Below, in pieces: positions 1-64,000 of a stretch of DNA of 64,000 bases; position 1 is the first letter of the stretch, and each line of letters starts with the position of its first letter. A model generated the notes under the pieces. The model was not told where the DNA came from and made no database searches. It saw only the letters and a list, made by a program, of their open reading frames with translations. This DNA is from Ardenticatenales bacterium (lineage in GTDB: Bacteria > Chloroflexota > Anaerolineae > Promineifilales > Promineifilaceae): NCBI GenBank assembly GCA_020634575.1, contig JACKBM010000023.1, positions 1 to 64,000 of the forward strand, given 5' to 3'. The translations under genes were made by a program, and so were the position numbers.

Positions 1-72
1 CTGATGGAGCGCAGCGCTATTTACGCAGAAATTTACCACTCTCAGTTATCTGAGGATGCGGTCACAGAGTAG
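1..72 (+). CDS. ABC transporter subunit, C-terminal end only
   Basis: The window opens inside a reading frame that ends at the TAG at 70-72. The visible residues include 'IYAEIYHSQL', which resembles the extreme C-terminus of ABC exporter half-transporters after the ATPase domain. The next gene, a full ABC exporter subunit, begins 6 bp later, so the two probably form a heterodimeric exporter. Only 23 residues are visible, so the assignment rests mainly on context. Confidence 0.6.
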   Translation: MMERSAIYAEIYHSQLSEDAVTE

Positions 73-78
73 GCGACC

Positions 79-2058
79 ATGATTGGAAGACAGGATTTTC
101 TCTTAAATACAGAAGAGCGAAAGGCAAACCAGATTGGTCAGACATTGCGCCGTCTGGGTAGTTACTTCAGGCGGTACTGGCTGCCGCTGGTTTTTGTCGC
201 TGTGTTTGTCGTTTCGGGCACTTACATGCAGGTGCTGATACCGGATTTGCAGGGCCAGGCGGTGGACTGTTATTTGCAGCCGTTTGCCGCCAGCCAGTTT
301 GCTGGCGGTGTCGGCGACCTGTTGTCCCAACTGCCTGAGGGGAGTGGGGTGGCGGAAACAACGGGTAGCAGCAACTGCACCTACACCACGGTGGACCCCA
401 ACGCCAGTTCAGAAGCGGTCATTCAAGGGCTGGGCGGTCTGATCTTGCTCATTGTTGGCCTGTATGTGGGTAGTGCCGTAATCAGCGGCATCCAGTTTTT
501 CCTGATGAGCTGGGCCGGTTTTCATGCGTTGCGTGATTTGCGGGCTGATGTGTTCCAGCATGTGCATCGACTCTCGCTGGGCTACTTCAGCAAACATGAA
601 GTAGGCGATGTGATGAGCCGGTTCACCAACGACATTGATACCTTACAGCAGGTAATGGGTTTTGGTCTGGTCAGTGTGATTCAGGGCGTGCTGTTGATCG
701 TCTGGATTGTGTACAACATGCTCACCCGCAGCTGGTCCTTTGCCTTGATCAGTCTGGTCACGCTGCCGCTGATGTTTGTGGCGACCCGTTGGTTTTCGCA
801 GCAGGCACGCCGCGCCTTCCGCGTGGCCCGCGAGGAGATCGGCTCGGTCAACGCAGACCTGCAGGAGAGTATCTCAGCGGTGCGCGAAGTGCAGGCGTTT
901 AGCCGTGAAGACGAGAACATCGAACAGTTCGCGGTCAGTAACGCGGCCAATCGGGATGCCAACATCCGGGCGCAGGTCTTCACCAGCGCCCTGGCGCCGA
1001 CGCTGGAAGCGTTGAGCTATGTTAGCCTGGCGGTTGTGGCGGCGGTGGGTGGTTATTACGTCCTCAGCGGCCAGGATATGTTTGGCACGACATTGTCATT
1101 GGGGCTGATTATCACCTTCATTGCGTATACACAGCAGTTTAACCGGCCGGTCCAGCAAATCTCCGTCCTCTGGACCAACATCCAGAGCGCCATCGCCGGC
1201 GCGGAACGAATCTTCAGCCTGCTCGATGAGCAGCCGGAAATCGAGGACAAAGCGAATGCCAGGGAGATGCCGCCCATCGAAGGCCATGTGCGCTTTGACG
1301 ATGTCTGGGCTGAGTACAATCCAGGCGAGCCGGTGCTCAAAGGGGTTAGCCTGGAAGCAACACCGGGCCAGATGGTTGCCATCGTTGGCCCAACTGGGGC
1401 CGGCAAGACCACCATCATTAACCTGCTGCCTCGCTTCTGGGACGTCACCAGCGGCAGCGTCACGATTGACGGCCACGACGTGCGTGATGTCACCGGCCGG
1501 AGCCTGCGCGGGCAGATGGGCATCGTCTTGCAGGATGCCTTCCTGTTCAGCGACACCGTGATGAACAACATCCGCTACGGCCGGCCCGAGGCGACCGATG
1601 CTGAAGTTGTCGCCGCGGCCAAACTGGCCAGGGCGGACGACTTTATCCAAAAGCTGGAGCAGGGTTATGAGACCATTCTCGGCGAGCGCGGCGCCGGCCT
1701 TAGCCAGGGTCAGCGACAGCTGTTGGCGATCGCCCGGGTGGCGCTGACTGACCCCAACATCCTGATCCTGGATGAGGCGACCAGCAGTGTTGATACGCGC
1801 ACGGAGCGGCAAATTCAGGTCGCCCTGGACGATCTGCTGAAGGGCCGGACCAGTTTTGTGATTGCCCACCGGCTGAGTACCATCCGCAATGCGGATCAGG
1901 TGCTGGTGCTGGAACATGGCGAAATTATCGAGCGTGGCACGCACGAATCCCTGCTGGCGGACAAAGGGTTCTACTACAACCTGTACATGAGCCAGTTCCG
2001 GCGGCAGCTCGACGACGAGGACGAGCCGGCGCCCGGGGCCGTGGCGCTGGAAGAGTAG
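79..2058 (+). CDS. ABC transporter, fused membrane and ATPase domains (exporter type)
   Basis: A 659-residue half-transporter. The N-terminal part has about six membrane segments (roughly residues 30-370). The ATPase domain at about 400-640 has Walker A 'GPTGAGKTT', signature 'LSQGQRQ' (a usual variant of LSGGQ), Walker B 'ILILDEATSS' and switch His in 'IAHRLST'. The loop between the first two membrane segments is unusually long (about residues 58-110) and holds two Cys, which could form a disulfide outside the membrane. The protein is expected to work in the cytoplasmic membrane with the subunit encoded just upstream. The substrate (lipid, drug or peptide) cannot be told from sequence. A strong terminator follows. 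Confidence 0.93.
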   Translation: MIGRQDFLLNTEERKANQIGQTLRRLGSYFRRYWLPLVFVAVFVVSGTYMQVLIPDLQGQAVDCYLQPFAASQFAGGVGDLLSQLPEGSGVAETTGSSNCTYTTVDPNASSEAVIQGLGGLILLIVGLYVGSAVISGIQFFLMSWAGFHALRDLRADVFQHVHRLSLGYFSKHEVGDVMSRFTNDIDTLQQVMGFGLVSVIQGVLLIVWIVYNMLTRSWSFALISLVTLPLMFVATRWFSQQARRAFRVAREEIGSVNADLQESISAVREVQAFSREDENIEQFAVSNAANRDANIRAQVFTSALAPTLEALSYVSLAVVAAVGGYYVLSGQDMFGTTLSLGLIITFIAYTQQFNRPVQQISVLWTNIQSAIAGAERIFSLLDEQPEIEDKANAREMPPIEGHVRFDDVWAEYNPGEPVLKGVSLEATPGQMVAIVGPTGAGKTTIINLLPRFWDVTSGSVTIDGHDVRDVTGRSLRGQMGIVLQDAFLFSDTVMNNIRYGRPEATDAEVVAAAKLARADDFIQKLEQGYETILGERGAGLSQGQRQLLAIARVALTDPNILILDEATSSVDTRTERQIQVALDDLLKGRTSFVIAHRLSTIRNADQVLVLEHGEIIERGTHESLLADKGFYYNLYMSQFRRQLDDEDEPAPGAVALEE

Positions 2059-2065
2059 ATTTGAA

Positions 2066-2097
2066 ACAGCCGGGGTGACAGCCCCGGCTGTTTTTTT
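2066..2097 (+). terminator. Rho-independent terminator of the ABC exporter operon
   Basis: A perfect 10-bp GC-rich stem (2066-2075 with 2082-2091), a 6-nt loop and a run of seven T. It begins 8 bp after the ABC gene stop. The T run also contains the stop codon of the convergent lipoprotein gene. Confidence 0.92.
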
Positions 2098-2584
2098 AGT
2101 TGTCCTGATCTAGCGTCAGCGTGGTGGTAACGCCATTGACATTGATGGTGTAGTCACCGGCCGGTAACCCCGCAATATCCAGGGGAAACGTCTCCGTAAA
2201 CGGCATGAGCGCCATATCACACATCTGGTCGGCCGGCCGGGCCGTGAAGACGGTCAGGTAGATTGTGTCAGCCTGCTGATCCTGAACCGCTTCCTGAATT
2301 CGGGTGCAGCCATCATTCAGATCACCTTGCACGGTGACAGAGGCTTGCAGCGGGAATGATTCCATCAGGTTCAGGCTGATCTCATTGACGATCGCTTCGC
2401 CGATAGTCTCTGAGGTCTCAGGTTCCGGTGGCGCCGTTGGTTCTGGCGCCGGGTTTTCTTCGTCAATGGGGGCTGGCGTGTTTTGCGGCGGTGGGGTCGG
2501 TAGCTCCTCTTCAGTTGCCGGGGAGCAGGCGATTAGGCCCAGAAGCAGAAGGGCCAGAAATCCGATGGTGGTGATATGTTTCAT
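2096..2584 (-). CDS. Small lipoprotein with Pro/Glu-rich linker
   Basis: A 162-residue protein starting 'MKHITTIGF', with a signal peptide and lipobox 'LIAC', so it should be an exported lipoprotein. A Pro/Glu-rich linker (about residues 24-55) follows, then a roughly 100-residue domain with two Cys that I do not recognise. The start at 2584 is chosen over the upstream ATG (2653) because it places the signal peptide at the N-terminus and has a GAGGA ribosome site before it. It is convergent with the ABC gene. The function is unknown. Confidence 0.75.
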   Translation of the reverse strand: MKHITTIGFLALLLLGLIACSPATEEELPTPPPQNTPAPIDEENPAPEPTAPPEPETSETIGEAIVNEISLNLMESFPLQASVTVQGDLNDGCTRIQEAVQDQQADTIYLTVFTARPADQMCDMALMPFTETFPLDIAGLPAGDYTINVNGVTTTLTLDQDN

Positions 2585-3042
2585 AGTAGTGTCCTCGAGT
2601 GAGCGACCGGCTGCGGGCCATGGCTTTGGGCCGGTCGTGTTGGGCGCTTTCATCTGGATAAACGATTAATACGTAAGAATTTCCGAATACTTGGCCTTGC
2701 CCCAAACCCCTTTTGCACGTCGTCATTCCTGCGCAGGCGGGAATCCACAACATTTATTATGCCAACACATGATTGGTTCACAGCAGACCAGCCACTCACA
2801 ATCTTTGTAACGTTGCCCCTGCTCAATCAGTTCCTAATAACCAATTTTCACCCATGACGGAAAAACGATAGCGCCCCCGTTTAATGGATTGTATTGCCAG
2901 AAGTCCCCGCCGGCCCACCGGCCGGTGCTTTGTCCAAAAATCGGGTAGTCGATGGCTTTCGGCGCCGGGCCCCCCGGACTGAATCTCCCCGCTGTCATCC
3001 CGTACTGCCCCCAAATGTAAGGTTACAATTTGGAGGTTTCTT
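2585..3042. other. Intergenic region with one REP-like palindrome
   Basis: This 458-bp gap lies between divergent genes (lipoprotein on minus, subtilase on plus) and should hold both promoters. The only clear structure is the palindrome at 2725-2743. Short ORFs here have no homology signals that I can see. Confidence 0.7.
2725..2743. repeat. REP-like palindrome (ATTCC..GC/GC..GGAAT)
   Basis: The imperfect palindrome ATTCCTGC-GCA-GGCGGGAAT. It belongs to the widespread 'TCATTCCCGC...GCGGGAATCCA' palindromes found between genes in many bacteria. Translated on the minus strand it gives the well-known spurious peptide 'WIPACAGMT'. Only one copy was noticed in the window. Confidence 0.6.
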
Positions 3043-6000
3043 GTGTCTATTGGTAAACGTCTCCCCCTGTTTCTGTTGCTTCTGACAGCCCTGTTCGGGT
3101 TGGTCCAGGGCCATGTCCTGGCCGATGATTCGCTCGAAGCGGCTATCCTCAACCAGGTATCAGGTATTGAGGATGTCGCCCTTTCTGATTTGCAGCTGGT
3201 GACTTTGGAAGTTCGGCTCTATGAACAGACCGCTGTCACCGTCTACCAGGCCAAGGCGCTTAACCTGGCAACCGGTGAAGCTTATGGCTTACTGGTGGAT
3301 CCGGCCGGTAACCTGGTCGATGGGGCCGCGCTGGCCAGCGCGGAACAGGCCGCTTACACCGCGCGCTACGGCCGTCTGGAAGCCAAGCTGTCTGACCAGC
3401 TAGAGTTGATGGCCGCTGATGAGACCATCACGGTGGCCGTCTGGCTGGCCATGCCGGAATTACCGGCCGGTGAGCGTCCCGCTATCAGCTTTGATCCTGA
3501 GGCCGATAATGGCCCAGCCATTGCCCTGCCGGCCGCGACACAGCTTGATGGCAGTGATAAGGACACCACTGCCGCTCTGGCGGCTCAACGTGAGGCGCTG
3601 CGGGCCAGCCAGCAGGAGCCGGCCGAGGCCCTGACCGCGCTGCGAACCCAGCATATCAACCAACTTCGCGCCCAGATTGATGCTGTCCAGGTTCCGTTCA
3701 TCGCTGCCATGGCTGACCTGGGGCTGACCCCGGACTACGTCAGCGAGTCCGCCCCGATCGTCTACCTTACGCTGAGCAAGGCGCAGGTTGAAGCGCTCAA
3801 TCAACGTGACGACATTGACACCATCTATGGGCCAAATGAGAACTTTGACCTGATGTCCGTGGCCAAACCGGCGCAGAAAGCGGATGTCGTCGACGGCTTC
3901 GGCTACGATGGCGCTGGCATCTCGGTGGCCATCCTGGAAGATAGCCGCATTCAGTTTACCAATCCCTATCTTGTCAGCGGCACCACGCGGGTGCCGGCTG
4001 ACGCCAACGTCGACGATCACGCCACCGCCACCGCCGGCATGGTCGCCAGCCAGCACAGCACGCAGCAGGGCATTGCTCAGGGCGTAACGCTGTTAAGCGC
4101 CAATGGCACCAGCTATTCGGACGCCAACATGTCTGCCGCGATGGATTGGGCCGCCATCACCCAGAATGCCGACGTCATCAACAATAGTTGGGGTGGCAAC
4201 ACCGGCACGACGGCGTTTAACGTCCATGACCGCCACCTCGATTACATCGTGCGCCATTACTGGAGCACGGTGACCGTGGCCGCCGGCAATGAGGGCTTCG
4301 CGACCGATCGGGTTACCAGCCCGGCGCGGGGCTACAACGTCATCAGCGTGGGCAACTTCAACGCCGGTGGGACGACCGCCTGGGCTAACGATGTGATGAA
4401 TGGTAGCTCCAGCACCATCGATCCCAGTAGCGGCATGGAAAAGCCGGAAGTGGCGGCCGCGGGCACCTCGATCACCAGCACAACCATGAACAGCCCCTGG
4501 ACCGGCAATGTTGGTAGCGGCACCAGCTACGCCGCGCCGATGGTGGCGGGTGAGGCGGCGCTGTTGATGGAGCGGAACAGTTCGCTGGAGATCCGGCCGG
4601 AAGCGGTCAAGGCGATCATCATGGCCTCCGCTCTCAACAATATCGAAGGTAGCTCCCGGCTCAGCGAAGAAGATGGTGCTGGTGGCGTCGATATGCATGC
4701 CGCCTTCCGCATCGTCGACGAAGGCTGGTGGGCCTGGACATCCGTGGATACCAACAGCTTCCCGCTTTCTTACTATGTCTACGCCTACGCTGGTGAGACT
4801 GTGCGCGCCGTTATCTCCTGGGACTCGGATCCCAACGCCGCCTACACGTCCGATCCATTGGATGCTGACATCGACCTGTATGTCTATGCGCCCAACGGGA
4901 GCTATCAGACCGGGTCGCTGAGCGTCGCCAACAGCTACGAGATCGTCGAATTCACCGCCGCCACGACCGGCAACTATGAACTACGTATCAACGATTTTGC
5001 TTTCAACGGTACAACGGAGTACATCGGCACTGCCTGGTGGAAAGGGCACAACGCGATGACCCCCTTCGTCTCCACCGGCTGGGGGACGCCGCCAGTGGGC
5101 CGGGATTACTTCCGCGCCGATGTGGGCAATGATTGGCACATCATTGCCCTGCGACCACCCTCAACGGCTGACTATGACCTCTATCTCTACGGCGACTCCG
5201 CTTTTGGCGACCCGGACAACCACGATCTACTGGCTTCTTCGACCTATGTGAACGATTACGTCGATTATGTGCTGATAGACAGCAATCAGGCCGCCAATGG
5301 CAACTACTATCCGGAAGTTCGCACCTACTCAGGGACGGGCACCTACCGGATGGAATGGGCCAGTAGCCTGGCCAACATGACCAGCGGCAGCTACGGGCCT
5401 TATACCATGGGCTCGCTGGATGTCGCCCTGGTCTGGGATAGCTACCAGAGCGCAGGGATTGAGAAGTTCTACGCCCTCGAGCCTATAAGCGGCAGCGGTG
5501 ATCTGGGTATGGCTCTTTATGACAGTGACGCCGCCGATGCCGGTACGTTTTATCGGCGCCGCTCCCAGTACGTAGCCTATTCCGATGCCACTGGCTCCAG
5601 CGTTGAGGCGTTCAGCCGCCAGCAGGCGGATAGCGACTGGGCCGGGCTGGCGGTGTTCAACAAGAGCGGCAGCACCACGTTCTACGTCCACGTGGATGAG
5701 AGCGCACCCACTGGCGCCATCAACATCGCCGGCGGTGCTGTCGCGGTGGACAGCACGCTGGTGACCTTGAATTTGTCGGCCAACGACCCGCACACTGGCG
5801 TCAAGCAGATGCGCTTCTCCGGTGACGGGGTGAACTGGACGGCCTGGCAGGCGTATGCCGGTACGCGGAGCTGGTTTTTACCGGCCGGTGACGGCCTCAA
5901 AACCGTCTACGTCCAATTCATGAACAAGGCCAACATGGTCTCCGCGACTTACAGCGATACCATCCTGCTGGACATGACGGCGCCGGAATCCAGCGCCAGC

Positions 6001-6315
6001 TCGCCGGCCATCGTGAGCCAAAACAGCTTCACGGTGAGCTGGAGCGGCAGTGACAGCGGCAGCGGCGTTGCCAGTTACGATGTGCAATATCGGTTGGGGA
6101 GCGGCGGCAGTTGGGTCAACTGGCTGACCGGGACCGGCGCCACCGCGGCCACCTTCGGCCCGGACCTGCCGGTAGCGGTGCAGCAGGGGGAAACCTACTA
6201 CTTCCGCGTCCGCGCCCATGACGTGGCCGGCAACATCGAGGCCTACCCGGCCGTGCCGGACAGCCAGACCTTTGTGTTACACCGGGTCTACCTGCCCATC
6301 ATCACCCGCCCGTAG
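3043..6315 (+). CDS. Secreted subtilisin-like serine protease (S8) with C-terminal sorting-like tail
   Basis: A 1090-residue secreted protein. The GTG start at 3043 has GGAGG 8 bp before it and opens a signal peptide ending near residue 28. A propeptide-like region runs to about 280. The S8 catalytic domain (about 285-530) shows Asp300 in 'AILEDS', His326 in 'DDHATATAG' (in place of the usual HGTHVAG), Asn416 in 'AAGNEG' and Ser495 in 'GTSYAAP'. Beta-rich domains follow, including a fibronectin-III-like module near residues 985-1075. The C-terminus is 'VYLPIITRP', a short hydrophobic/basic tail also found in the beta-propeller protein at 44126. It is predicted to be an extracellular or surface-bound endopeptidase. 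Confidence 0.9.
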   Translation: MSIGKRLPLFLLLLTALFGLVQGHVLADDSLEAAILNQVSGIEDVALSDLQLVTLEVRLYEQTAVTVYQAKALNLATGEAYGLLVDPAGNLVDGAALASAEQAAYTARYGRLEAKLSDQLELMAADETITVAVWLAMPELPAGERPAISFDPEADNGPAIALPAATQLDGSDKDTTAALAAQREALRASQQEPAEALTALRTQHINQLRAQIDAVQVPFIAAMADLGLTPDYVSESAPIVYLTLSKAQVEALNQRDDIDTIYGPNENFDLMSVAKPAQKADVVDGFGYDGAGISVAILEDSRIQFTNPYLVSGTTRVPADANVDDHATATAGMVASQHSTQQGIAQGVTLLSANGTSYSDANMSAAMDWAAITQNADVINNSWGGNTGTTAFNVHDRHLDYIVRHYWSTVTVAAGNEGFATDRVTSPARGYNVISVGNFNAGGTTAWANDVMNGSSSTIDPSSGMEKPEVAAAGTSITSTTMNSPWTGNVGSGTSYAAPMVAGEAALLMERNSSLEIRPEAVKAIIMASALNNIEGSSRLSEEDGAGGVDMHAAFRIVDEGWWAWTSVDTNSFPLSYYVYAYAGETVRAVISWDSDPNAAYTSDPLDADIDLYVYAPNGSYQTGSLSVANSYEIVEFTAATTGNYELRINDFAFNGTTEYIGTAWWKGHNAMTPFVSTGWGTPPVGRDYFRADVGNDWHIIALRPPSTADYDLYLYGDSAFGDPDNHDLLASSTYVNDYVDYVLIDSNQAANGNYYPEVRTYSGTGTYRMEWASSLANMTSGSYGPYTMGSLDVALVWDSYQSAGIEKFYALEPISGSGDLGMALYDSDAADAGTFYRRRSQYVAYSDATGSSVEAFSRQQADSDWAGLAVFNKSGSTTFYVHVDESAPTGAINIAGGAVAVDSTLVTLNLSANDPHTGVKQMRFSGDGVNWTAWQAYAGTRSWFLPAGDGLKTVYVQFMNKANMVSATYSDTILLDMTAPESSASSPAIVSQNSFTVSWSGSDSGSGVASYDVQYRLGSGGSWVNWLTGTGATAATFGPDLPVAVQQGETYYFRVRAHDVAGNIEAYPAVPDSQTFVLHRVYLPIITRP

Positions 6316-6495
6316 AGGGGTAGCGGACCCGACGGGTCCACCACCCGACGGGTCCACCACCCGACGGGTCCACCACCCGACGGGTCCACCACCCGACGGG
6401 TCCACCACCCGACGGGTCCACCACCCGACGGGTCCACCACCCGACGGGTCCACCACCCGACGGGTCCACCACCCGACGGGTGCGGTACCCCTCGC
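6316..6495. repeat. 16-bp tandem repeat, 10 units, with inverted flanks
   Basis: Ten copies of CCCGACGGGT spaced exactly 16 bp apart (first at 6328, last at 6472), joined by CCACCA. Each unit carries the palindrome ACCCGACGGGT. The flanks GAGGGGTA.CGG and CCG.TACCCCTC are inverted copies of each other, so the whole block could fold into one large hairpin. It fills the gap between the convergent subtilase and FMN-protein genes and may act as a two-way transcription stop. There are no unique spacers, so it is not a CRISPR. Confidence 0.95.
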
Positions 6496-7106
6496 TAGTA
6501 AAGCTCCTGGCGGTAACGGGCTTCCATGGCCGCCTGGGGCTCCGGCTCCCCTGCCAGGCCAACCTGATCTTTGATCATCTGGCCGAGGGAGGGGAGCTGG
6601 TCCCGCTTAATCTGAGCCTCAGCCGTCCAGAGTTCGGCGCGCAGCAGCGCTTTCGGGCAATGCAGGTAAGCTTCTTCAACAGTGACCACAATCACCAGCG
6701 CCGGCAGCTTGCCCCCTTCAACGCACCTTTCGCGTAGCGAATCATCAGTACGTAGTTCGGCCCGGCCGTTGATGCGCAGCTCTTCGTTGACGCCGGGGAT
6801 GAAATGGATCAGGGCGATCCGGCCGGTCTCGATTACATTGGTCAATGTATCCAGCCGGTTGTTGCCGGGGCGGTCGGGGATGAGCAGCGTTTGGTCGTCC
6901 AACACCTGAATAAACCCTTTGCCGCCGCCGCGCGGCGAGGCGTCATGCCGGCCGTCAGCACCGCTCGTAGCCAGGACCGCCAGCGGGGAGAGCGCCAGGA
7001 AGCGGCGGCAATGTTCGTCCAACTGGGAAAGTTCTTTGCGCAGCACCACATCGCTCGGCGCTTTGTAGAGCTGGCGTAGTTGGGCGACTGTTTCAATCTT
7101 TGTCAT
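6495..7106 (-). CDS. Pyridoxamine 5'-phosphate oxidase-like FMN-binding protein
   Basis: A 203-residue soluble protein of the split-barrel flavin family, close in pattern to the 'PPOX class, MSMEG_1061/DR_2398' group. It shows 'VLATSGADGRHDASPRGG' followed by 'LLIPDRPGNNRLDT', the usual flavin phosphate-binding region, and a hydrophobic barrel strand 'GRIALIHFIPG'. It probably binds FMN or a related flavin and reduces a small molecule; the substrate is unknown. The start overlaps the stop of the upstream GH127 gene by 4 bp (ATGA), so the two are probably translated together. Confidence 0.82.
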   Translation of the reverse strand: MTKIETVAQLRQLYKAPSDVVLRKELSQLDEHCRRFLALSPLAVLATSGADGRHDASPRGGGKGFIQVLDDQTLLIPDRPGNNRLDTLTNVIETGRIALIHFIPGVNEELRINGRAELRTDDSLRERCVEGGKLPALVIVVTVEEAYLHCPKALLRAELWTAEAQIKRDQLPSLGQMIKDQVGLAGEPEPQAAMEARYRQELY

Positions 7107-9055
7107 CGTTTTTCTCCATTTACCAGGTGGAACCAGGTGGTCATCTCGCCGGCGCCCCGGTGGGCCCAGGCGTAGTAGGGGATGAGGGCCAAGGGGATGG
7201 TTTCGCCCAGCCGGTCCGGCGCCGGGCTGGCCTCGCTCTGCAACACGTTGACGCCGCTGAGGAGATCCGGCCGGTACGCTACCGTCCAGCCCGCCTCCTG
7301 GCGCAGGGACAGCCCCAAAGCGTGGCCAGCGTGGTCCACCCCCTCAGCGCAGTAGACAATAGGCCCCATCTCAACGGCGACCTGGCCCCGGTTGGCGGCT
7401 ACTGCCTCGTGAGAACGGACCAGTCGTGGGGACAAGGGTATTTGTAGCTGCACGGTGTCGCCGGCCTGCCAGTGCCGTTCCAGCACCAGGTACCCCTTTT
7501 CCCGCTTCACATCGGTAACCGGCACGCCATTCAGGCTGACGCTGGCCTGCTGCTGCTGGCCGTCGGCGTAATGGTAGAGGTCGGTGGCGACCGGCCGGTC
7601 ACTCAACCAGCCCGGCTCGCGCAGGTACAGAGCAACTGGCGCCTCATTTTCGTTGGCCAGGATCTCAATGTCGATGGCGCCTGACCAGGGATAATCAGTG
7701 CGCTGGGCCAGCTGCAGTTGCCCGCCCGCCAACGGCAGCGTCGCTGTCCCGCTCAGGAATAAATTGACGTAGGCGTGGTTGCCCGCGTACGCATAAGCGT
7801 AGCCGGCCACCGAGGGCACAAAACGAGCCAGGTTGGAAGGACAGCAGGAGCAATCAAACCAGGTTTGCCGGCTGCCGCTGCCCCGGTTGAAGCCATGCTG
7901 GCCATCGTGGCTGAGCGGATTGGGATAGAAAAATTCGGTCCCGTCGAGGCTCAGTCCCGCCAGAACGCCGTTGTAAAGGCTGCGCTCGAGCAGATCGATG
8001 TAGCGGGCGTCGCCGTGGCGCTGGAACATGCGCAGGTTCCAGTAAACGTTGGCGATAGCGGCGCAGGTTTCGGCATAAGCCAGATGGGGCAGCTCGTAGG
8101 CGTCACCAAACGCTTCCGCGTCATAACGGGCGCCGATGCCGCCGGTGATATACAGCTTGCGTGCCGCCATATCTTGCCAGATGCCGTCGATGGCGGTGAC
8201 ATAGGCTTCGTTGCCGGTCAGCGCCGCCACATCGGCCATGGCGGTGTACATGTAGGTCGCCCGGACGGCGTGGCCGACCGCCTCACGCTGCTCGGTGACC
8301 GGCTCATGGTCCTGGCAGTAGGCGGCGCTGGCATGGAGTGTGTTGTTTGGATTGGGGTAGGCGCGGCTGCCGTGTCCGCGCCGGTCCAGAAAGAGCTGGG
8401 CCAGTTCCAGGTAACGCGCCTCGCCAGTCAGGCGATACAGCTTGGCCAGGCCGATCTCGATCTCCTGGTGGCCCGGATAGTGCGGCTCACCTTCGACCAG
8501 GCAGCGTTGGTAGACCAGATCGGCGCTCTTTAGGGCAACATCCAGCAGGTTTCGTTTGCCGGTGGCCAGGTGATGGGCGACGGCGGCCTCGTACAGGTGG
8601 CCGACGTTGTAGAGTTCATGGCTCCAATGGCTGCCGTAAAATTGGCCACGCTCGCTGTCGTAGGTGCAATGGATGGCTCGTTCGTCGTTGACTTGCAGCG
8701 TCCAGGCGGTGTACAGGTAGCCATCCGCTTCCTGAGCGCCGGCGATGGCGGCGATGATCTCATCCAGGTAACGGTCCAATTCAGGGTCTGGCGCCAATTG
8801 CAGGGCGTAGGCGGCGCCTTCGATGATTTTGTAGACGTCGCTGTCGTCGAAACCGTAGTCGCCGCGAAAAGAGCCGTCGAGCTGGCCGGCGGCTTTGCGG
8901 AAATTGTCGAGCCGGCCGGTTTCCTCACACTTTTGCAGGGCAAACGGAATTGTACGCTGGACCACAGTTGTGACCCGGTCGCGCCAGAAGCCAGCGCCCA
9001 GCGAAACGGCGGTGAAAGGGAGCGCTTCGATGGTGTCCAGAGAGGTATTTGCCAT
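7103..9055 (-). CDS. Glycoside hydrolase family 127 (beta-L-arabinofuranosidase type)
   Basis: A 650-residue protein with the GH127 pattern. The N-terminus has 'FWRDRV', followed by an alpha/alpha-barrel. The family's zinc and nucleophile residues are visible as 'YAETCAA' (Glu and Cys) and 'CSCCPSN' (the paired Cys, one of which is the catalytic nucleophile in characterised members). No signal peptide is seen, so it should act in the cytoplasm on imported arabinose-containing sugars. It lies 10 bp downstream of the carboxylesterase gene and overlaps the FMN-protein gene by 4 bp. Substrate preference is inferred from family only. Confidence 0.9.
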   Translation of the reverse strand: MANTSLDTIEALPFTAVSLGAGFWRDRVTTVVQRTIPFALQKCEETGRLDNFRKAAGQLDGSFRGDYGFDDSDVYKIIEGAAYALQLAPDPELDRYLDEIIAAIAGAQEADGYLYTAWTLQVNDERAIHCTYDSERGQFYGSHWSHELYNVGHLYEAAVAHHLATGKRNLLDVALKSADLVYQRCLVEGEPHYPGHQEIEIGLAKLYRLTGEARYLELAQLFLDRRGHGSRAYPNPNNTLHASAAYCQDHEPVTEQREAVGHAVRATYMYTAMADVAALTGNEAYVTAIDGIWQDMAARKLYITGGIGARYDAEAFGDAYELPHLAYAETCAAIANVYWNLRMFQRHGDARYIDLLERSLYNGVLAGLSLDGTEFFYPNPLSHDGQHGFNRGSGSRQTWFDCSCCPSNLARFVPSVAGYAYAYAGNHAYVNLFLSGTATLPLAGGQLQLAQRTDYPWSGAIDIEILANENEAPVALYLREPGWLSDRPVATDLYHYADGQQQQASVSLNGVPVTDVKREKGYLVLERHWQAGDTVQLQIPLSPRLVRSHEAVAANRGQVAVEMGPIVYCAEGVDHAGHALGLSLRQEAGWTVAYRPDLLSGVNVLQSEASPAPDRLGETIPLALIPYYAWAHRGAGEMTTWFHLVNGEKR

Positions 9056-9065
9056 GGGGTTGTTC

Positions 9066-10697
9066 CTAAGCGGCCGGTTGGGGTTCGATAGCGCCGCTCA
9101 GGGCCGACACCGTGCGTGCCAGGCTGGCCCCCAGCAGGTCAAATTTGCCCTGCCGCTCCACCGGCCGCTCCTCAGATTGATGGTCAAAGACTAGCCAACG
9201 GGGCGCAACCGCAGCGTAGGCCGGCCAGGGCAGCAGCGCCGGGCCATTGGGATCGCCATTGCGGGCAAAGCTGCTCCAACGCTGTTGCATTCGCTCAGCC
9301 AGCGCCAAATCAGCGTCGTCCATGGGCAGAATCGGCACCTGGCCGCCATGGACAAAGCTGAGTTCGGCCGCATGAAAGGCACCGCCTGTCTGTTTGGGGC
9401 TGGGCGGGACGCGGGCGAAGAGGTAGAGAAAGGTCGGGTTGCCCTGCTCGCTGTGATAGCGAGCGCAGAACGACGCTTTGGCGCCAAACATACTATCGCC
9501 CATGTAATCGATGTAGGCGTCCCAGCTAATTTGTTGCAGGCCGGGGTATAGTGACATCAACCTGGCCGCCTCCGGCCCGTGTGCTTCAGCCAGGAAGGCG
9601 GGCACGCGCTCGCCGGGTACGGGCACAGGTTTGGGAAATATGTTACGGAACAACGTCGCCTCGTCGGCGCAGACGCCGATGATGAGCGGGACCTGAGCTT
9701 GCTCGCCCCGGGCGAAGGCCACGAGCGGGCTGGCCGGCAAAATGTCGCCATCGATCACGGGGAAAAAGCCGTTCTCGGGGTGTGAGCGGTATTGAGCGTA
9801 CAGTTCGGTGGCCGACAGGGCACGCAGCCGGGGCAACTGATCCGGGCCGGTCAGCCCCATCTGGGCGGCAAATTCCTGTCCGTGCACCTCGGCGGCCGAG
9901 CGGCCGGCAAATGGCCGGCGCAGGTGAATGTGCTGGCCGCTGTTAGCCGGGCTCTGGGCGATGGCCTTGTGGAAGAGGCCGCGGGCGCGCGGTGCTGTGA
10001 GCAGATGCAGGATCGACTCACCCCCGGCCGATTGGCCAAAGATGGTGACGTTGTCCGGGTCGCCGCCAAACGCCGCGATATTGGCCTGGACCCATTCCAG
10101 CGCCGCGATCTGGTCCAGCAAGCCATAATTCCCGGAAATGCCGGCCGGCGACTCAGCCGAAAGTTCCGGATGGGCGAAAAAGCCCATGAGGCCGACCCGG
10201 TAGTTGATGGTAACAACCACGACGTCGTGCAGGGCCAGTGCCGGGCTATCGTAGAAAATGTCGCCACCACTGCCATCCTGATGATTGCCGCCATGTATCC
10301 AAAACATCACCGGCAGCCGGTCCGCTGGGTCCAGACGGGGCGAGCGGACGTTCAGGTAGAGGCAGTCCTCACTCTGGGCTGGCTTGGGCAGGAAGGGCAT
10401 CATCGCCTTGATAAAGCCGCGCCGTAGTGGGTTCCAGCCCTGGCCATCGATCAGGGCATTCATGAAGCGGCGCAGTTCGGCGGCGCGCTGGATGGCGGCT
10501 GGGCCAAACTTGTGGGCCGGCCGCACCCCAGCCCAGGCCGCAGCCGGCTGGGGCGGCTGCCAGCGTAGCGGGCCAACCGGCGGCGCCGCAAAAGGGATGC
10601 CGCGAAAGACGGCGCATTGCCCGTCCGCTTCCAACAAACCTTCAATTTGACCTGACTGTGTGGTGACGACCGGCCGGTCGTCGATCTCTGCTGCCAT
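9066..10697 (-). CDS. Type-B carboxylesterase/lipase family protein
   Basis: A 543-residue alpha/beta hydrolase. It has the oxyanion loop '[15 protein letters not shown]' and the nucleophile elbow 'FGQSAGGES', both typical of type-B carboxylesterases (para-nitrobenzyl esterase group). The N-terminus '[16 protein letters not shown]' is also diagnostic. The ATG at 10697 is preceded by GGAGGTGA. No signal peptide is seen. It is the first gene of a probable operon with GH127 and the FMN protein. It may remove ester groups from substituted sugars before the glycosidase acts, which is an inference from the neighbourhood. Confidence 0.9.
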
Positions 10698-10962
10698 CGC
10701 TCACCTCCATGCGCCTGACCCGGCAAATCCCGCTGTCCGGACCAGGCGGAGGATAGCAGCAGTCAGAAGCAGCGACAATAATCTGCCCGCTCCTTACCAG
10801 GGCACTATCGGCAAAAAACATAACAAAATCCAGACAAAAGTTGATCAATTTCCGAATACAATAGATCCAGTTGCCGATGAGCTGCGTCAAAGAGGGTGTA
10901 AGGCGCCTTACACAATTACCAACATGAAAAGAGATGTTGGCGGCTCATGGAGAACTAACGAT

Positions 10963-12474
10963 ATGTTTTGGCAAAAAAATCTACGCGGGTTGGTGCTGGC
11001 CCTCATCCTGGTACTGATCCTGGCCGCCTGTGGCGGCGAAGAAGCAACCCCGGAACCGGAACCGACTGAGGCGCCGGTAGCCGAACCAACTGAAGAAATG
11101 GAAGAACCCATGGCTGAAGAAGCGATGGAAGAAACGGCTGAACCTGAAGAAATGATGGACGAAGAAGCCATGGCGGATGAATTGCCGGGCACCATCGTCG
11201 ATATAGCTGTGGCTGACGGCCGCTTTGAAACGCTGGTTGCGGCTGTGACGGCGGCGGATCTGGCGGACACTCTGTCGAGTGAGGGGCCGTTTACGGTCTT
11301 TGCCCCGACTGACGACGCCTTTGCGGCCCTGCCTGAGGGAACAGTCGAGGCATTATTGGAAGATCCGGCCGGTGACCTGACCCAGATTCTCCTGTACCAC
11401 GTTGTCGAGGGGGTTGTGGATGCGGCGGCTGTCACAGGTCTGGAAAGCGCCATGACCGTTCAGGGTGAAGAGATCACGATTGCAGTTGAAGATGGCGCCG
11501 TTATCCTCAATGGAACGACCGAAGTCATCATCACCGATATCGTGGCCAGCAACGGCATTATCCACGTCATCGACTCGGTCCTGCTGCCGCCCAGCATGAT
11601 GGCTGAAGAGATGTTGCCTTCCATCGCCGAAATCGCGGTGGCTGACGGTAACTTTACGACGCTGGTTGCGGCGCTCGATGCGGCTGGCCTGGTCGAAACG
11701 CTGTCCGGCGAGGGTGAGTTCACCGTTTTTGCGCCGACCGATGAGGCGTTTGCTGCTTTGCCTGAGGGCACAGTTGAAGCGCTGCTGGAAGATCCGGCCG
11801 GTGCCCTGACCGACATCCTGCTCTATCACGTGGTTGAGGGGACCGTCATGGCAGAAACTGTCGTGACCCTGGATTCGGCGACCACTTTGCAAGGCGAGGA
11901 TATCACGATCGCCGTGACAGACGAGGGCGTGCTGCTGAACGACTCGGTGCTGGTCACGATGACCGATATCGCGGCGAGCAATGGCGTGATTCACGTTATC
12001 GACGGGGTTTTGCTGCCGCCTTCCATGAGTGCAACTGAGAGCAGCGACATGAGCATTGCTGAAATCGCTGTCGCTGATGGCAACTTCACAACCCTGGTAG
12101 CGGCGCTGGATGCGGCTGGACTGGTCGAGACCTTGTCTGGCGAGGGTGAGTTCACGGTTTTTGCGCCGACTGATGACGCCTTTGCAGCGCTGCCCGAGGG
12201 CACAATTGAAGCGCTGCTGGCAGATCCGGCCGGTGCTCTGACCGACATCCTGCTCTATCACGTGGTCGATGGGGTGGTACCGGCAGAAACAGTGGTCACG
12301 TTGACTGAGGCCACAACGCTGCAGGGTGAGCCAATCACCATCACTGTGACCGAAGACGGTGTTTTCCTGAACGATACCGTTCAGGTCATCGTAACGGACA
12401 TCATGGCCAGCAACGGCATCATCCATGTTATCGACATGGTCCTGCTGCCGCCTTCAATGGCCAGTAACGGCTAG
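10963..12474 (+). CDS. Lipoprotein with three fasciclin (FAS1) domains
   Basis: A 503-residue exported lipoprotein. The signal peptide starts 'MFWQKNLRG' and ends in lipobox 'LAAC'. A Glu/Pro/Met-rich acidic linker (about residues 27-75) follows, then three FAS1 domains (about 80-215, 220-355, 365-500), each with 'FTVFAPTD(D/E)AFAALPEGT', 'LLYHVV' and 'SNG(I/V)IHVID'. Repeats 2 and 3 are almost identical in protein but differ at many third codon positions, so the copies are old and held by selection. The ATG at 10963 has GGAG 10 nt upstream; an in-frame ATG at 10924 is less likely because it would push the signal peptide inward. It is probably a surface adhesion or matrix protein. Confidence 0.88.
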
Positions 12475-12492
12475 AACCTGATCATGGTTATA

Positions 12493-12570
12493 GCTGCCCG
12501 ATGAATGGGTGCAAGCTCATTCATACCTCTTATGGGCATGGTGCGGAACGGGCGCCGCACCATTGCCCAT
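12493..12570 (+). ncRNA. Two-hairpin RNA-like element, copy A
   Basis: After GCTGCCC comes hairpin 1 (ATGAATG, 12501-12507, with CATTCAT, 12518-12524, extended by G-T and G-C pairs). An ACC linker follows, then hairpin 2 (12532-12546 with 12555-12570, 15 pairs and one bulge). Hairpin 2 has the 8-nt loop AACGGGCG, which is identical in copy B. Stem positions differ between the copies while pairing is kept, so selection on structure is likely. It lies 3' of the fasciclin gene. I do not recognise it as a known riboswitch. Confidence 0.6.
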
Positions 12571-12605
12571 AGGTAGGTCAACCGGCCGGAACCAGCAACA
12601 AGGTT

Positions 12606-12682
12606 GCGGCCCATAGATGAATAGGTTTCGGCCTATTCATACCCTCCTGAGGGGTAGGACGGAACGGGCGCCGTCCTGCCCC
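12606..12682 (+). ncRNA. Two-hairpin RNA-like element, copy B
   Basis: This is the second copy, starting with GCGGCCC. Hairpin 1 is ATGAATAGG (12617-12625) with CCTATTCAT (12632-12640), a perfect 9-bp stem. After an ACC linker, hairpin 2 is 12651-12662 with 12671-12682 and the same AACGGGCG loop as copy A. It lies 116 bp after copy A. Its second hairpin also serves as a terminator. Confidence 0.6.
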
Positions 12683-12688
12683 TTTTTT
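12651..12688 (+). terminator. Rho-independent terminator at end of fasciclin transcript
   Basis: A 12-bp stem with one G-U pair (12651-12662 with 12671-12682), loop AACGGGCG, then six T (12683-12688). It is the last hairpin of RNA-like copy B. Confidence 0.8.
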
Positions 12689-12706
12689 ACTCCTGCTCTT
12701 CTAAAC

Positions 12707-12744
12707 GAAAGAGCGACACCACCCGCAGGTGATGCCGCTCTTCC
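12707..12744. terminator. Hairpin near the 3' end of the cupredoxin gene
   Basis: AAGAGCG (12709-12715) pairs with CGCTCTT (12736-12742), enclosing an inner hairpin CACC-CGCA-GGTG (12720-12731). It lies about 60 bp beyond the stop of the minus-strand cupredoxin gene and may end its transcript, although no long T run follows. Confidence 0.4.
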
Positions 12745-12803
12745 ATAGGGAGAACGTCATTGGTGGTCACCGTCGAATCGGAAAACAGTGACCTCCGCTA
12801 ACT

Positions 12804-13259
12804 TTATTTCACTTCTAATCGACCTTGCATGCTGGGATAATGGCCCGCCACCGTGCAAATCACAACGTATTCACCGGGCTCTGTCGGGGCGAAGAACGAT
12901 TCTCTGAACTCTGTCCCTGGTTCCAATAGGCCAGCCTGGTAAAAGATAAGATCTGCATTTGCTTCGCTGTCAAAAGTTGCCGGCAATTCGGCATCTTTGT
13001 TGATCACAGCCCAATTGTGCTGTGACGTACCATTGTTGGTGATTTCCAGTACAACGCGACCGTCTGCGAAGGCCTCCCACTTTGGCGGATTATCCATATT
13101 GTCCGGGGTCGAACCATAATAGATGTCGTTCTGGACGATCTCAAGGGTCACCGATTCTGGCCCAGAGCTTTCCTCCGACTCGGTGTCACCACCGCCGCCA
13201 CAGGCGACAAGGAAGGCGATGGCCAACAGGGCGCTTACTGACAATATCCGATATTTCAT
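12804..13259 (-). CDS. Auracyanin-like blue copper lipoprotein
   Basis: A 151-residue cupredoxin. The signal peptide ends in lipobox 'LVAC' (Cys20), followed by a Gly/Glu/Ser linker and a copper domain at about 38-151. The type-1 copper ligands have azurin spacing: His81 in 'TSQHNW', then Cys135, His140 and Met144 in 'CTVAGHYPSM'. In phototrophic Chloroflexota, auracyanins carry electrons between the alternative complex III and the reaction-centre cytochrome. The lipid anchor and the nearby photosynthesis genes support that role here, though it remains an inference. AAGGAG lies before the ATG. Confidence 0.85.
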   Translation of the reverse strand: MKYRILSVSALLAIAFLVACGGGGDTESEESSGPESVTLEIVQNDIYYGSTPDNMDNPPKWEAFADGRVVLEITNNGTSQHNWAVINKDAELPATFDSEANADLIFYQAGLLEPGTEFRESFFAPTEPGEYVVICTVAGHYPSMQGRLEVK

Positions 13260-13380
13260 CTTTCATCTCCTTACGTATTGCATGCCTAACTGCCAATGAA
13301 CTCATTCTACGCTCATCTCATCGGCTTGTCTAGGAAATGTTTATGTTTCATCAAGGTTGCAGCCGAAATACATGGACAAA

Positions 13381-14181
13381 TCATGCTGCGTGGCCCCAGT
13401 TCCCGGTCGTGACGGTGAAGTTAAACCGACGAGTCACCGGCAGTTGCGCGTCAAGATCTGCCCAGGTAGCGGACGCATATGCCTGCAACCTGGCGAAGAG
13501 CTGGTCAAAAATGGGTTGCGGAAACATCCAGCTTTCGGCATCCATCCGTTGCTCGATCAAGTGCAATCGCTCGTTTGGGCTCAGCCAGGTTGTCCATTCA
13601 GCCGCGATCATTGTCTGTTTTGCGGTCGCCCCCATGGCGTCCCAGAACGATTCCTTGGCGATGCCGGCGGCTGGCGGGCGGGCGTCGGGGTAAAGTGCCA
13701 TGGCTTGCCGGCGCAGCTCGTCTCGCAACCGGCCGGTCACTGATTCCGGATCAATCCAGTCATCCCCCTGGATGAAGACGCCGCCAGGGCGCAGGACCCG
13801 GACACATTCGCGCACGACCTGCTGCCAATCCGTTGCCAGGTGCAGCACATGGACGGCCATGACGGCGTCAAAATGCTGCGCGGGCATTGGGAGTTGATGC
13901 ATGTCAGCCTGGAGCAGGGCGAAAGGTGCCTGGTCGGCCAGCGCTCGCTTGACTTCGGCCAGCATATTGCCGGACAGATCCAGGCCGACGACCCGGCAGC
14001 CTGCCTCTGTTGCAGGCCGAGCGATCCGGCCGGTGCCAACCCCAATCTCAAGAATGTCGGCGCCGGCGCCTGCCAGATCGACGATGGCAGCGCCAATTTG
14101 CCGGGAAACTTCAGCCGGATGTCGCCGTTGTTCCTCATATTGGCGAGCCACGCGCTCATCAAAGGAAAAGTCGAATTTCAT
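13381..14181 (-). CDS. Class I SAM-dependent methyltransferase
   Basis: A 266-residue protein with the SAM-binding glycine motif 'ILEIGVGTGRIA' (about residues 43-54), acidic loop 'VVGLDLSGNML' and post-motif 'FDAVMAVHVLHL'. The best family match by pattern is the UbiE/COQ5-like methyltransferases. It lies 8 bp downstream of the PucC-like gene on the same strand, so a photosynthesis-related substrate (quinone or pigment) is possible but not shown. It lacks the N-terminal pattern I expect for BchM, so I do not call it that. Confidence 0.8.
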   Translation of the reverse strand: MKFDFSFDERVARQYEEQRRHPAEVSRQIGAAIVDLAGAGADILEIGVGTGRIARPATEAGCRVVGLDLSGNMLAEVKRALADQAPFALLQADMHQLPMPAQHFDAVMAVHVLHLATDWQQVVRECVRVLRPGGVFIQGDDWIDPESVTGRLRDELRRQAMALYPDARPPAAGIAKESFWDAMGATAKQTMIAAEWTTWLSPNERLHLIEQRMDAESWMFPQPIFDQLFARLQAYASATWADLDAQLPVTRRFNFTVTTGNWGHAA

Positions 14182-14189
14182 CTGAATGT

Positions 14190-15572
14190 TTACCCGACTT
14201 CCATGGCCCGCAGGGCGTCGACATGGGAAAGTGAGGCGTCATGGCTGGCCCGGAAACGGCTGATGCTGATGCGCCACAGCACAACGGCAGCCATGATCAT
14301 ACCGGTTGCTTCAATGCCATAGATCAGACTGTAGGCAACATTGGGCGCCAGGACGCCGGACTCGATCAAGCCCGTATGCAAGGCGCCGCCACTGAAGGAA
14401 GCAGCCCCGTTGCCAAAAGCCTGGGCCATGCCCCATAGGCCCATGAACAGCCCCGTGGCACCTTCGACGGTCATATCCATCATCATCGAGAGGGCGCCGA
14501 CATTAAAGAAACCAGTGAACAGCCCCATAATGACCAGAGCAGGGAAGACCATGCCCACCTGCCGGCTCATAGCGGCGGTGGCGAGCATGACCATACCGGC
14601 TGCAGTGCCCACACAGCCAGCCAGGGTGATGGTTCGCTTTGATATGGAAAAGACGGCGCTGGCGGCGCCCATCAGCAGCATGCCAAGGAGGACGCCGCCC
14701 CCCCACATCGGTTGAAAGCGGGTGGTTTCTGTCACCGGCATATTAAAGACTTCGGCCCCGAAGACCTCGAGGATATTGTCCTGTAGAAAGATGGAGAAGA
14801 TGGCGACGAAGACAAAAATGAAAAACCCTTTCGCCTGGGGGTTGGTGCGCAGGATAGCCAGGGCTGCCTGGATGGCGTTCCCTTCAGGCGCAGCGGCCGT
14901 AGCCTGGTCGATCGCCTTCGCCAATTCTGAACCACTGAGACGTTTCTCCATGCCCACTGTTCCGAGCAAAATGGAGATAATGACGATAAAGGGTGTCAGA
15001 TTATAGAGTCGCTGCATCGCTTCCAGACTATATTCTGGGCGTACGATGTTGAAGACAATGGCCGAGAGAATGGAGCTAAGGATCGTAAAGGTCCAGACCA
15101 CGGAAATGACAGCGCCACGCGAGCGAGGCTCTGTTACTTCGGCAATGAGGGAATGATGGGCATCACCCATAAAGGCGATGGCGATGCCATAAAGAATGAG
15201 CAAAATGAAACCAGTTGCAATTGCCCCGCCAGAGCCGGCGCCAATGTTATGCACTGTTTGCGGCAACCAGAGGAAGATCAGGCTGGCGACGATACCGCCA
15301 AAAAGAAGATACGGGGTGCGCCGTAAGCCCAGGATGGGATGTCTATCAGCAAACCGGCCGGAGATGACCTGGAAGGGGGAGAGAAAATAATGCAGCGATA
15401 ACATCGCCGTGATCAATATGGCGGCGATGCCCAACTCGACAATCGCAATGCGATTAAAGTCGATTGTCAAGATGGCGAACATCCAACCAACGCCCAGTTT
15501 GGGTAGGGCCAGTCGAAACGTCTTGATGACACTGACAAGAAACCTAAGCACTTTCCCTAGCACACGATTCAT
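14190..15572 (-). CDS. PucC/LhaA-family MFS protein (light-harvesting assembly), copy 1
   Basis: A 460-residue membrane protein with about 12 segments. The family signature is visible as 'DFNRIAIVELGI' and 'GRFADRHPILGLRRTPY', typical of the BCH2/PucC branch of the major facilitator superfamily, which helps build antenna complexes or moves pigments. AAGGAGAG precedes the ATG at 15572. A second, distinct family member lies at 33782. The 594-bp gap upstream suggests its own regulated promoter. Confidence 0.85.
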   Translation of the reverse strand: MNRVLGKVLRFLVSVIKTFRLALPKLGVGWMFAILTIDFNRIAIVELGIAAILITAMLSLHYFLSPFQVISGRFADRHPILGLRRTPYLLFGGIVASLIFLWLPQTVHNIGAGSGGAIATGFILLILYGIAIAFMGDAHHSLIAEVTEPRSRGAVISVVWTFTILSSILSAIVFNIVRPEYSLEAMQRLYNLTPFIVIISILLGTVGMEKRLSGSELAKAIDQATAAAPEGNAIQAALAILRTNPQAKGFFIFVFVAIFSIFLQDNILEVFGAEVFNMPVTETTRFQPMWGGGVLLGMLLMGAASAVFSISKRTITLAGCVGTAAGMVMLATAAMSRQVGMVFPALVIMGLFTGFFNVGALSMMMDMTVEGATGLFMGLWGMAQAFGNGAASFSGGALHTGLIESGVLAPNVAYSLIYGIEATGMIMAAVVLWRISISRFRASHDASLSHVDALRAMEVG

Positions 15573-16166
15573 GTTCCACTCTCCTTAGATGTTTATGCTG
15601 ACGGGCACTGAAGCCTGCCTTCAGTACCGGCCAACGGCCGCCCAGGATCGGGGAGAATCGCCAAAGTTGACAATAAGGTGATTTACCTTTCAAAGGACAG
15701 CGATCCACCGAATGTCTGGTTCGGTGCAAAACCAGACCCTGTGCGATGAGAAAAGCCTCATGAATCTGCAGACTGTTTCAGTAACCTGTAATGGACCCCA
15801 CGGCAATTTCTGGGCAGACCATTTAGCCAACACGTTTCCATGTGATAAAGCATGGTGCGCCAGGGACAAGTGAGCGCTACCGCTATCAGAGAAACAGTTG
15901 TCAATGTGCTCAGACTGCCGCAAAGCCAATCTTACAATTTAACTGAAGCGAGCAGATCCAATTGCTGGACGATTATAGCCAACTGGTTTACATTAACAAA
16001 ATCTAACAGAAACCTGAGTATTTGATGACATAAATCCGGATAGCTGAGGAATTATTGACCGCCTCGCTGGCGCAAGCCCAGGATCAGCTCATCAAATATG
16101 TTTTCTGACAATGCCGCAAGCGGGTCTGGGTTTTAAGTCGGTTTGAGGTTAAGGCAGAAAGGTTCT
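15573..16166. other. Long intergenic region upstream of the PucC-like gene
   Basis: 594 bp with no convincing gene; the short ORFs lack ribosome sites or recognisable patterns. On the minus strand there is a perfect TTGACA (15904-15899), but I see no good -10 at the usual distance. The part at 15930-16040 is AT-rich. It should contain the promoter and a long leader for the PucC-like gene, and the downstream end of the regulator transcript. Confidence 0.6.
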
Positions 16167-17492
16167 TCAGGTTGACCAGGTATAGTTCGCTGCCGCCAGG
16201 TTCGCCAACCAGGTGGTTACAATGTCACTATTCTCTTCCAGGACGGTCTGGCAGGCCTGATGATAGGTATGCAGAAAAGTTCGCTGCATGGCGAAGGTAA
16301 TCCCATGATTTTCCATCAGATGCTGCGTCAGGGTCAGTTCCGAGTCCAGGAGGTGGATATCGCCGAGTTTGAGAGCTGCCAATATGCTCTCTTTGAAGCG
16401 ATGGCTTGTGCCTTCCAGAAATTGCTGAGGAATACCGCTACCGTTCATAGCTTGCATCATCTCGTAGCTGATCAGACTGTGACTGGAGATGAAATGATGG
16501 ATATTATGCTGGTAAGCGAGCGGCAAAGGGCGCGCCCGGTACATGGGTGGCTTTTCGATCAGGAGCTTGTTGATGATCGGGACTGCATCCTCAATCGACT
16601 GCCCGAGAAAATGTCCGGTTACATATCGCGACAGGCCGGGCACTCGATTGAAGATCGAGCCACCATAAGCGGTTGGTATGCCAATTTGGGCCAGGGCCTC
16701 GGTCGCCTCAGCCAGGTTGGCAGCGGTTTCCAGTCGCTGAGCCGCCAATATGACCAGGTCTGGTTTGACTTCCCTGGCAGCCGTTTCAATCTCGGTGACT
16801 GGTGTTTTGGCGCCCAGGTAGACAACCTGCAATCCCTGATAGCGCAGGAGAAGGGCCAGCAGCAAGAGGCTGATGGTATGTTCTTCTCGTGGTGGGCAGG
16901 CGAGCAACAACCGGATTGGGCGCGTTGGCACTGGTGCGGTGTTTAGCAGGGTGTTGAACTTCTCGATGCATTTGGCCGACGCAAAATGCTCTTGAGGTAC
17001 CGAAACCTGGTTACTGAACCAGAGCTCCCCAATTTCATGAATGCCCTGGAGGAGGATGTCATGGCAGACCGTTTTGATAGGGAACAACGCAAATGCTTGC
17101 GACAGATATTTGTCGGTTGCTTCATGATCAAACTGCAAACACGCGCCTATCCAGCCATTTCGCAAGTTGGTCAGATTGTCCGTTGGGCCCAGTGCGGGCA
17201 GGGGGACTACTTCTGGCACGGCTTGAAAAAGGAGTGGATCCTGGCCACGATTTTCCAGCGAAAGCCAGAGTTCGGCTGCCCGGCGGATAGTAAAACCTTC
17301 ATCAATGCGGGCCAGCAGCCAGAGAATAATGTCAATATCCTGTTGGGTATAAAGTCTCTGGTTGCCCTTGCTACGTGCCGGCCGCGGCAAGCCGTACTTT
17401 TTTTCCCAGGCACGAAGCGTATGCGCCTTGACTCCTGTTTGGGCCAGGACTGCCTTGAGGTTAAAAGTAGGAGCTTCGTGCGTTGATGACAT
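16167..17492 (-). CDS. MerR-family regulator with cobalamin-binding domain (CarH/LitR-like photoreceptor)
   Basis: A 441-residue regulator. The N-terminal MerR helix-turn-helix is 'KAHTLRAWEKKYGLPRPAR' (about 22-40). A helical cap follows with Trp158, Glu168 and His169 in the W-x9-EH arrangement known from CarH, where it holds adenosylcobalamin. The Rossmann-like B12 domain has 'EEHTIS' with His205, 36 residues after His169, close to the spacing of the lower-axial His in CarH; the usual Gly of ExHxxG is Ser208. A C-terminal extension of about 110 residues is not typical of short CarH proteins. It is divergent from crtB, so light-dependent repression of carotenoid or photosynthesis genes is likely. 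Confidence 0.82.
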   Translation of the reverse strand: MSSTHEAPTFNLKAVLAQTGVKAHTLRAWEKKYGLPRPARSKGNQRLYTQQDIDIILWLLARIDEGFTIRRAAELWLSLENRGQDPLLFQAVPEVVPLPALGPTDNLTNLRNGWIGACLQFDHEATDKYLSQAFALFPIKTVCHDILLQGIHEIGELWFSNQVSVPQEHFASAKCIEKFNTLLNTAPVPTRPIRLLLACPPREEHTISLLLLALLLRYQGLQVVYLGAKTPVTEIETAAREVKPDLVILAAQRLETAANLAEATEALAQIGIPTAYGGSIFNRVPGLSRYVTGHFLGQSIEDAVPIINKLLIEKPPMYRARPLPLAYQHNIHHFISSHSLISYEMMQAMNGSGIPQQFLEGTSHRFKESILAALKLGDIHLLDSELTLTQHLMENHGITFAMQRTFLHTYHQACQTVLEENSDIVTTWLANLAAANYTWST

Positions 17493-17523
17493 TAATTTGA
17501 TTGGCTGTTGGGAAAAAGCTAAA

Positions 17524-17553
17524 TTGAGTTGTCAGATTTACCTTACATATAAT
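17524..17553 (+). promoter_or_regulatory. Promoter of crtB
   Basis: TTGAGT (17524-17529), an 18-bp spacer and a perfect TATAAT (17548-17553), 60 bp before the crtB start. It lies in the 120-bp divergent space shared with the CarH-like regulator, so both genes can be controlled from one operator. Confidence 0.65.
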
Positions 17554-17612
17554 CCATCTATTTTAGCACACGAACAGGTCAAAGACCTAGCCGCTCTTCG
17601 CAAGGACCCGGA

Positions 17613-18707
17613 ATGTCTTTCAATCGTGCCAAATCCGTAACCTGGGAAACAGAACTCCTCCGGCTGGCCAGCCAGGCCCGCGAACAAAACCAGGTGGTAG
17701 AACCGCTCAAAATAGATGGCCGCGACTTGGCGCAGGCCTATCAACATTGTACCGCGATTACCAAACAGCATAGCCGCACTTTTTTTATGGCTTCAGCCTT
17801 ATTACCGACGCCTCAGCGGCGAGCCGTCAGGGCACTTTATGCTTTTTGCCGGGTCAGTGATGACCTGGTGGATGTCGCCAGTGACCAGCAACAGCAACGC
17901 ATTGAGCGTTGGCGCCACGAATGCACCCTGGCGCAACCGCCGGCACACAACCTGGTGGCCCTTGCCTGGGCTGATACGCGGACTGCTTATCGGATTCCTG
18001 GCCAATATGCCGAGCAGTTGATGGCCGGTGTGATCTCCGATCTTAGCCGTTCAAGGTATGAGACGTTTGCTCAGTTGACGCACTATTGTTACCGGGTGGC
18101 GTCTACTGTGGGCTTGATGGTGATGCATATCCTGGGCCATTCTGGACCAGAGGCGATGCCATACGCGATCAAGCTCGGCGTTGCTCTCCAGCTGACCAAT
18201 ATTCTGCGCGATGTCAGAGAGGATTGGCTGAAGGGGCGACTTTACCTGCCCCTGGAAGAGTTGCGGCTTTTTGAGATCTCCGGCGCTGACATTGCTCAGG
18301 GGTTGGTAAACAGGCGTTGGCAGGCCTTTATGCGTTTTCAGATTCAACGTACCCGGGCACTATATGCTGAGGCATTGCCCGGTGTGGCCTTGTTGGCGCC
18401 GGAGGGGCGCCTGGCGGTGACCGCTGCGGCCGAACTGTATCAGGCGATCCTGACTGATATTGAGGACCATGATTATGACGTGTTCAGCCGCCGGGCGTAC
18501 ACTTCGCAATGGCAGAAACTGATAAGACTACCCGGTATTTGGCGGCGCTGTCGACGTTATCAGGTGTCGGATCTCAAGGTCGCTGACGCACCGTCACAGC
18601 TTGATTTTTCGGGATCATGCGGTGCAGCTGCGCCACCGGCGCGTCCTGGGACAACCTTGCCTCTCCAACCTGATTCGGAACGAAAAAAACAGCCAGATCA
18701 AGAGTAA
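17613..18707 (+). CDS. crtB: Phytoene synthase
   Basis: A 364-residue squalene/phytoene synthase family enzyme that joins two geranylgeranyl diphosphates to phytoene, the first carotenoid step. The two Asp-rich substrate-binding motifs are visible: 'SDDLVDVASD' (about residues 88-97) and 'NILRDVREDW' (about 205). 'YALYAFCRVSDD'-like sequence around the first motif is diagnostic of the family. It has a C-terminal tail of about 40 residues beyond the usual end. AAGGA precedes the ATG. Its position just before the puf operon fits pigment supply for the antenna. Confidence 0.9.
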   Translation: MSFNRAKSVTWETELLRLASQAREQNQVVEPLKIDGRDLAQAYQHCTAITKQHSRTFFMASALLPTPQRRAVRALYAFCRVSDDLVDVASDQQQQRIERWRHECTLAQPPAHNLVALAWADTRTAYRIPGQYAEQLMAGVISDLSRSRYETFAQLTHYCYRVASTVGLMVMHILGHSGPEAMPYAIKLGVALQLTNILRDVREDWLKGRLYLPLEELRLFEISGADIAQGLVNRRWQAFMRFQIQRTRALYAEALPGVALLAPEGRLAVTAAAELYQAILTDIEDHDYDVFSRRAYTSQWQKLIRLPGIWRRCRRYQVSDLKVADAPSQLDFSGSCGAAAPPARPGTTLPLQPDSERKKQPDQE

Positions 18708-19200
18708 TCATCTGGACAAATCCCCAATCGCCGGGACGTCCAAAATGCCAATTCTTCTAGCAGTTAACGCTATTGACAACAGTTAGTACTGTGATACCAT
18801 TCAGATTATATTAATGAAAATATAGCCTTTTTCTTATGTTTTGGATGATGAAGGAGAGCAAATAATCAGTTTCTAGCACCGTTTCTCAAACTGTAGTCTC
18901 GTCTCGATCTATTCCTCGCTATTATCCTGTCTCTTATTTTGACCACAGTGATGTGCAGCAGGAAACGGTTTTAAGAAATTGATTGGTCAATTCGCATCCC
19001 CAACCTCAGCCTACCGGCCGGTTTGTCTTGCCCATCTGACCAAACAAGTCTGTATAGCTTCATATCGTGGTACCAACCAAAAAGGTGGTTGGCTTGTTTG
19101 TGTTTCCGCCTGCGGCCGCCAGGCCATGGGCTGCTGGCAATTTGTTTGCCGTTTTATTGGCGCCTCAGTTCGCTGAGAGCTTTTCAAGGAGAACTTGATA
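18708..19200. other. Upstream region and long leader of the puf operon
   Basis: 493 bp without a convincing gene. It holds the puf promoter (18773-18800), an AT-rich stretch to about 18840, and a leader of roughly 390 nt before pufB. A possible six-codon leader ORF (ATGATGAAGGAG...TAA, near 18846) is visible but unsupported. Confidence 0.6.
18773..18800 (+). promoter_or_regulatory. Probable puf promoter with dyad operator in the spacer
   Basis: A perfect TTGACA (18773-18778) is followed directly by the dyad ACAGT-TAGT-ACTGT (18779-18792), then TACCAT (18795-18800) as a weak -10. CAGTTA occurs twice, 19 bp apart (18761 and 18780). A dyad between -35 and -10 is the usual place for a MerR-type operator, but other regulators could bind there. 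Confidence 0.5.
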
Positions 19201-19383
19201 ATGGCCGAGCAAGACCGTTCAAACCCCTATAACAATGATCAGGTGCCGGACAAATGGAAGAATTTGTTCACCAATGATGAGTGGTATATGCACGACATCG
19301 TGGTGAAAGCAACCTATGGCTTCCTGGGTATCGCGATCATTGCCCACATTCTCGTTTACATGTGGAGACCGTGGCTGCCCTAG
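19201..19383 (+). CDS. pufB: Light-harvesting complex beta polypeptide
   Basis: A 60-residue antenna beta subunit. It has a polar N-terminus, one membrane helix with the bacteriochlorophyll-binding His in '[17 protein letters not shown]', and the diagnostic C-terminal 'WRPWL'. The ATG at 19201 follows AAGGAGAAC; an in-frame TTG two codons upstream is rejected. It forms the ring around the reaction centre together with PufA. It is the first gene of the puf operon. Confidence 0.95.
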
Positions 19384-19483
19384 GCACCCGAACCCGGCAC
19401 CTTGCTTAAGCACCGTGAGCAGCGTGCCCCCAAATGCACCGTACTTACAGAAATTATTGTCATTCGAATAGGAGAGGTTTCTA

Positions 19484-19636
19484 ATGGCAGAACAGCACAA
19501 CTTACCCCAACGGCCAGAACGTCCAATTGAATTTCGCACCATTCTGTTCCTGTACATCTTGCTTGGTGCAGGAATGGCATTGCTAATCCATTTCATTCTT
19601 CTGAGCACGCCAGCCTATAACTGGCTGGCAGGCTAG
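19484..19636 (+). CDS. pufA: Light-harvesting complex alpha polypeptide
   Basis: A 50-residue antenna alpha subunit. The single membrane helix has the pigment-binding His in 'ALLIHFILLSTPAYNWL', and 'LLST..YNWL' is the family signature. The ATG at 19484 is preceded by AGGAGAGG. It lies 100 bp after pufB. The gap between the two (19384-19483) holds no gene. Confidence 0.95.
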   Translation: MAEQHNLPQRPERPIEFRTILFLYILLGAGMALLIHFILLSTPAYNWLAG

Positions 19637-20083
19637 AAGAAAGCCAACCGGACTAGCTATGTGGCGTGGCCTGACCAATTCAGATTTATCTGAGGCCTGA
19701 CACCCCGTCGATAGCTTTAGCGACAACTGAAGATTGAGTGGCCGTGAGGCTTGCCGTGGCCCGTTTCATGGTGGCGGGTGGTGTCTGATGGCCTCTCTTC
19801 TTTGTGTTTGCTTTGTCACCGAGCACACAAGAGTTCTTTTTGTGCGCCAGTATCCTGATGTGATCTGTTGGTGGGTGATGTAAAGCCAGCCCCTCAGGGG
19901 GTTGGCTAAGTCATTGCTCTTCCCGCCGCCAGCCTGGCTGGGCCGGTGTGAATTGCCATTTGTAATCCCATCATTTCCCGCTGACATAAGCGCTATCTTT
20001 GCCATTTGACAGCAACAGCGCAGATGGTTGCCTATGTGCAGTAATGACACATTTGGTTGGTTCAAATTAAGGAGAGGCAACCT
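19637..20083. other. Intercistronic region between pufA and pufLM
   Basis: 447 bp with no gene. It contains TCAGATTTATCTGA (a 5-6-bp hairpin near 19680) and a stronger 10-bp hairpin at 19884-19907. In other phototrophs the space after the antenna genes holds mRNA-stabilising hairpins that keep antenna transcript above reaction-centre transcript, and that role is plausible here. Confidence 0.6.
19884..19907 (+). promoter_or_regulatory. Intercistronic hairpin in puf mRNA
   Basis: AGCCAGCCCC (19884-19893), loop TCA, then GGGG(G)TTGGCT (to 19907) forms a 10-bp stem with one G-U pair and a bulge. No T run follows, so it is more likely an mRNA stability element or attenuator than a full terminator. 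Confidence 0.5.
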
Positions 20084-21973
20084 GTGACTACAGAATATGT
20101 TACCCCATCAGTCATTCCGCAAAAGCCCAGTATTGAGGGCGAGCGGCCCGCCATAGATCGGGTGCCTGAAGGCGAGGCGATTCCCTTTGCCGAAGTTGAA
20201 AAACAGTATCGCCGTCCAGGCGGCACCTTGCTGGCGGCGGCCATCGGCGCTGATCCTTTTGATTTCTGGATTGGTCGCTTTTACGTTGGGGCGTTTGGCG
20301 TCTTATCGCTTGTCGGCATTTTCTTCGGCGTAGCTGCATATCTATATCAAGCCTGGGTCGTTGAAGGCGCTTACAATCTGCTGAGGGCCCGTATCGATCC
20401 GCCGCCGGTAAGTAATGGTCTGCGCTTCGCCGCCGCTGGCGAGCCAGGCTTCTTCTGGCAACTGATCGTGATTTTTGCCACCATTGCATTCCTGGGCTGG
20501 CTATTGCGCCAGGTGGATATTTCCCGCAAACTCGGTATGAGCTATGAGATCCCGATCGCCTATGGCGCCGTGGTGACCTCATGGCTTACCCTGCAATGGC
20601 TCAGACCACTGGCCATGGGCGCCTGGGGCAACGGTTTCCCGCTAGGTATTACCCACCATCTGGACTGGGTTTCCAACGTGGGTTACCAATATTACAATTT
20701 CTTCTTTAACCCATTCCATGCGATCGGTATCTCGCTGCTATTTACCTCAACCCTGATACTGGCGATGCATGGCTCCGCTATCCTGAGCGCAGTAGATAAG
20801 CCCAATGTGAACGAGCGCAATGTCGATGGCTTCTGGCGCAATCTGCTGGGCTACAGCATTGGCGAAGTGGGTATCCACCGGCTCGGTTTCTGGCTGGCGA
20901 TGGCGGCTGTTTTGTTCGCCAATATCTGTATCTTTCTTTCAGGCACGCTGGTCTATAACTGGGCGGGCTTCTGGAAGTTTTTTGATGGTCTGCCGTTCTG
21001 GGAAGGCGCCGCTGCCGGCACCTTACTGTTAGGCGGTGGGGCAGTGGCTGGTGTCGTCTGGCGCGGCCGTAGCCAGGCCAAAGTCGATATGGATGAGGTT
21101 GAATATGGTGGGCGCGGTATCGATGGCACGGCGCTGCGCAAGACCTACCATGTCCCATTTCTCAACCGTCTGTTTGGCGTTGGCCAGGTGGGGCCCGTTT
21201 ACCTGGGCGTCGCCGGCGCTATCGCAGCTGTCTTTGGCGGCTTCGCCGTGTTTATCATCCTGGAAAACTATCTTTTCCAGGTTGGTTACAATCCCATCCT
21301 TTTCCTGAGAGAGTTCTTTGTCCTGACGGTTAATCCGCCGGCGATGAGCTACGGGCTGGGTATGGCGCCGTGGCGCGAAGGGGGGGCCTGGATAGTATCG
21401 ACCTTCCTTATTAATGTCTGCGTCGTGGCCTGGTGGGTTCGTGTTTATGGCCGGGCCAAAGCGGCCGGGTTGCGTCCCAGTTTGGCCTATGCATTCGCTT
21501 CCGCGCTCTTTCTCTACTTCGTTATCTACCTGGTCCGTCCCCTGATGATTGGGAACTGGGCGCAGGCCCCGGGTCAGGGATTCAAGGCCTTGCTTGACTG
21601 GACCAACAATGTCAGCATCCAGTTTGGCAACTTCTACTACAACCCGTTCCACATGATCTCCATCTTCTTTCTGCTTGGCTCTACGCTGCTGCTGGCGATG
21701 CATGGCGCCACGATTGTGGCGACGTCCAAGTATGGCTCTCATCGTGAGATTGAAGAGATGATGGCAGAAGGTTCGGGAACGCATCGAGCCCAGCTTTTCT
21801 GGCGCTGGACCATGGGGTTCAACGTCAACTCCAAGACTATTCATGATTGGTGCTGGTGGTTTGCCATTATGACCGTGATTGCCGGTGGTATTGGTCTGCT
21901 GCTTTCGGGCACGGTCATTACCGATTGGTATAGCTGGGCGCAAGGCATCGGCATTGTCGCGCCGTTACCTTAA
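20084..21973 (+). CDS. pufLM: Fused photosynthetic reaction centre L and M subunits
   Basis: A 629-residue type-II reaction centre in which L (about 1-330) and M (about 340-629) are one frame, as described for Roseiflexus, where the product is cut into two chains. L ligands: His192 in 'HHLDW' (L153 type), 'NPFH' (L173), 'MHGS' (L190), 'GIHR' (L230). M ligands: 'NPFH' (M202), 'MHGA' (M219), 'TIHDW' (M266). The M182 His is Leu503 in 'ALLDW', as in Chloroflexus, which predicts a bacteriopheophytin at that site. The M210 position is also Leu. The GTG start at 20084 has GGAGAGG before it. Confidence 0.95.
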   Translation: MTTEYVTPSVIPQKPSIEGERPAIDRVPEGEAIPFAEVEKQYRRPGGTLLAAAIGADPFDFWIGRFYVGAFGVLSLVGIFFGVAAYLYQAWVVEGAYNLLRARIDPPPVSNGLRFAAAGEPGFFWQLIVIFATIAFLGWLLRQVDISRKLGMSYEIPIAYGAVVTSWLTLQWLRPLAMGAWGNGFPLGITHHLDWVSNVGYQYYNFFFNPFHAIGISLLFTSTLILAMHGSAILSAVDKPNVNERNVDGFWRNLLGYSIGEVGIHRLGFWLAMAAVLFANICIFLSGTLVYNWAGFWKFFDGLPFWEGAAAGTLLLGGGAVAGVVWRGRSQAKVDMDEVEYGGRGIDGTALRKTYHVPFLNRLFGVGQVGPVYLGVAGAIAAVFGGFAVFIILENYLFQVGYNPILFLREFFVLTVNPPAMSYGLGMAPWREGGAWIVSTFLINVCVVAWWVRVYGRAKAAGLRPSLAYAFASALFLYFVIYLVRPLMIGNWAQAPGQGFKALLDWTNNVSIQFGNFYYNPFHMISIFFLLGSTLLLAMHGATIVATSKYGSHREIEEMMAEGSGTHRAQLFWRWTMGFNVNSKTIHDWCWWFAIMTVIAGGIGLLLSGTVITDWYSWAQGIGIVAPLP

Positions 21974-21984
21974 AGGAGAACATT

Positions 21985-22935
21985 ATGCGTGGCGGCATTA
22001 AATATCCCGGTAGCCAGAATGCCCGTTTCTGGGTTGTGTTCATATTAATAACGATGTTGCTGTTGAGCGGTGCGCTGTGGGTTATCGGTTTTATCGGTGG
22101 CACGGCTGTGGCCGCTGCCGACGAAGAGATCGCCCTCAACCAGGCTTACATCAACTACTCAACCGCCGGCGACTATATCCAGCCGGAATCGGTCGCGGCG
22201 GTGCAGGCGTATATCGCCCAGTATCCCGAGCCACAGAATGTCAAGGTCCTGACTGGCCTCAACACGTCGCAGGTCTGGAGTTTCATGACCAACTTTGTGG
22301 CAGGTGGTTTACAGGTCGACTGTACCTATTGTCACAACATCAACAATTTCGGCGCTGATGGCGCTGAAATTGGTGATGATATCGTGGCGGCTCGCAAGGA
22401 CAATGCACGTTTGCATCTGCAAATGGTGGCCGATCTGAATCAGAATTGGCTGACGCAGTTGGCCGCCATTGAAGGCAAGCAACCCTCTGGCGCCCAGATC
22501 ATCTGCGCGACATGTCATCTGGGGCAGCCGAAGCCAGTGGCCTGGCCAGACGAGCTTCATGCGTTGCCGGATGATTATCGGCTACCGCTGGACAATCTGG
22601 ATGTACTTCTGGTTACCGGTAATCTGGATGTCTCGTTGGATGCGGTTCAGTATAACCAGCACACGATGTATCACATGAGTGAGAGCCTGGGTGTGGGTTG
22701 TACGCATTGCCATAACTCTCGCTATTTCCCCAGCTGGGAACAGCCGGCGAAATATTACGGCCTGACGATGCTTCAGATGGCGCAGCACATTCGGGGTAAT
22801 TACCAGGAATCGATGAATGGGCAGGAACCTTCCTGCTTCCTCTGTCATCGCAACCAGGTCCGGCCGCCGGGTGCTGCTCAGGCAGAGATCTTTTTGCCTG
22901 AGGTCTTGCGCTCAAGTTTTGGCGCGACTGAATAA
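21985..22935 (+). CDS. pufC: Reaction-centre tetraheme cytochrome c subunit
   Basis: A 316-residue cytochrome. One N-terminal membrane anchor (about residues 12-38) is followed by a periplasmic domain with four CxxCH heme sites: 'CTYCH', 'CATCH', 'CTHCH' and 'CFLCH'. It reduces the photo-oxidised special pair and receives electrons from a soluble carrier, probably the blue copper protein encoded at 12804. There is no lipobox, so anchoring is by the helix. AAGGAG precedes the ATG, 11 bp after pufLM. Confidence 0.95.
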   Translation: MRGGIKYPGSQNARFWVVFILITMLLLSGALWVIGFIGGTAVAAADEEIALNQAYINYSTAGDYIQPESVAAVQAYIAQYPEPQNVKVLTGLNTSQVWSFMTNFVAGGLQVDCTYCHNINNFGADGAEIGDDIVAARKDNARLHLQMVADLNQNWLTQLAAIEGKQPSGAQIICATCHLGQPKPVAWPDELHALPDDYRLPLDNLDVLLVTGNLDVSLDAVQYNQHTMYHMSESLGVGCTHCHNSRYFPSWEQPAKYYGLTMLQMAQHIRGNYQESMNGQEPSCFLCHRNQVRPPGAAQAEIFLPEVLRSSFGATE

Positions 22936-23065
22936 GGGTTTTGCTATTGCGTCGTTCAGGTTAATTGTGGAAACAGGCTTTCATATGATCGCCAGAGGAT
23001 ACCGGTTAAGCACCGCTCTACCAAAGGTTGATTTCATGTTGGCCACAGGAATGTGACTTTACAAT

Positions 23066-23980
23066 ATGATTTCAGTTGATACACCTTCATCGCCGACTCA
23101 ACTTACCCAACCGCCGGTATTACGTCGTTCACTGATCCTGATGAAGCCGATCACCTGGTTCGGGCCAATGTGGGCTTTCCTGTGCGGCGCCATCGCCAGT
23201 GGAGCAACTGGCTGGTCGTGGCAAAGTGTGGGGTATGTCTTACTGGGCGTTATGATGGCGGGGCCTGTTCTGTGCGGTTTCTCTCAGGTCATCAATGATT
23301 ACTTTGATAAGGAAATTGATGCCGTCAATGAGCCGTACCGATTGGTACCGGCCGGTCTTGTTTCCACCTCGCAAATTCTAGTCACAGCGTTGTTTCTGCT
23401 GGTCATCGGCTTATGCCTGGCTGGCATCTTCAATGTGCGTGTCCTGACCCTGGTCGTTGTGGGCCAGATCCTGGCCCTGATCTACAGCGCACCCCCGGTT
23501 CGGGCCAAACGCAACGGCTGGGTTGGTAATGCGATGGCGGCGTTCTCCTACGAGGGGCTGGCCTGGATGGCGGGGCATGTTGCCTTTGCCTCCCTGACCT
23601 GGCCGTCCGTGCTGATCGCCATTCTCTATTCGTTAGGCGCCCATGGCATCATGAGCATCAACGATTATAAAAGCATGGCCGGGGATCGTGAGGGCGGTTT
23701 ACTCACGATCCCGGTTCGCTATGGGCCGCAGCGGGCGGCCTGGCTGATCCTGGCGACGATGAACGTGGCCCAGCTAGCGGTGATTGCCGCTTTTGTCTAC
23801 TGGGGCCACGGCTGGATCGCTCTGGTCATCGCGCTCATCCTGCTGGCTCAATTGCCAACGCAGCGCGCCTTTGTCCAGCAGCCGGAGGAAAACTATCTCA
23901 AATTCAGTGCTATCGGCGTAAGTTTTTACGTTTGGGGCATGATGGCTGCAGCTATTGGCCTGCATTACTTCGGCAGTTAA
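23066..23980 (+). CDS. bchG: Bacteriochlorophyll synthase
   Basis: A 304-residue UbiA-family prenyltransferase with about eight membrane segments. It attaches the geranylgeranyl or phytyl chain to bacteriochlorophyllide. The two Asp-rich motifs are 'INDYFDKEIDAVNEPYRLVP' (about residues 75-95) and 'INDYKSMAGDREGG' (about 195-210), both typical of BchG/ChlG. It lies 130 bp after pufC and 32 bp before bchP, its partner step. Confidence 0.93.
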   Translation: MISVDTPSSPTQLTQPPVLRRSLILMKPITWFGPMWAFLCGAIASGATGWSWQSVGYVLLGVMMAGPVLCGFSQVINDYFDKEIDAVNEPYRLVPAGLVSTSQILVTALFLLVIGLCLAGIFNVRVLTLVVVGQILALIYSAPPVRAKRNGWVGNAMAAFSYEGLAWMAGHVAFASLTWPSVLIAILYSLGAHGIMSINDYKSMAGDREGGLLTIPVRYGPQRAAWLILATMNVAQLAVIAAFVYWGHGWIALVIALILLAQLPTQRAFVQQPEENYLKFSAIGVSFYVWGMMAAAIGLHYFGS

Positions 23981-24012
23981 GGTCCTTGGCGACGTAGAAG
24001 GGAGGAGCTTCG

Positions 24013-25227
24013 GTGAAACCAATTCTAGTGGTCGGCGCGTCGGTAGGGGGGGCCACAGCCGCAAATACTTTGGCTCAGGCTGGCTTGCCCGTCATCATGT
24101 TGGAGCGCGACCTTGCCTGGGTAAAGCCTTGTGGCGGCGCCCTGCCACCTAAGGCGTTTGTAGAGTTCGATCTGCCGGAGTCGTTGATCTCACGGAAGGT
24201 TTACAAAACTCTCATTCATTCCCCGTCTGATCGTTGTGTGGAAATTGAGGTGGCCGGCCGGGAGCGGAGCGCGAGCGACTATGTCGCCATGGCCTGTCGT
24301 GAAGATCTGGATCCCTACCTGCGCCAGCGGGCGCTGAACAACGGGGCCGATCTCATAGAAGGGCAACTGCTTGAACTGGAACGGCAGGCAGATGGCGTCC
24401 TGGCTACCTACCGGGACAAGGCCAGCAAGCAAAAGAAAACGATGCTGGTCGAGGTTGTTATTGGCGCCGATGGTGCTTATTCGACGACGGCGCGGGCCCT
24501 GGGTTTGGATAGATTGCCCCGTTGTATCGCCATTCAGGAGCGCATCCGCCTGCCCGCCGACAAGATGGCCCAATGGGAAGATTCCGCTGACCTTTATCTT
24601 GGGCATGATGTCAGCCCGGACCTTTATGCCTGGGTTTTTCCGAAATCTGACCATATCGCCGTGGGTTGTGGCGCCGGACCGGGTAATACGGCTGAAGCAA
24701 GGCAACTGCTGGCCAATCTGAAAGAACGCATTGCCTCTCAGCTTGCTGGTGGTGAAGTCTTTCTGGAAGAGGCACATGCCCTGCCGATGCATCCTCGCAA
24801 ACATATCGCCTTTGAACGAGCCATGCTGGTTGGTGATGCCGCCGGTCTTGTCGTCGGCACCTCTGGTGAAGGGATTTATTGGGCGATGAAGAGTGGCCAT
24901 CAGGCGGCCCAGACGCTCATTGAAGTCTTGCCCGATGTATCAGAGCGAGCATTGCGCCGTTATGAGAAGCTCTGGTGGCGCCAATACGGCACCATGTATC
25001 GCTTTTTACGCTGGCTGCAGAAATGGGGTTATGGCAATGAGCGGCAGATGGAGGTTTTTACCGACATGTGCCGTAATAAGGATGTGCAGGAACTCACCTT
25101 TGAGTCTTACATGCACAAGAATATGGCGCCGGTCTCCTGGTTTGCGCAGCTGCGTATGACGGCTGACATCATGCAGGCGCAGGCCCGCTACTATCTATTG
25201 CCCAGACCAAGACGGGTGGCGCCGTGA
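24013..25227 (+). CDS. bchP: Geranylgeranyl reductase (bacteriochlorophyll tail)
   Basis: A 404-residue flavoprotein. The FAD-binding motif 'VVGASVGGATAANTLAQAG' lies at residues 5-23, and the family motifs 'WVKPCGGALPPKAF' and 'MLVGDAAGLVVGTSGEGI' are visible. It reduces the geranylgeranyl chain to phytyl. The GTG start at 24013 is preceded by GGGAGGAG. Its stop overlaps the next start by 4 bp (GTGA). Confidence 0.92.
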   Translation: MKPILVVGASVGGATAANTLAQAGLPVIMLERDLAWVKPCGGALPPKAFVEFDLPESLISRKVYKTLIHSPSDRCVEIEVAGRERSASDYVAMACREDLDPYLRQRALNNGADLIEGQLLELERQADGVLATYRDKASKQKKTMLVEVVIGADGAYSTTARALGLDRLPRCIAIQERIRLPADKMAQWEDSADLYLGHDVSPDLYAWVFPKSDHIAVGCGAGPGNTAEARQLLANLKERIASQLAGGEVFLEEAHALPMHPRKHIAFERAMLVGDAAGLVVGTSGEGIYWAMKSGHQAAQTLIEVLPDVSERALRRYEKLWWRQYGTMYRFLRWLQKWGYGNERQMEVFTDMCRNKDVQELTFESYMHKNMAPVSWFAQLRMTADIMQAQARYYLLPRPRRVAP

Positions 25228-26093
25228 GGGGAAGTTTCGTGCTGCCGGTGTTGTTCGCCGCTTTTGCCTGGTGGTTTGTGACGGGCCTCATCTTCCTGGC
25301 CTATGGGCGCTCCCGGCGCGTCACAACACTCTTTTTCCTGGGTGCATCTGTTGTCATGATGTTGGCCCTGGCCGGTTTTGTTTATGCCGGAGCGCAGGAG
25401 ACAGTTGCCGGTGTTTACCTGAGCCTGATTTGCGGCATCTTGCTATGGGGCTGGCAGGTGGCCAGCTATTACCTGGGTTTTGTGACCGGACCCGAGGGCA
25501 GCGTGCCGTTTCCCGCCGTTCCCCGCAACCAGCAATTCCCTCTTTGGCATCGCTTTCGCAATGTATTCCGCGCCAGTGCTCACCATGAGCTGTTAGCCGT
25601 ACTCTTTCTTGTCGTAATGGCCTTGCTGAGCTTTGACGCCGCCCATCGTTGGGGCCTGTGGGTCTACCTGACACTGTGGAGTATGCACGGGCTGGCCCGG
25701 TTGAATGTCTTTTTTGGCGTCCGCAATTTTCGTTTCGAGATGCTGCCAGCCCATCTGCACCGGCTGGACCAGTTTGTGAACAAGAAAGCGCACAATCCCC
25801 TTTCAGCCGCCATTGTTATTTTTGGCTGTGTGGCTGTTCTGGTGCTCATTTACCAGGGCATTGTCCCGGCGGCCGGCCCAACGCAACGAATCGGCGCCTG
25901 GGTTTTGGGGACGTTGATCCTGTTAGGTGTTGTGGAAAACCTTTTGTTGGTGCTGCCGGTGAATTTTGTTCTCTGGGGCTGGCGCACCCGTCCGCTGCCT
26001 GTGGGCGAGCGACCAGATGCTTCGCGCCAGGCGCCGGCGCCGCGGACACTGGCGCCGCTACCTGAACGCATCGCCAAGGGGATGGGCAAATGA
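25224..26093 (+). CDS. puhE: PuhE-like photosynthetic complex assembly protein (DUF3623)
   Basis: A 289-residue membrane protein with about seven segments. The pattern matches the DUF3623 'photosynthetic complex assembly protein 2' family: 'WWFVTGL', 'LWGWQVASYYLGFVTGP', 'HHELL', 'LARLNVFFGVRNF' and 'LPAHLHRL'. In proteobacteria puhE sits beside puhA (reaction centre H subunit), which is absent from this window and not found in Chloroflexota reaction centres. It overlaps its neighbours by 4 bp on both sides, so it is tightly coupled to bchP and the hydrolase. The symbol rests on pattern memory, not a search. Confidence 0.78.
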   Translation: MRGSFVLPVLFAAFAWWFVTGLIFLAYGRSRRVTTLFFLGASVVMMLALAGFVYAGAQETVAGVYLSLICGILLWGWQVASYYLGFVTGPEGSVPFPAVPRNQQFPLWHRFRNVFRASAHHELLAVLFLVVMALLSFDAAHRWGLWVYLTLWSMHGLARLNVFFGVRNFRFEMLPAHLHRLDQFVNKKAHNPLSAAIVIFGCVAVLVLIYQGIVPAAGPTQRIGAWVLGTLILLGVVENLLLVLPVNFVLWGWRTRPLPVGERPDASRQAPAPRTLAPLPERIAKGMGK

Positions 26094-26989
26094 ACCGAGC
26101 GCTGGCGATGAATGAGCCCGACCGACTCACCGTGGCCGATGTGGCTGTGCCCGACGATAAGAAGTCGACTTTCCGGTTGCAGATGAAACCTGGCCCGGTC
26201 CTGGTTGATATGTGGCCGGCGCGGTCGGCCAGGCCAGCCACGCCGATCTTATTGATTCATGGCTGGGGTGGCAGCGGTAGTTATTGGCGGGGCACGGCGG
26301 AGCATCTTTCCAGTGATGCCACTGTGATCGTGCCTGATCTGCCGGGGACCGGCCGGTCCCAACCCGTCAAACAAACCCAGGATATGTTTGATCAGGTCGA
26401 TACCCTGCGTCGTGTTGTGGATTCATTGTCAGCGGAGAAGATCCAGATCGTAGGTCATTCGATGGGCGCGGCCATGGCTTTGCTCCTGAACGATCTCATT
26501 CCAGAGCGCGTTGAACGGCTGGTGCTGACTTCGATGTGCTTCTTCATGACGGCCAAACAAGCGGAAATCTATGAATCGATTATGAAGTTTGTGCGGCTGA
26601 CGATGCGGGTTCGCTGGAAGGAGATGGTCGACATCCCGGGGCTTTCTTACTTAATGGCCCAGCGCTATTTCTACCGGGTGCCGCGCGATCGGGCCGCTTT
26701 GCGGCAGGGCTTTCTCGATTATCTCACGCTTGATTATGACACTGCGTCTGCCTGTGCGGCGAACGCGACGGATCCGCGGATTGAAGCGGCTGGAACCCGC
26801 GTAAAGGTCCCCACGCTGCTGATTGCTTGCCGGCAGGATCAGGTGATGCCGGTCGAAAACGTGAACTATAGTGTGGACAAAATTCCCGGCTGCGAATTGC
26901 GCTGGATTGAAGAGTGCGGCCATCTGCCCATGGTCGAAAAAGCGGATGAATACCGGGCCATTCTGCGTGATTTTTTGTGGCAAAAATGA
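26090..26989 (+). CDS. Alpha/beta hydrolase within the photosynthesis cluster
   Basis: A 299-residue alpha/beta hydrolase. It has 'LLIHGWGGSGSYW' (oxyanion region), nucleophile elbow 'GHSMGAAM' with the usual Ser, acid region 'ACRQDQVMPVEN' and catalytic His in 'EECGHLPMVEK'. All triad parts are present, so it is probably an active esterase or related enzyme. It is translationally coupled to puhE (ATGA overlap). A pigment-related substrate is likely from context; it is a different gene from the BchO-like one at 43038. Confidence 0.8.
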   Translation: MNRALAMNEPDRLTVADVAVPDDKKSTFRLQMKPGPVLVDMWPARSARPATPILLIHGWGGSGSYWRGTAEHLSSDATVIVPDLPGTGRSQPVKQTQDMFDQVDTLRRVVDSLSAEKIQIVGHSMGAAMALLLNDLIPERVERLVLTSMCFFMTAKQAEIYESIMKFVRLTMRVRWKEMVDIPGLSYLMAQRYFYRVPRDRAALRQGFLDYLTLDYDTASACAANATDPRIEAAGTRVKVPTLLIACRQDQVMPVENVNYSVDKIPGCELRWIEECGHLPMVEKADEYRAILRDFLWQK

Positions 26990-27010
26990 TGTTTGGAGTG
27001 CGCTAGGCTT

Positions 27011-27496
27011 ATGGCAACGTATACGCCGGAACAATTGGCGAAACGCAATCAAAGCAAATGGACCATCGTACAGGCGGTTTTGGCGCCGCTGCAGCTGCTC
27101 GCGTTTCTGATCAGCTTTGCCCTTGTGGTCCATTATCTCATCACCGGCCGGGGGCTGTTAGCGGCCGACATTTCGGTCCTGGTCAAGATCAGCCTGCTCT
27201 GGCTTATTACCGTGACCGGCATGATCTGGGAGAAGGAGATATTTGGTCATTGGTTCCTGGCCCCTCAATTTTACTGGGAAGATGTAGGGAATGCGGTCGC
27301 CATGGTGTTACACAACCTTTATTTCGTGGCCCGTTGGCTGGGCTGGTCAGATCGGGCTGTGATGACGCTGATGTTGCTGGCGTATCTCTCGTACCTGGTC
27401 AACCTCGCGCAGTTTGTGGCGAAAGGGCTACAGGCACGCAAGCAGCGGCAACAAGCCAGTAGCGTGTTGCCGGCTGCGGCGGTGGAGCTGGAATGA
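27011..27496 (+). CDS. bchF: 3-vinyl bacteriochlorophyllide hydratase
   Basis: A 161-residue protein with three to four membrane segments. The diagnostic BchF region 'WEKEIFGHWFLAPQFYWED' (about 76-94) and 'NAVAMVLHNLYFVA' are present. It hydrates the C3 vinyl group on the way to bacteriochlorophyll a. The start at 27011 ('MATYTPEQL') fits the family better than the in-frame upstream codon at 26993. The stop overlaps the bchC start by 4 bp. Confidence 0.9.
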   Translation: MATYTPEQLAKRNQSKWTIVQAVLAPLQLLAFLISFALVVHYLITGRGLLAADISVLVKISLLWLITVTGMIWEKEIFGHWFLAPQFYWEDVGNAVAMVLHNLYFVARWLGWSDRAVMTLMLLAYLSYLVNLAQFVAKGLQARKQRQQASSVLPAAAVELE

Positions 27497-28467
27497 CGAT
27501 GAAAACGACGGCAGTGGTTATTTCCGAACCGGGGCGTGTTGGCCTTGATGAGGTTTCCTTACGACCCCTGGCGGCCCAGGAGCTGGTTGTTGAGACGGCT
27601 TATACCTCCATAAGCGCCGGCACCGAGCGAATGTTGCTTGCCGGCCAGATGCCCCATCCAATGCTGAGCCTGCCGGTTGTGCCCGGTTATGAGACGGTTG
27701 GCCAGGTGGTGGAATTGGGTGCCGAAGTGGATCCGGCCTGGCTCAATCGCTGGGTCTATGTGGGCGGCTCACACTGCTATGTGGGCGTCAATGCGGCCTG
27801 GGGTGGCCAATCGGCCCGGTTGTTGGCTCAGGCTGAGCGGGCGGTGCCTCTGGATGGCGTCGATCCGCGCCATGGCCTGATGTTGGCCCTGGGCGCGACT
27901 GCTCTGCACGGCATCAATCTGCTGCAACCGGGCCCCACTGATCGGCTGCTCATTTTGGGGCAAGGACCAGTTGGCCAGTTGGCGGCGCGTCTGGCTCGTT
28001 TGCGGGGCGCCTGGGTGGCCGTGGCTGATCGCTACGAAAGCCGCCTGGCCCGGGCCGAGGCTGACATGGTCATGTTGGCCGGCGACGATCAGCCACCCCT
28101 GACTGAACTGCTGGCAGATGGGGTCAACGCCATCATCGATGCGACCGGGTCCATGGCGGCGATCGCCGGAGCGCTGCCGCTGTTGCAGCCGAAGGGGACC
28201 ATCCTGTTACTGGGCTATTATCAAAATCTGGAGCTGCCTTATATGCCGCTGTTTCTCAAGGAAGCCCGGCTGTTGACCGCCAAAGAGTGGGCTCCGGGTG
28301 ATCTGGCAGCTGTGCGTGACCTCATCGCCCAGGAGAAGCTGGATGTCGCGCCGCTGCTGACACATCATCTGCCAATTAGCGCGGTGACCCAGGCCTACGA
28401 TACGGCGCTGAATGATGCGGATTGTCTGAAACTGGTTATTGATTGGCAAGAGCGCCAGTCAGGCTGA
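27493..28467 (+). CDS. bchC: Bacteriochlorophyllide a dehydrogenase
   Basis: A 324-residue member of the zinc-free medium-chain dehydrogenase group. It has 'PVVPGYETVGQVVELG', the NAD-binding 'LILGQGPVGQLAARLARLRG' region and 'ATGSMAAIAGAL'. It oxidises the 3-hydroxyethyl group to the acetyl group of bacteriochlorophyllide a, the step after BchF. The gene is coupled to bchF (ATGA) and lies 20 bp before bchX. Confidence 0.92.
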   Translation: MTMKTTAVVISEPGRVGLDEVSLRPLAAQELVVETAYTSISAGTERMLLAGQMPHPMLSLPVVPGYETVGQVVELGAEVDPAWLNRWVYVGGSHCYVGVNAAWGGQSARLLAQAERAVPLDGVDPRHGLMLALGATALHGINLLQPGPTDRLLILGQGPVGQLAARLARLRGAWVAVADRYESRLARAEADMVMLAGDDQPPLTELLADGVNAIIDATGSMAAIAGALPLLQPKGTILLLGYYQNLELPYMPLFLKEARLLTAKEWAPGDLAAVRDLIAQEKLDVAPLLTHHLPISAVTQAYDTALNDADCLKLVIDWQERQSG

Positions 28468-28487
28468 ATAGAAGCCAAGGAAGAATT

Positions 28488-29669
28488 ATGACCGCTCGCA
28501 TGTTGGCAATCTATGGCAAAGGGGGCATCGGTAAGAGCTTTACCACCTCCAACCTAACTGCGCGATTGGCCTACGATGGCGCCCGGGTGTTGCAGCTCGG
28601 CTGTGATCCCAAACATGATTCGTGTAACACGATCTTTGGCGGTCATTCGTTGCCCACCCTGGGCGAGGTATGGCGCGGTTTTAAAGATGCCGGCAATGAA
28701 GAGCAAATGGCTGTTGGTGACATCATTTTCCGCAGCGAAATAGATCCGACGATTGACCTGTTTGGCTGTGAAATCGGCGGGCCAGATGTTGGGCGCGGCT
28801 GCGGCGGTCAGGGCATTTCCCACGGCTTCAAAGTGCTGGAACGGCTGGGGATGAATGAATGGGCCCTGGATTACGTCGTCATGGATTTTCTGGGTGATGT
28901 GGTCTGCGGTGGATTTGCCACGCCTCTGGCTCGTTCTTTGGCAGAAGAAGTCATCATCGTGGTTGGTCATGATCGGCAATCACTTTATGCGGCCAACAAT
29001 ATTGCCCAGGCGGCCCGCTATTTTCAATCGATGGGCGGCTCCACCCAGCTGCTTGGCCTCATTGTCAATCGGGATGATGGCACGGACACGGCTGACCAGT
29101 TTGCGGCGTCGATTGGCCTGCCCATCCTGTGCCGGGTGCCGCTGAACCACGAGGCGCGTGTTCTGGCTGATTCCTGCCGGCTGGCGCTGGAAGTCGACGA
29201 ATTTAATGAGATCTTTGTCGATCTGGCCGGCCGCATCGCGCGTCGGGAGATCCCGCCCTGCAAAGATTTCAAACCATTGGATTACAACGAATTTCTGGCG
29301 GTGTTTGGGGCCGAGGAGCCGCCGGGACGGCCGACATCAGCCACCAGAGCTGAGCTGTTCCAGGGCAACGAGGTTGTTTCCGCCCCGTTTCTGCCGGAAT
29401 TGACCCTGACGCCGGTGCGCCAGGTGCATGTGACTGATCCGGTCCAGCGCCGGGTACAGGAAATGGTTGAATCCATCGGCATTCATGTCACAGGGCTGGA
29501 GCGCAATCGCGAGGATGGCATCGTCGTCATTTCCAGTGCCACTGAGATACGCATTGGCGAGGCGGAGGACCTGGATAACAAGATGGCGTTTCTGTCCGCG
29601 CTGGCGCGCACGGGCCAGACTTTTTCCCTGATTGATGTCCGTTACGCAGACGCCCCATCGTATCGCTAG
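28488..29669 (+). CDS. bchX: Chlorophyllide a reductase, iron-sulfur subunit X
   Basis: A 393-residue nitrogenase-reductase-like ATPase. The P-loop 'GKGGIGKSFTTSN' (about residues 9-21) is the BchX form. Two cluster-binding Cys are visible in 'VGRGCGGQG' and 'DVVCGGFA'. It passes electrons to BchYZ with ATP hydrolysis. The ATG at 28488 follows AAGGAAG; the longer frame from 28443 runs back into bchC and is rejected. Two extra genes separate it from bchY. Confidence 0.95.
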   Translation: MTARMLAIYGKGGIGKSFTTSNLTARLAYDGARVLQLGCDPKHDSCNTIFGGHSLPTLGEVWRGFKDAGNEEQMAVGDIIFRSEIDPTIDLFGCEIGGPDVGRGCGGQGISHGFKVLERLGMNEWALDYVVMDFLGDVVCGGFATPLARSLAEEVIIVVGHDRQSLYAANNIAQAARYFQSMGGSTQLLGLIVNRDDGTDTADQFAASIGLPILCRVPLNHEARVLADSCRLALEVDEFNEIFVDLAGRIARREIPPCKDFKPLDYNEFLAVFGAEEPPGRPTSATRAELFQGNEVVSAPFLPELTLTPVRQVHVTDPVQRRVQEMVESIGIHVTGLERNREDGIVVISSATEIRIGEAEDLDNKMAFLSALARTGQTFSLIDVRYADAPSYR

Positions 29670-29680
29670 GAGAGGTTGGT

Positions 29681-30415
29681 ATGAGTGAGACCGTCGATCT
29701 GAACTACCTGAATGATATCCTGGTCAATAAGATGCGCGTGAAGCGTCAGCCAGTGGCGATCACCTATGTTCAGGATGGGCCACCGGCCGGTTATGAACCC
29801 GTCGATGTTGTCGCCTGTATGATCGTCAGGCTGGCCGAGAACGGGCGCCTGATCTACGTGGATCGCCAGCATCATGATTGTTACGTTGGCCAATATCACC
29901 TGGGCTGGAACCCGGAACCGGGCGAATTTATCAGTGAAGGGCATTATCTGACCATGGCCCAGGGCTTTTTTACGCCGGAAGGGGCCAAATGTAACAAGGC
30001 GCAGAGCTATTCCTTGCCGGAAGGCAGTCTGACCGCTCTGGCGGCCGCGCCGCTGGATAAGGTACCGGCCGGTACCCAGGTTGACCTGATCGTCTGTATC
30101 TGCAATGCCCAACAGGCGATGCAAATCGCCGGCGCTGCTTCGGTACGCGAAGGTACCTTCCCCCATGGCGAATTGGGTGCGTCGGCCTGCTCCTCCATCT
30201 TTGCCGCCCCCTGGCATACCAAAAACAGCGTTTTCGCCCTGGGCGACGGGGGTGGTCGGGCATTTAACCAGGTTGCCAGCGGGGAGATGTTTGTTTCCAT
30301 TCCCCGCCATCATTTTAAGTACATCATTGAACTTGTAGAAAATTTCTGGTTTGACCGCGACAAGATGCGCGAAGTCATCATGCCGTCCCATGCTCCGGTA
30401 CAACAAGAGCAGTAG
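29681..30415 (+). CDS. DUF169-family protein between bchX and bchY
   Basis: A 244-residue soluble protein. By pattern it resembles the DUF169 family ('VVACMIVRLAENGRL', 'PEGAKCNKAQSYSLPEG', 'SACSSIFAAPW'), whose function is not established. It contains several conserved-looking Cys (in 'VVACM', 'GAKCNK', 'VCICNA' and 'SACSS') that could bind a metal or cluster. AGGAGAGG precedes the ATG, 11 bp after bchX, and 9 bp separate it from the next gene. The position inside bchXYZ suggests a helper for chlorin reduction or cofactor supply. Confidence 0.65.
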   Translation: MSETVDLNYLNDILVNKMRVKRQPVAITYVQDGPPAGYEPVDVVACMIVRLAENGRLIYVDRQHHDCYVGQYHLGWNPEPGEFISEGHYLTMAQGFFTPEGAKCNKAQSYSLPEGSLTALAAAPLDKVPAGTQVDLIVCICNAQQAMQIAGAASVREGTFPHGELGASACSSIFAAPWHTKNSVFALGDGGGRAFNQVASGEMFVSIPRHHFKYIIELVENFWFDRDKMREVIMPSHAPVQQEQ

Positions 30416-30424
30416 GAGGATTCG

Positions 30425-30976
30425 ATGTTTAATTTCCAGGCGTTACCGTTTTCCGGTTATCTGCTTTGTTACGGCCCATTAGCGCTGGTGCTCCTGGGCT
30501 TCATCGCCGCCGCCATTGTGACAGATGGGAAGGCGCGCCGGACCTACCTGCGTCGCCTTGACCCCCGTCCGGAAGCCGAGCGCGTTGACGAGGGCGCCAT
30601 TGCCATCAGCGGGCCTGTTGATGCTCTGACGCCATCGGGGGTCTCGGTACGGTTGCTGCCGGTTGCCGCCCCCGTCGCTCCGGCCATGCCGGCGCCGCCC
30701 CCGGCGCGCGTCGCCTCGGTGGTGGACAACTTACAGCGGATTGAGGGCGTTGGCCCGAAGATCGCGGCTGTTTTGGGTGAGGCCGGCATCACCAGCTTTG
30801 CCCAGGTTGCCCAGGCCAGCGCCGAGCGCTTGCGTCAGATCCTTGACGAAGCAGGCATGGCCGCCATTCACGACACCCGTAGCTGGCCGGAGCAGGCCAG
30901 GCTGGCGGCAGCTGGTTCATGGGATGAACTGCAGACGCTGCAAGATAGTCTACGCGGCGGCCGGGACGTTAAATAG
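30425..30976 (+). CDS. Membrane-anchored helix-hairpin-helix protein
   Basis: A 183-residue protein. The N-terminal membrane helix is 'YGPLALVLLGFIAAAIV' (about residues 18-34). A Pro/Ala-rich linker follows, then a C-terminal helix-hairpin-helix domain (about 100-180) with 'LQRIEGVGPKIAAVLGEAGI' split over residues 102-121. The domain resembles DUF4332 or 'flap endonuclease-like' domains, which usually bind DNA or mediate contacts. A perfect AGGAGG precedes the ATG. Why it sits between bchX and bchY is unclear. Confidence 0.7.
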   Translation: MFNFQALPFSGYLLCYGPLALVLLGFIAAAIVTDGKARRTYLRRLDPRPEAERVDEGAIAISGPVDALTPSGVSVRLLPVAAPVAPAMPAPPPARVASVVDNLQRIEGVGPKIAAVLGEAGITSFAQVAQASAERLRQILDEAGMAAIHDTRSWPEQARLAAAGSWDELQTLQDSLRGGRDVK

Positions 30977-31019
30977 GACCGTATCGTTTGATCAACAACA
31001 AAATGGGTAGTAAACATTG

Positions 31020-32300
31020 ATGACAGACTCAATTCCGCTCGGGACAATCCAACAAGACCAGAAACCGTGCCAACTCCATCCGCAAAGCATGTGCCCGGCT
31101 TTTGGTGCCCTGCGTGTGTTAACCCGGATCGAGGGCTCGCATCCGGTCATGGCGACTGATACCGGCTGTCTTTACGGTCTCACCTTTGTTACCCATTTTT
31201 ATGGCGCCCGCAAATCCATCCTGGCGCCGCAGTTAGGCACCGCTGAGTTGATGGCGGGCCAGGTTGTGGAAGGGACGCGGGCGGCTATTGATGTCGCCGC
31301 CAAAGAACCGGGTTGTCAATTGGTGCCGGTGATTTCGCTCTGTGTGGCAGAAACAGCCGGCTTGCCGGAAGAGATGTTGCCGCAGAAAGTGGGCGACGCC
31401 GAGGTTGTCCTTGTCCGCGTGCCCGCCTATGCCATCCATTCCCATCCGGAAGCCAAAGATGTGGCCCTGGCCGCCCTGCTGGCGCGGTTGGGCGACGACA
31501 AGTCGGAAAAGGACAAGAAGACGTTGGCGTTACTGGGCGAGGTTTTCCCGGCCGATCCGCTCATCATCGACAATCTATTGCGGCAGATGGGGGTCGAAGC
31601 GACCATCACCTTGCCCGGTCGGTCTATTCATGATTTGCGTCGCGCTGGTCATGTCGGCGCTCTGGCCCCTCTGCATCCTTTTTACAAGGAGACGACGAAG
31701 CTGTTCCGCAAATGGCGCATCCCGGTTGTGGGCGGTGCGCCGGTCGGCATGTCTGGCTCGTATGCCTGGCTCAAAGCAGTTGGCAGCCTGCTCGCCCTGG
31801 ATCCGAAGCTGGTAGATGAGGTAGCCGAGGCGGAACGGGAACGGGCGCAGATGATGCTCAATGCCCAGCCGCTATCCGGCCGGATCCTGGTCACCGGCTA
31901 CGAAGGCACAGAGCTGGCCTATGCGCGTCTGCTCGTCGAGGCCGGCGCCGAGGTGCCCTATGTCTCCACCTCCATCGGCCAGGACCCACTCGTGTTGCCG
32001 GATGAGATGTGGCTGCGAGCACGGGGCACCCGCGAGGTGGTTTACCGCAAGTCGCTGGAAGAGGACGTGGCCGCGCTGGATCAATACCGGCCGGATTTTG
32101 TGCTGGGGACAACCCCCTTCTGTGCCGTGGCCAAAGAGCGTGGTATTCCCGCCATGTATTTCACCAATCAGCTCGCCTCGCGCCCCTTCTTTCTCAGCGG
32201 TGGTATGGCGGCAACGCTAGGCTTTATTCGCCAGACAATGCAGGGGAATGAGCGCTACGAATGGATGCAATCATTCTTCGAGGGGGCGGCTGATGCCTAA
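31020..32300 (+). CDS. bchY: Chlorophyllide a reductase subunit Y
   Basis: A 426-residue nitrogenase MoFe-like subunit. It has 'CQLHPQSMCPAFGALRVL' near the N-terminus and 'IEGSHPVMATDTGCLYG', with Cys that hold the shared 4Fe-4S cluster. It forms the catalytic BchYZ heterotetramer that reduces ring B of chlorophyllide. ATG at 31020 is chosen; a TTG one codon before is possible. The end overlaps bchZ by 8 bp. Confidence 0.94.
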   Translation: MTDSIPLGTIQQDQKPCQLHPQSMCPAFGALRVLTRIEGSHPVMATDTGCLYGLTFVTHFYGARKSILAPQLGTAELMAGQVVEGTRAAIDVAAKEPGCQLVPVISLCVAETAGLPEEMLPQKVGDAEVVLVRVPAYAIHSHPEAKDVALAALLARLGDDKSEKDKKTLALLGEVFPADPLIIDNLLRQMGVEATITLPGRSIHDLRRAGHVGALAPLHPFYKETTKLFRKWRIPVVGGAPVGMSGSYAWLKAVGSLLALDPKLVDEVAEAERERAQMMLNAQPLSGRILVTGYEGTELAYARLLVEAGAEVPYVSTSIGQDPLVLPDEMWLRARGTREVVYRKSLEEDVAALDQYRPDFVLGTTPFCAVAKERGIPAMYFTNQLASRPFFLSGGMAATLGFIRQTMQGNERYEWMQSFFEGAADA

Positions 32301-33771
32301 AGTTATCCGCGATCTCTCCGACAGCAGCAGCTACTGGGCTGCCGTCTGGACGATGTGCGCCTTGCCGGATGTCCATGTGATCTGTGATGCGCCCATCGGC
32401 TGCTTTAATCTGGTAGCCACCGCCGTGCCGGATTACACCGATGCTATCCCGCATATTGAGAACATCACGCCTTCCATCATCACGGAACAGGAGGTTGGCG
32501 GCAGTGGGACCGGCCCGGCCGTGCAGCGTACCTATGAGAATTTGCGCGACACCGGTATGTTGGCGGGAAAGCGGCTGATCGTGGTTTCCACGGCTGAAAG
32601 CGAGATGATTGGCTCCGACCTGACCGATCTGGTCACCGCCCTGCAACCGGGCACGACCTTCTTCCACAGTGAATCACTTTCGGATGATGAATGGTTGGGC
32701 CGGGATCGGGTGCTGCAATGGCTGTGGGAGAACTACGGCGCTGCTGCCGCCGCTGATCTGGCGGTTGAGCCAGGCCTCGTCAATATCATCGGACCCACTT
32801 ATGGCTGTTTCAACAGCGCGGCTGATTTGCATGAGATCAAGCGGCTCGTTGTGGGCGCCGGCGGTCGCTTGAATTGCGTCTTCCCGTATGAGGCAAAACT
32901 GGCTGATATTCCTGAATTGGCCCGGGCGCAAGTCAATATCGTGCTGTACCAGGAATTTGGCCAGACATTGGCCGAGACTTTGGGGCAGCCCTGGTTGCAG
33001 GCGCCGATGGGCATGCAGGGCACGACTGATTTTCTGCTCAAACTCGGCGAGTTGCTCGGCACCCAGGAGACAGCCCGGGCGTTTGTAAAGCAGGAGAAGC
33101 AGACCACCCTCTCGGCTATCTGGGATCTGTGGAAGGGGCCGCAAAGCGACTGGTTTCCCACGACCAATTTCGGCATCGTGGGCAGCCGAACCTATGTGGC
33201 CGGCTTCACCGCTTTCCTCGGCGATGAACTGGGCATGCCGGTGAGCTTCACCTCATCGCGCCCGCTACGATCTGGCGAGCCGGACAATGAGGCGGTCCGA
33301 CAGATTCTGCATAGTAAGCCGCCGGCTTTTGTCTTTGGGTCCATCAACGAAAAAATCTATCTGAGTGAGGCCGGCGCCAAACATACCAGCTTTATACCGG
33401 CCGCTTTCCCCGGGCCAATTGTGCGTCGCGCTGTAGGCACACCATTTATGGGTTACCGGGGCGCTGTTTATCTTTTGCAGGAGATCGTCAACCGGCTTTA
33501 CGAGACACTGTTTAATTTCCTGCCTGTGGATACGGGTTATGCCAAGGCCAGCCAGAATGGGGCCGGCGCCAGCAAGCAGCCGGGCAATCTGCCCTGGGAA
33601 GCTGAGGCACGTGTCGCACTTGACGACGCGTTGGCCAGGTTGCCATTCTTGCCTCGCATCTCGGCCAGCCGGGAAATACAGATGCAGGCGGAGCAGGCTG
33701 CGCTTGAGGCTGAATTGTCTCAGGTGACGGCAGAAATTGTGCAGCAGGTTCTGCTCAAGCGTAATCTTTGA
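32293..33771 (+). CDS. bchZ: Chlorophyllide a reductase subunit Z
   Basis: A 492-residue partner of BchY. The N-terminal 'SSYWAAVWTMCALPDVHV' and 'DAPIGCFNL', with 'ITEQEVGGSGTGPAV', are typical of BchZ. Cluster-ligand Cys are visible in 'TMCALP' and 'IGCFN'. The ATG at 32293 overlaps bchY by 8 bp, a coupling that fits a 1:1 complex. The longer frame from 32248 lies inside bchY and is rejected. Confidence 0.94.
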   Translation: MPKVIRDLSDSSSYWAAVWTMCALPDVHVICDAPIGCFNLVATAVPDYTDAIPHIENITPSIITEQEVGGSGTGPAVQRTYENLRDTGMLAGKRLIVVSTAESEMIGSDLTDLVTALQPGTTFFHSESLSDDEWLGRDRVLQWLWENYGAAAAADLAVEPGLVNIIGPTYGCFNSAADLHEIKRLVVGAGGRLNCVFPYEAKLADIPELARAQVNIVLYQEFGQTLAETLGQPWLQAPMGMQGTTDFLLKLGELLGTQETARAFVKQEKQTTLSAIWDLWKGPQSDWFPTTNFGIVGSRTYVAGFTAFLGDELGMPVSFTSSRPLRSGEPDNEAVRQILHSKPPAFVFGSINEKIYLSEAGAKHTSFIPAAFPGPIVRRAVGTPFMGYRGAVYLLQEIVNRLYETLFNFLPVDTGYAKASQNGAGASKQPGNLPWEAEARVALDDALARLPFLPRISASREIQMQAEQAALEAELSQVTAEIVQQVLLKRNL

Positions 33772-33781
33772 GAATAATCGT

Positions 33782-35224
33782 ATGGTCAAGTTTCAAAAGC
33801 CCATCGCCCTCGTTTTTGGTCTGGTTGCCTGGCCGTTCCGGCCGGTGACCAGTTGGGTCCGTAGTCGTCCCCGGCTGCGATTCTGGCTCGGTATCATACG
33901 CCTGGGCCTGTTTCAGCTGGGTATCGGCCTTTCCCTGGCGCCCATCACAGGGACCCTGAACCGGGTCCTGATTGATGAGCTGAGCATCTCAGCCGCCGCT
34001 GTCGCCTTGCTAATTTCGATGCATTACTTTGTCTCACCGGTGCGGGCCATCATTGGATATCGCTCAGATAAATCGCGCTCGATGGGCAAATGGCGCACAC
34101 CTTACATTGTACTCGGGGTGATGTTGACTTACGGTGGCCTGGCCCTGGCGCCGTTTGCCCTGATCTTGCTGGGCGGTGACGGGAAGGTCTCCTTTGGGGT
34201 GGCGTTGGTGATCTGTGTGGGCATCTTTATGGCTTATGGAGCAGGTGTCAGCATCGTCGAGACTGTCTACCTGGCGCTGGTTAGTGACATTACGCCCCAA
34301 GAAGATCGCGGCAAGGTACTGTCGGTTTTGTGGATGATGTTGATTATCGGCACGGTTCTGAGCGCTGTCATTGTGAGCGGTCTGCTGGTCGACTATTCGC
34401 ACATGCTTTTGATTAAGGTAATGCAAGGCTCAGCAATTGCCTTTGTTGGGCTGACGGTATTTGCCTTGTGGCAGCAGGAGCAGCTCAACCCGGACGGCAG
34501 CATTAAATCTGACCTCAAGACCGTACGGATTCGGCTTTCCTTATGGGAATCGATTCAGCTTGTTAGCAAGGAACGCGTGCTGCAGGGTCTTCTTGTCGTT
34601 ATCTTCATCGCGACGATGGCCTTTGCGACCCACGACGTGCTTCTGGAGCCGTATGGTGGCCAGGTCCTCAATATGAGCGTCTCCGCCACCATGCAGCTGA
34701 CGGCGCTTTGGGGCCTGGCGACAGTAGTTGGCGTGTTGCTGGCTGCTTATCTGCTGTGGCGTCGCAAAGCACCGGTAATGTTGATTGCAGCCGGCTGTGC
34801 GGTAGGCCTGGTTGGCTTTGCCATCATCAGTATCGCCAGCGACGCGACCCTGGTTGAGCCCTTCAGGATTGGTATTGTCTTAATCAGCCTGGGGCGGGGG
34901 CTCTTCCTGGTTGGCAGCATCATTTTGGTGATGTCGTTGACAGACGTCAGCCACGCGGGTCTGTTCCTGGGTATCTGGGGCATTGTGCAGGCGATGGCCC
35001 AGGGGATCGGCACGATTGGCGGCGGCGTCGTCCGCGATCTGGCTCAATATCTGACTGGCAGCGTCAAACTGGGTTACACCATCGTTTATGGCGGCTCGCT
35101 GGTGTTGCTGTTGATAGTCATCACCATTTTGGCCTTGCGCCTGGGCAAGCGCCTGCATGTCAGCGAAATCAAGATGCCGTGGTCTGGTGTTGAAGAGATC
35201 CCGGCCGATCAGCTGGCCTTTTAA
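33782..35224 (+). CDS. PucC/LhaA-family MFS protein (light-harvesting assembly), copy 2
   Basis: A 480-residue protein with about 12 membrane segments. Family signature: 'GTLNRVLIDELSI' and 'RAIIGYRSDKSRSMGKWRTPY'. It is in the same family as the protein at 14190 but clearly diverged from it, so the two probably serve different antenna or pigment roles. The ATG at 33782 lies 10 bp after bchZ, within the main operon. Confidence 0.88.
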   Translation: MVKFQKPIALVFGLVAWPFRPVTSWVRSRPRLRFWLGIIRLGLFQLGIGLSLAPITGTLNRVLIDELSISAAAVALLISMHYFVSPVRAIIGYRSDKSRSMGKWRTPYIVLGVMLTYGGLALAPFALILLGGDGKVSFGVALVICVGIFMAYGAGVSIVETVYLALVSDITPQEDRGKVLSVLWMMLIIGTVLSAVIVSGLLVDYSHMLLIKVMQGSAIAFVGLTVFALWQQEQLNPDGSIKSDLKTVRIRLSLWESIQLVSKERVLQGLLVVIFIATMAFATHDVLLEPYGGQVLNMSVSATMQLTALWGLATVVGVLLAAYLLWRRKAPVMLIAAGCAVGLVGFAIISIASDATLVEPFRIGIVLISLGRGLFLVGSIILVMSLTDVSHAGLFLGIWGIVQAMAQGIGTIGGGVVRDLAQYLTGSVKLGYTIVYGGSLVLLLIVITILALRLGKRLHVSEIKMPWSGVEEIPADQLAF

Positions 35225-35251
35225 TGAAGTTTTCTGTTTGCGGAGGGAAAA

Positions 35252-35746
35252 ATGTCTGCTAAATCACGTTTGGCACTGCTAGCAGGTATGTCCTTAGTTT
35301 TACTGAGTTTGATAGGTTGTGGCGGCTCGTTCATCGAAAATGAAGTCAGCCCGATTGCGTCCGAAACCGTTTCCGTCCAGATGCAATATCTGGATGGGGC
35401 TGAGCTGGGTCCGCTTTATGACGTCGAAGTCATGGTGCCGGCTGATTGGGTCAACCAGTTTGAGACGCGCAATATCGGCAATAAGCTCTATTTCACATAT
35501 CTGGCCGATGATGATGTCCCGGCTGAGATCTTCTACATCGAAGCCCTTTCAGTATCCCAATATTGGGACCAGAATGGACCGCATCCCGGCAGCTATACCA
35601 ATATTGTGAACCGGGGCGACACGTTCTTTGTCTATTACCTGCCCATTGATTCTTATTACTCAGGGCTGGATAAAACTCAGTTCACGGTTTTTGCGGAAAA
35701 AGTTCCGGCCATCGTGGCATCTTTCAATGCAACTGTGGCTAATTAG
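35252..35746 (+). CDS. Lipoprotein of unknown function in the bch operon
   Basis: A 164-residue exported lipoprotein with lipobox 'LIGC' near residue 24. The mature domain of about 135 residues is rich in aromatic and acidic residues ('YLADDDVPAEIFYIEALSV') and ends in a helix. The general pattern recalls PsbP-like folds, but I cannot support that assignment. CGGAGGGA precedes the ATG. It lies between the PucC-like gene and bchI, so a periplasmic role near the photosystem is possible. Confidence 0.7.
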   Translation: MSAKSRLALLAGMSLVLLSLIGCGGSFIENEVSPIASETVSVQMQYLDGAELGPLYDVEVMVPADWVNQFETRNIGNKLYFTYLADDDVPAEIFYIEALSVSQYWDQNGPHPGSYTNIVNRGDTFFVYYLPIDSYYSGLDKTQFTVFAEKVPAIVASFNATVAN

Positions 35747-35790
35747 ACTCACCAGGCCGATTTGCTCAGGCGAGTTCTGGAGGATTAAAG

Positions 35791-35934
35791 ATGATACCGG
35801 ATATGTGGGACATGTGGTCATTGCGTCTTGTCGTTACATTAGGATTGGTATTGGCCGGCTTTTTGCCGTTGGCATACAGCGTCTGGTCGACCTATCAAGC
35901 GGAGGACAATCAATCTGAAAAGCACCATGAATAA
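35791..35934 (+). CDS. 47-residue single-span membrane peptide upstream of bchI
   Basis: A small ORF of 47 codons starting 'MIPDMWDMWSL', with one membrane helix 'LVVTLGLVLAGFLPLAYSV' and a polar, charged C-terminus. A strong CTGGAGGA ribosome site lies 8 bp before the ATG. It overlaps the bchI start by 8 bp, as do other coupled genes in this cluster. No family is recognised. The good ribosome site, the clear helix and the coupling argue that it is real. Confidence 0.65.
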   Translation: MIPDMWDMWSLRLVVTLGLVLAGFLPLAYSVWSTYQAEDNQSEKHHE

Positions 35935-37063
35935 TGGCCACAGCCTGTCTCTGAAGCGGATCTTCGGCCTGGGATCTGAAGCCCCGGCCGATGGTTCGGC
36001 TTTTTTGCAGCAAGAAGAAAGGACGCCAGCGCCGCCGGCCGAAAAGCCGGTCTTTCCATTTACGGCCGTCGTTGGTCAGGAAGAGCTCAAGCTGGCTTTA
36101 CAGCTCTGCGTCATCGATCCGACGATTGGTGGCGTCCTGGTCATGGGACATCGCGGCACGGCCAAGAGCACGGCTGTCCGCTCACTGGCAGCACTATTGC
36201 CTCGCCTGGATCGCGTCGGCGGTTGTGCCTACAACTGCGATCCGGTGGCGCCCTCGCCACTCTGCCCGGACTGTACCGGCCGGAAACCAGGATCGCAGAA
36301 CGTGATCACCGATCTCGTCCCTGTCGTCGACCTGCCCCTGGGGGCCACTGAAGATCGGGTGGCAGGTTCCCTGGATGTAGAGAAAGCCCTGGTTGAAGGG
36401 GTGCAGGCGTTTGCACCTGGTCTGCTGGCTCGCGCCAATCGAGGCTTCCTTTATATTGATGAAGTGAATCTGCTGGAAGATCACCTGGTGGACCTGCTGC
36501 TGGACGTAGCAGCCAGTGGCGTCAATCTTGTCGAGCGCGAAGGCATCAGTATCCGCCACCCGGCTCGCTTTGTGCTGGTTGGTAGCGGCAACCCCGAAGA
36601 GGGCGACTTGCGGCCTCAGCTCCTGGACCGTTTTGGTTTGCACGCCCGCATCAACACCATCGTGGATATTGACCAGCGGGTGGAGATCGTGCGGCGCCGT
36701 CGGGCTTATGATGCTGATCCGGATGCCTTTGCCGCTGAATGGGAGCCGGAGCAACAACGGGTACGCCAACGCCTCCTGGAAGCCCAGCGCAATCATGCCC
36801 AGGTGGTATTAACTGACGAGACAATCGCTGCGGCGGCATCTCTCTGTGTGGCCCTGGCGATAGATGGGCATCGCGGTGAGCTGACGCTGTGTCGGGCGGC
36901 CGTGGCCCTGGCAGCCCTGGAAGGCCGGGGTGCCACGGCCCCTGGAGATGTTGCCCAGGTGGCCACGCTGTCCCTATTGCACCGGCTGCGCAAAGACCCC
37001 CTGGAAGAGATCGGCGACGATATGCGCATTCGGCGTACGGTTGCTGAACTGATCCCGGAATAG
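35927..37063 (+). CDS. bchI: Magnesium chelatase ATPase subunit I
   Basis: A 378-residue AAA+ ATPase. Walker A is 'GHRGTAKST' (about 79-87), Walker B is 'GFLYIDEVNLLED', and 'GSGNPEEGDLRPQLLDRFG' is the sensor/arginine region of BchI. It drives Mg insertion into protoporphyrin IX together with BchD and BchH. A four-Cys cluster is present at Cys100, Cys104, Cys113 and Cys116 (CxxxC...CxxC), which could bind zinc or a redox group. Confidence 0.95.
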   Translation: MNNGHSLSLKRIFGLGSEAPADGSAFLQQEERTPAPPAEKPVFPFTAVVGQEELKLALQLCVIDPTIGGVLVMGHRGTAKSTAVRSLAALLPRLDRVGGCAYNCDPVAPSPLCPDCTGRKPGSQNVITDLVPVVDLPLGATEDRVAGSLDVEKALVEGVQAFAPGLLARANRGFLYIDEVNLLEDHLVDLLLDVAASGVNLVEREGISIRHPARFVLVGSGNPEEGDLRPQLLDRFGLHARINTIVDIDQRVEIVRRRRAYDADPDAFAAEWEPEQQRVRQRLLEAQRNHAQVVLTDETIAAAASLCVALAIDGHRGELTLCRAAVALAALEGRGATAPGDVAQVATLSLLHRLRKDPLEEIGDDMRIRRTVAELIPE

Positions 37064-37122
37064 CCCAGTTGCCTTTGTCGCCGGCTCCGCCAGAGCCGGC
37101 TTGACTGTTTGAGGAGAAAGAT

Positions 37123-40100
37123 ATGAGATTGGCCCGATTCGTTTACATCACGATGGATGGTTTGCACAACACCGCCCTCCGTGAAGCGGCGGCGCTTCTA
37201 GCGGACCGGCATGGGGTGCAACTGCAACTCAGTCTCCACCAAACCTCGGCCATTCGCTCCCCCGAGGATTGGACCCGCCTCGAAGAGGACATCCAAAAAG
37301 CTGACTTCATCTTCGGCTGCATGATTTTTGGCGAGGAGCATGTGCGGCGGCTGGAAGCCTTGCTGGCGGCAGTGGCTACGCCGACCTGCATCATCACCAG
37401 TAATCCAGCGCTGATTTATGCTACCCGCCTGGGCAAGCTGAGTCTGAAGCAGCCCAAAGAAGATGAACAGGGCTTTGCCAGCCGGCTCATGCAGAAACTG
37501 CGACCGAAGAAAAATGGTCGCTCCGAAGGCCATCGGCAGACAGCGCTGCTCAAAAATCTCACCAAACTGATGAAATATGTGCCGGGGAAAGTGCGCGACC
37601 TGCATACCTTTATCTCGATGCACGATTATTGGCTGCACAGCTCGCCGGAAAACCTGCTGCGCATGATGGTCCTGCTGCTGGACCGCTATGTGCCCGACTT
37701 TGGCGGCCAGTTCCCTGTGTTAGAGCCAATCAGTTACCCGGACACCGCCATCTATCACCCGGACGCACCGGCGCCATTCCCGGATATCGCCAGCTACCAG
37801 CGCTGGCGGCGCGAGCAGGGCCGGCCGGTTGCCGGGCGACAACCTACGTCGCCAAATGGTAATGGCGCCTGGCATGGTTCGGTCGGGTTGCTGACGATGC
37901 GAGCCATCATCCTGACGGGGAATACGGCGCACATTGATGCCATTATCCACAGCATTGAGGCGCAGGGGATTGAGGTGCGGGCTGCCTATAGCTCGCTGAT
38001 GGATTTCCGTCCCAGCATCGAAGCTTATTTCGCCCCGTCTGCCGAGGGTAGCCGCCACGTGGCGGGCTCGGATCTGCCGGCCATCGACTTGCTGCTCAAC
38101 ACCATTGGGTTCCCGTTGGTGGGTGGACCGGCCGGTGCCCGGCCCGATGATGCCGTGCGCCAGCTTGATGCTCTGGATGTGGGCTATCTGGATATGGTGC
38201 CACTTTCGTTCCAGCGGGTTGAAGATTGGCGCCAGGATGAGATCGGCCTGACGCCGATGCAGGTCGCCATGAACATCGCCTTGCCCGAGCTGGATGGCAT
38301 TGCCGAGCCGGTGATCTACGGCGGGCCGACGATTACCCAGGAAAAATTCATCGCCAATCAGAATGAACTGACCCTGGCCGCCAAACGGATTGCCCGGCGT
38401 GTGCGCCTGCGGCACAAGAAAAATGGCGACAAGCGCGTCGCTGTTGTCCTGTTCAATTTTCCGCCCAATCTGGGCAATGTCGGGACCGCCGCTTTTCTGG
38501 ATGTGTTCCAGAGCCTCTATGTTTTGCTGCAATCGCTACAGGCGGACGGCTATGACGTCGAGCTGCCGGCCGATGTCGACAGCCTGCGCGAGCGTGTGAT
38601 TGCAGGCAACGCCAGCCGCTACGGCACTGACGGCAATGTGGCTGCGCAACTGTCACTGAGTGATTATCGGGAACGCTTCCCCTGGTACGTGGAGATCGAG
38701 AAGTATTGGGGCTATGCGCCGGGTGAACTGCTGACTGATGGCCGCAATTTCCATATCCTGGGTGCAGAGTTTGGCAACATTTTTGTCGGCATTCAGCCCA
38801 GCTTTGGTTACGAACGTGACCCGATGCGTCTGCTTATGGGCAAAGACGCCTCGCCGCACCATGGTTTTGCCGCTTTCTATACCTGGTTGGACCAGATTTA
38901 TGATGCGGATGCGGTAGTGCATTTGGGCACCCATGGTGCGCTTGAGTTTATGCCGGGTAAGCAGACCGGGGTCAGCGCTGATTGCTGGCCAACCCGGCTC
39001 ATCGGTTCGCTGCCCAACTTCTATTATTACTGTGTGAACAACCCCAGTGAGGGTTCTATTGCCAAACGGCGGGGCGCGGCGACGCTGGTCAGTTACATGG
39101 TGCCGCCGCTGCAACAGGCGGGGTTGTATAAAGGGCTGCGCCGGCTGAAGGACAGCCTGGAGAGTTATCAGAACCGGCCGGATATGGAGCTGTTGACCGA
39201 TATTCGTACCCAGGCAGATAAACTGGGCATTGTGGTCAATGGCATTTACCATCAGGCCAACGGCCTTAACGGGCACAATGGCCAGGCTGAAGAACTATCC
39301 GACGCAGCTTTTGTGGCAGCGCTGGGTCATGAGCTGATCCAGGTCGAGCACCGCATGATCCCGTTGGGGCTGCATGTGATGGGTGAGGCACCGGCCGGTG
39401 CCGAACTGGTCGACATGCTGGCGCTCATCGTGACCTTTAATCCGGCTCGCCATCCCAGCCGGGATGAGAAGCTGCCGGCGCTGCCTCATCTGATTGCCCG
39501 TGGATTGGGCTGGGAGCTGGAAGCGTTGGGCGCTGCCCTCAAGACCAGCACGGCCGCGCAAGAGCGCTGGGACCGGGTTGAGCAGATTCTGCAAGAAGCC
39601 ATGGTTCGCTTTATCGCCGCACCGCGCCAGCCAGAGCTGGATGTGACGGCGGTCGAGGCCTATCTTTATGAGACGGCGCGCCTACCCAAAGGTTTGCTTG
39701 TCAACCTGTGGCCCTGGCTGGACGATTTGCTGACCCGTATTCGGGAAGACAATGAGATCGGCGGCATGTTGCGCAGTTTGAATGGGGGGTTTGTGCCGCC
39801 ATCGCCCGGCAACGATGTCATGCGGAATGACAAGATTGTGCCGACGGGGCGCAACATCCATGCCCTGGACCCGTTCCGGGTTCCGTCACCTCTGGCAGTG
39901 GCCAATGCCAAAAAGCTGGTAGCCAGCTTGCTCGAGCAGCTCACCGCAGCCCAGGGCCAGTTGCCGGAGACGGTTGCCATGGTTCTCTGGGGCACTGATA
40001 ATCTCAAAAGCGACGGCGAGGGGATCGCCCAATGCCTGGAACTGCTCGGCGCGGCACCGGTGGAAGATGAACTGGGCAATATTGCCGACGTAAAACTAAT

Positions 40101-41028
40101 CCCCCTGAATGAATTGGGGCGGCCGCGCATTGACGTTGTGATGACCTTGAGCGGTATCTTCCGCGATATCTTCCATCATCAGGCTGGCTTGCTGGACAAG
40201 GCAGTGCGTTTGGCCGCCGTGGCTGATGAACCGCTGGAACTGAATTTTGTGCGCAAGCATACTCAGGCCAGCGTGGCCAGCCTGGGGGTTGATCTGGCAG
40301 AAGCCGCCAGCCGTGTCTTCTCCAATGCACCCGGATCCTACGGCGCCAATGTCAACCACCTCGTCGAGAGCAGCACCTGGGAGGATGACGCCCAACTCAG
40401 CGATGCGTTCCTCACGCGTAAGTCATTCGCCTACACGCCAGGCGGTTCCTGGCGCGGGGCCCGGGCGGTGATGGAGCATACGCTGACCACGGTTGACGCG
40501 ACCTTCCAGAATATTGACAGTTTCGAACTCGGCATCAGCGATGTGGACCATTATTATGAATATCTGGGCGGCGTCGCCAAGAGTGTGGAAAAGCTGCGCG
40601 GCCAGCGTCCGGCAGTCATGGTCGCTGATGCCCTGGCCCTGAATGACCGCCTTTCATCGCTGGACCAGATGGTACGGCTGGAGACGCGGGCCAAGCTGCT
40701 CAACCCGAAATGGCATGATGCGATGCTCAACCACGGCTATGAAGGGGTACGCGAAATCGAGATTCGCGTGAGCAATACCTATGGCTGGAGCGCCACGGCT
40801 GACGCCGTTGAAGGCTGGGTTTACGATGATATCGCCACGACTTTCCTGCTGGATGAGGCGATGCGGGCGCGAATGGCGGAGGCCAATGCCCATGCCACGG
40901 CCGGGATTGCCCGGCGCTTGCTGGAAGCCGAGGCACGCGGTTTCTGGGATGCCAGTGATGAGCTGCTGGACGAGTTGCGGGAGATCTACGGCAACCTGGA
41001 AGACCAGTTGGAAGGTATCTTTGCCTGA
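37123..41028 (+). CDS. bchH: Magnesium chelatase porphyrin-binding subunit H
   Basis: A 1301-residue CobN/BchH-family protein, the expected size for the large chelatase subunit that binds protoporphyrin IX. Family motifs include 'VHLGTHGALEFMPGKQ', 'PNFYYYCVNNPSEG' and 'GSWRGARAVMEHTLTTVDATFQNIDS'-type sequence near residue 1110-1140. 'EEDAQLSDAF'-type sequence precedes it. GGAG lies before the ATG. The stop overlaps the next ATG (TGATG). Confidence 0.95.
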   Translation: MRLARFVYITMDGLHNTALREAAALLADRHGVQLQLSLHQTSAIRSPEDWTRLEEDIQKADFIFGCMIFGEEHVRRLEALLAAVATPTCIITSNPALIYATRLGKLSLKQPKEDEQGFASRLMQKLRPKKNGRSEGHRQTALLKNLTKLMKYVPGKVRDLHTFISMHDYWLHSSPENLLRMMVLLLDRYVPDFGGQFPVLEPISYPDTAIYHPDAPAPFPDIASYQRWRREQGRPVAGRQPTSPNGNGAWHGSVGLLTMRAIILTGNTAHIDAIIHSIEAQGIEVRAAYSSLMDFRPSIEAYFAPSAEGSRHVAGSDLPAIDLLLNTIGFPLVGGPAGARPDDAVRQLDALDVGYLDMVPLSFQRVEDWRQDEIGLTPMQVAMNIALPELDGIAEPVIYGGPTITQEKFIANQNELTLAAKRIARRVRLRHKKNGDKRVAVVLFNFPPNLGNVGTAAFLDVFQSLYVLLQSLQADGYDVELPADVDSLRERVIAGNASRYGTDGNVAAQLSLSDYRERFPWYVEIEKYWGYAPGELLTDGRNFHILGAEFGNIFVGIQPSFGYERDPMRLLMGKDASPHHGFAAFYTWLDQIYDADAVVHLGTHGALEFMPGKQTGVSADCWPTRLIGSLPNFYYYCVNNPSEGSIAKRRGAATLVSYMVPPLQQAGLYKGLRRLKDSLESYQNRPDMELLTDIRTQADKLGIVVNGIYHQANGLNGHNGQAEELSDAAFVAALGHELIQVEHRMIPLGLHVMGEAPAGAELVDMLALIVTFNPARHPSRDEKLPALPHLIARGLGWELEALGAALKTSTAAQERWDRVEQILQEAMVRFIAAPRQPELDVTAVEAYLYETARLPKGLLVNLWPWLDDLLTRIREDNEIGGMLRSLNGGFVPPSPGNDVMRNDKIVPTGRNIHALDPFRVPSPLAVANAKKLVASLLEQLTAAQGQLPETVAMVLWGTDNLKSDGEGIAQCLELLGAAPVEDELGNIADVKLIPLNELGRPRIDVVMTLSGIFRDIFHHQAGLLDKAVRLAAVADEPLELNFVRKHTQASVASLGVDLAEAASRVFSNAPGSYGANVNHLVESSTWEDDAQLSDAFLTRKSFAYTPGGSWRGARAVMEHTLTTVDATFQNIDSFELGISDVDHYYEYLGGVAKSVEKLRGQRPAVMVADALALNDRLSSLDQMVRLETRAKLLNPKWHDAMLNHGYEGVREIEIRVSNTYGWSATADAVEGWVYDDIATTFLLDEAMRARMAEANAHATAGIARRLLEAEARGFWDASDELLDELREIYGNLEDQLEGIFA

Positions 41029-41159
41029 TGCAGTTGATTCTGGTTGTGAACGCTACACTGCCGGCCAGCGAGCTGGCCGAGCGACAGGAATGGGGCAGTT
41101 TTTTCCCTGATGGCTGCGCCGTCCCGTTGAAAATTCGCCAGGCGAGGACCGGCCGGTGA
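41028..41159 (+). CDS. 43-residue ORF coupled between bchH and bchD
   Basis: A small ORF of 43 codons starting 'MQLILVVNATLPASELA'. Its ATG overlaps the bchH stop (TGATG) and its TGA overlaps the GTG start of bchD by 4 bp. This exact stop-start coupling on both sides suggests it is translated, perhaps to carry ribosomes from bchH into bchD. It has one Cys and no recognised domain. It could also be a decayed remnant. Confidence 0.5.
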   Translation: MQLILVVNATLPASELAERQEWGSFFPDGCAVPLKIRQARTGR

Positions 41160-42976
41160 GCGATATCCCCTTCCACGCACTCGTTGGCCTTGATGCGGCC
41201 CAACAGGCGCTGCTGCTGCTGGCCGTAGAGCCACGCTTGCGTGGTCTGGTTGTGGCCGCGGGCGCCGGCACCGGCAAATCGACATTGGCTCGCGGCATGC
41301 GCCAGCTGCGCGGCGCGGAGACAATCCCCTTTGTAGAGATACCGCCGGGTGTAGATACGGCCAATCTCTATGGCGGTCTGAATCTGGAAGCAACCTTGCA
41401 GCGCGGCGAACTGGTGTTGCAACCCGGGGTACTGGCCCGGGCCCACGGCGGTGTTGCCTATGTCGATGGCCTGAACCTCCTGACCGATACCAATAGCAAT
41501 TTGCTACTTTCCGTCCTGGACCAGGCGGTTATTCAGCTGGAACGAGAAGGGGTGAGCTGGCGTATGCCGGCTGAGATTAACCTCATCGGTTCCTATGATC
41601 CGGCTGAAGGGTTGCCGCGTCGTCATCTGCTGGATCGCCTTGGCCTCTGGGTAACGTTACCCGCGCAATATGACGCCGGCGAACGCACGGCCGTGATCCA
41701 GCGCAATTTGCATGATCAACTGGATAGTTGGGGTGAAGATCTGCACTTTTTGCAGGGTCTGGTGGCCACCGCACGGGAGACGTTGCCCGCCATTCAGATC
41801 ACAGAGCAACAGGTTCGTCTTTTAGCCCAATTGGCCCTACGCTATGGCGTCGAAGGTCAGCGGGTGGATCTGTTTGCGGTGCGAGCAGCTTGTGCCGCAG
41901 CAGCCCTGGCGCTCAGTCCGGTTGTTGAAGATGAACATCTGGCGCTGGCCGTCCGGCTGGTGATCGTCCCGCGCGCGACCCAGATACCAGAGCAGAGTTC
42001 TGAGCCGCAACCGCCTCCGCCCCCACCGCCACCCGATCCGGAACCCCCCGATGAGGGCGAGCCCGAAAGTGACGCGGCCCAGCTACCAGAGCAATTGGCG
42101 CTGCCGCCAGAACAAATCCTGGAAGCGCTGGCAGCCGAACTGCCCGTCGAGCTGGAAAGTTTGCCTTTTCAGAATCTGCGGCGGGGCCGGTCGGGTTCGC
42201 GCGGCAGTACCGAAGGGAAACGGGGCCGGCACATTCGCTCCATTCCTGGCAACCCGCGCCAGGCTCGTATCGATATTGTGTCCACCTTGCGAGCCGCGGC
42301 GCCCTGGCAGCCAGCGCGCCGGCAAGCCCGGGGTCTGGTGCCAGAACAGGGCCGGGGCCAACGTCCTCTGCTGGAAATGTCGGATATCCGAGTCAAACAG
42401 TATCGTAGCAAGGCGGGGGCGTTGTTTTGTTTTGCCGTGGACGCCAGCGGCAGTATGGCCCTCCATCGTATGCGCCAGGCCAAAGGGGCCGTCAATGCTT
42501 TGCTGCAGAAAGCGTACGTGAACCGGGACAAAGTTGCCCTGATCTCGTTTCGTGGCGAAGAAGCCGAACTGCTCATGCCGCCAACCCAGAGTGTTGAACG
42601 GGCGCGCCGTGCCCTCGATTTGTTGCCCACGGGGGGCGGTACCCCGTTGGCTTCAGCGCTCCTATTAGCAGCTGATGTGGCTGAGCAAGCTCGCAGCCGG
42701 GGCATCTTACAAACCGTGCTAATATTGTTGACTGATGGTCGAGCGAATGTGGCGCTCCATCAGGAAGGCTCGGTACAGACAGAATTGCAGCGTCTCGGCC
42801 GCCATTTGTCTGAGGCGCCGCTGCAAATTATTGTGCTGGACACCCAGCGCAGCTATCTGAGCCGGGGGGAAGCTCGCCAGCTTAGTGAATGGGTTGGTGG
42901 TCTTTATGCCTACTTGCCCAATGCCAGCGGGGAGCAAATTGCCGATCTGGCTGCCCAGGTTGCCGGCGGCCGTTAG
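41156..42976 (+). CDS. bchD: Magnesium chelatase subunit D
   Basis: A 606-residue protein. The N-terminal AAA+-like part (about 1-250) keeps the P-loop 'GAGTGKST' and 'GSYDPAEGLPRRHLLDRLG'. A Pro-rich/acidic hinge (about 285-310) leads to a C-terminal von Willebrand A domain with the MIDAS motif 'DASGSMALH'. It forms the ATPase ring with BchI and links it to BchH. The GTG start at 41156 overlaps the upstream small ORF. Confidence 0.94.
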   Translation: MSDIPFHALVGLDAAQQALLLLAVEPRLRGLVVAAGAGTGKSTLARGMRQLRGAETIPFVEIPPGVDTANLYGGLNLEATLQRGELVLQPGVLARAHGGVAYVDGLNLLTDTNSNLLLSVLDQAVIQLEREGVSWRMPAEINLIGSYDPAEGLPRRHLLDRLGLWVTLPAQYDAGERTAVIQRNLHDQLDSWGEDLHFLQGLVATARETLPAIQITEQQVRLLAQLALRYGVEGQRVDLFAVRAACAAAALALSPVVEDEHLALAVRLVIVPRATQIPEQSSEPQPPPPPPPPDPEPPDEGEPESDAAQLPEQLALPPEQILEALAAELPVELESLPFQNLRRGRSGSRGSTEGKRGRHIRSIPGNPRQARIDIVSTLRAAAPWQPARRQARGLVPEQGRGQRPLLEMSDIRVKQYRSKAGALFCFAVDASGSMALHRMRQAKGAVNALLQKAYVNRDKVALISFRGEEAELLMPPTQSVERARRALDLLPTGGGTPLASALLLAADVAEQARSRGILQTVLILLTDGRANVALHQEGSVQTELQRLGRHLSEAPLQIIVLDTQRSYLSRGEARQLSEWVGGLYAYLPNASGEQIADLAAQVAGGR

Positions 42977-43037
42977 TCCACTTTGTACATTATCAGATCG
43001 CGAAGCAAGATACCGGCAGCAGGAATCCCCCTGGGGA

Positions 43038-44072
43038 ATGCATCCTGTCCGTCATGCTTGCCTCATCGCGGTGAACAAAAACAGGTTTACTTTGAAGACG
43101 AAACAGACAATTGACGACAAAAAGCTATTTCAGCGCGCCATCTTACTGGGTGGCCTGACGGTCGCTGCAGCGGCTGGTTATAAATTTGCCCGTGCCGTTG
43201 ACGAGCAGTTTATCCATCTACCGAAGGCTGTGGCTGGGGAGTTGCTCTCTTTTTCCTCAACAACAGCCGGATCGCTGGCTTATTATGTGGACCAGCAACA
43301 GAGCGGACAGCCTTTATTACTGCTGCACTCTATCAATGCGGCTGCCTCCAGCTTTGAGATGAAGCCACTGTTTGAATATTTTGGCGGCCGGCGGCCAGTT
43401 TATTCTTTGGAACTGCCCGGTTTTGGTTTTGCCGAACGGAGCGCCCACCGTGCCTATGTGCCTGAACTGTACGCTCAGTCGATCGTCGAGATGATTTCGT
43501 CTCAGATCGGGGCGCAGGTCGATGTTGTTGCGCTTTCATTGAGCAGTGAATTTGCCGCTCGTGCAGCGCTGAACCGGCCGGATCTCTTCCGTTCGCTCAC
43601 CCTGATCAGCCCGACAGGCTTCAGCGGCCAGATGCGCGAATTCCCCGGTGAATGGCTGTATCGCTTTTTCTCTCTGCCGCTGTTGAGCCAGGCGCTCTTT
43701 GCTTTGCTGACGCGCCAGGATGTTATCCGCTATTATCTGCAGCAAAGCTTTGTTGGCGAAGTGCCAGCGTCATTCATCAATTACGCTTACGCCGCCTCGC
43801 ATCAGCCTGGCGCACGCTATGCGCCGCTCTATTTCCTGTCAACCCAGATGTTCACCCCTGACGCGCTGACCAGCCTTTATGACAGACTGACGCTGCCGGT
43901 GACCGTGTTATACGATCAGGATCCCAATGTGTCCTTCGCGGCCCTGCCGGATTTTGTCGCAGAGCGGCCGAATTGGCAGGCCATCCGCGTGCAGCCTTCA
44001 TTAGGGCTACCACATTGGGAACAGCTGGATGAAGTAGTTAGCATTCTGGATCAAGTGTTGGCGCAAACCTGA
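43038..44072 (+). CDS. BchO-like alpha/beta hydrolase with altered nucleophile elbow
   Basis: A 344-residue protein with an N-terminal membrane-anchor-like segment (about 25-45) and an alpha/beta-hydrolase domain. Parts seen are 'LLLLHSINAAASSFEM', 'VYSLELPGFGFAER', acid region 'LYDQDPNVSFAAL' and a His in 'LGLPHWEQLDE'. The nucleophile elbow reads 'ALSLSSEF' instead of GxSxG. Its place after bchHID fits BchO, an alpha/beta hydrolase linked to Mg chelatase genes. The start is uncertain: ATG 43038 has AGGA upstream; GTG 43071 is an alternative. A strong hairpin follows. Confidence 0.72.
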   Translation: MHPVRHACLIAVNKNRFTLKTKQTIDDKKLFQRAILLGGLTVAAAAGYKFARAVDEQFIHLPKAVAGELLSFSSTTAGSLAYYVDQQQSGQPLLLLHSINAAASSFEMKPLFEYFGGRRPVYSLELPGFGFAERSAHRAYVPELYAQSIVEMISSQIGAQVDVVALSLSSEFAARAALNRPDLFRSLTLISPTGFSGQMREFPGEWLYRFFSLPLLSQALFALLTRQDVIRYYLQQSFVGEVPASFINYAYAASHQPGARYAPLYFLSTQMFTPDALTSLYDRLTLPVTVLYDQDPNVSFAALPDFVAERPNWQAIRVQPSLGLPHWEQLDEVVSILDQVLAQT

Positions 44073-44080
44073 TAATTGAA

Positions 44081-44115
44081 GTTGAGCAGGTGGGTTTGTG
44101 GCCCACCTGCTCAAC
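44081..44115. terminator. Bidirectional hairpin at the end of the photosynthesis cluster
   Basis: A perfect 14-bp stem (44081-44094 with 44102-44115) with a 7-nt loop, 8 bp after the BchO-like stop and just before the stop of the convergent beta-propeller gene. No long T run on either side. It probably separates the two convergent transcripts. Confidence 0.7.
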
Positions 44116-44125
44116 CGAATCTGAC

Positions 44126-46834
44126 TTACTGCCGGACCACAATTGGCAGAAAATGCATGTTCTCGAAAGGCGCGACGGGGTCGCCCGGCAGCGGCCAGGC
44201 GTAGGCGCCGCGGGAACGGGTGAAGACGGCCAGGGTGGTGAAACCACGGTCGATCGCCATATCCCAGATCATCACGTTGGGCAGCCCATCAGTAAAGTGT
44301 ACCCAGACAGGATTGGCCACGGTGATGTCGTCCGTGTAGTACAGACCCCAGTCGCTGCCGGCAAACACCTGTGTCGGGATGCGCGGGTTGACGATGATGC
44401 TGTTGATCGGCACGTTGGGCAGGTTGCCTGATTTATTGGTCCAATTGAAGCTGCTGCAATCGGCGTTGCAGACCACCTGATAGACGTGGCCCGGGGTCGA
44501 TGGCGTGTTTTCGTCAAAACCGCCCAACGAGGCGTAACCAGTCGTTGGGATGAAGGGGTGGGTGGCGACATCCATGATCGGCCGGTTCGGCAAGACAGCG
44601 TTGCTGCCGGTCACATTGACCCAGGTGGCGCTGTTGGCTACGCCCTGGCCCATCTCAAAGCCATACCAGACATTGCCATCCAAAGTGCCGGCGATGGCGA
44701 TCGTCGCGTCGCTGACGGCGTAGCTGAGCTGCTGGATGAACGAGCGGTTGCCCAGCGTGTTTTTCGTCAGATTCGGGCTGTTCGCATGCCAGCTGGAAGT
44801 CGGTACCGCGCCCTGAATGGTTTCCCAGACCCGATTGGTGCCGGCGATCATGTGGTTACAGATGCCAATACAGTTGTACTTGTAAATCTCATAAGGCAGG
44901 ATGAAGCTGAGCGTATCACCGAACCAGGCTCCCGCCGCGCCGACATAGGTGCCGAAGGGGCCTGTCGTCGAAACTTTGAGGCCCCCATTCTGGCTCTCCT
45001 GATACCAACGCAGCCCCTGTACTGGTTCGATGCGGGCAAACATGCCGTCACCGCCCGTTGTCATTTGCCATTCGGCCGGTCCGACCGCGCCGTTCCAGAC
45101 ATAGACAGAGGAGCCATTATCCTGGGCGCCCGCGTTGATACCGGGGTTGGCTGAGGTGGCAAAATTAGCCGTGATATCGCCGGAGTAAAATTCGATGGTG
45201 CTCAGCGATTCATTCAGATTGGTGAAGGCGACCGCGTCGGGATCGGCAGCATCGGCGTTCAGGGTGACATAGACACCACCATCGGAGCCGACCAGGAGCG
45301 TGTCTGAGCTGGCGTCGACGAAGGCGAGGGCATGATGGTCGACGTGAACGTCGTTGCCGCCGGCATAGCCGCAGGTCAGGTTAACAAAGGTATCGCCGCC
45401 GTTGGTCGAGCGGAACAGGTCCACGGTGCTCATGAAAACGTTGTCCGGATTGTTGGGGTCGACAGCGAGGCCCTGGTCATACCAGTTCTGGCTCCAGTCG
45501 CCAAAACAACCCGTCAGGTCGTTGACGTCCGCCCGCTGTTCCCAGGTGGCGCCGCCATCCGTTGTGCGCCAGACGCCAAGCAGACCAAAGGTGGTGATGC
45601 TGCCGACCTCGGCGTAAATCACATCGGGATTGCTGGGGGACATGGCGATGTCGATGCGGCCCAGGATGTTGGTTGTGGCATTGCCGCTGCCCGTGCCGGC
45701 CGGCCAGCCATTGTTCTGCAACGTCCAGCTGGCGGGACAGCCCGAAGCCGGGAAGGTCGTATGGTACATGCCGTTGGCGCCATTCTGGTCCAGATCCGGC
45801 TGCACCGTGGTGTTGAAACCGCGGGTGCCGATGGCGACATGGATATCCGTGCTGCTGCCGTTGTCACTCGTTAAGAGACCGGTGACGTCCTGGCGCTGGC
45901 TGGTGAAGCTGTTGGTCAGGCAGGGACCCGTCCAATCGGTGCCCGCATTGTAGGAGAAGAAAAGACCGGTTTTGGTGCCGACAACCAGATTGTCGCTGTT
46001 ACGCGGATCGACGCGCACCTTGCCGATCGCCTGATATTGCGGGAATTCGCCGACCGGTGAAGGATAGACCCCGTTGAAGACATCCAGCCCCAGGATTTCC
46101 CAACTGGCGCCGGCATCCGTGGAGCGCAGTACGCCAGCACTGCCGAATGACCAGGAGCCATAGCGGAGGTCGCCGGTGCCGGCGTAGATGGTGTTGTGGT
46201 CGTTGGGGTCAATGGTGATGTCGCCTATTGCCATGGTGGAGATGAGCGGATCATCCATGGTGGGGCTCCAGGTGGTATTGGCGTCGCAACAGTTGGTGGT
46301 CTTCCAGACGCCGCCGCCATCGGAGCCGAGGTAGGCGATAGTGGGCGAGACCGGGTCACTGGCGATGACATTGGTACGCCCGGCAGCCAACCCGTAGGCG
46401 AAACAGCCCTGGCAGCCATTCATCTGCAGCGGCTGCGGGCCGAGTGAGGTGAAGCCAGTGCCGCTGAGATTGAGTGGCGAATTACTCATATCCAGGTTGT
46501 GGACACCGGCCGGTACGCCCACCGGCATCGCCCGGGCAACCTCGGCCGCGGCGTAGACCCAGGCCGGGTTGAACCGGCCGGTTGGGTACGAGACCCGTTG
46601 CGCCCAGAACTCAGCCTGAGCCAGCAGGTCCTCCGCTTCAGCCGCCGGATCCTCACCCGGTTCAAACAACAGGCTGCTGTCCAGCCCCAATGCATCCAGC
46701 TGCGCCTGGCGGGACAGCGGCGTTTCCGCCGTCAGGCCGGCGCCCCGGCTCAGCAGCCAGACACCGCCGCCCAGCAGCGCCAGCAGCAAAACAAATCCGA
46801 TCAGTCTGGTAGGCAGATTGCGAGATTCGCGCAT
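44126..46834 (-). CDS. Secreted BNR/sortilin-type beta-propeller protein
   Basis: A 902-residue exported protein. The signal peptide or anchor is 'LIGFVLLLALLGGGVWLL' (about 10-27). Repeats of the type 'GGVWKTT', 'GVLRSTDAGASWE', 'GVWRTTDGGATWE' and 'DLFRSTNGGDTF' are the Asp-box/BNR motifs of VPS10/sortilin-like propellers. The start at 46834 ('MRESRNLPT') has GGAG before it, whereas the longer frame to 46912 lacks such a site. The C-terminus 'HFLPIVVRQ' matches the tail of the subtilase at 3043. It is probably a surface protein that binds glycans or proteins; no catalytic role is proposed. Confidence 0.82.
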   Translation of the reverse strand: MRESRNLPTRLIGFVLLLALLGGGVWLLSRGAGLTAETPLSRQAQLDALGLDSSLLFEPGEDPAAEAEDLLAQAEFWAQRVSYPTGRFNPAWVYAAAEVARAMPVGVPAGVHNLDMSNSPLNLSGTGFTSLGPQPLQMNGCQGCFAYGLAAGRTNVIASDPVSPTIAYLGSDGGGVWKTTNCCDANTTWSPTMDDPLISTMAIGDITIDPNDHNTIYAGTGDLRYGSWSFGSAGVLRSTDAGASWEILGLDVFNGVYPSPVGEFPQYQAIGKVRVDPRNSDNLVVGTKTGLFFSYNAGTDWTGPCLTNSFTSQRQDVTGLLTSDNGSSTDIHVAIGTRGFNTTVQPDLDQNGANGMYHTTFPASGCPASWTLQNNGWPAGTGSGNATTNILGRIDIAMSPSNPDVIYAEVGSITTFGLLGVWRTTDGGATWEQRADVNDLTGCFGDWSQNWYDQGLAVDPNNPDNVFMSTVDLFRSTNGGDTFVNLTCGYAGGNDVHVDHHALAFVDASSDTLLVGSDGGVYVTLNADAADPDAVAFTNLNESLSTIEFYSGDITANFATSANPGINAGAQDNGSSVYVWNGAVGPAEWQMTTGGDGMFARIEPVQGLRWYQESQNGGLKVSTTGPFGTYVGAAGAWFGDTLSFILPYEIYKYNCIGICNHMIAGTNRVWETIQGAVPTSSWHANSPNLTKNTLGNRSFIQQLSYAVSDATIAIAGTLDGNVWYGFEMGQGVANSATWVNVTGSNAVLPNRPIMDVATHPFIPTTGYASLGGFDENTPSTPGHVYQVVCNADCSSFNWTNKSGNLPNVPINSIIVNPRIPTQVFAGSDWGLYYTDDITVANPVWVHFTDGLPNVMIWDMAIDRGFTTLAVFTRSRGAYAWPLPGDPVAPFENMHFLPIVVRQ

Positions 46835-47188
46835 GATTGTCTCCAATAATTGCCGGTTGAGGCGACTCCAGTTTTGGTCAGTCTCCCGGGAGATGCGGTA
46901 ATTGCGGTACAAGCAACCAGGTGAGCCGGCCGCACATTAACGGAAGATTAGCTATCCACTTGATTTTACCTGTCAGGAATGACCAGGGCCACAGACAGAT
47001 GGTTGTAGTTTTCTTGCTGGCGCCAAAGGAATAACCTTACCTACCGATATGATTCGACGACTTTGTTTGCCAATGTCCAGCGCTTCTGCTTGGCTAATCC
47101 GGTCTGTATGGCTAATATCGTAGGCGCCAGCCAGACCACCCGGGCATGAGGTGTTGATACATGGTTTTACAGGCTGGCAAGGGAATGA
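46835..47188. other. Divergent intergenic region
   Basis: 354 bp between the beta-propeller gene (minus) and the DsbA-like gene (plus). It should contain promoters for both. I see no gene, repeat or strong hairpin in it. Confidence 0.5.
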
Positions 47189-47914
47189 ATGGCTGAAAAA
47201 TCATCACGATCACGGCGGGCCCGTCGCGAAGAGGTGCAGGCCAGGAAACAGCGGCAGCGTATAGTTGCCGGTGTGATTGGCGTTGTGACCATTGTCGCGC
47301 TAGGTGCCCTGTTTTATTTTGCCCAGCGGGCCGACGAGGTTGCCATCGAGGATGTCAATCTGCCGGAATCGCTGACTCTCCCCGCCAATGCCGATGGGGC
47401 GGCCTGGGGACCTGTTGCTGCGCCGGTGCTCATCGAAGAGTTCGGCGACTATCAATGACCGTTCTGTGGGCAATTTGCCACTGACGTGGGACGTCAGCTA
47501 GAACAGGTTTATGCAAGCAGCGGTCTGGTCCGCTTTGAATTTAAAGATCTCGCCTTCATCGGCAATGAATCCATACGCGCGGCTGAGGCCGCTTCGTGCG
47601 CCAACGAACAGGGGCAATATTGGCCCTACCATCACACCATCTTTGCCAATCAGCGTGGCGAAAACCTGGGTGCCTTTAACGACGAGGCGCTCAAAGCCTT
47701 TGCCGCCGCCATCTCGCTGGATCAGGATTCGTTTAACGAATGTCTGGATAGCAATCGGTATCGCAATTCGGTCCTTCAGGCGGCCAACATCGCCCGGGAT
47801 CGTGGGGTGAGCTCAACGCCGACGGTCTTCCTCAACGGCCAGTTGGTCGAAGGCCAGATCACGTTTACGCGTTTGCAACAGCTGATTGAAGGTGCATTGG
47901 CCGGCTCCAACTAA
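47189..47914 (+). CDS. DsbA-like thiol oxidoreductase, probable selenoprotein (TGA = Sec90)
   Basis: A 241-residue thioredoxin-fold protein read through an in-frame TGA at 47456-47458. The N-terminus is basic with one membrane helix (about 30-50). The DsbA domain starts with 'EEFGDYQ', then TGA at codon 90, then 'PFCGQFATDVG'. In this family the motif is normally CPFC, so the TGA falls exactly on the first redox Cys and the active site would be U-P-F-C (Sec90, Cys93). The frame stays open after the TGA, with family motifs 'FEFKDLAFIG' and 'GVSSTPTVFLNGQ'. A SECIS-like stem-loop follows. AAGGGA precedes the ATG. The alternative is a nonsense mutation of a Cys codon or a sequencing error. Confidence 0.75.
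47459..47507 (+). promoter_or_regulatory. Candidate bacterial SECIS element
   Basis: Directly after the TGA, CCGTTCT (47459-47465) can pair with AGAACAGG (47500-47507, one bulge). Higher up, CTGACGT (47481-47487) pairs perfectly with ACGTCAG (47491-47497) around the loop GGG. The loop starts 29 nt after the TGA, within the spacing usual for bacterial SECIS elements, and contains the required G. The fold was drawn by eye. Confidence 0.65.
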
Positions 47915-47920
47915 ACGTCT

Positions 47921-48802
47921 ATGAGCGATTTCCGTTCAAGGGCCGCGTCTTTCGCGGCCGACTATGGCGCCATCCTGGCTTTGCTGGTTGCTCTTACGGC
48001 GACACTGGGCAGCCTTTATTACAGTGAAGTTGCGGGGTTTGTGCCCTGTACTTTCTGCTGGTACCAGCGGATACTGATGTATCCGCTGGTTTTGCTTATC
48101 TTCATCGGCATCTTTCGCCATACCGAAGCGCTACCCTCGTTTGTCCTGCCGTTGTCGCTGCTGGGCGTGGTTGTTTCGGGCTACCATGTGTTATTGCAGA
48201 ACGGTCTGTTTGGGGAATCGGGCACCTGTACCATTGGCGTACCCTGCAGCATTCGCTACGTCAATTATCTCGGCTTCATCACCATTCCCCTGATGTGCCT
48301 GACGGCATTTGTGATTGTCTCTGCCTTGATGCTGTTGCTGCTGGCTGGTGAACCGGCCGGTGCAGACACAGAGCCGCGCCTGGCCACCAGCCAGATCACG
48401 GGCATCGGTCTGCTGCTGGTCGCGCTACTGGCATTGTGGGGCGTCGCCTTCACCGGCCGCCCGGCGAGTGAGACAACCCCGCCCGAAACCAGCGCAGCAA
48501 CCAGTGAAGGCGAGGCGCTTTTTAATCAGACAACGCTTGGTAGTGGCCCCGGCTGTATGGCCTGCCATTCAACCGATGCGGCACGCATTACGGTGGGTCC
48601 GAGCATAGAAGCAATTGGCCAGACAGCGGCTGAGCGCGTGCCCGGCCAAACTGCAGAAGCCTATTTGCGCGAGTCGATTCTCCAGCCAGACGCATACGTG
48701 GTCGATGGCTACGTACCCGGCATCATGTACCAGCTGTACAGCGAGTCCTTAACCGAGGCGCAAATAGACGCTCTGGTAGATTACATGTTGGCCCTGGATT
48801 GA
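47921..48802 (+). CDS. DsbB/BdbC-like membrane protein fused to cytochrome c
   Basis: A 293-residue protein. The N-terminal part (about 1-145) is DsbB-like with four membrane helices and the four expected Cys: Cys43 and Cys46 in 'PCTFCW', Cys103 and Cys109 in 'CTIGVPC'. A further helix (about 160-180) and a linker lead to a C-terminal cytochrome c domain (about 195-293) with heme site 'CMACH' (Cys212, Cys215, His216) and a likely Met ligand in 'PGIMYQ'. DsbB reoxidises DsbA and usually passes electrons to quinone; the fused heme offers another exit. It follows the DsbA-like gene by 6 bp, so the pair should work together. Confidence 0.87.
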   Translation: MSDFRSRAASFAADYGAILALLVALTATLGSLYYSEVAGFVPCTFCWYQRILMYPLVLLIFIGIFRHTEALPSFVLPLSLLGVVVSGYHVLLQNGLFGESGTCTIGVPCSIRYVNYLGFITIPLMCLTAFVIVSALMLLLLAGEPAGADTEPRLATSQITGIGLLLVALLALWGVAFTGRPASETTPPETSAATSEGEALFNQTTLGSGPGCMACHSTDAARITVGPSIEAIGQTAAERVPGQTAEAYLRESILQPDAYVVDGYVPGIMYQLYSESLTEAQIDALVDYMLALD

Positions 48803-49353
48803 GCGACCCAGCGCTCTCGCGTCAACTGGTAAACGTAGTGCGGCACGGGGGATGTATACGTCCGCATCGTTTCGGGAAACTCATAAAGGGCCACATTAAC
48901 CCGACGCAAGCCGGCCACCTCTTGCAGCCGCACTGAGCCGGCGTTGGCCACATTCGGCGTTGCCTGCACAATCTGGCAACCGGTATGCCGAAATTGATAG
49001 GCTACCAGGGCCAGCCAGAGCTCCCGGCCGTAACCCATTCGCCAATACTCTGGCAGCAACTTGATATCAGGTTCGGCGATGCCCTGCGCGTCCGGCCAGG
49101 CTAGTTTCAGGTGGCCGATGGGCTCGTTTGTGGTGTTGAGCCGCGCGCTCAGCAGCCGCCCGCCCGGGTAAGCTTGAGCGTGCGTCAGCCGGGCTTCTAC
49201 CTCGGCCAGGGTAATGGGTAGCCCCCTGGGAAAACCAACAAAGGTCATCACCCGCGGATCGGTCCAGAGGGCATGGATCAACGGCGCGTCGGCTATGGTT
49301 GCCGGCTGTACGGTTAACCTGGCGGTCGTGAAGCCCGGTTCCGCGCCGCTCAT
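48781..49353 (-). CDS. GNAT-family N-acetyltransferase (RimJ-like)
   Basis: A 190-residue acetyltransferase. The N-terminus 'FTTARLTVQPATIADAPLIHALWTDP' type sequence and the acetyl-CoA loop region 'LLPEYWRMGYGRELWLAL' (R/Q-x-x-G-x-G/A) are typical of the RimJ/RimL group that acetylates protein N-termini or small molecules. Its 3' end overlaps the DsbB-cytochrome gene by 22 bp in convergent orientation. The substrate is unknown. Confidence 0.82.
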   Translation of the reverse strand: MSGAEPGFTTARLTVQPATIADAPLIHALWTDPRVMTFVGFPRGLPITLAEVEARLTHAQAYPGGRLLSARLNTTNEPIGHLKLAWPDAQGIAEPDIKLLPEYWRMGYGRELWLALVAYQFRHTGCQIVQATPNVANAGSVRLQEVAGLRRVNVALYEFPETMRTYTSPVPHYVYQLTRERWVAQSRANM

Positions 49354-49359
49354 CGCAAC

Positions 49360-49821
49360 TCAAGCCTGATCCAGTTCGGCCAACCGTGCCTGGATGAACT
49401 GCTCCCAGATGGGGTAATCGCTACCCGCCCAAATTTTGGCCCGTAGCGCATCAAACTGGTCCCGGCCCCAGCCAAGGTGTTTGTGAGCGTAGAGGCCATA
49501 GAAGGCGGTGACGCGGTAGTTGGCGGCGCAATGGATGAGCGTTTTACCGGCCGGTAACCCCGCCAGCACCGCCGCAAACGCCGCAAAGTCCGCCGCCGTT
49601 GGCGCTTCCCATTCCACCGGGATGTGGTGGTAAGCCATGCCGAGGGCTGTGACCAGGCCCGCCTCATCCGGCAGGGAATAGCGGGGATTGATGGTGGCGA
49701 GGTTGATGACGGTGGTGTAGCCGGCGGCTGCCAGACTGCGCAACTGCGCTTCAGAGGGTTGGCCAGCGGTCAGGACGTCGTCGGTAACTTGAATCGCGTT
49801 GTAGATTTCAGTTGTATCCAT
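49360..49821 (-). CDS. Protein tyrosine phosphatase-like protein (DUF442 type)
   Basis: A 153-residue protein of the cysteine-phosphatase superfamily. 'TAGQPSEAQLRSLAAAGYTTVINL' is the DUF442/BLH-like N-terminus. The active-site loop reads 'HCAANYRVT', a C-x4-R form one residue shorter than the usual C-x5-R, seen in this subgroup by pattern. It lies 6 bp upstream of the GNAT gene on the same strand. Substrate and role unknown. Confidence 0.75.
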   Translation of the reverse strand: MDTTEIYNAIQVTDDVLTAGQPSEAQLRSLAAAGYTTVINLATINPRYSLPDEAGLVTALGMAYHHIPVEWEAPTAADFAAFAAVLAGLPAGKTLIHCAANYRVTAFYGLYAHKHLGWGRDQFDALRAKIWAGSDYPIWEQFIQARLAELDQA

Positions 49822-49845
49822 AGGCTGTCCATTTTACCCTAACCT

Positions 49846-49910
49846 GGTTGCCAGGACCTGACAGGTTGCCAGGACCTGACAGGTTGCCACGACCTGACAG
49901 GTTGGCTAAC
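49846..49910. repeat. 18-bp tandem repeat, three copies and a fragment
   Basis: GGTTGCCAGGACCTGACA at 49846-49863 and 49864-49881, a third copy with one change at 49882-49899, then a partial copy GGTTGGC. The repeat holds small palindromes (CCTGACAGG and CTGGTTGCCAG). It lies between the phosphatase-like gene and the broken gene upstream. Confidence 0.9.
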
Positions 49911-50835
49911 CCCTCAGCTGGGCCGCCGCAGCGGCGAAGCGGGCGCTGTCCTGCTGCAGCGCCGCCAGATGAAAAAGACAGACGCCCGCTGCCGGCTTCG
50001 CACTGGCCAGCCGCAGTGCCGCCGCGAATTCGTCGACCGGCAGCGGGCCAGGTTCAGCCATGGTCTGGATCAGGGGGAGGATCGGTTTGTGGGTGAGGCT
50101 GTGCAGTTGCTCAACCCCGGTGGCAATCTACTCCACCGGCCGGTCGCACAACCCGTGATAACACATCGGCCCGAACAGGTCGACGTGGGGTGCCAGCAGG
50201 CGGAAATCCTGACCGATAATGCGGCGGATGGCGCCATCCAACTCATCAGAGCGCCAGGGGACGGCAAACAGGCCTAGCTGGATCGTTTTGCCGCTTGAGT
50301 CGATCAGGGCACGTACAGCGGCGACGAAGGCGGCGATCTGCTGGCATTTCCAGGCGACCCAGGCGGGACCGGCCGGTTCGCCGCCCACCTCCCGTCGAAA
50401 CTGCGCCAGGCAATGGTCGCAGAAGCAGTATTCGGCCGGTGCCTCGTCTCGCACAATCTCCCAATGGGCCGGGTAGCGGATGAAGTCGAGCCACAGGCCA
50501 TTTATCGGCATCGTATCAATGATATGCGCGACGCGGGCCAGCAACTCGCTCCGAACGGCCGGATGATTGGGGCAGACGCCGTGATACCAATTGATCCGGG
50601 GCATGAGTCCGCCATCCTGGCTTCGCGGACGCGCATCCGGAAAACGTTGCCACCAGCTTTCGCCCACAAAAAGCCCAACCTCAACGTGCACTTGCCGCCC
50701 CGCTGCTTGCAGTTGGGCCGCCGCACCAGCATCAAAATGCTGCCATTTGCCGATGAGCAGATTCAGGTCTAGCGTTTCAATCGCTGCCAGTGTTGCCGCG
50801 TCGATGGGTTGGGTGAGGAAGGCGCTTTTTAGCAT
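49906..50835 (-). pseudogene. Glycosyl-hydrolase-like gene interrupted by an in-frame TAG
   Basis: The frame starts at 50835 ('MLKSAFLTQPIDA') and meets a TAG at 50130-50128 (codon 236). It then continues in the same frame for 74 codons with normal codon use to a TAG at 49908-49906. Before the stop, 'INGLWLDFIRYPAHWE' and 'CFCDHCLAQFRRE' resemble TIM-barrel proteins of the putative glycoside hydrolase (GHL/DUF4015-like) type. After it comes 'IATGVEQLHSLTHKPILPLIQ'-type sequence, which completes a barrel end. A single CAG to TAG change would explain the break. It could be a recent pseudogene, a sequencing error, or still active as a 235-residue protein. Confidence 0.6.
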
Positions 50836-50847
50836 GGTGCGAGGGCG

Positions 50848-52188
50848 TCAGCGCTGCTCGGCTGCCCGAACGACGTTGTCGATCATCTGTCCGGCAGTGC
50901 CCAGGTAATGGGCCGGGTCAGTCAGCCGCCGGATTTCGGCAGGGTTCAGCCAGCGGGTGACGCTGTCCATTTCGACTAGAATGGAAGCCAGATCACGGTT
51001 CTGCGCAACAGTGTGCGCCACAGCCTCCTGAAGCAAATGATGAGCGGTGGCCCGGCCCACATGGGGTGCCAGGGCCATCATGATTGCCTCGGCGAGCAGG
51101 GTCCCCTGGCTCAAGGCCAGGTTGGCGGCCATGCGCTCCGGATTCAGCTGGAGACTGGCCAGCAATTTGCGCCCTTCGGCCAGGCCGACGGCGGTGAGAC
51201 GGAACGCTTCGGGCAAGGCGGCCCATTCTACTGGCCAGATGCCGGTGCCGCGCTCGTGGTCATTGACCATCGCTTCCAGCATGAGGGCGACCTGGTGTCT
51301 GGTTAACCGGCCGGTTACCATCATTTTCTGCGGCGACAGTTGATTCCGCTTCTGCGGCATCGTACTGCTACCACCGCGGCCTGGCGCATAGGCTTCCGTC
51401 GCCTCGCCTACCTCATTCTGGGCCAGCAGAGCGATGTCGTAGCCGATTTTGGCCAGCGTCCCGCTCACCAGTCCCAGAAAACCAGCTAGCTCCGCCAGGT
51501 TGTCCCGCGCCGTGTGCCAGCCAATCAGTGGCTGCCCCAACCCCAGTGCCGCACAAAGCGACGCCTGCACTGCCAGCCCGCTTCCACCAAGCGACGCCAA
51601 TGTGCCTACCGCGCCGCTGAACTGGCCCACGAGCAGCCTGGGCTTGAGCTGAGCCAGCCGCTCTTGATGGCGCAAGATCATGCTCAGCCAGCCAGCCGCC
51701 TTCAGACCAAACGTGATAGGCAGCGCCTGCTGGAGCTGACTGCGCCCCACCATCACTGTATCGCGGTGGGATCGCGCGAGCCCTGTCAGGATCACCTTCA
51801 ATTCGGCCAGGTCGCGCTCGACGATAGTCAATGCCTCTCGCAACTGCAGCACCAGGGCCGTGTCCATGATGTCCTGGCTGGTGGCCCCAAAATGGACCCA
51901 TTCACCAGCCGGGCCCACAGCGGCGATGATTTGCTGTACAAGCGGGATGGTGGGAACGCCGGCAGCCGGGATACCTGCCAATAACGCTGCCCAATCCAGC
52001 CGCTCCAACCGCGCCCCGGCCTCAATCGCTGCGGCTGCTTCAGCCGGGATGAGCCCCAGTTCTGCCTGCACCCGGGCCAAAGCCCGCTCGACCTCGAGGT
52101 AGTAAGCCACAGTTTGCTGATCAGCGAAGATCGCTGCCATTTCAGAGGTGGCGAAGTGGGAACCGAATAGTTCAGAGGGTATGGACAT
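50848..52188 (-). CDS. Fumarase/adenylosuccinate-lyase superfamily enzyme (PcaB-like)
   Basis: A 446-residue lyase. The superfamily signature 'GSSTMPQKRNQLSP' (about 278-291) is present, as are 'HFGATSQDIMDTA' and 'VGRSQLQQALPITFG'. The pattern is closest to 3-carboxy-cis,cis-muconate cycloisomerase (PcaB) and related lyases rather than to PurB. No other protocatechuate-pathway gene is nearby, so the true substrate is uncertain. The start at 52188 has AGGAG before it; the longer frame to 52440 has no family match. It lies 12 bp upstream of the broken gene. Confidence 0.82.
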   Translation of the reverse strand: MSIPSELFGSHFATSEMAAIFADQQTVAYYLEVERALARVQAELGLIPAEAAAAIEAGARLERLDWAALLAGIPAAGVPTIPLVQQIIAAVGPAGEWVHFGATSQDIMDTALVLQLREALTIVERDLAELKVILTGLARSHRDTVMVGRSQLQQALPITFGLKAAGWLSMILRHQERLAQLKPRLLVGQFSGAVGTLASLGGSGLAVQASLCAALGLGQPLIGWHTARDNLAELAGFLGLVSGTLAKIGYDIALLAQNEVGEATEAYAPGRGGSSTMPQKRNQLSPQKMMVTGRLTRHQVALMLEAMVNDHERGTGIWPVEWAALPEAFRLTAVGLAEGRKLLASLQLNPERMAANLALSQGTLLAEAIMMALAPHVGRATAHHLLQEAVAHTVAQNRDLASILVEMDSVTRWLNPAEIRRLTDPAHYLGTAGQMIDNVVRAAEQR

Positions 52189-52368
52189 GGGCAGCTCTCC
52201 TGGGACGCATCGTGGGGCGATTATAGCGGATCGAACGTGCGGATGTTTGTGTTCACGAAAAAGTCGGACGAGCTGCCGTCTGAAGGTGGCGTTTCCACTG
52301 AGGTAGCCGCAAATTGCCGGAAAACTCGTGTCGGAAAAAGCTCTCAGCCGCGTTGAGTGTAGTAGTGA

Positions 52369-52434
52369 CCTACCTCCGGGAGGCCCAGTAGGCGCCAGTC
52401 TCGCCAAGATCGGTAGGGCCTCCCGGAGGTTAGG
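52369..52434. repeat. Long inverted repeat (15-bp arms, 29-bp loop)
   Basis: ACCTCCGGGAGGCCC (52372-52386) is exactly complementary to 52416-52430, and 3 further bp pair outside after a one-base bulge. It lies in the 275-bp gap between the lyase start and the end of the VWA gene. It may end the VWA operon transcript or be a palindromic mobile element; there is no T run. Confidence 0.85.
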
Positions 52435-52463
52435 CGGCACGGCGTTTGGCGGCCTGGGACGTT

Positions 52464-53558
52464 TTAGGGATAACGGTTCCAGAGGAGCGAGAGGCCGATG
52501 GCGGCTGTCGCCAGAACGGCGCCAAGGAAGGCAAAGAACACGCTGATCTCCAGGTTTTCCTTTTGCAGAATGATCTGGGTGGGCAGTTCGTTGAATACGT
52601 CGATGAGCTGTTCGGCATTTTCGGCCCGGTAATATTCGCCGCCGGTGATGTCGGCGACGCCCTGAAGAGTCTCTTCGTCAATCATGATGAAGCGGCGGAA
52701 GTCGCCGCCCGGGCCGCCGGGACCGCCGAAGCCACCCCCGAACCCGCCACCAAAACCGCCGCCGAAGCCCCCGCCGAAGGCGTCGCTGCCCATCTGCTCG
52801 GGCGAACAAACCATGGCGCCGATCTCGGTGGTGCCGAAGCCGATGGTGTAGACGCGGATGCGCCGGTCAGCGGCGCGCTGGGCGGCGTCCAGCGGGTTGG
52901 GGCCGCGGCTATTGGCGCCGTCGGTGAGCAGGACGATGATGTCCGGTACATAGGCGTCCTGGGCCAGCAGCTCATTTTCCACGTCGCTCAGGTCCACGCC
53001 GCTGAACTGTATATCCGGATTGATGGTGGCAATTGCATCAATCGACTCAAGTGTGGCGCTACCTATCGCAGTACCGAAGGAGGTGGTGAAACTCTCAACC
53101 GCTTCTTTCAGGATCTCCTTGTCCGTTGTCGGCGGCACCACCAGCTGGGCGAAGCCGGCGAAGGCGACAATGCCGATCTGGGTGCCATCAGCCTGATCCT
53201 CGATAAAGCCCAACGCCGCTTCCTGGGCCACGGTCAGCCGGTTGGGCGGCACGTCGACGTTGCACATGCTGCGGGAGACATCCAGGGCCAGGATGATGCT
53301 GGTACGGCTGAGCGGCACTTCGATCTGGGCAGCCGGCCGGGCGACAGCCATGGTCAGCAGGGCGACGGCTGTCAGAAAGAGAGCGAAGGGTAGGTGCTGC
53401 CGCCAGCGCGCGTAGCGGGGCAACGCCTCCCGAATCAGGGCCACGCTGGCATAGCGGACGGCGAATTTGCGTTTCCGCCGCAGCATCAGAATGTAAAGTC
53501 CTATAAGCAGCGGGACCAGCAGGAAAAGCAGTAGAAGCCAGGGCCAGAGGAAAATCAT
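52464..53558 (-). CDS. VWA-domain membrane protein (Bat type) with Gly-rich insert
   Basis: A 364-residue protein. Two N-terminal membrane segments (about 1-22 and 58-76) are followed by a von Willebrand A domain with MIDAS motif 'DVSRSMCNVD' (about 92-101) and a C-terminal membrane segment (about 335-358). Between about residues 258 and 290 lies an insert of GGGF repeats not usual in the family. It is the last gene of a MoxR-DUF58-VWA-VWA operon and overlaps the upstream gene (TGATG). Such operons are linked to envelope-stress resistance or complex assembly. Confidence 0.87.
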   Translation of the reverse strand: MIFLWPWLLLLFLLVPLLIGLYILMLRRKRKFAVRYASVALIREALPRYARWRQHLPFALFLTAVALLTMAVARPAAQIEVPLSRTSIILALDVSRSMCNVDVPPNRLTVAQEAALGFIEDQADGTQIGIVAFAGFAQLVVPPTTDKEILKEAVESFTTSFGTAIGSATLESIDAIATINPDIQFSGVDLSDVENELLAQDAYVPDIIVLLTDGANSRGPNPLDAAQRAADRRIRVYTIGFGTTEIGAMVCSPEQMGSDAFGGGFGGGFGGGFGGGFGGPGGPGGDFRRFIMIDEETLQGVADITGGEYYRAENAEQLIDVFNELPTQIILQKENLEISVFFAFLGAVLATAAIGLSLLWNRYP

Positions 53559-54547
53559 CAGGGCACTCTCCCGAACCAGAGCATCGTCAAGGAGCCACCC
53601 AGAAGCAGAAAAAGGAGGCCGAGGCCGGCGAAAATAGCGGTGACCTCAATCATCTCACCGGCGATGGTCAGCTGCAGGTCGATGTTCTGATAGATCTCTT
53701 CGAGCGCGGCGGCATCAGCGGCGTGGAAATAGTCGCCGTTGGTCAGGGCGGCGATTTCCTGGAGCGATTGCTCGTTGAGTTGGGTGACTACATTGAAGCC
53801 GTCCAGTTCCAGCACCGCTCCGTCCGGGCTGCCAATACCGATCGGGTAGACGCGAATGCCGGCTTCGGCGGCGATTTGGGCTATCTGCAGCGGATCGGCC
53901 TGGCTGGTATCCTCGCCATCGGACAGGAGGACGATCACAGCTGAGTTGTAGCTGCCAATCTGCGGCGGCGGCGCTCCGTCAGCAAAATCCTCCTCGCTCA
54001 GCGACAGGTTTTCGCCGGCGATGGCATTAATGGAGGTAAAAATGCCCTGCGACAGCGAGGTACCGCCACTGGCACTGAGCCGGTCGATGGTGGCCAGGAC
54101 GTCGCCCGTGAGGTCAGTGGGTTGCTGAACGATGATGCCGCCATTGCCAAAGGCGACGACGCCGACCTGCACGGTGCTCGGCTGCTCCTCGACGAAGGTC
54201 CGGGCCGCAGCCTTGGCGGCCTCGATGCGGCTGGGCTCCAGGTCCTCAGCCGCCATGCTGCTGGAGACGTCGAAGGCAAGGATGACGGTGCCTTCGACGC
54301 GGGGCAAGCTGACCGGCATCTCAGGACGGGAGAGGCTGAACAGGAGTAGCGCCAGCCCGATGAGGAACAGAATGAACGGGTAATGACGCCGTCGACCCAG
54401 GGACCGGCCGGTCCTATCCTGCACAATCCCCAGCGACCCCAGCTCGGCCCTGGCCAGCTCACGCCGCCTCAGCAGACGCCAATAGAGGATGACCAGCGCC
54501 GGCAGCGCCAACAACATGACAAGCATCGAAGGCCAGAGCAGATTCAT
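53558..54547 (-). CDS. VWA-domain membrane protein (BatA type)
   Basis: A 329-residue protein with two N-terminal membrane segments, a VWA domain with MIDAS motif 'DVSSSMAAEDL' (about 95-105) and 'LLSDGEDTS', and a C-terminal membrane segment. Order and size match BatA/aerotolerance-type proteins. It lies 6 bp after the DUF58 gene and overlaps the next VWA gene by one base. It is expected to work with that protein and the MoxR ATPase at the membrane. Confidence 0.88.
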   Translation of the reverse strand: MNLLWPSMLVMLLALPALVILYWRLLRRRELARAELGSLGIVQDRTGRSLGRRRHYPFILFLIGLALLLFSLSRPEMPVSLPRVEGTVILAFDVSSSMAAEDLEPSRIEAAKAAARTFVEEQPSTVQVGVVAFGNGGIIVQQPTDLTGDVLATIDRLSASGGTSLSQGIFTSINAIAGENLSLSEEDFADGAPPPQIGSYNSAVIVLLSDGEDTSQADPLQIAQIAAEAGIRVYPIGIGSPDGAVLELDGFNVVTQLNEQSLQEIAALTNGDYFHAADAAALEEIYQNIDLQLTIAGEMIEVTAIFAGLGLLFLLLGGSLTMLWFGRVP

Positions 54548-54553
54548 CGCGCC

Positions 54554-55450
54554 TCACTGCCTCCGTTTTTTGCGCAAATTGGCCATGCGCACGATGGCGG
54601 CCACGACATCGTCATCTGTCGCTACCCCGTAAAGGTCGACGCCGGCGCGGGTCAGGGCGGTCTTGAGGACTGCTTCGCGCCGGTCGGCCGCCTCGTGGAA
54701 GCGGCGGCGGAAAGTTGGGTTGCCGGTGTCGACGAATAGCTGCTCGCCGGTCTCGGCATCTTCAACCACCACAAAGCCGACGTCGGGCAAATCCACCTCA
54801 CCGGGGTCCCAGAGGCGGACGGCGACCAGTTCATGGCGCTGCCGTAGCAGGGCCAGCGGCTTTTCCCAGCCCGGTTCGCTGAGGAAATCGGAGATGAGAA
54901 AGACGAGAGAGCGGCGGCGGAAGGTGTTGAGGGCGGCGTGGAGCAGGATGCCCAGGTCGGTGGTGGCGCCGGCCGGTGCTTCGCGGCTATCCAGCATGGC
55001 GCGGGTCAGGCGGAGAACCTGGTTCCGGCCGGTGTGCGGCGGGATGACCTGGGCCACCCGGTTGTTGTACAGAATGGCGCCGACCCGGTTGCCGCTCCGG
55101 CTGAGCAAGCGGGCCAGCGAGGTGACCAGGTCAATTAAAATCGCCTGCTTGGGGCGCTCCAGCGGGCCAAAATTCATGGAAGGACTCATATCCAGCAGAA
55201 ACCAGGCGGTCACTTCGCGGTCCTCAACATATTGGCGGACGTGGGGCGCGTCGAGACGCGCGGTGACATTCCAGTCCATGTGCCGGACATCGTCCTGGGG
55301 CTGGTATTCGCGCAGGTCGGCAAAATCGATGCCGTGCCCGTAGAGCAGGGTGCGGTAGTCGCCCTGCAACAAGCCATCCAGCCGGCGGATGACCTGCCAT
55401 TCCAGCCGGTGCAGGACCTGCTCAGGCGTGGTTCGGACTGGGTCGCTCAT
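54554..55450 (-). CDS. DUF58-domain protein
   Basis: A 298-residue soluble protein. The DUF58 signature 'YGHGIDFADLREYQPQDDVRHMDWNVTA' lies around residues 38-65 and is followed by a VWA-like region with 'WFLLDMSPSM'. It is the usual link between MoxR ATPases and membrane VWA proteins. The start overlaps the moxR-like gene by 29 bp. Confidence 0.9.
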   Translation of the reverse strand: MSDPVRTTPEQVLHRLEWQVIRRLDGLLQGDYRTLLYGHGIDFADLREYQPQDDVRHMDWNVTARLDAPHVRQYVEDREVTAWFLLDMSPSMNFGPLERPKQAILIDLVTSLARLLSRSGNRVGAILYNNRVAQVIPPHTGRNQVLRLTRAMLDSREAPAGATTDLGILLHAALNTFRRRSLVFLISDFLSEPGWEKPLALLRQRHELVAVRLWDPGEVDLPDVGFVVVEDAETGEQLFVDTGNPTFRRRFHEAADRREAVLKTALTRAGVDLYGVATDDDVVAAIVRMANLRKKRRQ

Positions 55451-56429
55451 GGAGCGGCACCTCGGGCAGGGGGATCGCCCCCAAAATCTTGTTTAACAGG
55501 TCGTCACTGCTGACATTGTCAGCCAGGGCTTCGTAGGAAAGGACCATGCGATGGCGCATCACGTCCAGGGCGAGGTCACGTACATCCTGGGGCAACGCAT
55601 AACTGCGCCCGCGCACAAAGGCCAGGGCGCGGGCGGCCAGGATCAGGTTGATGGAGGCGCGCGGGCTGGCGCCAAAGGTGATGTAGGGGCGCAGTTCACG
55701 CTGCCCGACCTTTGCCGGCTCGCGCGTGGCTGTGACCAGCTGAACGGCATATTCGATCAATTTCGGATCGACGTAGACCGCAGCGGCCTGGCCCTGCAAC
55801 GTCAGGAGTTGGTCGGTGTCAATGACCCTGGCGACTGCCTGCAAAGCCCCCGTCATCCTTTCGACAATCACGAACTCTTCGGTGCTGGACGGATAGCCGA
55901 CGAGGACCTTGAGCATAAAGCGGTCCACCTGGGCTTCCGGCAGCGGATAGGTCCCTTCGGACTCAATCGGGTTCTGTGTGGCCATGACCAGGAATGGGTT
56001 AGGGACCGGAAAAGTCTCCCGGCCGATGGTGACCTGGCGCTCCTGCATCACTTCCAGCAGGGCTGATTGCACCTTGGCCGGGGCCCGGTTGATCTCATCT
56101 GCCAGGAGCAGGTTGGTGAAAACGGGACCGAGCGACGTGTTAAATTCACCCGTTTTCTGGTTGTAGATGCGGGTGCCGACCAGATCGGCCGGGACGAGAT
56201 CGGGCGTAAACTGGATACGCTGGAATTGGCCGCCAATGGCGCCGGCGAGCGTCTTAATGGCCATCGTCTTGGCCAGCCCGGGCACCCCCTCGACCAGGAT
56301 GTGGCCGCGCGCCAGCAAGGCGATAATCAGCCGCTCCAGCAGATTGTCCTGGCCGACGATGATCTTCTTAACCTCGTACAGCACCTTCTCCATCGGCTTG
56401 TCATTGGTCGCTTGCGAATTCTGGTCCAT
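55422..56429 (-). CDS. MoxR-family AAA+ ATPase
   Basis: A 335-residue AAA+ protein. Walker A 'GVPGLAKTMAIKTLA' lies near residue 55, Walker B 'LLLADEINRAPAKVQSALLE' near 110, and sensor 'VMATQNPIESEGTYPLPEAQVDRF' near 155. MoxR ATPases act as chaperones that activate or insert metal cofactors into partner complexes. It is the first gene of the four-gene operon. Confidence 0.93.
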   Translation of the reverse strand: MDQNSQATNDKPMEKVLYEVKKIIVGQDNLLERLIIALLARGHILVEGVPGLAKTMAIKTLAGAIGGQFQRIQFTPDLVPADLVGTRIYNQKTGEFNTSLGPVFTNLLLADEINRAPAKVQSALLEVMQERQVTIGRETFPVPNPFLVMATQNPIESEGTYPLPEAQVDRFMLKVLVGYPSSTEEFVIVERMTGALQAVARVIDTDQLLTLQGQAAAVYVDPKLIEYAVQLVTATREPAKVGQRELRPYITFGASPRASINLILAARALAFVRGRSYALPQDVRDLALDVMRHRMVLSYEALADNVSSDDLLNKILGAIPLPEVPLHERPSPNHA

Positions 56430-56462
56430 AAACTACATTCCCTTTGTAGTAAAGAGATCTTA

Positions 56463-56570
56463 GCCACGGATTGACACGGATTGGGCACGGATTTTCTTCT
56501 TTGTTAAAAAGGCAACAGCCGTTCATTTTCCAAAAAAAGAATCCGTGTTAAATCCGTGCTAATCCGTGGC
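56463..56570. repeat. Inverted array of CACGGATT units
   Basis: The left arm has three spaced copies of (C)ACGGATT (GCCACGGATT, ACACGGATT, GCACGGATT at 56463-56493). The right arm (56540-56570) has three inverted copies (AATCCGTG, AATCCGTG, AATCCGTGGC). The centre of about 46 bp is AT-rich. It lies between the moxR-like start and the end of the HtrA-like gene. It is probably a dispersed intergenic element or terminator. Confidence 0.85.
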
Positions 56571-56609
56571 AAAAACCTCTAATCAATCTCAAAAACAAGT
56601 TGGCCCCGC

Positions 56610-57458
56610 TCAATACTCTGGCGCCCCGGCCGCGCCGCCGGCGACGCTGATGGGCACGGCGAAGCCGAGGCCGATAAAGAAATCCTGGTCTGATGGGTTG
56701 ACGAGGGCGGTGACGATGCCGACGACCTGGCCGTGCCGGTTGAGCAGCGGGCCGCCGGAGTTGCCGGGATTGACGGCAGTATCAAACTGGATGAGGCCAT
56801 CCAGGGATTGGTTTTCGTTGATGGGCAGTGAGCGATTGAAGCCTGAGATGACGCCGGCGCTCATCGAGGCCGCCATGCCCAGCGGATTGCCGACGGCATA
56901 CGCTTCGTCGCCGACACGCATCGCGTATGGGTTGCCCAGAATCGCCGGGACAATGATTTCCGGATAGCCAAAAGGCTGCAGGACGGCAATATCGTTGGCC
57001 GGGTCCGCGTTGGCAACGGCCGCTTCAACCACGGTGCCATCGTAGTAGCCGACCTGGATGCGATCGGCGCCGGCGATGACATGGTAGGCGGTCAGAATGG
57101 TCGCATCGGCGCTGACGATGACGCCGCTGCCCAGGCCAAAGCCATTTTCGCCATGCTCATCCTCGCCCTCGATCTGGATAATGACCAGAGATGGCAGGAT
57201 CTGCTGGTAGACATCGGCGGAGAAGGCGGGCGCGGGGGTGACCGAGGCGATGGCTGCCTGGATTTGTTCTTCTACCTGGATGGTTGTGAGTGGGGGCGTC
57301 GGGGGATTGACGTAAGCGTAGCTCCAGAGAGAGAGCAGGGTGATGGCAATTGTGGCGGCGAAAGGCCAGCCGCGGCGCAGGGCGATAGCTGTGAATTGGC
57401 GTAGCCGGCGCAACCGGCCGGTGCGCTCCATTGTTAACCCTGCAAATTCGTCCGACAT
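56610..57458 (-). CDS. HtrA/DegP-like trypsin-type serine protease without PDZ domain
   Basis: A 282-residue membrane-anchored protease. One N-terminal helix (about 32-52) anchors it. The catalytic domain shows His in 'ILTAYHVIAGAD', Asp in 'ANDIAVLQ' and Ser in 'GNSGGPLLNRHGQVVG', so the triad is complete. Unlike typical DegP/DegQ it ends after the protease domain, with no PDZ. It should act outside the cytoplasmic membrane on misfolded proteins or in signalling. Confidence 0.87.
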   Translation of the reverse strand: MSDEFAGLTMERTGRLRRLRQFTAIALRRGWPFAATIAITLLSLWSYAYVNPPTPPLTTIQVEEQIQAAIASVTPAPAFSADVYQQILPSLVIIQIEGEDEHGENGFGLGSGVIVSADATILTAYHVIAGADRIQVGYYDGTVVEAAVANADPANDIAVLQPFGYPEIIVPAILGNPYAMRVGDEAYAVGNPLGMAASMSAGVISGFNRSLPINENQSLDGLIQFDTAVNPGNSGGPLLNRHGQVVGIVTALVNPSDQDFFIGLGFAVPISVAGGAAGAPEY

Positions 57459-57566
57459 AAATCCTCACCCGAAGCCTGGGACCGAATATAGCAGATTATA
57501 TGGTGACAATGTGAAGAAAATGTTGGGAACGCCTCCTATTTTTGCGCTGGCTCTTAGGTTTTTTAG

Positions 57567-58376
57567 CTATTTTTCCTGGGCCACAAATGCTTCGGCCACT
57601 TCGCTGCAGGTCGCGTACCAGAGATCGTCAAACTGGCGGGTAAACTGGATAAACTCGCGCAGCGTCGCCAGCCGCAGCGGCCGGCCGCTGACCTGCGGAT
57701 GCATTACCAGCATAAACAGGCCGCCCCAATCATACAGTTCGTGGAACTCGCCCTGCCAGATGGAGAGCACAGCCTCTTTGGGGAATAGCGGCCGCGGCGC
57801 GCTCAGGCTGCTGCTGCCGTAGGACCAATCGTCCAGGGTGGGCTGCTCTGGCAGTTCAACCGGGCCGGGCGAGCCATCCGCCAGGGTGTGCCGGTAGGGG
57901 AGGTAATGGTCTTTGTAGCAGCTGTCGTAGAGGAAGCCGCGCTCGGTGAGCAGGCGCAGGGAAAGTTCGGACGAGACCCCATCCGGAGCGCGGTAACCAC
58001 GCGGGCGGATACCGGCTACTTTCTCCAGCGCTGCCAGCCCCATGTCCAGCTCGCGCTCCACCATGCCCGGGTCGATGGGGTCGGGCGCGTCATGCGTGTA
58101 GCCGTGGTGGCCAATTTCGTGGCCATCCTTGAGGATCATCTCGACATGGCCTGGATATTTCTCGGCCGTCCAGCCGGGCACGAAGAAGGTCGCCTTCAGC
58201 TCCTCCTGACGCAGCAACTCCAGAATTTTGGGCACGCCGACGCGGGCGCCATATTTGCCCAGTGAGAGGACCGACAGCAGCTCATGATGACGCGGGTTGT
58301 TGGCCAGCCAGAGCGATTCAGCGTCGAAATCAAAGGTGAGGGTGATAGCGCTTTTAATGTTATTGGGCCATTTCAT
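57567..58376 (-). CDS. Polysaccharide deacetylase family protein
   Basis: A 269-residue NodB-homology enzyme. The metal site is visible as 'TFDFDAES' (Asp) and 'EIGHHGYTHDAP' (His-x4-His), and 'GYRAPDGVSS' is motif 3. The arrangement resembles PuuE/HpPgdA-like members that can hydrolyse small amides as well as sugar N-acetyl groups. No signal peptide is seen, so a cytoplasmic substrate is more likely. The start overlaps the upstream methyltransferase gene by 17 bp. Confidence 0.85.
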   Translation of the reverse strand: MKWPNNIKSAITLTFDFDAESLWLANNPRHHELLSVLSLGKYGARVGVPKILELLRQEELKATFFVPGWTAEKYPGHVEMILKDGHEIGHHGYTHDAPDPIDPGMVERELDMGLAALEKVAGIRPRGYRAPDGVSSELSLRLLTERGFLYDSCYKDHYLPYRHTLADGSPGPVELPEQPTLDDWSYGSSSLSAPRPLFPKEAVLSIWQGEFHELYDWGGLFMLVMHPQVSGRPLRLATLREFIQFTRQFDDLWYATCSEVAEAFVAQEK

Positions 58377-59067
58377 GGTCTGCTCCTGGTTTCTGCATGA
58401 TAAGCAGCAGAATGAGGGGGTTCTCGCTGGTCTGATAGGGTTGGCGGCTCTGTTCGCTTAGCTGCCAGGTTGTCTGTTCAAGGACAGTCAGGCCCAGCGC
58501 GGCGGCCAGGGCCTCATACTCGCTGAGGGGATGATAGAAATTGCTGATTTCCATGACGGCCTCGCCGTCGCTGGTTTCAATCTGGGCCCCTTTGCCATTG
58601 CCGACACGATCTGGGTGATATTCGGTGATGAAAAGCTGTCCGCCGGGGGCGAGGGCGGTGGTGGCGTGGCGGAGCAGGGCGGCCAGATCGTCGATATGTT
58701 CGATGACGAGGTTGATAAGGACGAGTTGGGCGGCACCGGCCGGTACCGGCCATGGCTCCAGCAGGTCATGCTGCTGAAAGGCGACATGGTCCAGCTGAAC
58801 TTTTTGTCGGGCAAAAGCCAGCATCCCCGCCGAAAAATCAAGCCCGATCAGCCGCCGGCACCGTTCGGCCAGCCAACCGCTGTTCACCCCGGTACCGCAG
58901 CCCGCCTCGATGATGAGGTCGACCGGCGTTTGGGCCAGGCGCAGGCGCACCAGCGCGCTGCTCAGGTCGCGGGTCGGATTGTCCTGCTGGTCATAGCTCT
59001 CGCTCCAGGTCTCATACGCCTGTTGGATACTCTGGCCAGCGCCGCGCGGCCGAATGGGATTCTCCAT
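58360..59067 (-). CDS. Class I SAM-dependent methyltransferase
   Basis: A 235-residue protein with 'LIIEAGCGTGVNSGWLA' (SAM motif I), 'LIGLDFSAGMLAFAR' and 'AQLVLINLVIEHIDDL'. It is probably a small-molecule methyltransferase; the substrate is unknown. The start at 59067 ('MENPIRPRG') has AGGGAAG before it. The longer frame to 59265 has a basic, low-complexity start and no ribosome site. Confidence 0.82.
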   Translation of the reverse strand: MENPIRPRGAGQSIQQAYETWSESYDQQDNPTRDLSSALVRLRLAQTPVDLIIEAGCGTGVNSGWLAERCRRLIGLDFSAGMLAFARQKVQLDHVAFQQHDLLEPWPVPAGAAQLVLINLVIEHIDDLAALLRHATTALAPGGQLFITEYHPDRVGNGKGAQIETSDGEAVMEISNFYHPLSEYEALAAALGLTVLEQTTWQLSEQSRQPYQTSENPLILLLIMQKPGADHEMAQ

Positions 59068-59180
59068 GGTACTTCCCTGATTCTGCCGGCAACCATGAGC
59101 AGATTTGCCGGCGGACATGTCTGATCTACAATGAATGTGCTGGCTGATTATAGTGCAGATCTGGAGTGAGGTGCAGCGAG

Positions 59181-59576
59181 ATGAAAGGAATGTTTGGGCG
59201 GACCATAATCTTTTTGGCAATGATCGCCGTCGGTCTGTTTTCTGTTGCCTGTGATGAGGCGACAATACCGCCGGCGGATGTCGAAAAGGCGCTGACAGAT
59301 TATTGGCAATCCTTGCCGGCCGATCCAGCGCCTACCTATGAGATAACTGACGCGTGGCCAGGCGACCTCTCGTCAGCAGCGGTTACCGGCACGGCGCCGG
59401 ATCTGGAGGTCTGGTGTGTCGCGACCAAAATCACGTCTGGAGTGGATGGGACCATTGTCGGCGAAAACGTCATGTGGCTTGTGACCCGGAGCGAGGCAAA
59501 TGGGCCCTGGCAGGCAACCATGCTGGCCACGATGTCTTCGACTTGGCCCTATGAAGCGTGTGCCAAAAACTCCTGA
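59181..59576 (+). CDS. Small lipoprotein of unknown function
   Basis: A 131-residue exported lipoprotein with signal peptide 'TIIFLAMIAVGLF' and lipobox 'SVAC'. The mature part (about 105 residues) has two further Cys that could pair ('EVWCVA' and 'YEACAK'). No family is recognised. The ATG at 59181 is chosen over 59166 because it fits the signal peptide better. It is divergent from the methyltransferase. Confidence 0.7.
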   Translation: MKGMFGRTIIFLAMIAVGLFSVACDEATIPPADVEKALTDYWQSLPADPAPTYEITDAWPGDLSSAAVTGTAPDLEVWCVATKITSGVDGTIVGENVMWLVTRSEANGPWQATMLATMSSTWPYEACAKNS

Positions 59577-59664
59577 CGACCCCGACCGGTGAAACTGATT
59601 GACTCTCATCGCAATCCGGAATATATTTAGCCACAGCTAAAATAATTTTGAGTCGTGGTGAAAT

Positions 59665-60159
59665 ATGATGGATTCAGTTGCATGGCAGCCTCTCCTGACA
59701 CCCCTCCTGCTTTGGTTTCTTGGCAGCATTCTCGTGTTTTCATTAATGGTTTTGCTGGCTCTGCGCAGCGGTGCTGCCTTTCGGGTGAGGCAGGAGGATG
59801 GCTCTTTGCGGCAACGCAGGTCAGGTGCGGCACGCTTGCTGAAGCTGCTGGTGCTGGCGCTGCTGGTTGGGCTTTTACTACTTTTTGACTACTCAACGCT
59901 GGTGCGAGCTGGAGTGGTGCCTGATTTCTGGCTAACGCTAACGCTCAACTTCAGTCTATTCTTTCTGATATTTCTGTACGATACAGTTATCATCGACTAT
60001 TGGGTCATTGGTCGATGGCGGCCTGGCTTTCTGCGACTGCCCGCAGCTCTAGACAGCGCCGCCATGCGCCATCACATACGCGCCACCCTGGTCAGAGGGC
60101 CGCTGCTACTCCTGTTGCTTGCGGTTATCAGTGCCGGCCTGGTCCACCTGATCTGGTAA
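59665..60159 (+). CDS. Membrane protein of unknown function, four segments
   Basis: A 164-residue protein with four predicted membrane segments (about 12-32, 58-78, 88-112 and 143-163) separated by basic loops. I do not recognise a family. The ATG at 59665 (or the next codon) lacks a strong ribosome site. The clear hydrophobic pattern supports a real gene. Confidence 0.65.
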   Translation: MMDSVAWQPLLTPLLLWFLGSILVFSLMVLLALRSGAAFRVRQEDGSLRQRRSGAARLLKLLVLALLVGLLLLFDYSTLVRAGVVPDFWLTLTLNFSLFFLIFLYDTVIIDYWVIGRWRPGFLRLPAALDSAAMRHHIRATLVRGPLLLLLLAVISAGLVHLIW

Positions 60160-60199
60160 GTCAGGTTTCTGCGACATTCAGACTGGCTACAGAAGCTTG

Positions 60200-61363
60200 T
60201 CAGGCAATATCAACGCCACTATAGCGAAAAACGCGTGGCAGTAGCGGGCTGAGATTGGTGCAGATCTTGTATTCGCTACTACTACCCCAACGAGCCAATT
60301 CGCTGATGCTGATCTCTGCGTCACCTTGCCGGCCAAACAGCACGGCCTCGTCTCCCACCTGAATCTCCGGGCCGCCGGTCACGTCGACGGTGACGTGGTT
60401 GGCCGACATGTAGACGATGAGCGGCCAGCGCCGGCCGCGGATGAGGACCTGGGCGCCGTTGTCGACGGCGTTGAACGGGTAGCCGTCAGCATAACCGACT
60501 GGCAATGTGGCTACACGCGTCTCCCGTTCAATCAGGCCGCGCCGGTGGTAAGCGATGCTGTCGCCGGGCATTAACGTCTTGACGGTGATGACGCGGGCGT
60601 GCAGGCTGAGGATCGGCTTTGTGTCGACGAGGGTTTGCGGTTCAAAACCGTAAAAACCGTTGCCTACTCTTACCATGTCGAGCATGGGAGCCGTACCCTG
60701 GATGACGGCGGCGCTGCTGGCCGCATGGACGATGCCGGGGTCTAGGCCCTGCGCTTGCACGGCGGCCACCACCTCATTTAGCCGCGTGATCTGGACCGGA
60801 TCATAAGCCTCATCCTCAACCAGCGTCGTAAACAGCCCCGCGATGGCCAGTTCAGGGCGTGCGGCCACATCGACCATAAAGGGCAGCGCGGCGCCGAACG
60901 GGACGCCGACGCGGGAGAGGCCGGTGTCGATTTTGATGTGGACGCGGGCGACCTGGCCCAGTTCGCGGGCAGCGTTGGCCAGCACGTCAACTGCTTCGTT
61001 GTAAATGGACTGGTCGATGTTGTGCTGGATCAGAAGCCGGGCTTCCTGAGCGGAGAATGGGCCCAGGTTGAGTATGGGTCCGGAAAAGCCACTGTGGCGC
61101 AGGGCGACGGCGGCGGCCACTTTGGCCACAGCGAACTGCTCGATGCCGTGCTTTTGCAGCTCCCGGGCGATAGCGACGGCGCCGTGGCCGTAGGCATTGG
61201 CCTTGACCACGCCCATGATGGGGACGTTACCGGTCTTGGCCCGGATCTGGCGGACATTGTGGGCCAGGGCGGCGCTGTCGATTTCCAGCCAGGGGTCGGT
61301 ATAGTCGGCAGGGGCACCGGCCGGTAAATATGCCGCCGCCTCGTAAGGATTCATCAAGCTCAT
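60200..61363 (-). CDS. alr: Alanine racemase
   Basis: A 387-residue PLP enzyme that makes D-alanine for cell walls. The PLP lysine lies in 'MGVVKANAYGHGA' (about residue 53), followed by 'HIKIDTGLSRVG', 'MVRVGNGFYGF' and the second catalytic region 'VGYADGYPFNAVDN'. The start at 61363 ('MSLMNPYEA') overlaps the stop of the M20 peptidase gene (ATGA). That overlap supports coupling and rules out the longer frame. Confidence 0.9.
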   Translation of the reverse strand: MSLMNPYEAAAYLPAGAPADYTDPWLEIDSAALAHNVRQIRAKTGNVPIMGVVKANAYGHGAVAIARELQKHGIEQFAVAKVAAAVALRHSGFSGPILNLGPFSAQEARLLIQHNIDQSIYNEAVDVLANAARELGQVARVHIKIDTGLSRVGVPFGAALPFMVDVAARPELAIAGLFTTLVEDEAYDPVQITRLNEVVAAVQAQGLDPGIVHAASSAAVIQGTAPMLDMVRVGNGFYGFEPQTLVDTKPILSLHARVITVKTLMPGDSIAYHRRGLIERETRVATLPVGYADGYPFNAVDNGAQVLIRGRRWPLIVYMSANHVTVDVTGGPEIQVGDEAVLFGRQGDAEISISELARWGSSSEYKICTNLSPLLPRVFRYSGVDIA

Positions 61364-62523
61364 TTGGTCCCACAATAATTGATGATGATATCGGCCAGAA
61401 TGTGACACAGGTCGACAGTCGAGGCGATATCGACCCATTCCACCGCCGCGTGGGCGCCGTCGCCGGATGGACCCAGGAGGATCGCCTCCATGCCGGCGTC
61501 GGCCAGGACGGCCGCGTCGGTCCAGCCGAGCATCCCCATGTGCGGTTTGGCCGCGCCCAGCCGGGCCGCGATGGCCGCGTCGCTGGCCTGGACCAGCGGG
61601 CTGTCATCAGCCGTTTCGAAGGGCAGGCGGGTGAAGAAGGGGGTTACGGTCGCCTTGAACCGGGGATCAGCAGCGCTGAGTCGGTCCAGGATGGCCTGGA
61701 TCTCGGCGGTGGCTGAGGCCTCGGTCTCGCCGGGGGCCAGGCGGCGCTCCACTTTGAGGACGCAGCGTTCAGCGTAGGTGCTGATGCCGTTGCCGCCCTG
61801 GATCTGGGCGGCATGGAGCGACGGGTGGCCGACGAGGGGGTGTTCCGGCCGGTTCAGCAGGTCCTGGCTCAGCTTCTCCAACTCAACCAGCACCCGGCCC
61901 ATGTGGCTGTTGGCGTCGATCCCTTCCATATAGCGGCTGCCGTGGGCGGCCAGACCGGTGGTCACGATCTCGTACCAGACAAAACCGCGATGGACAGTGC
62001 AGACTTGCAGCTCCGTTGGCTCGGTGACGATGGCGCCGTCCGCCTGGTAATGCTGCGCGATATGTTCGGTGCCGATACTGGCATATTCCTCGTCCGCCAC
62101 AAAGGTCAGGATCAGGTCACCGTCCAGCTCGATGCCGTCGTCCAGCAATGCTTTGGTGACGGCGAGTTGGGCGGCGGCGCTTGCTTTCATGTCAAAGCTG
62201 CCACGGCCGTAAACCCGCCCGTCGCGGACGGCGCCTGAGAAGGGCTCCGCCATACCGCTGATGTCGACGGTGTCCAGGTGGGCATTGAGCATCAGCGAAC
62301 GGCCGCCGCCGGTACCGGCCAGCGTGGCGACGACGTTGACCCGGTTGTGCCCCAGGTCGTGGCTCGTCGGCTCCAGCCCCAGCTCCCGCAGACAACCGGC
62401 GACGTAGCGGCCGATTTCGGCTTCGGCCGGCGCACCGGGGGCGAGGTCCGGGTTGACCGAGTTAATCTGGACCAGCTTTTGGATGGTGGCGACGAGATAA
62501 TGTTCATCGAGGGAAATAGACAT
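61360..62523 (-). CDS. M20-family metallopeptidase (ArgE/DapE-like)
   Basis: A 387-residue zinc peptidase or deacylase. Metal ligands are visible in 'LNAHLDTVDI' (His, Asp), 'GRGSFDMKASAAAQ' (Asp) and 'LTFVADEEYASIGTEH' (Glu-Glu). The family includes acetylornithine deacetylase, succinyl-diaminopimelate desuccinylase and dipeptidases. Coupling with alanine racemase suggests amino-acid or cell-wall peptide metabolism. Confidence 0.87.
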   Translation of the reverse strand: MSISLDEHYLVATIQKLVQINSVNPDLAPGAPAEAEIGRYVAGCLRELGLEPTSHDLGHNRVNVVATLAGTGGGRSLMLNAHLDTVDISGMAEPFSGAVRDGRVYGRGSFDMKASAAAQLAVTKALLDDGIELDGDLILTFVADEEYASIGTEHIAQHYQADGAIVTEPTELQVCTVHRGFVWYEIVTTGLAAHGSRYMEGIDANSHMGRVLVELEKLSQDLLNRPEHPLVGHPSLHAAQIQGGNGISTYAERCVLKVERRLAPGETEASATAEIQAILDRLSAADPRFKATVTPFFTRLPFETADDSPLVQASDAAIAARLGAAKPHMGMLGWTDAAVLADAGMEAILLGPSGDGAHAAVEWVDIASTVDLCHILADIIINYCGTK

Positions 62524-62901
62524 GGGCGACCTCGCTTAAAGAAGCAGTTGTGGAGCGGTGGGATGCACCTTCAGATGCCGAGCAGCCAGAGCGGCCGGTT
62601 CTGCTGGCGACATGTAGTGACAATTCTCTGTAAATTGGTGAGGATGGCAAGGGGACGGACGTAAATAGTGGCCCAGGCAGTGGCTGGTGACTGACATTCG
62701 CGATTGGCGGCCGCGAGGCGCTCAAGCGCCACGCTACGGGCGCGTCCGCCAGATGCGGACTTTGGTTTCACGACAATAGCCTGCCGTGAACATCCAGTCT
62801 GCCTTCTGCAGACGCGTCCGTAGCGTGGCAGTTCACTGCCTCGCGAACTTGTGGCTTCGCGTTGCTGGCTATGCAAAACCCCCTTCTGTTACACTTGGCT
62901 T
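62524..62901. other. Divergent intergenic region with a palindromic element
   Basis: 378 bp between the M20 gene (minus) and the beta-propeller lipoprotein (plus). The centre is filled by the multi-hairpin inverted element at 62712-62845. No gene is seen. Confidence 0.7.
62712..62845. repeat. REPIN-like inverted element with nested hairpins
   Basis: A 134-bp symmetrical element. The ends CGCGAGGC and GCCTCGCG are inverted. Inside each end lies a 14-nt hairpin (62717-62730 and 62827-62840), then the inverted core CACGCTACGG / CCGTAGCGTG (62730-62739 and 62818-62827), then a 17-nt hairpin (62744-62760 and 62797-62813). TTCACG/CGTGAA pair at the centre. The hairpin sequences differ between the arms while pairing is kept. 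This resembles REP doublets (REPINs), which are moved by a transposase encoded elsewhere. Confidence 0.75.
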
Positions 62902-63900
62902 ATGCGATATTGGTTGATGTTGATTGTTCTTTTGGTTGGCTGTGCTGAGGCTGGTGAGCCAGCGACGGACGTGACGGCGACGCCGTTGCCGTTTGCGGTA
63001 CCGGCCGGTTACGAACTCACCCCCTTGCCTTACCAGTTCAACCGGCCCACCCAGTTCCTGGTCGAGTCTGACCAGCTCTGGGTGGCGCAGTTGAACGGGG
63101 GCGAGAATGAAGCGGTTGGGCAGGTAGTGCGGGTTGACCTGGCCACCGGAGCGGAGACAGTCATCATTGACGACCTGGACAAGCCAACCGGCATTGCGTT
63201 GTTGGACGGTTGGCTCTGGATCGCGACACGGGATGCGTTGCTGCGAATGGAGCCGGCCGAGGCTGAAAGCCTTGAGGTGGTGGTGCGGGACATCCCGAAC
63301 AACGGCCGCTCCAACGGGACCCTGACGGTCACCCCCGATGGCCGGCTGTTGTACGAGAGCAGCGGCCGGCGCAGCGACCCAGAATCCGGCCGGTTGTGGG
63401 CGTATGATCCAGTGACTGGTGCCTCAAGCCTGGTCGCCGAGGGGCTCAAGAACGCCTATGCTCATTTCTACGATGCGGCTGGCCGGCTCTGGATCACGGA
63501 GATTGGTGATGGCTCAGTTGAGGATGTGCCGTTTCCCGATGAGATTAACCTGGTCGTACCCGGGGCGGATTTTGGCTGGCCAGGTTGTTACGGCCGGGAG
63601 CTGGCTGGCCCGGAGTGTGAGGGGACGCGGGCAGCGGTAGCGGTCCTGCCGGTGAGCAGCACGCCGACGGGGATTGCCGGCTCGCCGTTTGCGCCGGATA
63701 CGCTGCTGGTCACCCAATGGTTGACCGGTGAACTGGTCACGGTGACGTACACGTTGCAGGGCAATCAGGCGGTGGGGGAGGTGGCGCCGTTTATCAGCGG
63801 GCTGCGTAACCCACAGCATGTGCTGAACCGGCCGGATGGGGCTGTCTGGATCTCTGAATACAGCACCGGCCTTATCTGGGAACTGCGCCGAGACGAGTAG
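62902..63900 (+). CDS. Beta-propeller lipoprotein (glucose/sorbosone dehydrogenase-like)
   Basis: A 332-residue exported lipoprotein with lipobox 'LVGC' near residue 14. The mature protein has six-bladed propeller repeats ('KPTGIALLDGWLWIATRD', 'DFGWPGCYGRE', 'SPTGIAGSPF'-type and 'GLRNPQHVLNRPDGAVWISEY'). 'FGWPGCYG' is typical of PQQ-type sorbosone/glucose dehydrogenase-like and L-sorbosone families. Catalytic residues cannot be assigned with confidence. The ATG at 62902 is chosen because it places the lipobox correctly. Confidence 0.75.
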   Translation: MRYWLMLIVLLVGCAEAGEPATDVTATPLPFAVPAGYELTPLPYQFNRPTQFLVESDQLWVAQLNGGENEAVGQVVRVDLATGAETVIIDDLDKPTGIALLDGWLWIATRDALLRMEPAEAESLEVVVRDIPNNGRSNGTLTVTPDGRLLYESSGRRSDPESGRLWAYDPVTGASSLVAEGLKNAYAHFYDAAGRLWITEIGDGSVEDVPFPDEINLVVPGADFGWPGCYGRELAGPECEGTRAAVAVLPVSSTPTGIAGSPFAPDTLLVTQWLTGELVTVTYTLQGNQAVGEVAPFISGLRNPQHVLNRPDGAVWISEYSTGLIWELRRDE

Positions 63901-64000
63901 AAAATTATTCGCATAGCCATCAAGGGGTGGAGATCGGCGTGGCACCTCAATAGACCGACTTAGCGTGGTTGAAGTTCTTCAAGTTGAGCCGGAAAGCGGG

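Follow-up and report, generated by a model that had tools for sequence, protein, structure and literature searches.

A gene at positions 47189-47914 of the window (the whole 64,000-nucleotide stretch of contig JACKBM010000023.1 from an Ardenticatenales bacterium that was analysed) very probably encodes a membrane-anchored, extracytoplasmic thiol oxidase of the DsbA/BdbD type with a nucleophilic Sec90-Pro-Phe-Cys93 active site, in which UGA would be decoded as selenocysteine (Sec) through a SECIS element. Sequence comparison supports this reading: the TGA is conserved and the gene constrained, a conserved, covarying hairpin is linked to that TGA, and relatives have the Sec machinery. In the proposed mechanism, the bacterial SECIS hairpin at 47481-47497 would recruit SelB, which together with tRNA-Sec would decode UGA 47456-47458 as Sec and so supply the nucleophile of a BdbD-like oxidase. 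The host of the window would itself decode UGA as Sec, and the product would act as a disulfide oxidase outside the cytoplasm. The features considered here are as follows.

47189..47914, + strand: candidate DsbA/BdbD-type gene with Sec, 241 residues (TGA as Sec90) plus TAA stop, from translation, Pfam and matches to solved chains
47261..47317, + strand: predicted hydrophobic N-terminal anchor, residues 25-43, mean Kyte-Doolittle 2.48, preceded by a basic stretch
47456..47458, + strand: putative Sec codon TGA, at the N-terminal, nucleophilic Cys of CPFC
47456..47467, + strand: predicted active-site motif U-P-F-C, from translation and protein alignment
47469..47479, + strand: possible small accessory hairpin, 4 pairs, loop AUU
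47481..47497, + strand: apical SECIS hairpin (predicted), 7-bp stem 47481-47487/47491-47497, loop GGG 47488-47490, 29 nt after the TGA
47486..47914, + strand: mechanical 142-aa ORF with GTG start, read as the C-terminal part of the same dsbA gene
47921..48802, + strand: DsbB/BdbC fused to a cytochrome c domain (Pfam DsbB 1e-11, Cytochrom_C 8.6e-06)

Translation revealed a frame from ATG 47189 to TAA 47912-47914 whose sole interruption is TGA 47456-47458, and read-through yields 241 residues with the motif DYQ-U-PFC. A sequence-only reading of this DNA had placed the TGA exactly at the first Cys of CPFC, with DsbA homology continuing past it, and this was confirmed: the Pfam Thioredoxin_4 match (1.4e-31, residues 70-234, 110.3 bits against a cut-off of 23.2) spans the TGA, as does the DSBA match (PF01323; 3.9e-15, 56.6 bits against a cut-off of 25.6). 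With TGA read as Cys, the columns of U90 and C93 were invariant in 22 aligned proteins, and T210-P211 of the TP loop was conserved among the aligned homologues. A domain above the Pfam cut-off, a UxxC motif and a TP loop, which together mark a DsbA/BdbD thiol oxidase, were thus all present, and solved DsbA and BdbD chains matched the product at E 6.9e-20 to 1.1e-16. The basic N-terminus followed by hydrophobic residues 25-43 suggests a membrane-anchored product with an extracytoplasmic catalytic domain. The 142-aa ORF at 47486..47914, likely to be picked up by gene callers, is probably not a separate gene. TGA terminates 13 of the 31 ORFs listed for the window, a list that takes in unproven ORFs, and therefore is not globally recoded, in agreement with the earlier statement that it serves as an ordinary stop nearby. 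The whole window gave no Rfam match at the gathering threshold, and ARAGORN found no tRNA or tmRNA in it.

Codon at the active site and selection on the gene

Homologous loci were collected by a contig scan of genomes, from which the best 80 of at least 546 confirmed loci were taken, and by a second search of 56 genomes of one order (the order of G001), which supplied additional loci. Active-site rows were accepted at E 1e-5 or better, with identical neighbourhoods counted once and the window included, resulting in 100 distinct rows; matches stopping short of the active site (L025, L114) were excluded. The codon at the Sec site was TGC in 50 rows, TGT in 27, TGA in 21, TCG in one and TCC in one, corresponding to Cys in 77, TGA in 21 (window included) and Ser in two of the 100. 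The window thus has an in-frame TGA aligned with the catalytic Cys of homologues, as is characteristic of selenoproteins, and the homologue alignment that the sequence-only reading had proposed as a check returned relatives with TGA (20 sites) as well as with Cys. Neither TAA nor TAG occurred at the site in any of the 100 distinct rows; this absence alone is weak evidence, because TGC and TGT reach only TGA in one step. The 20 TGA sites of relatives lie in 18 genomes, 15 of which are Chloroflexota of various kinds according to their record names, while the remaining three (G069, G086 and G095) belong to the order of G001. G013 and G015 have two TGA sites each, and the pair in G015 may represent strain copies.

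Some variants of the active site were also observed. The TGA-type homologue of G095 (L113:1480-2205) has U-G-Y-C replacing U-P-F-C, with the same hairpin. Two-domain fusions of DsbA-like proteins are encoded at three loci (L064:11299-12669, L064:9752-11134 and L042:9752-11140). A UPGC motif and a different hairpin, 17 nt after the TGA, occur in one L064 copy, and CxxC is lost from the second domain of two fusions, with TCC in L064 and TCG in L042 at the Sec site.

The protein search found 1168 homologues. Of the 120 listed, 11 are pieces of 136-146 residues from the C-terminal part, starting shortly past the active site at varied positions. The closest are 92% and 87% identical to the window product over 58-59% of the query. 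As read from the proteins alone, these pieces are what would be expected if the stop had truncated the gene calls. Automatic annotation seems to cut these genes, and with 11 such pieces in a listing of 120 the family is probably under-counted.

Downstream of the TGA, dN and dS were, respectively, 0.037 and 0.485 for the pair L108-L110, 0.099 and 1.653 for L098-L100, and 0.234 and 1.337 for the window and L098, values similar to those of the Cys control pair L107-L109 (dN 0.098, dS 1.467); the pairs L098-L099 and L100-L115 were too similar, with few changes, for dN/dS. By these estimates, the half of the gene 3' of the TGA is under purifying selection. Decay beyond the stop, which would have spoken against the earlier reading, was not the rule: in 18 of the 20 TGA genes of relatives, the DNA seen has no second in-frame stop before the expected end, although one of the 18 is truncated by a contig end. 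L097 and L108 have an additional in-frame TAA, 88 and 107 residues past the TGA, so that both may be broken or misread copies. A tree of 98 rows, from which both Ser rows (under 60 bits) were omitted, showed TGA and Cys rows intermixed, with 6 changes, at least 5 of them forced by well-supported branches.

The hairpin downstream of the TGA

The sequence-only reading had described a two-part stem-loop after the TGA, laid out like a bacterial SECIS. Its apical hairpin (47481-47497) proved to be conserved with covariation. Its lower stem (47459-47465/47500-47507) exists in the window's own fold and is absent from the consensus of 20 TGA sequences, and was rejected as a conserved SECIS part. The stretch 47456-47510 folds at -20.6 kcal/mol (z -2.69), with 3 of 200 shuffles as good. 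According to the available part of PMC13188914, bacterial SECIS (bSECIS) criteria are a loop of 3-9 nt, a stem of 4-16 bp, G in the first two loop bases, a distance of 16-37 nt from the TGA and an energy of at most -7.5. By these criteria, as that part gives them, the window hairpin fits in all five respects (loop GGG, 7 bp, 29 nt, -8.6 kcal/mol), as do 14 of 20 hairpins including it, the other 6 exceeding the energy limit only; a strict five-criterion scan of whole sites found a fitting hairpin at 14 of 21 TGA, 7 of 77 Cys and 0 of 2 Ser sites.

The hairpin score considered a stem whose loop starts 16-37 nt past the codon with G in its first two bases, and nulls and Cys controls were treated identically. 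The 16 scored TGA sites had a mean of 18.0 against 10.9 for the synonymous-codon null, with 12 of them at p <= 0.05, whereas the 73 Cys sites had a mean of 9.7 against 9.4, with only 3 at p <= 0.05. The difference between TGA and Cys sites was significant with the window left out (Mann-Whitney p 2e-9), a p value that is partly post hoc because the score was devised once folds had been seen; the fold energy of the whole 54-nt stretch did not distinguish TGA sites from Cys sites (p 0.21). The stem position is shared by 15 of the 16 scored TGA sites (loop at 28-29 nt), the exception being the second L064 copy, with another stem and its loop at 17 nt (p 0.07); once later loci were added, the hairpin position was common to 19 of the 20 TGA sites of relatives. 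In 20 aligned sequences, 93.6% of stem cells were paired, against 22-59% for slid versions of the stem that served as control, and 3 pairs were changed on both sides; pair 29-39 was AU in 9 sequences, GC in 7 and GU in 4. The first loop G was invariant among the aligned TGA hairpins. Judged from these alignments and scores, a conserved, covarying hairpin tied to the TGA is predicted to form, and Cys sites have no excess of it. The accessory hairpin at 47469..47479, with 81.3% of cells paired in the 20 sequences, is weakly supported, and RNAalifold pairs this region differently.

These data bear on the possibility that an ordinary Cys DsbA gene is decaying after a nonsense mutation, or that a sequencing error has put a wrong base in it. 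The change from TGC or TGT to TGA takes a single step, and two relatives do carry the additional TAA, but the identical TGA recurs in 18 other genomes, the two close database relatives (92% and 87%) also start shortly after the codon (as seen in proteins only), purifying selection acts 3' of the TGA, and the covarying hairpin is linked to it; this explanation is consequently considered very improbable. The combination of a covariation-backed SECIS with at least 5 supported switches between Sec and Cys on one tree means that gains and losses of Sec can be placed and tested.

Selenocysteine machinery and neighbouring genes

The genomes with a TGA homologue were searched for the Sec machinery. 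SelD over cut-off with one in-frame TGA was found in 18 of 18, SelA over cut-off in 16 (missing in G012 and G015), SelB over cut-off in 15 (not in G003, G008 and G014) and tRNA-Sec over 60 bits in 14 (not in G002, G011, G014 and G095), so that 8 of these 18 genomes, mostly metagenome-assembled drafts, were without at least one of the four parts. SelB over cut-off was also found in 27 of the 35 genomes searched that have Cys homologues; the machinery was therefore set aside as a means of telling TGA genomes from Cys genomes, as it permits the TGA and does not predict it. An in-frame TGA was present in the SelD of all 19 genomes searched (G001-G015, G066, G069, G086 and G095), and SelD is therefore probably itself a selenoprotein in them.

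Read-through of UGA by a different mechanism that inserts Cys, Trp or some other selenium-free residue would agree with the Cys of most homologues. One metagenome homologue, P0005, has Trp at the Sec site (DFQ-W-PFC, known from the protein only), which is perhaps a TGA called under code 4 and not a true TGG. Such read-through appears even less probable than a mutation or error, given that relatives possess SelA, SelB, SelD (with its in-frame TGA) and tRNA-Sec, that the hairpin fits the bSECIS model in the form available to us, and that other ORFs of the window end in TGA. Least probable of all is the production of an 89-aa anchor peptide and, from GTG 47486, a separate 142-aa protein: both mechanical ORFs exist and C-terminal pieces of relatives are listed in databases, but the 142-aa product would contain neither active-site residue and only part of the thioredoxin-fold domain, the listed pieces begin at varied positions, and conservation is continuous across the TGA.

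Genomic context analyses further confirmed that the host is a phototroph, as had been claimed. A photosynthesis gene cluster within 14190-42976 contains fused PufL-PufM, PufC, an NifH/BchL-like protein, two nitrogenase-like subunits, two PucC-like and several Mg-chelatase-like genes. One ORF (20057-21973; two Photo_RC domains, 638 aa) encodes both PufL and PufM, an arrangement also present in G066. This genome, which belongs to the order of G001, is the nearest phototroph found among 396 genomes of the class; its PufLM is 75% identical to that of the window, and the gene order is the same from pufLM to the gene matching 41156-42976. SelA, SelB, tRNA-Sec and a TGA-bearing SelD are all present in G066, and no close orthologue of the Sec-DsbA was found there, the best match by E-value being 35% identical. 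A distant DsbA-like gene of G066 (L133, around 1600; 26% identical) has a TGA in DYL-U-GAC, followed by a foldable stretch.

The DsbB-cytochrome c gene follows dsbA, with six bases between them. This fusion adjoins the TGA dsbA in five genomes, namely that of the window, G001, G002, G015 and G069 (loci L001, L002, L097, L100 and L025 in the relatives). The DsbB proteins near Cys homologues (L102-L104, L107, L109, L111 and others) are without CxxCH, and so are those of the TGA loci L004 and L006. A database search with the DsbB-cytochrome c protein returned fusions as best matches, and the taxon-labelled matches with both domains are Chloroflexota, such as Promineifilaceae, Ardenticatenaceae and Caldilineaceae; three full-length relatives lie on contigs equal in length (10924, 13250 and 97791) to those of truncated DsbA pieces, which suggests that the contigs are identical. 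A literature search on DsbB-cytochrome c fusions in Chloroflexi found no paper. The fusion is a likely partner of the Sec-DsbA, and its adjacency suggests that it receives electrons from the Sec enzyme and would reoxidise it. A dedicated selenium-dependent disulfide pathway, leading from folding proteins to Sec90, then to DsbB and the fused cytochrome c, is a tentative proposal, more probably wrong than right; if true, disulfide formation would be linked directly to the electron-transport chain of a phototroph. With a putative extracytoplasmic Sec thiol oxidase beside such a fusion, why selenium pays there becomes a testable question.

Comparison with known families

The best NCBIfam match was NF041057, the Rcas_1661 family thioredoxin-like (seleno)lipoprotein (9.2e-35, residues 62-234), at 120.4 bits against a curated cut-off of 190, and therefore the gene is a relative of this model and not a member. 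When 10 TGA relatives (of the 20 sites) were scanned against NF041057, two fused two-domain proteins passed and eight failed. The tag Rcas presumably denotes Roseiflexus castenholzii, a phototrophic member of the Chloroflexota. The sequence-only reading had called a selenoprotein thiol oxidase in such a host notable; the interpretation is supported, and the finding is less surprising than claimed because this curated model already covers a thioredoxin-like (seleno)lipoprotein of probably Roseiflexus. A literature search on Rcas_1661 found no paper, and among selenoprotein papers on Chloroflexota, Chloroflexus and Roseiflexus none was about this family, judged by title and the start of the abstract. 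The window product resembles NF041057 as a thioredoxin-like Sec protein with UxxC, and differs in having a basic N-terminus and membrane anchor where the family name implies a lipoprotein start.

Sequence matches also connect the product with BdbD (3eu3; 1.1e-16) and 'Disulfide bond protein A' (3bci; 2.6e-16), two Cys enzymes of solved structure, from Bacillus subtilis and Staphylococcus aureus, respectively. BdbD is a membrane-anchored oxidase whose partner is BdbC; both solved enzymes have CxxC, and BdbC is not known to carry a cytochrome c fusion. The window product differs from them by its predicted UxxC and by a likely DsbB partner fused to cytochrome c.

UxxC DsbA-like and DsbG-like selenoproteins have been published (PMC1088965, PMC1794560, PMC5029168, PMC9312934 and PMC13188914). 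In the parts of these papers available, the hosts named for the DsbA-like proteins are Anaeromyxobacter, Desulfovibrio, Desulfotomaculum and Asgard archaea, three selenoprotein families are counted in Chloroflexi without being named (PMC1794560), and a UxxC 'DsbG-like protein' carries the accession NF041057 (PMC13188914). Like the DsbA-like selenoproteins as described there, the window gene encodes a DSBA-domain protein (PF01323 over cut-off) with Sec, as predicted, first in UxxC (U-P-F-C) and a SECIS just 3'; unlike them, it has Thioredoxin_4 and not DSBA as its best Pfam match. The assignment of the window gene as a further UxxC DsbA-like selenoprotein, of an already published kind, is well supported.
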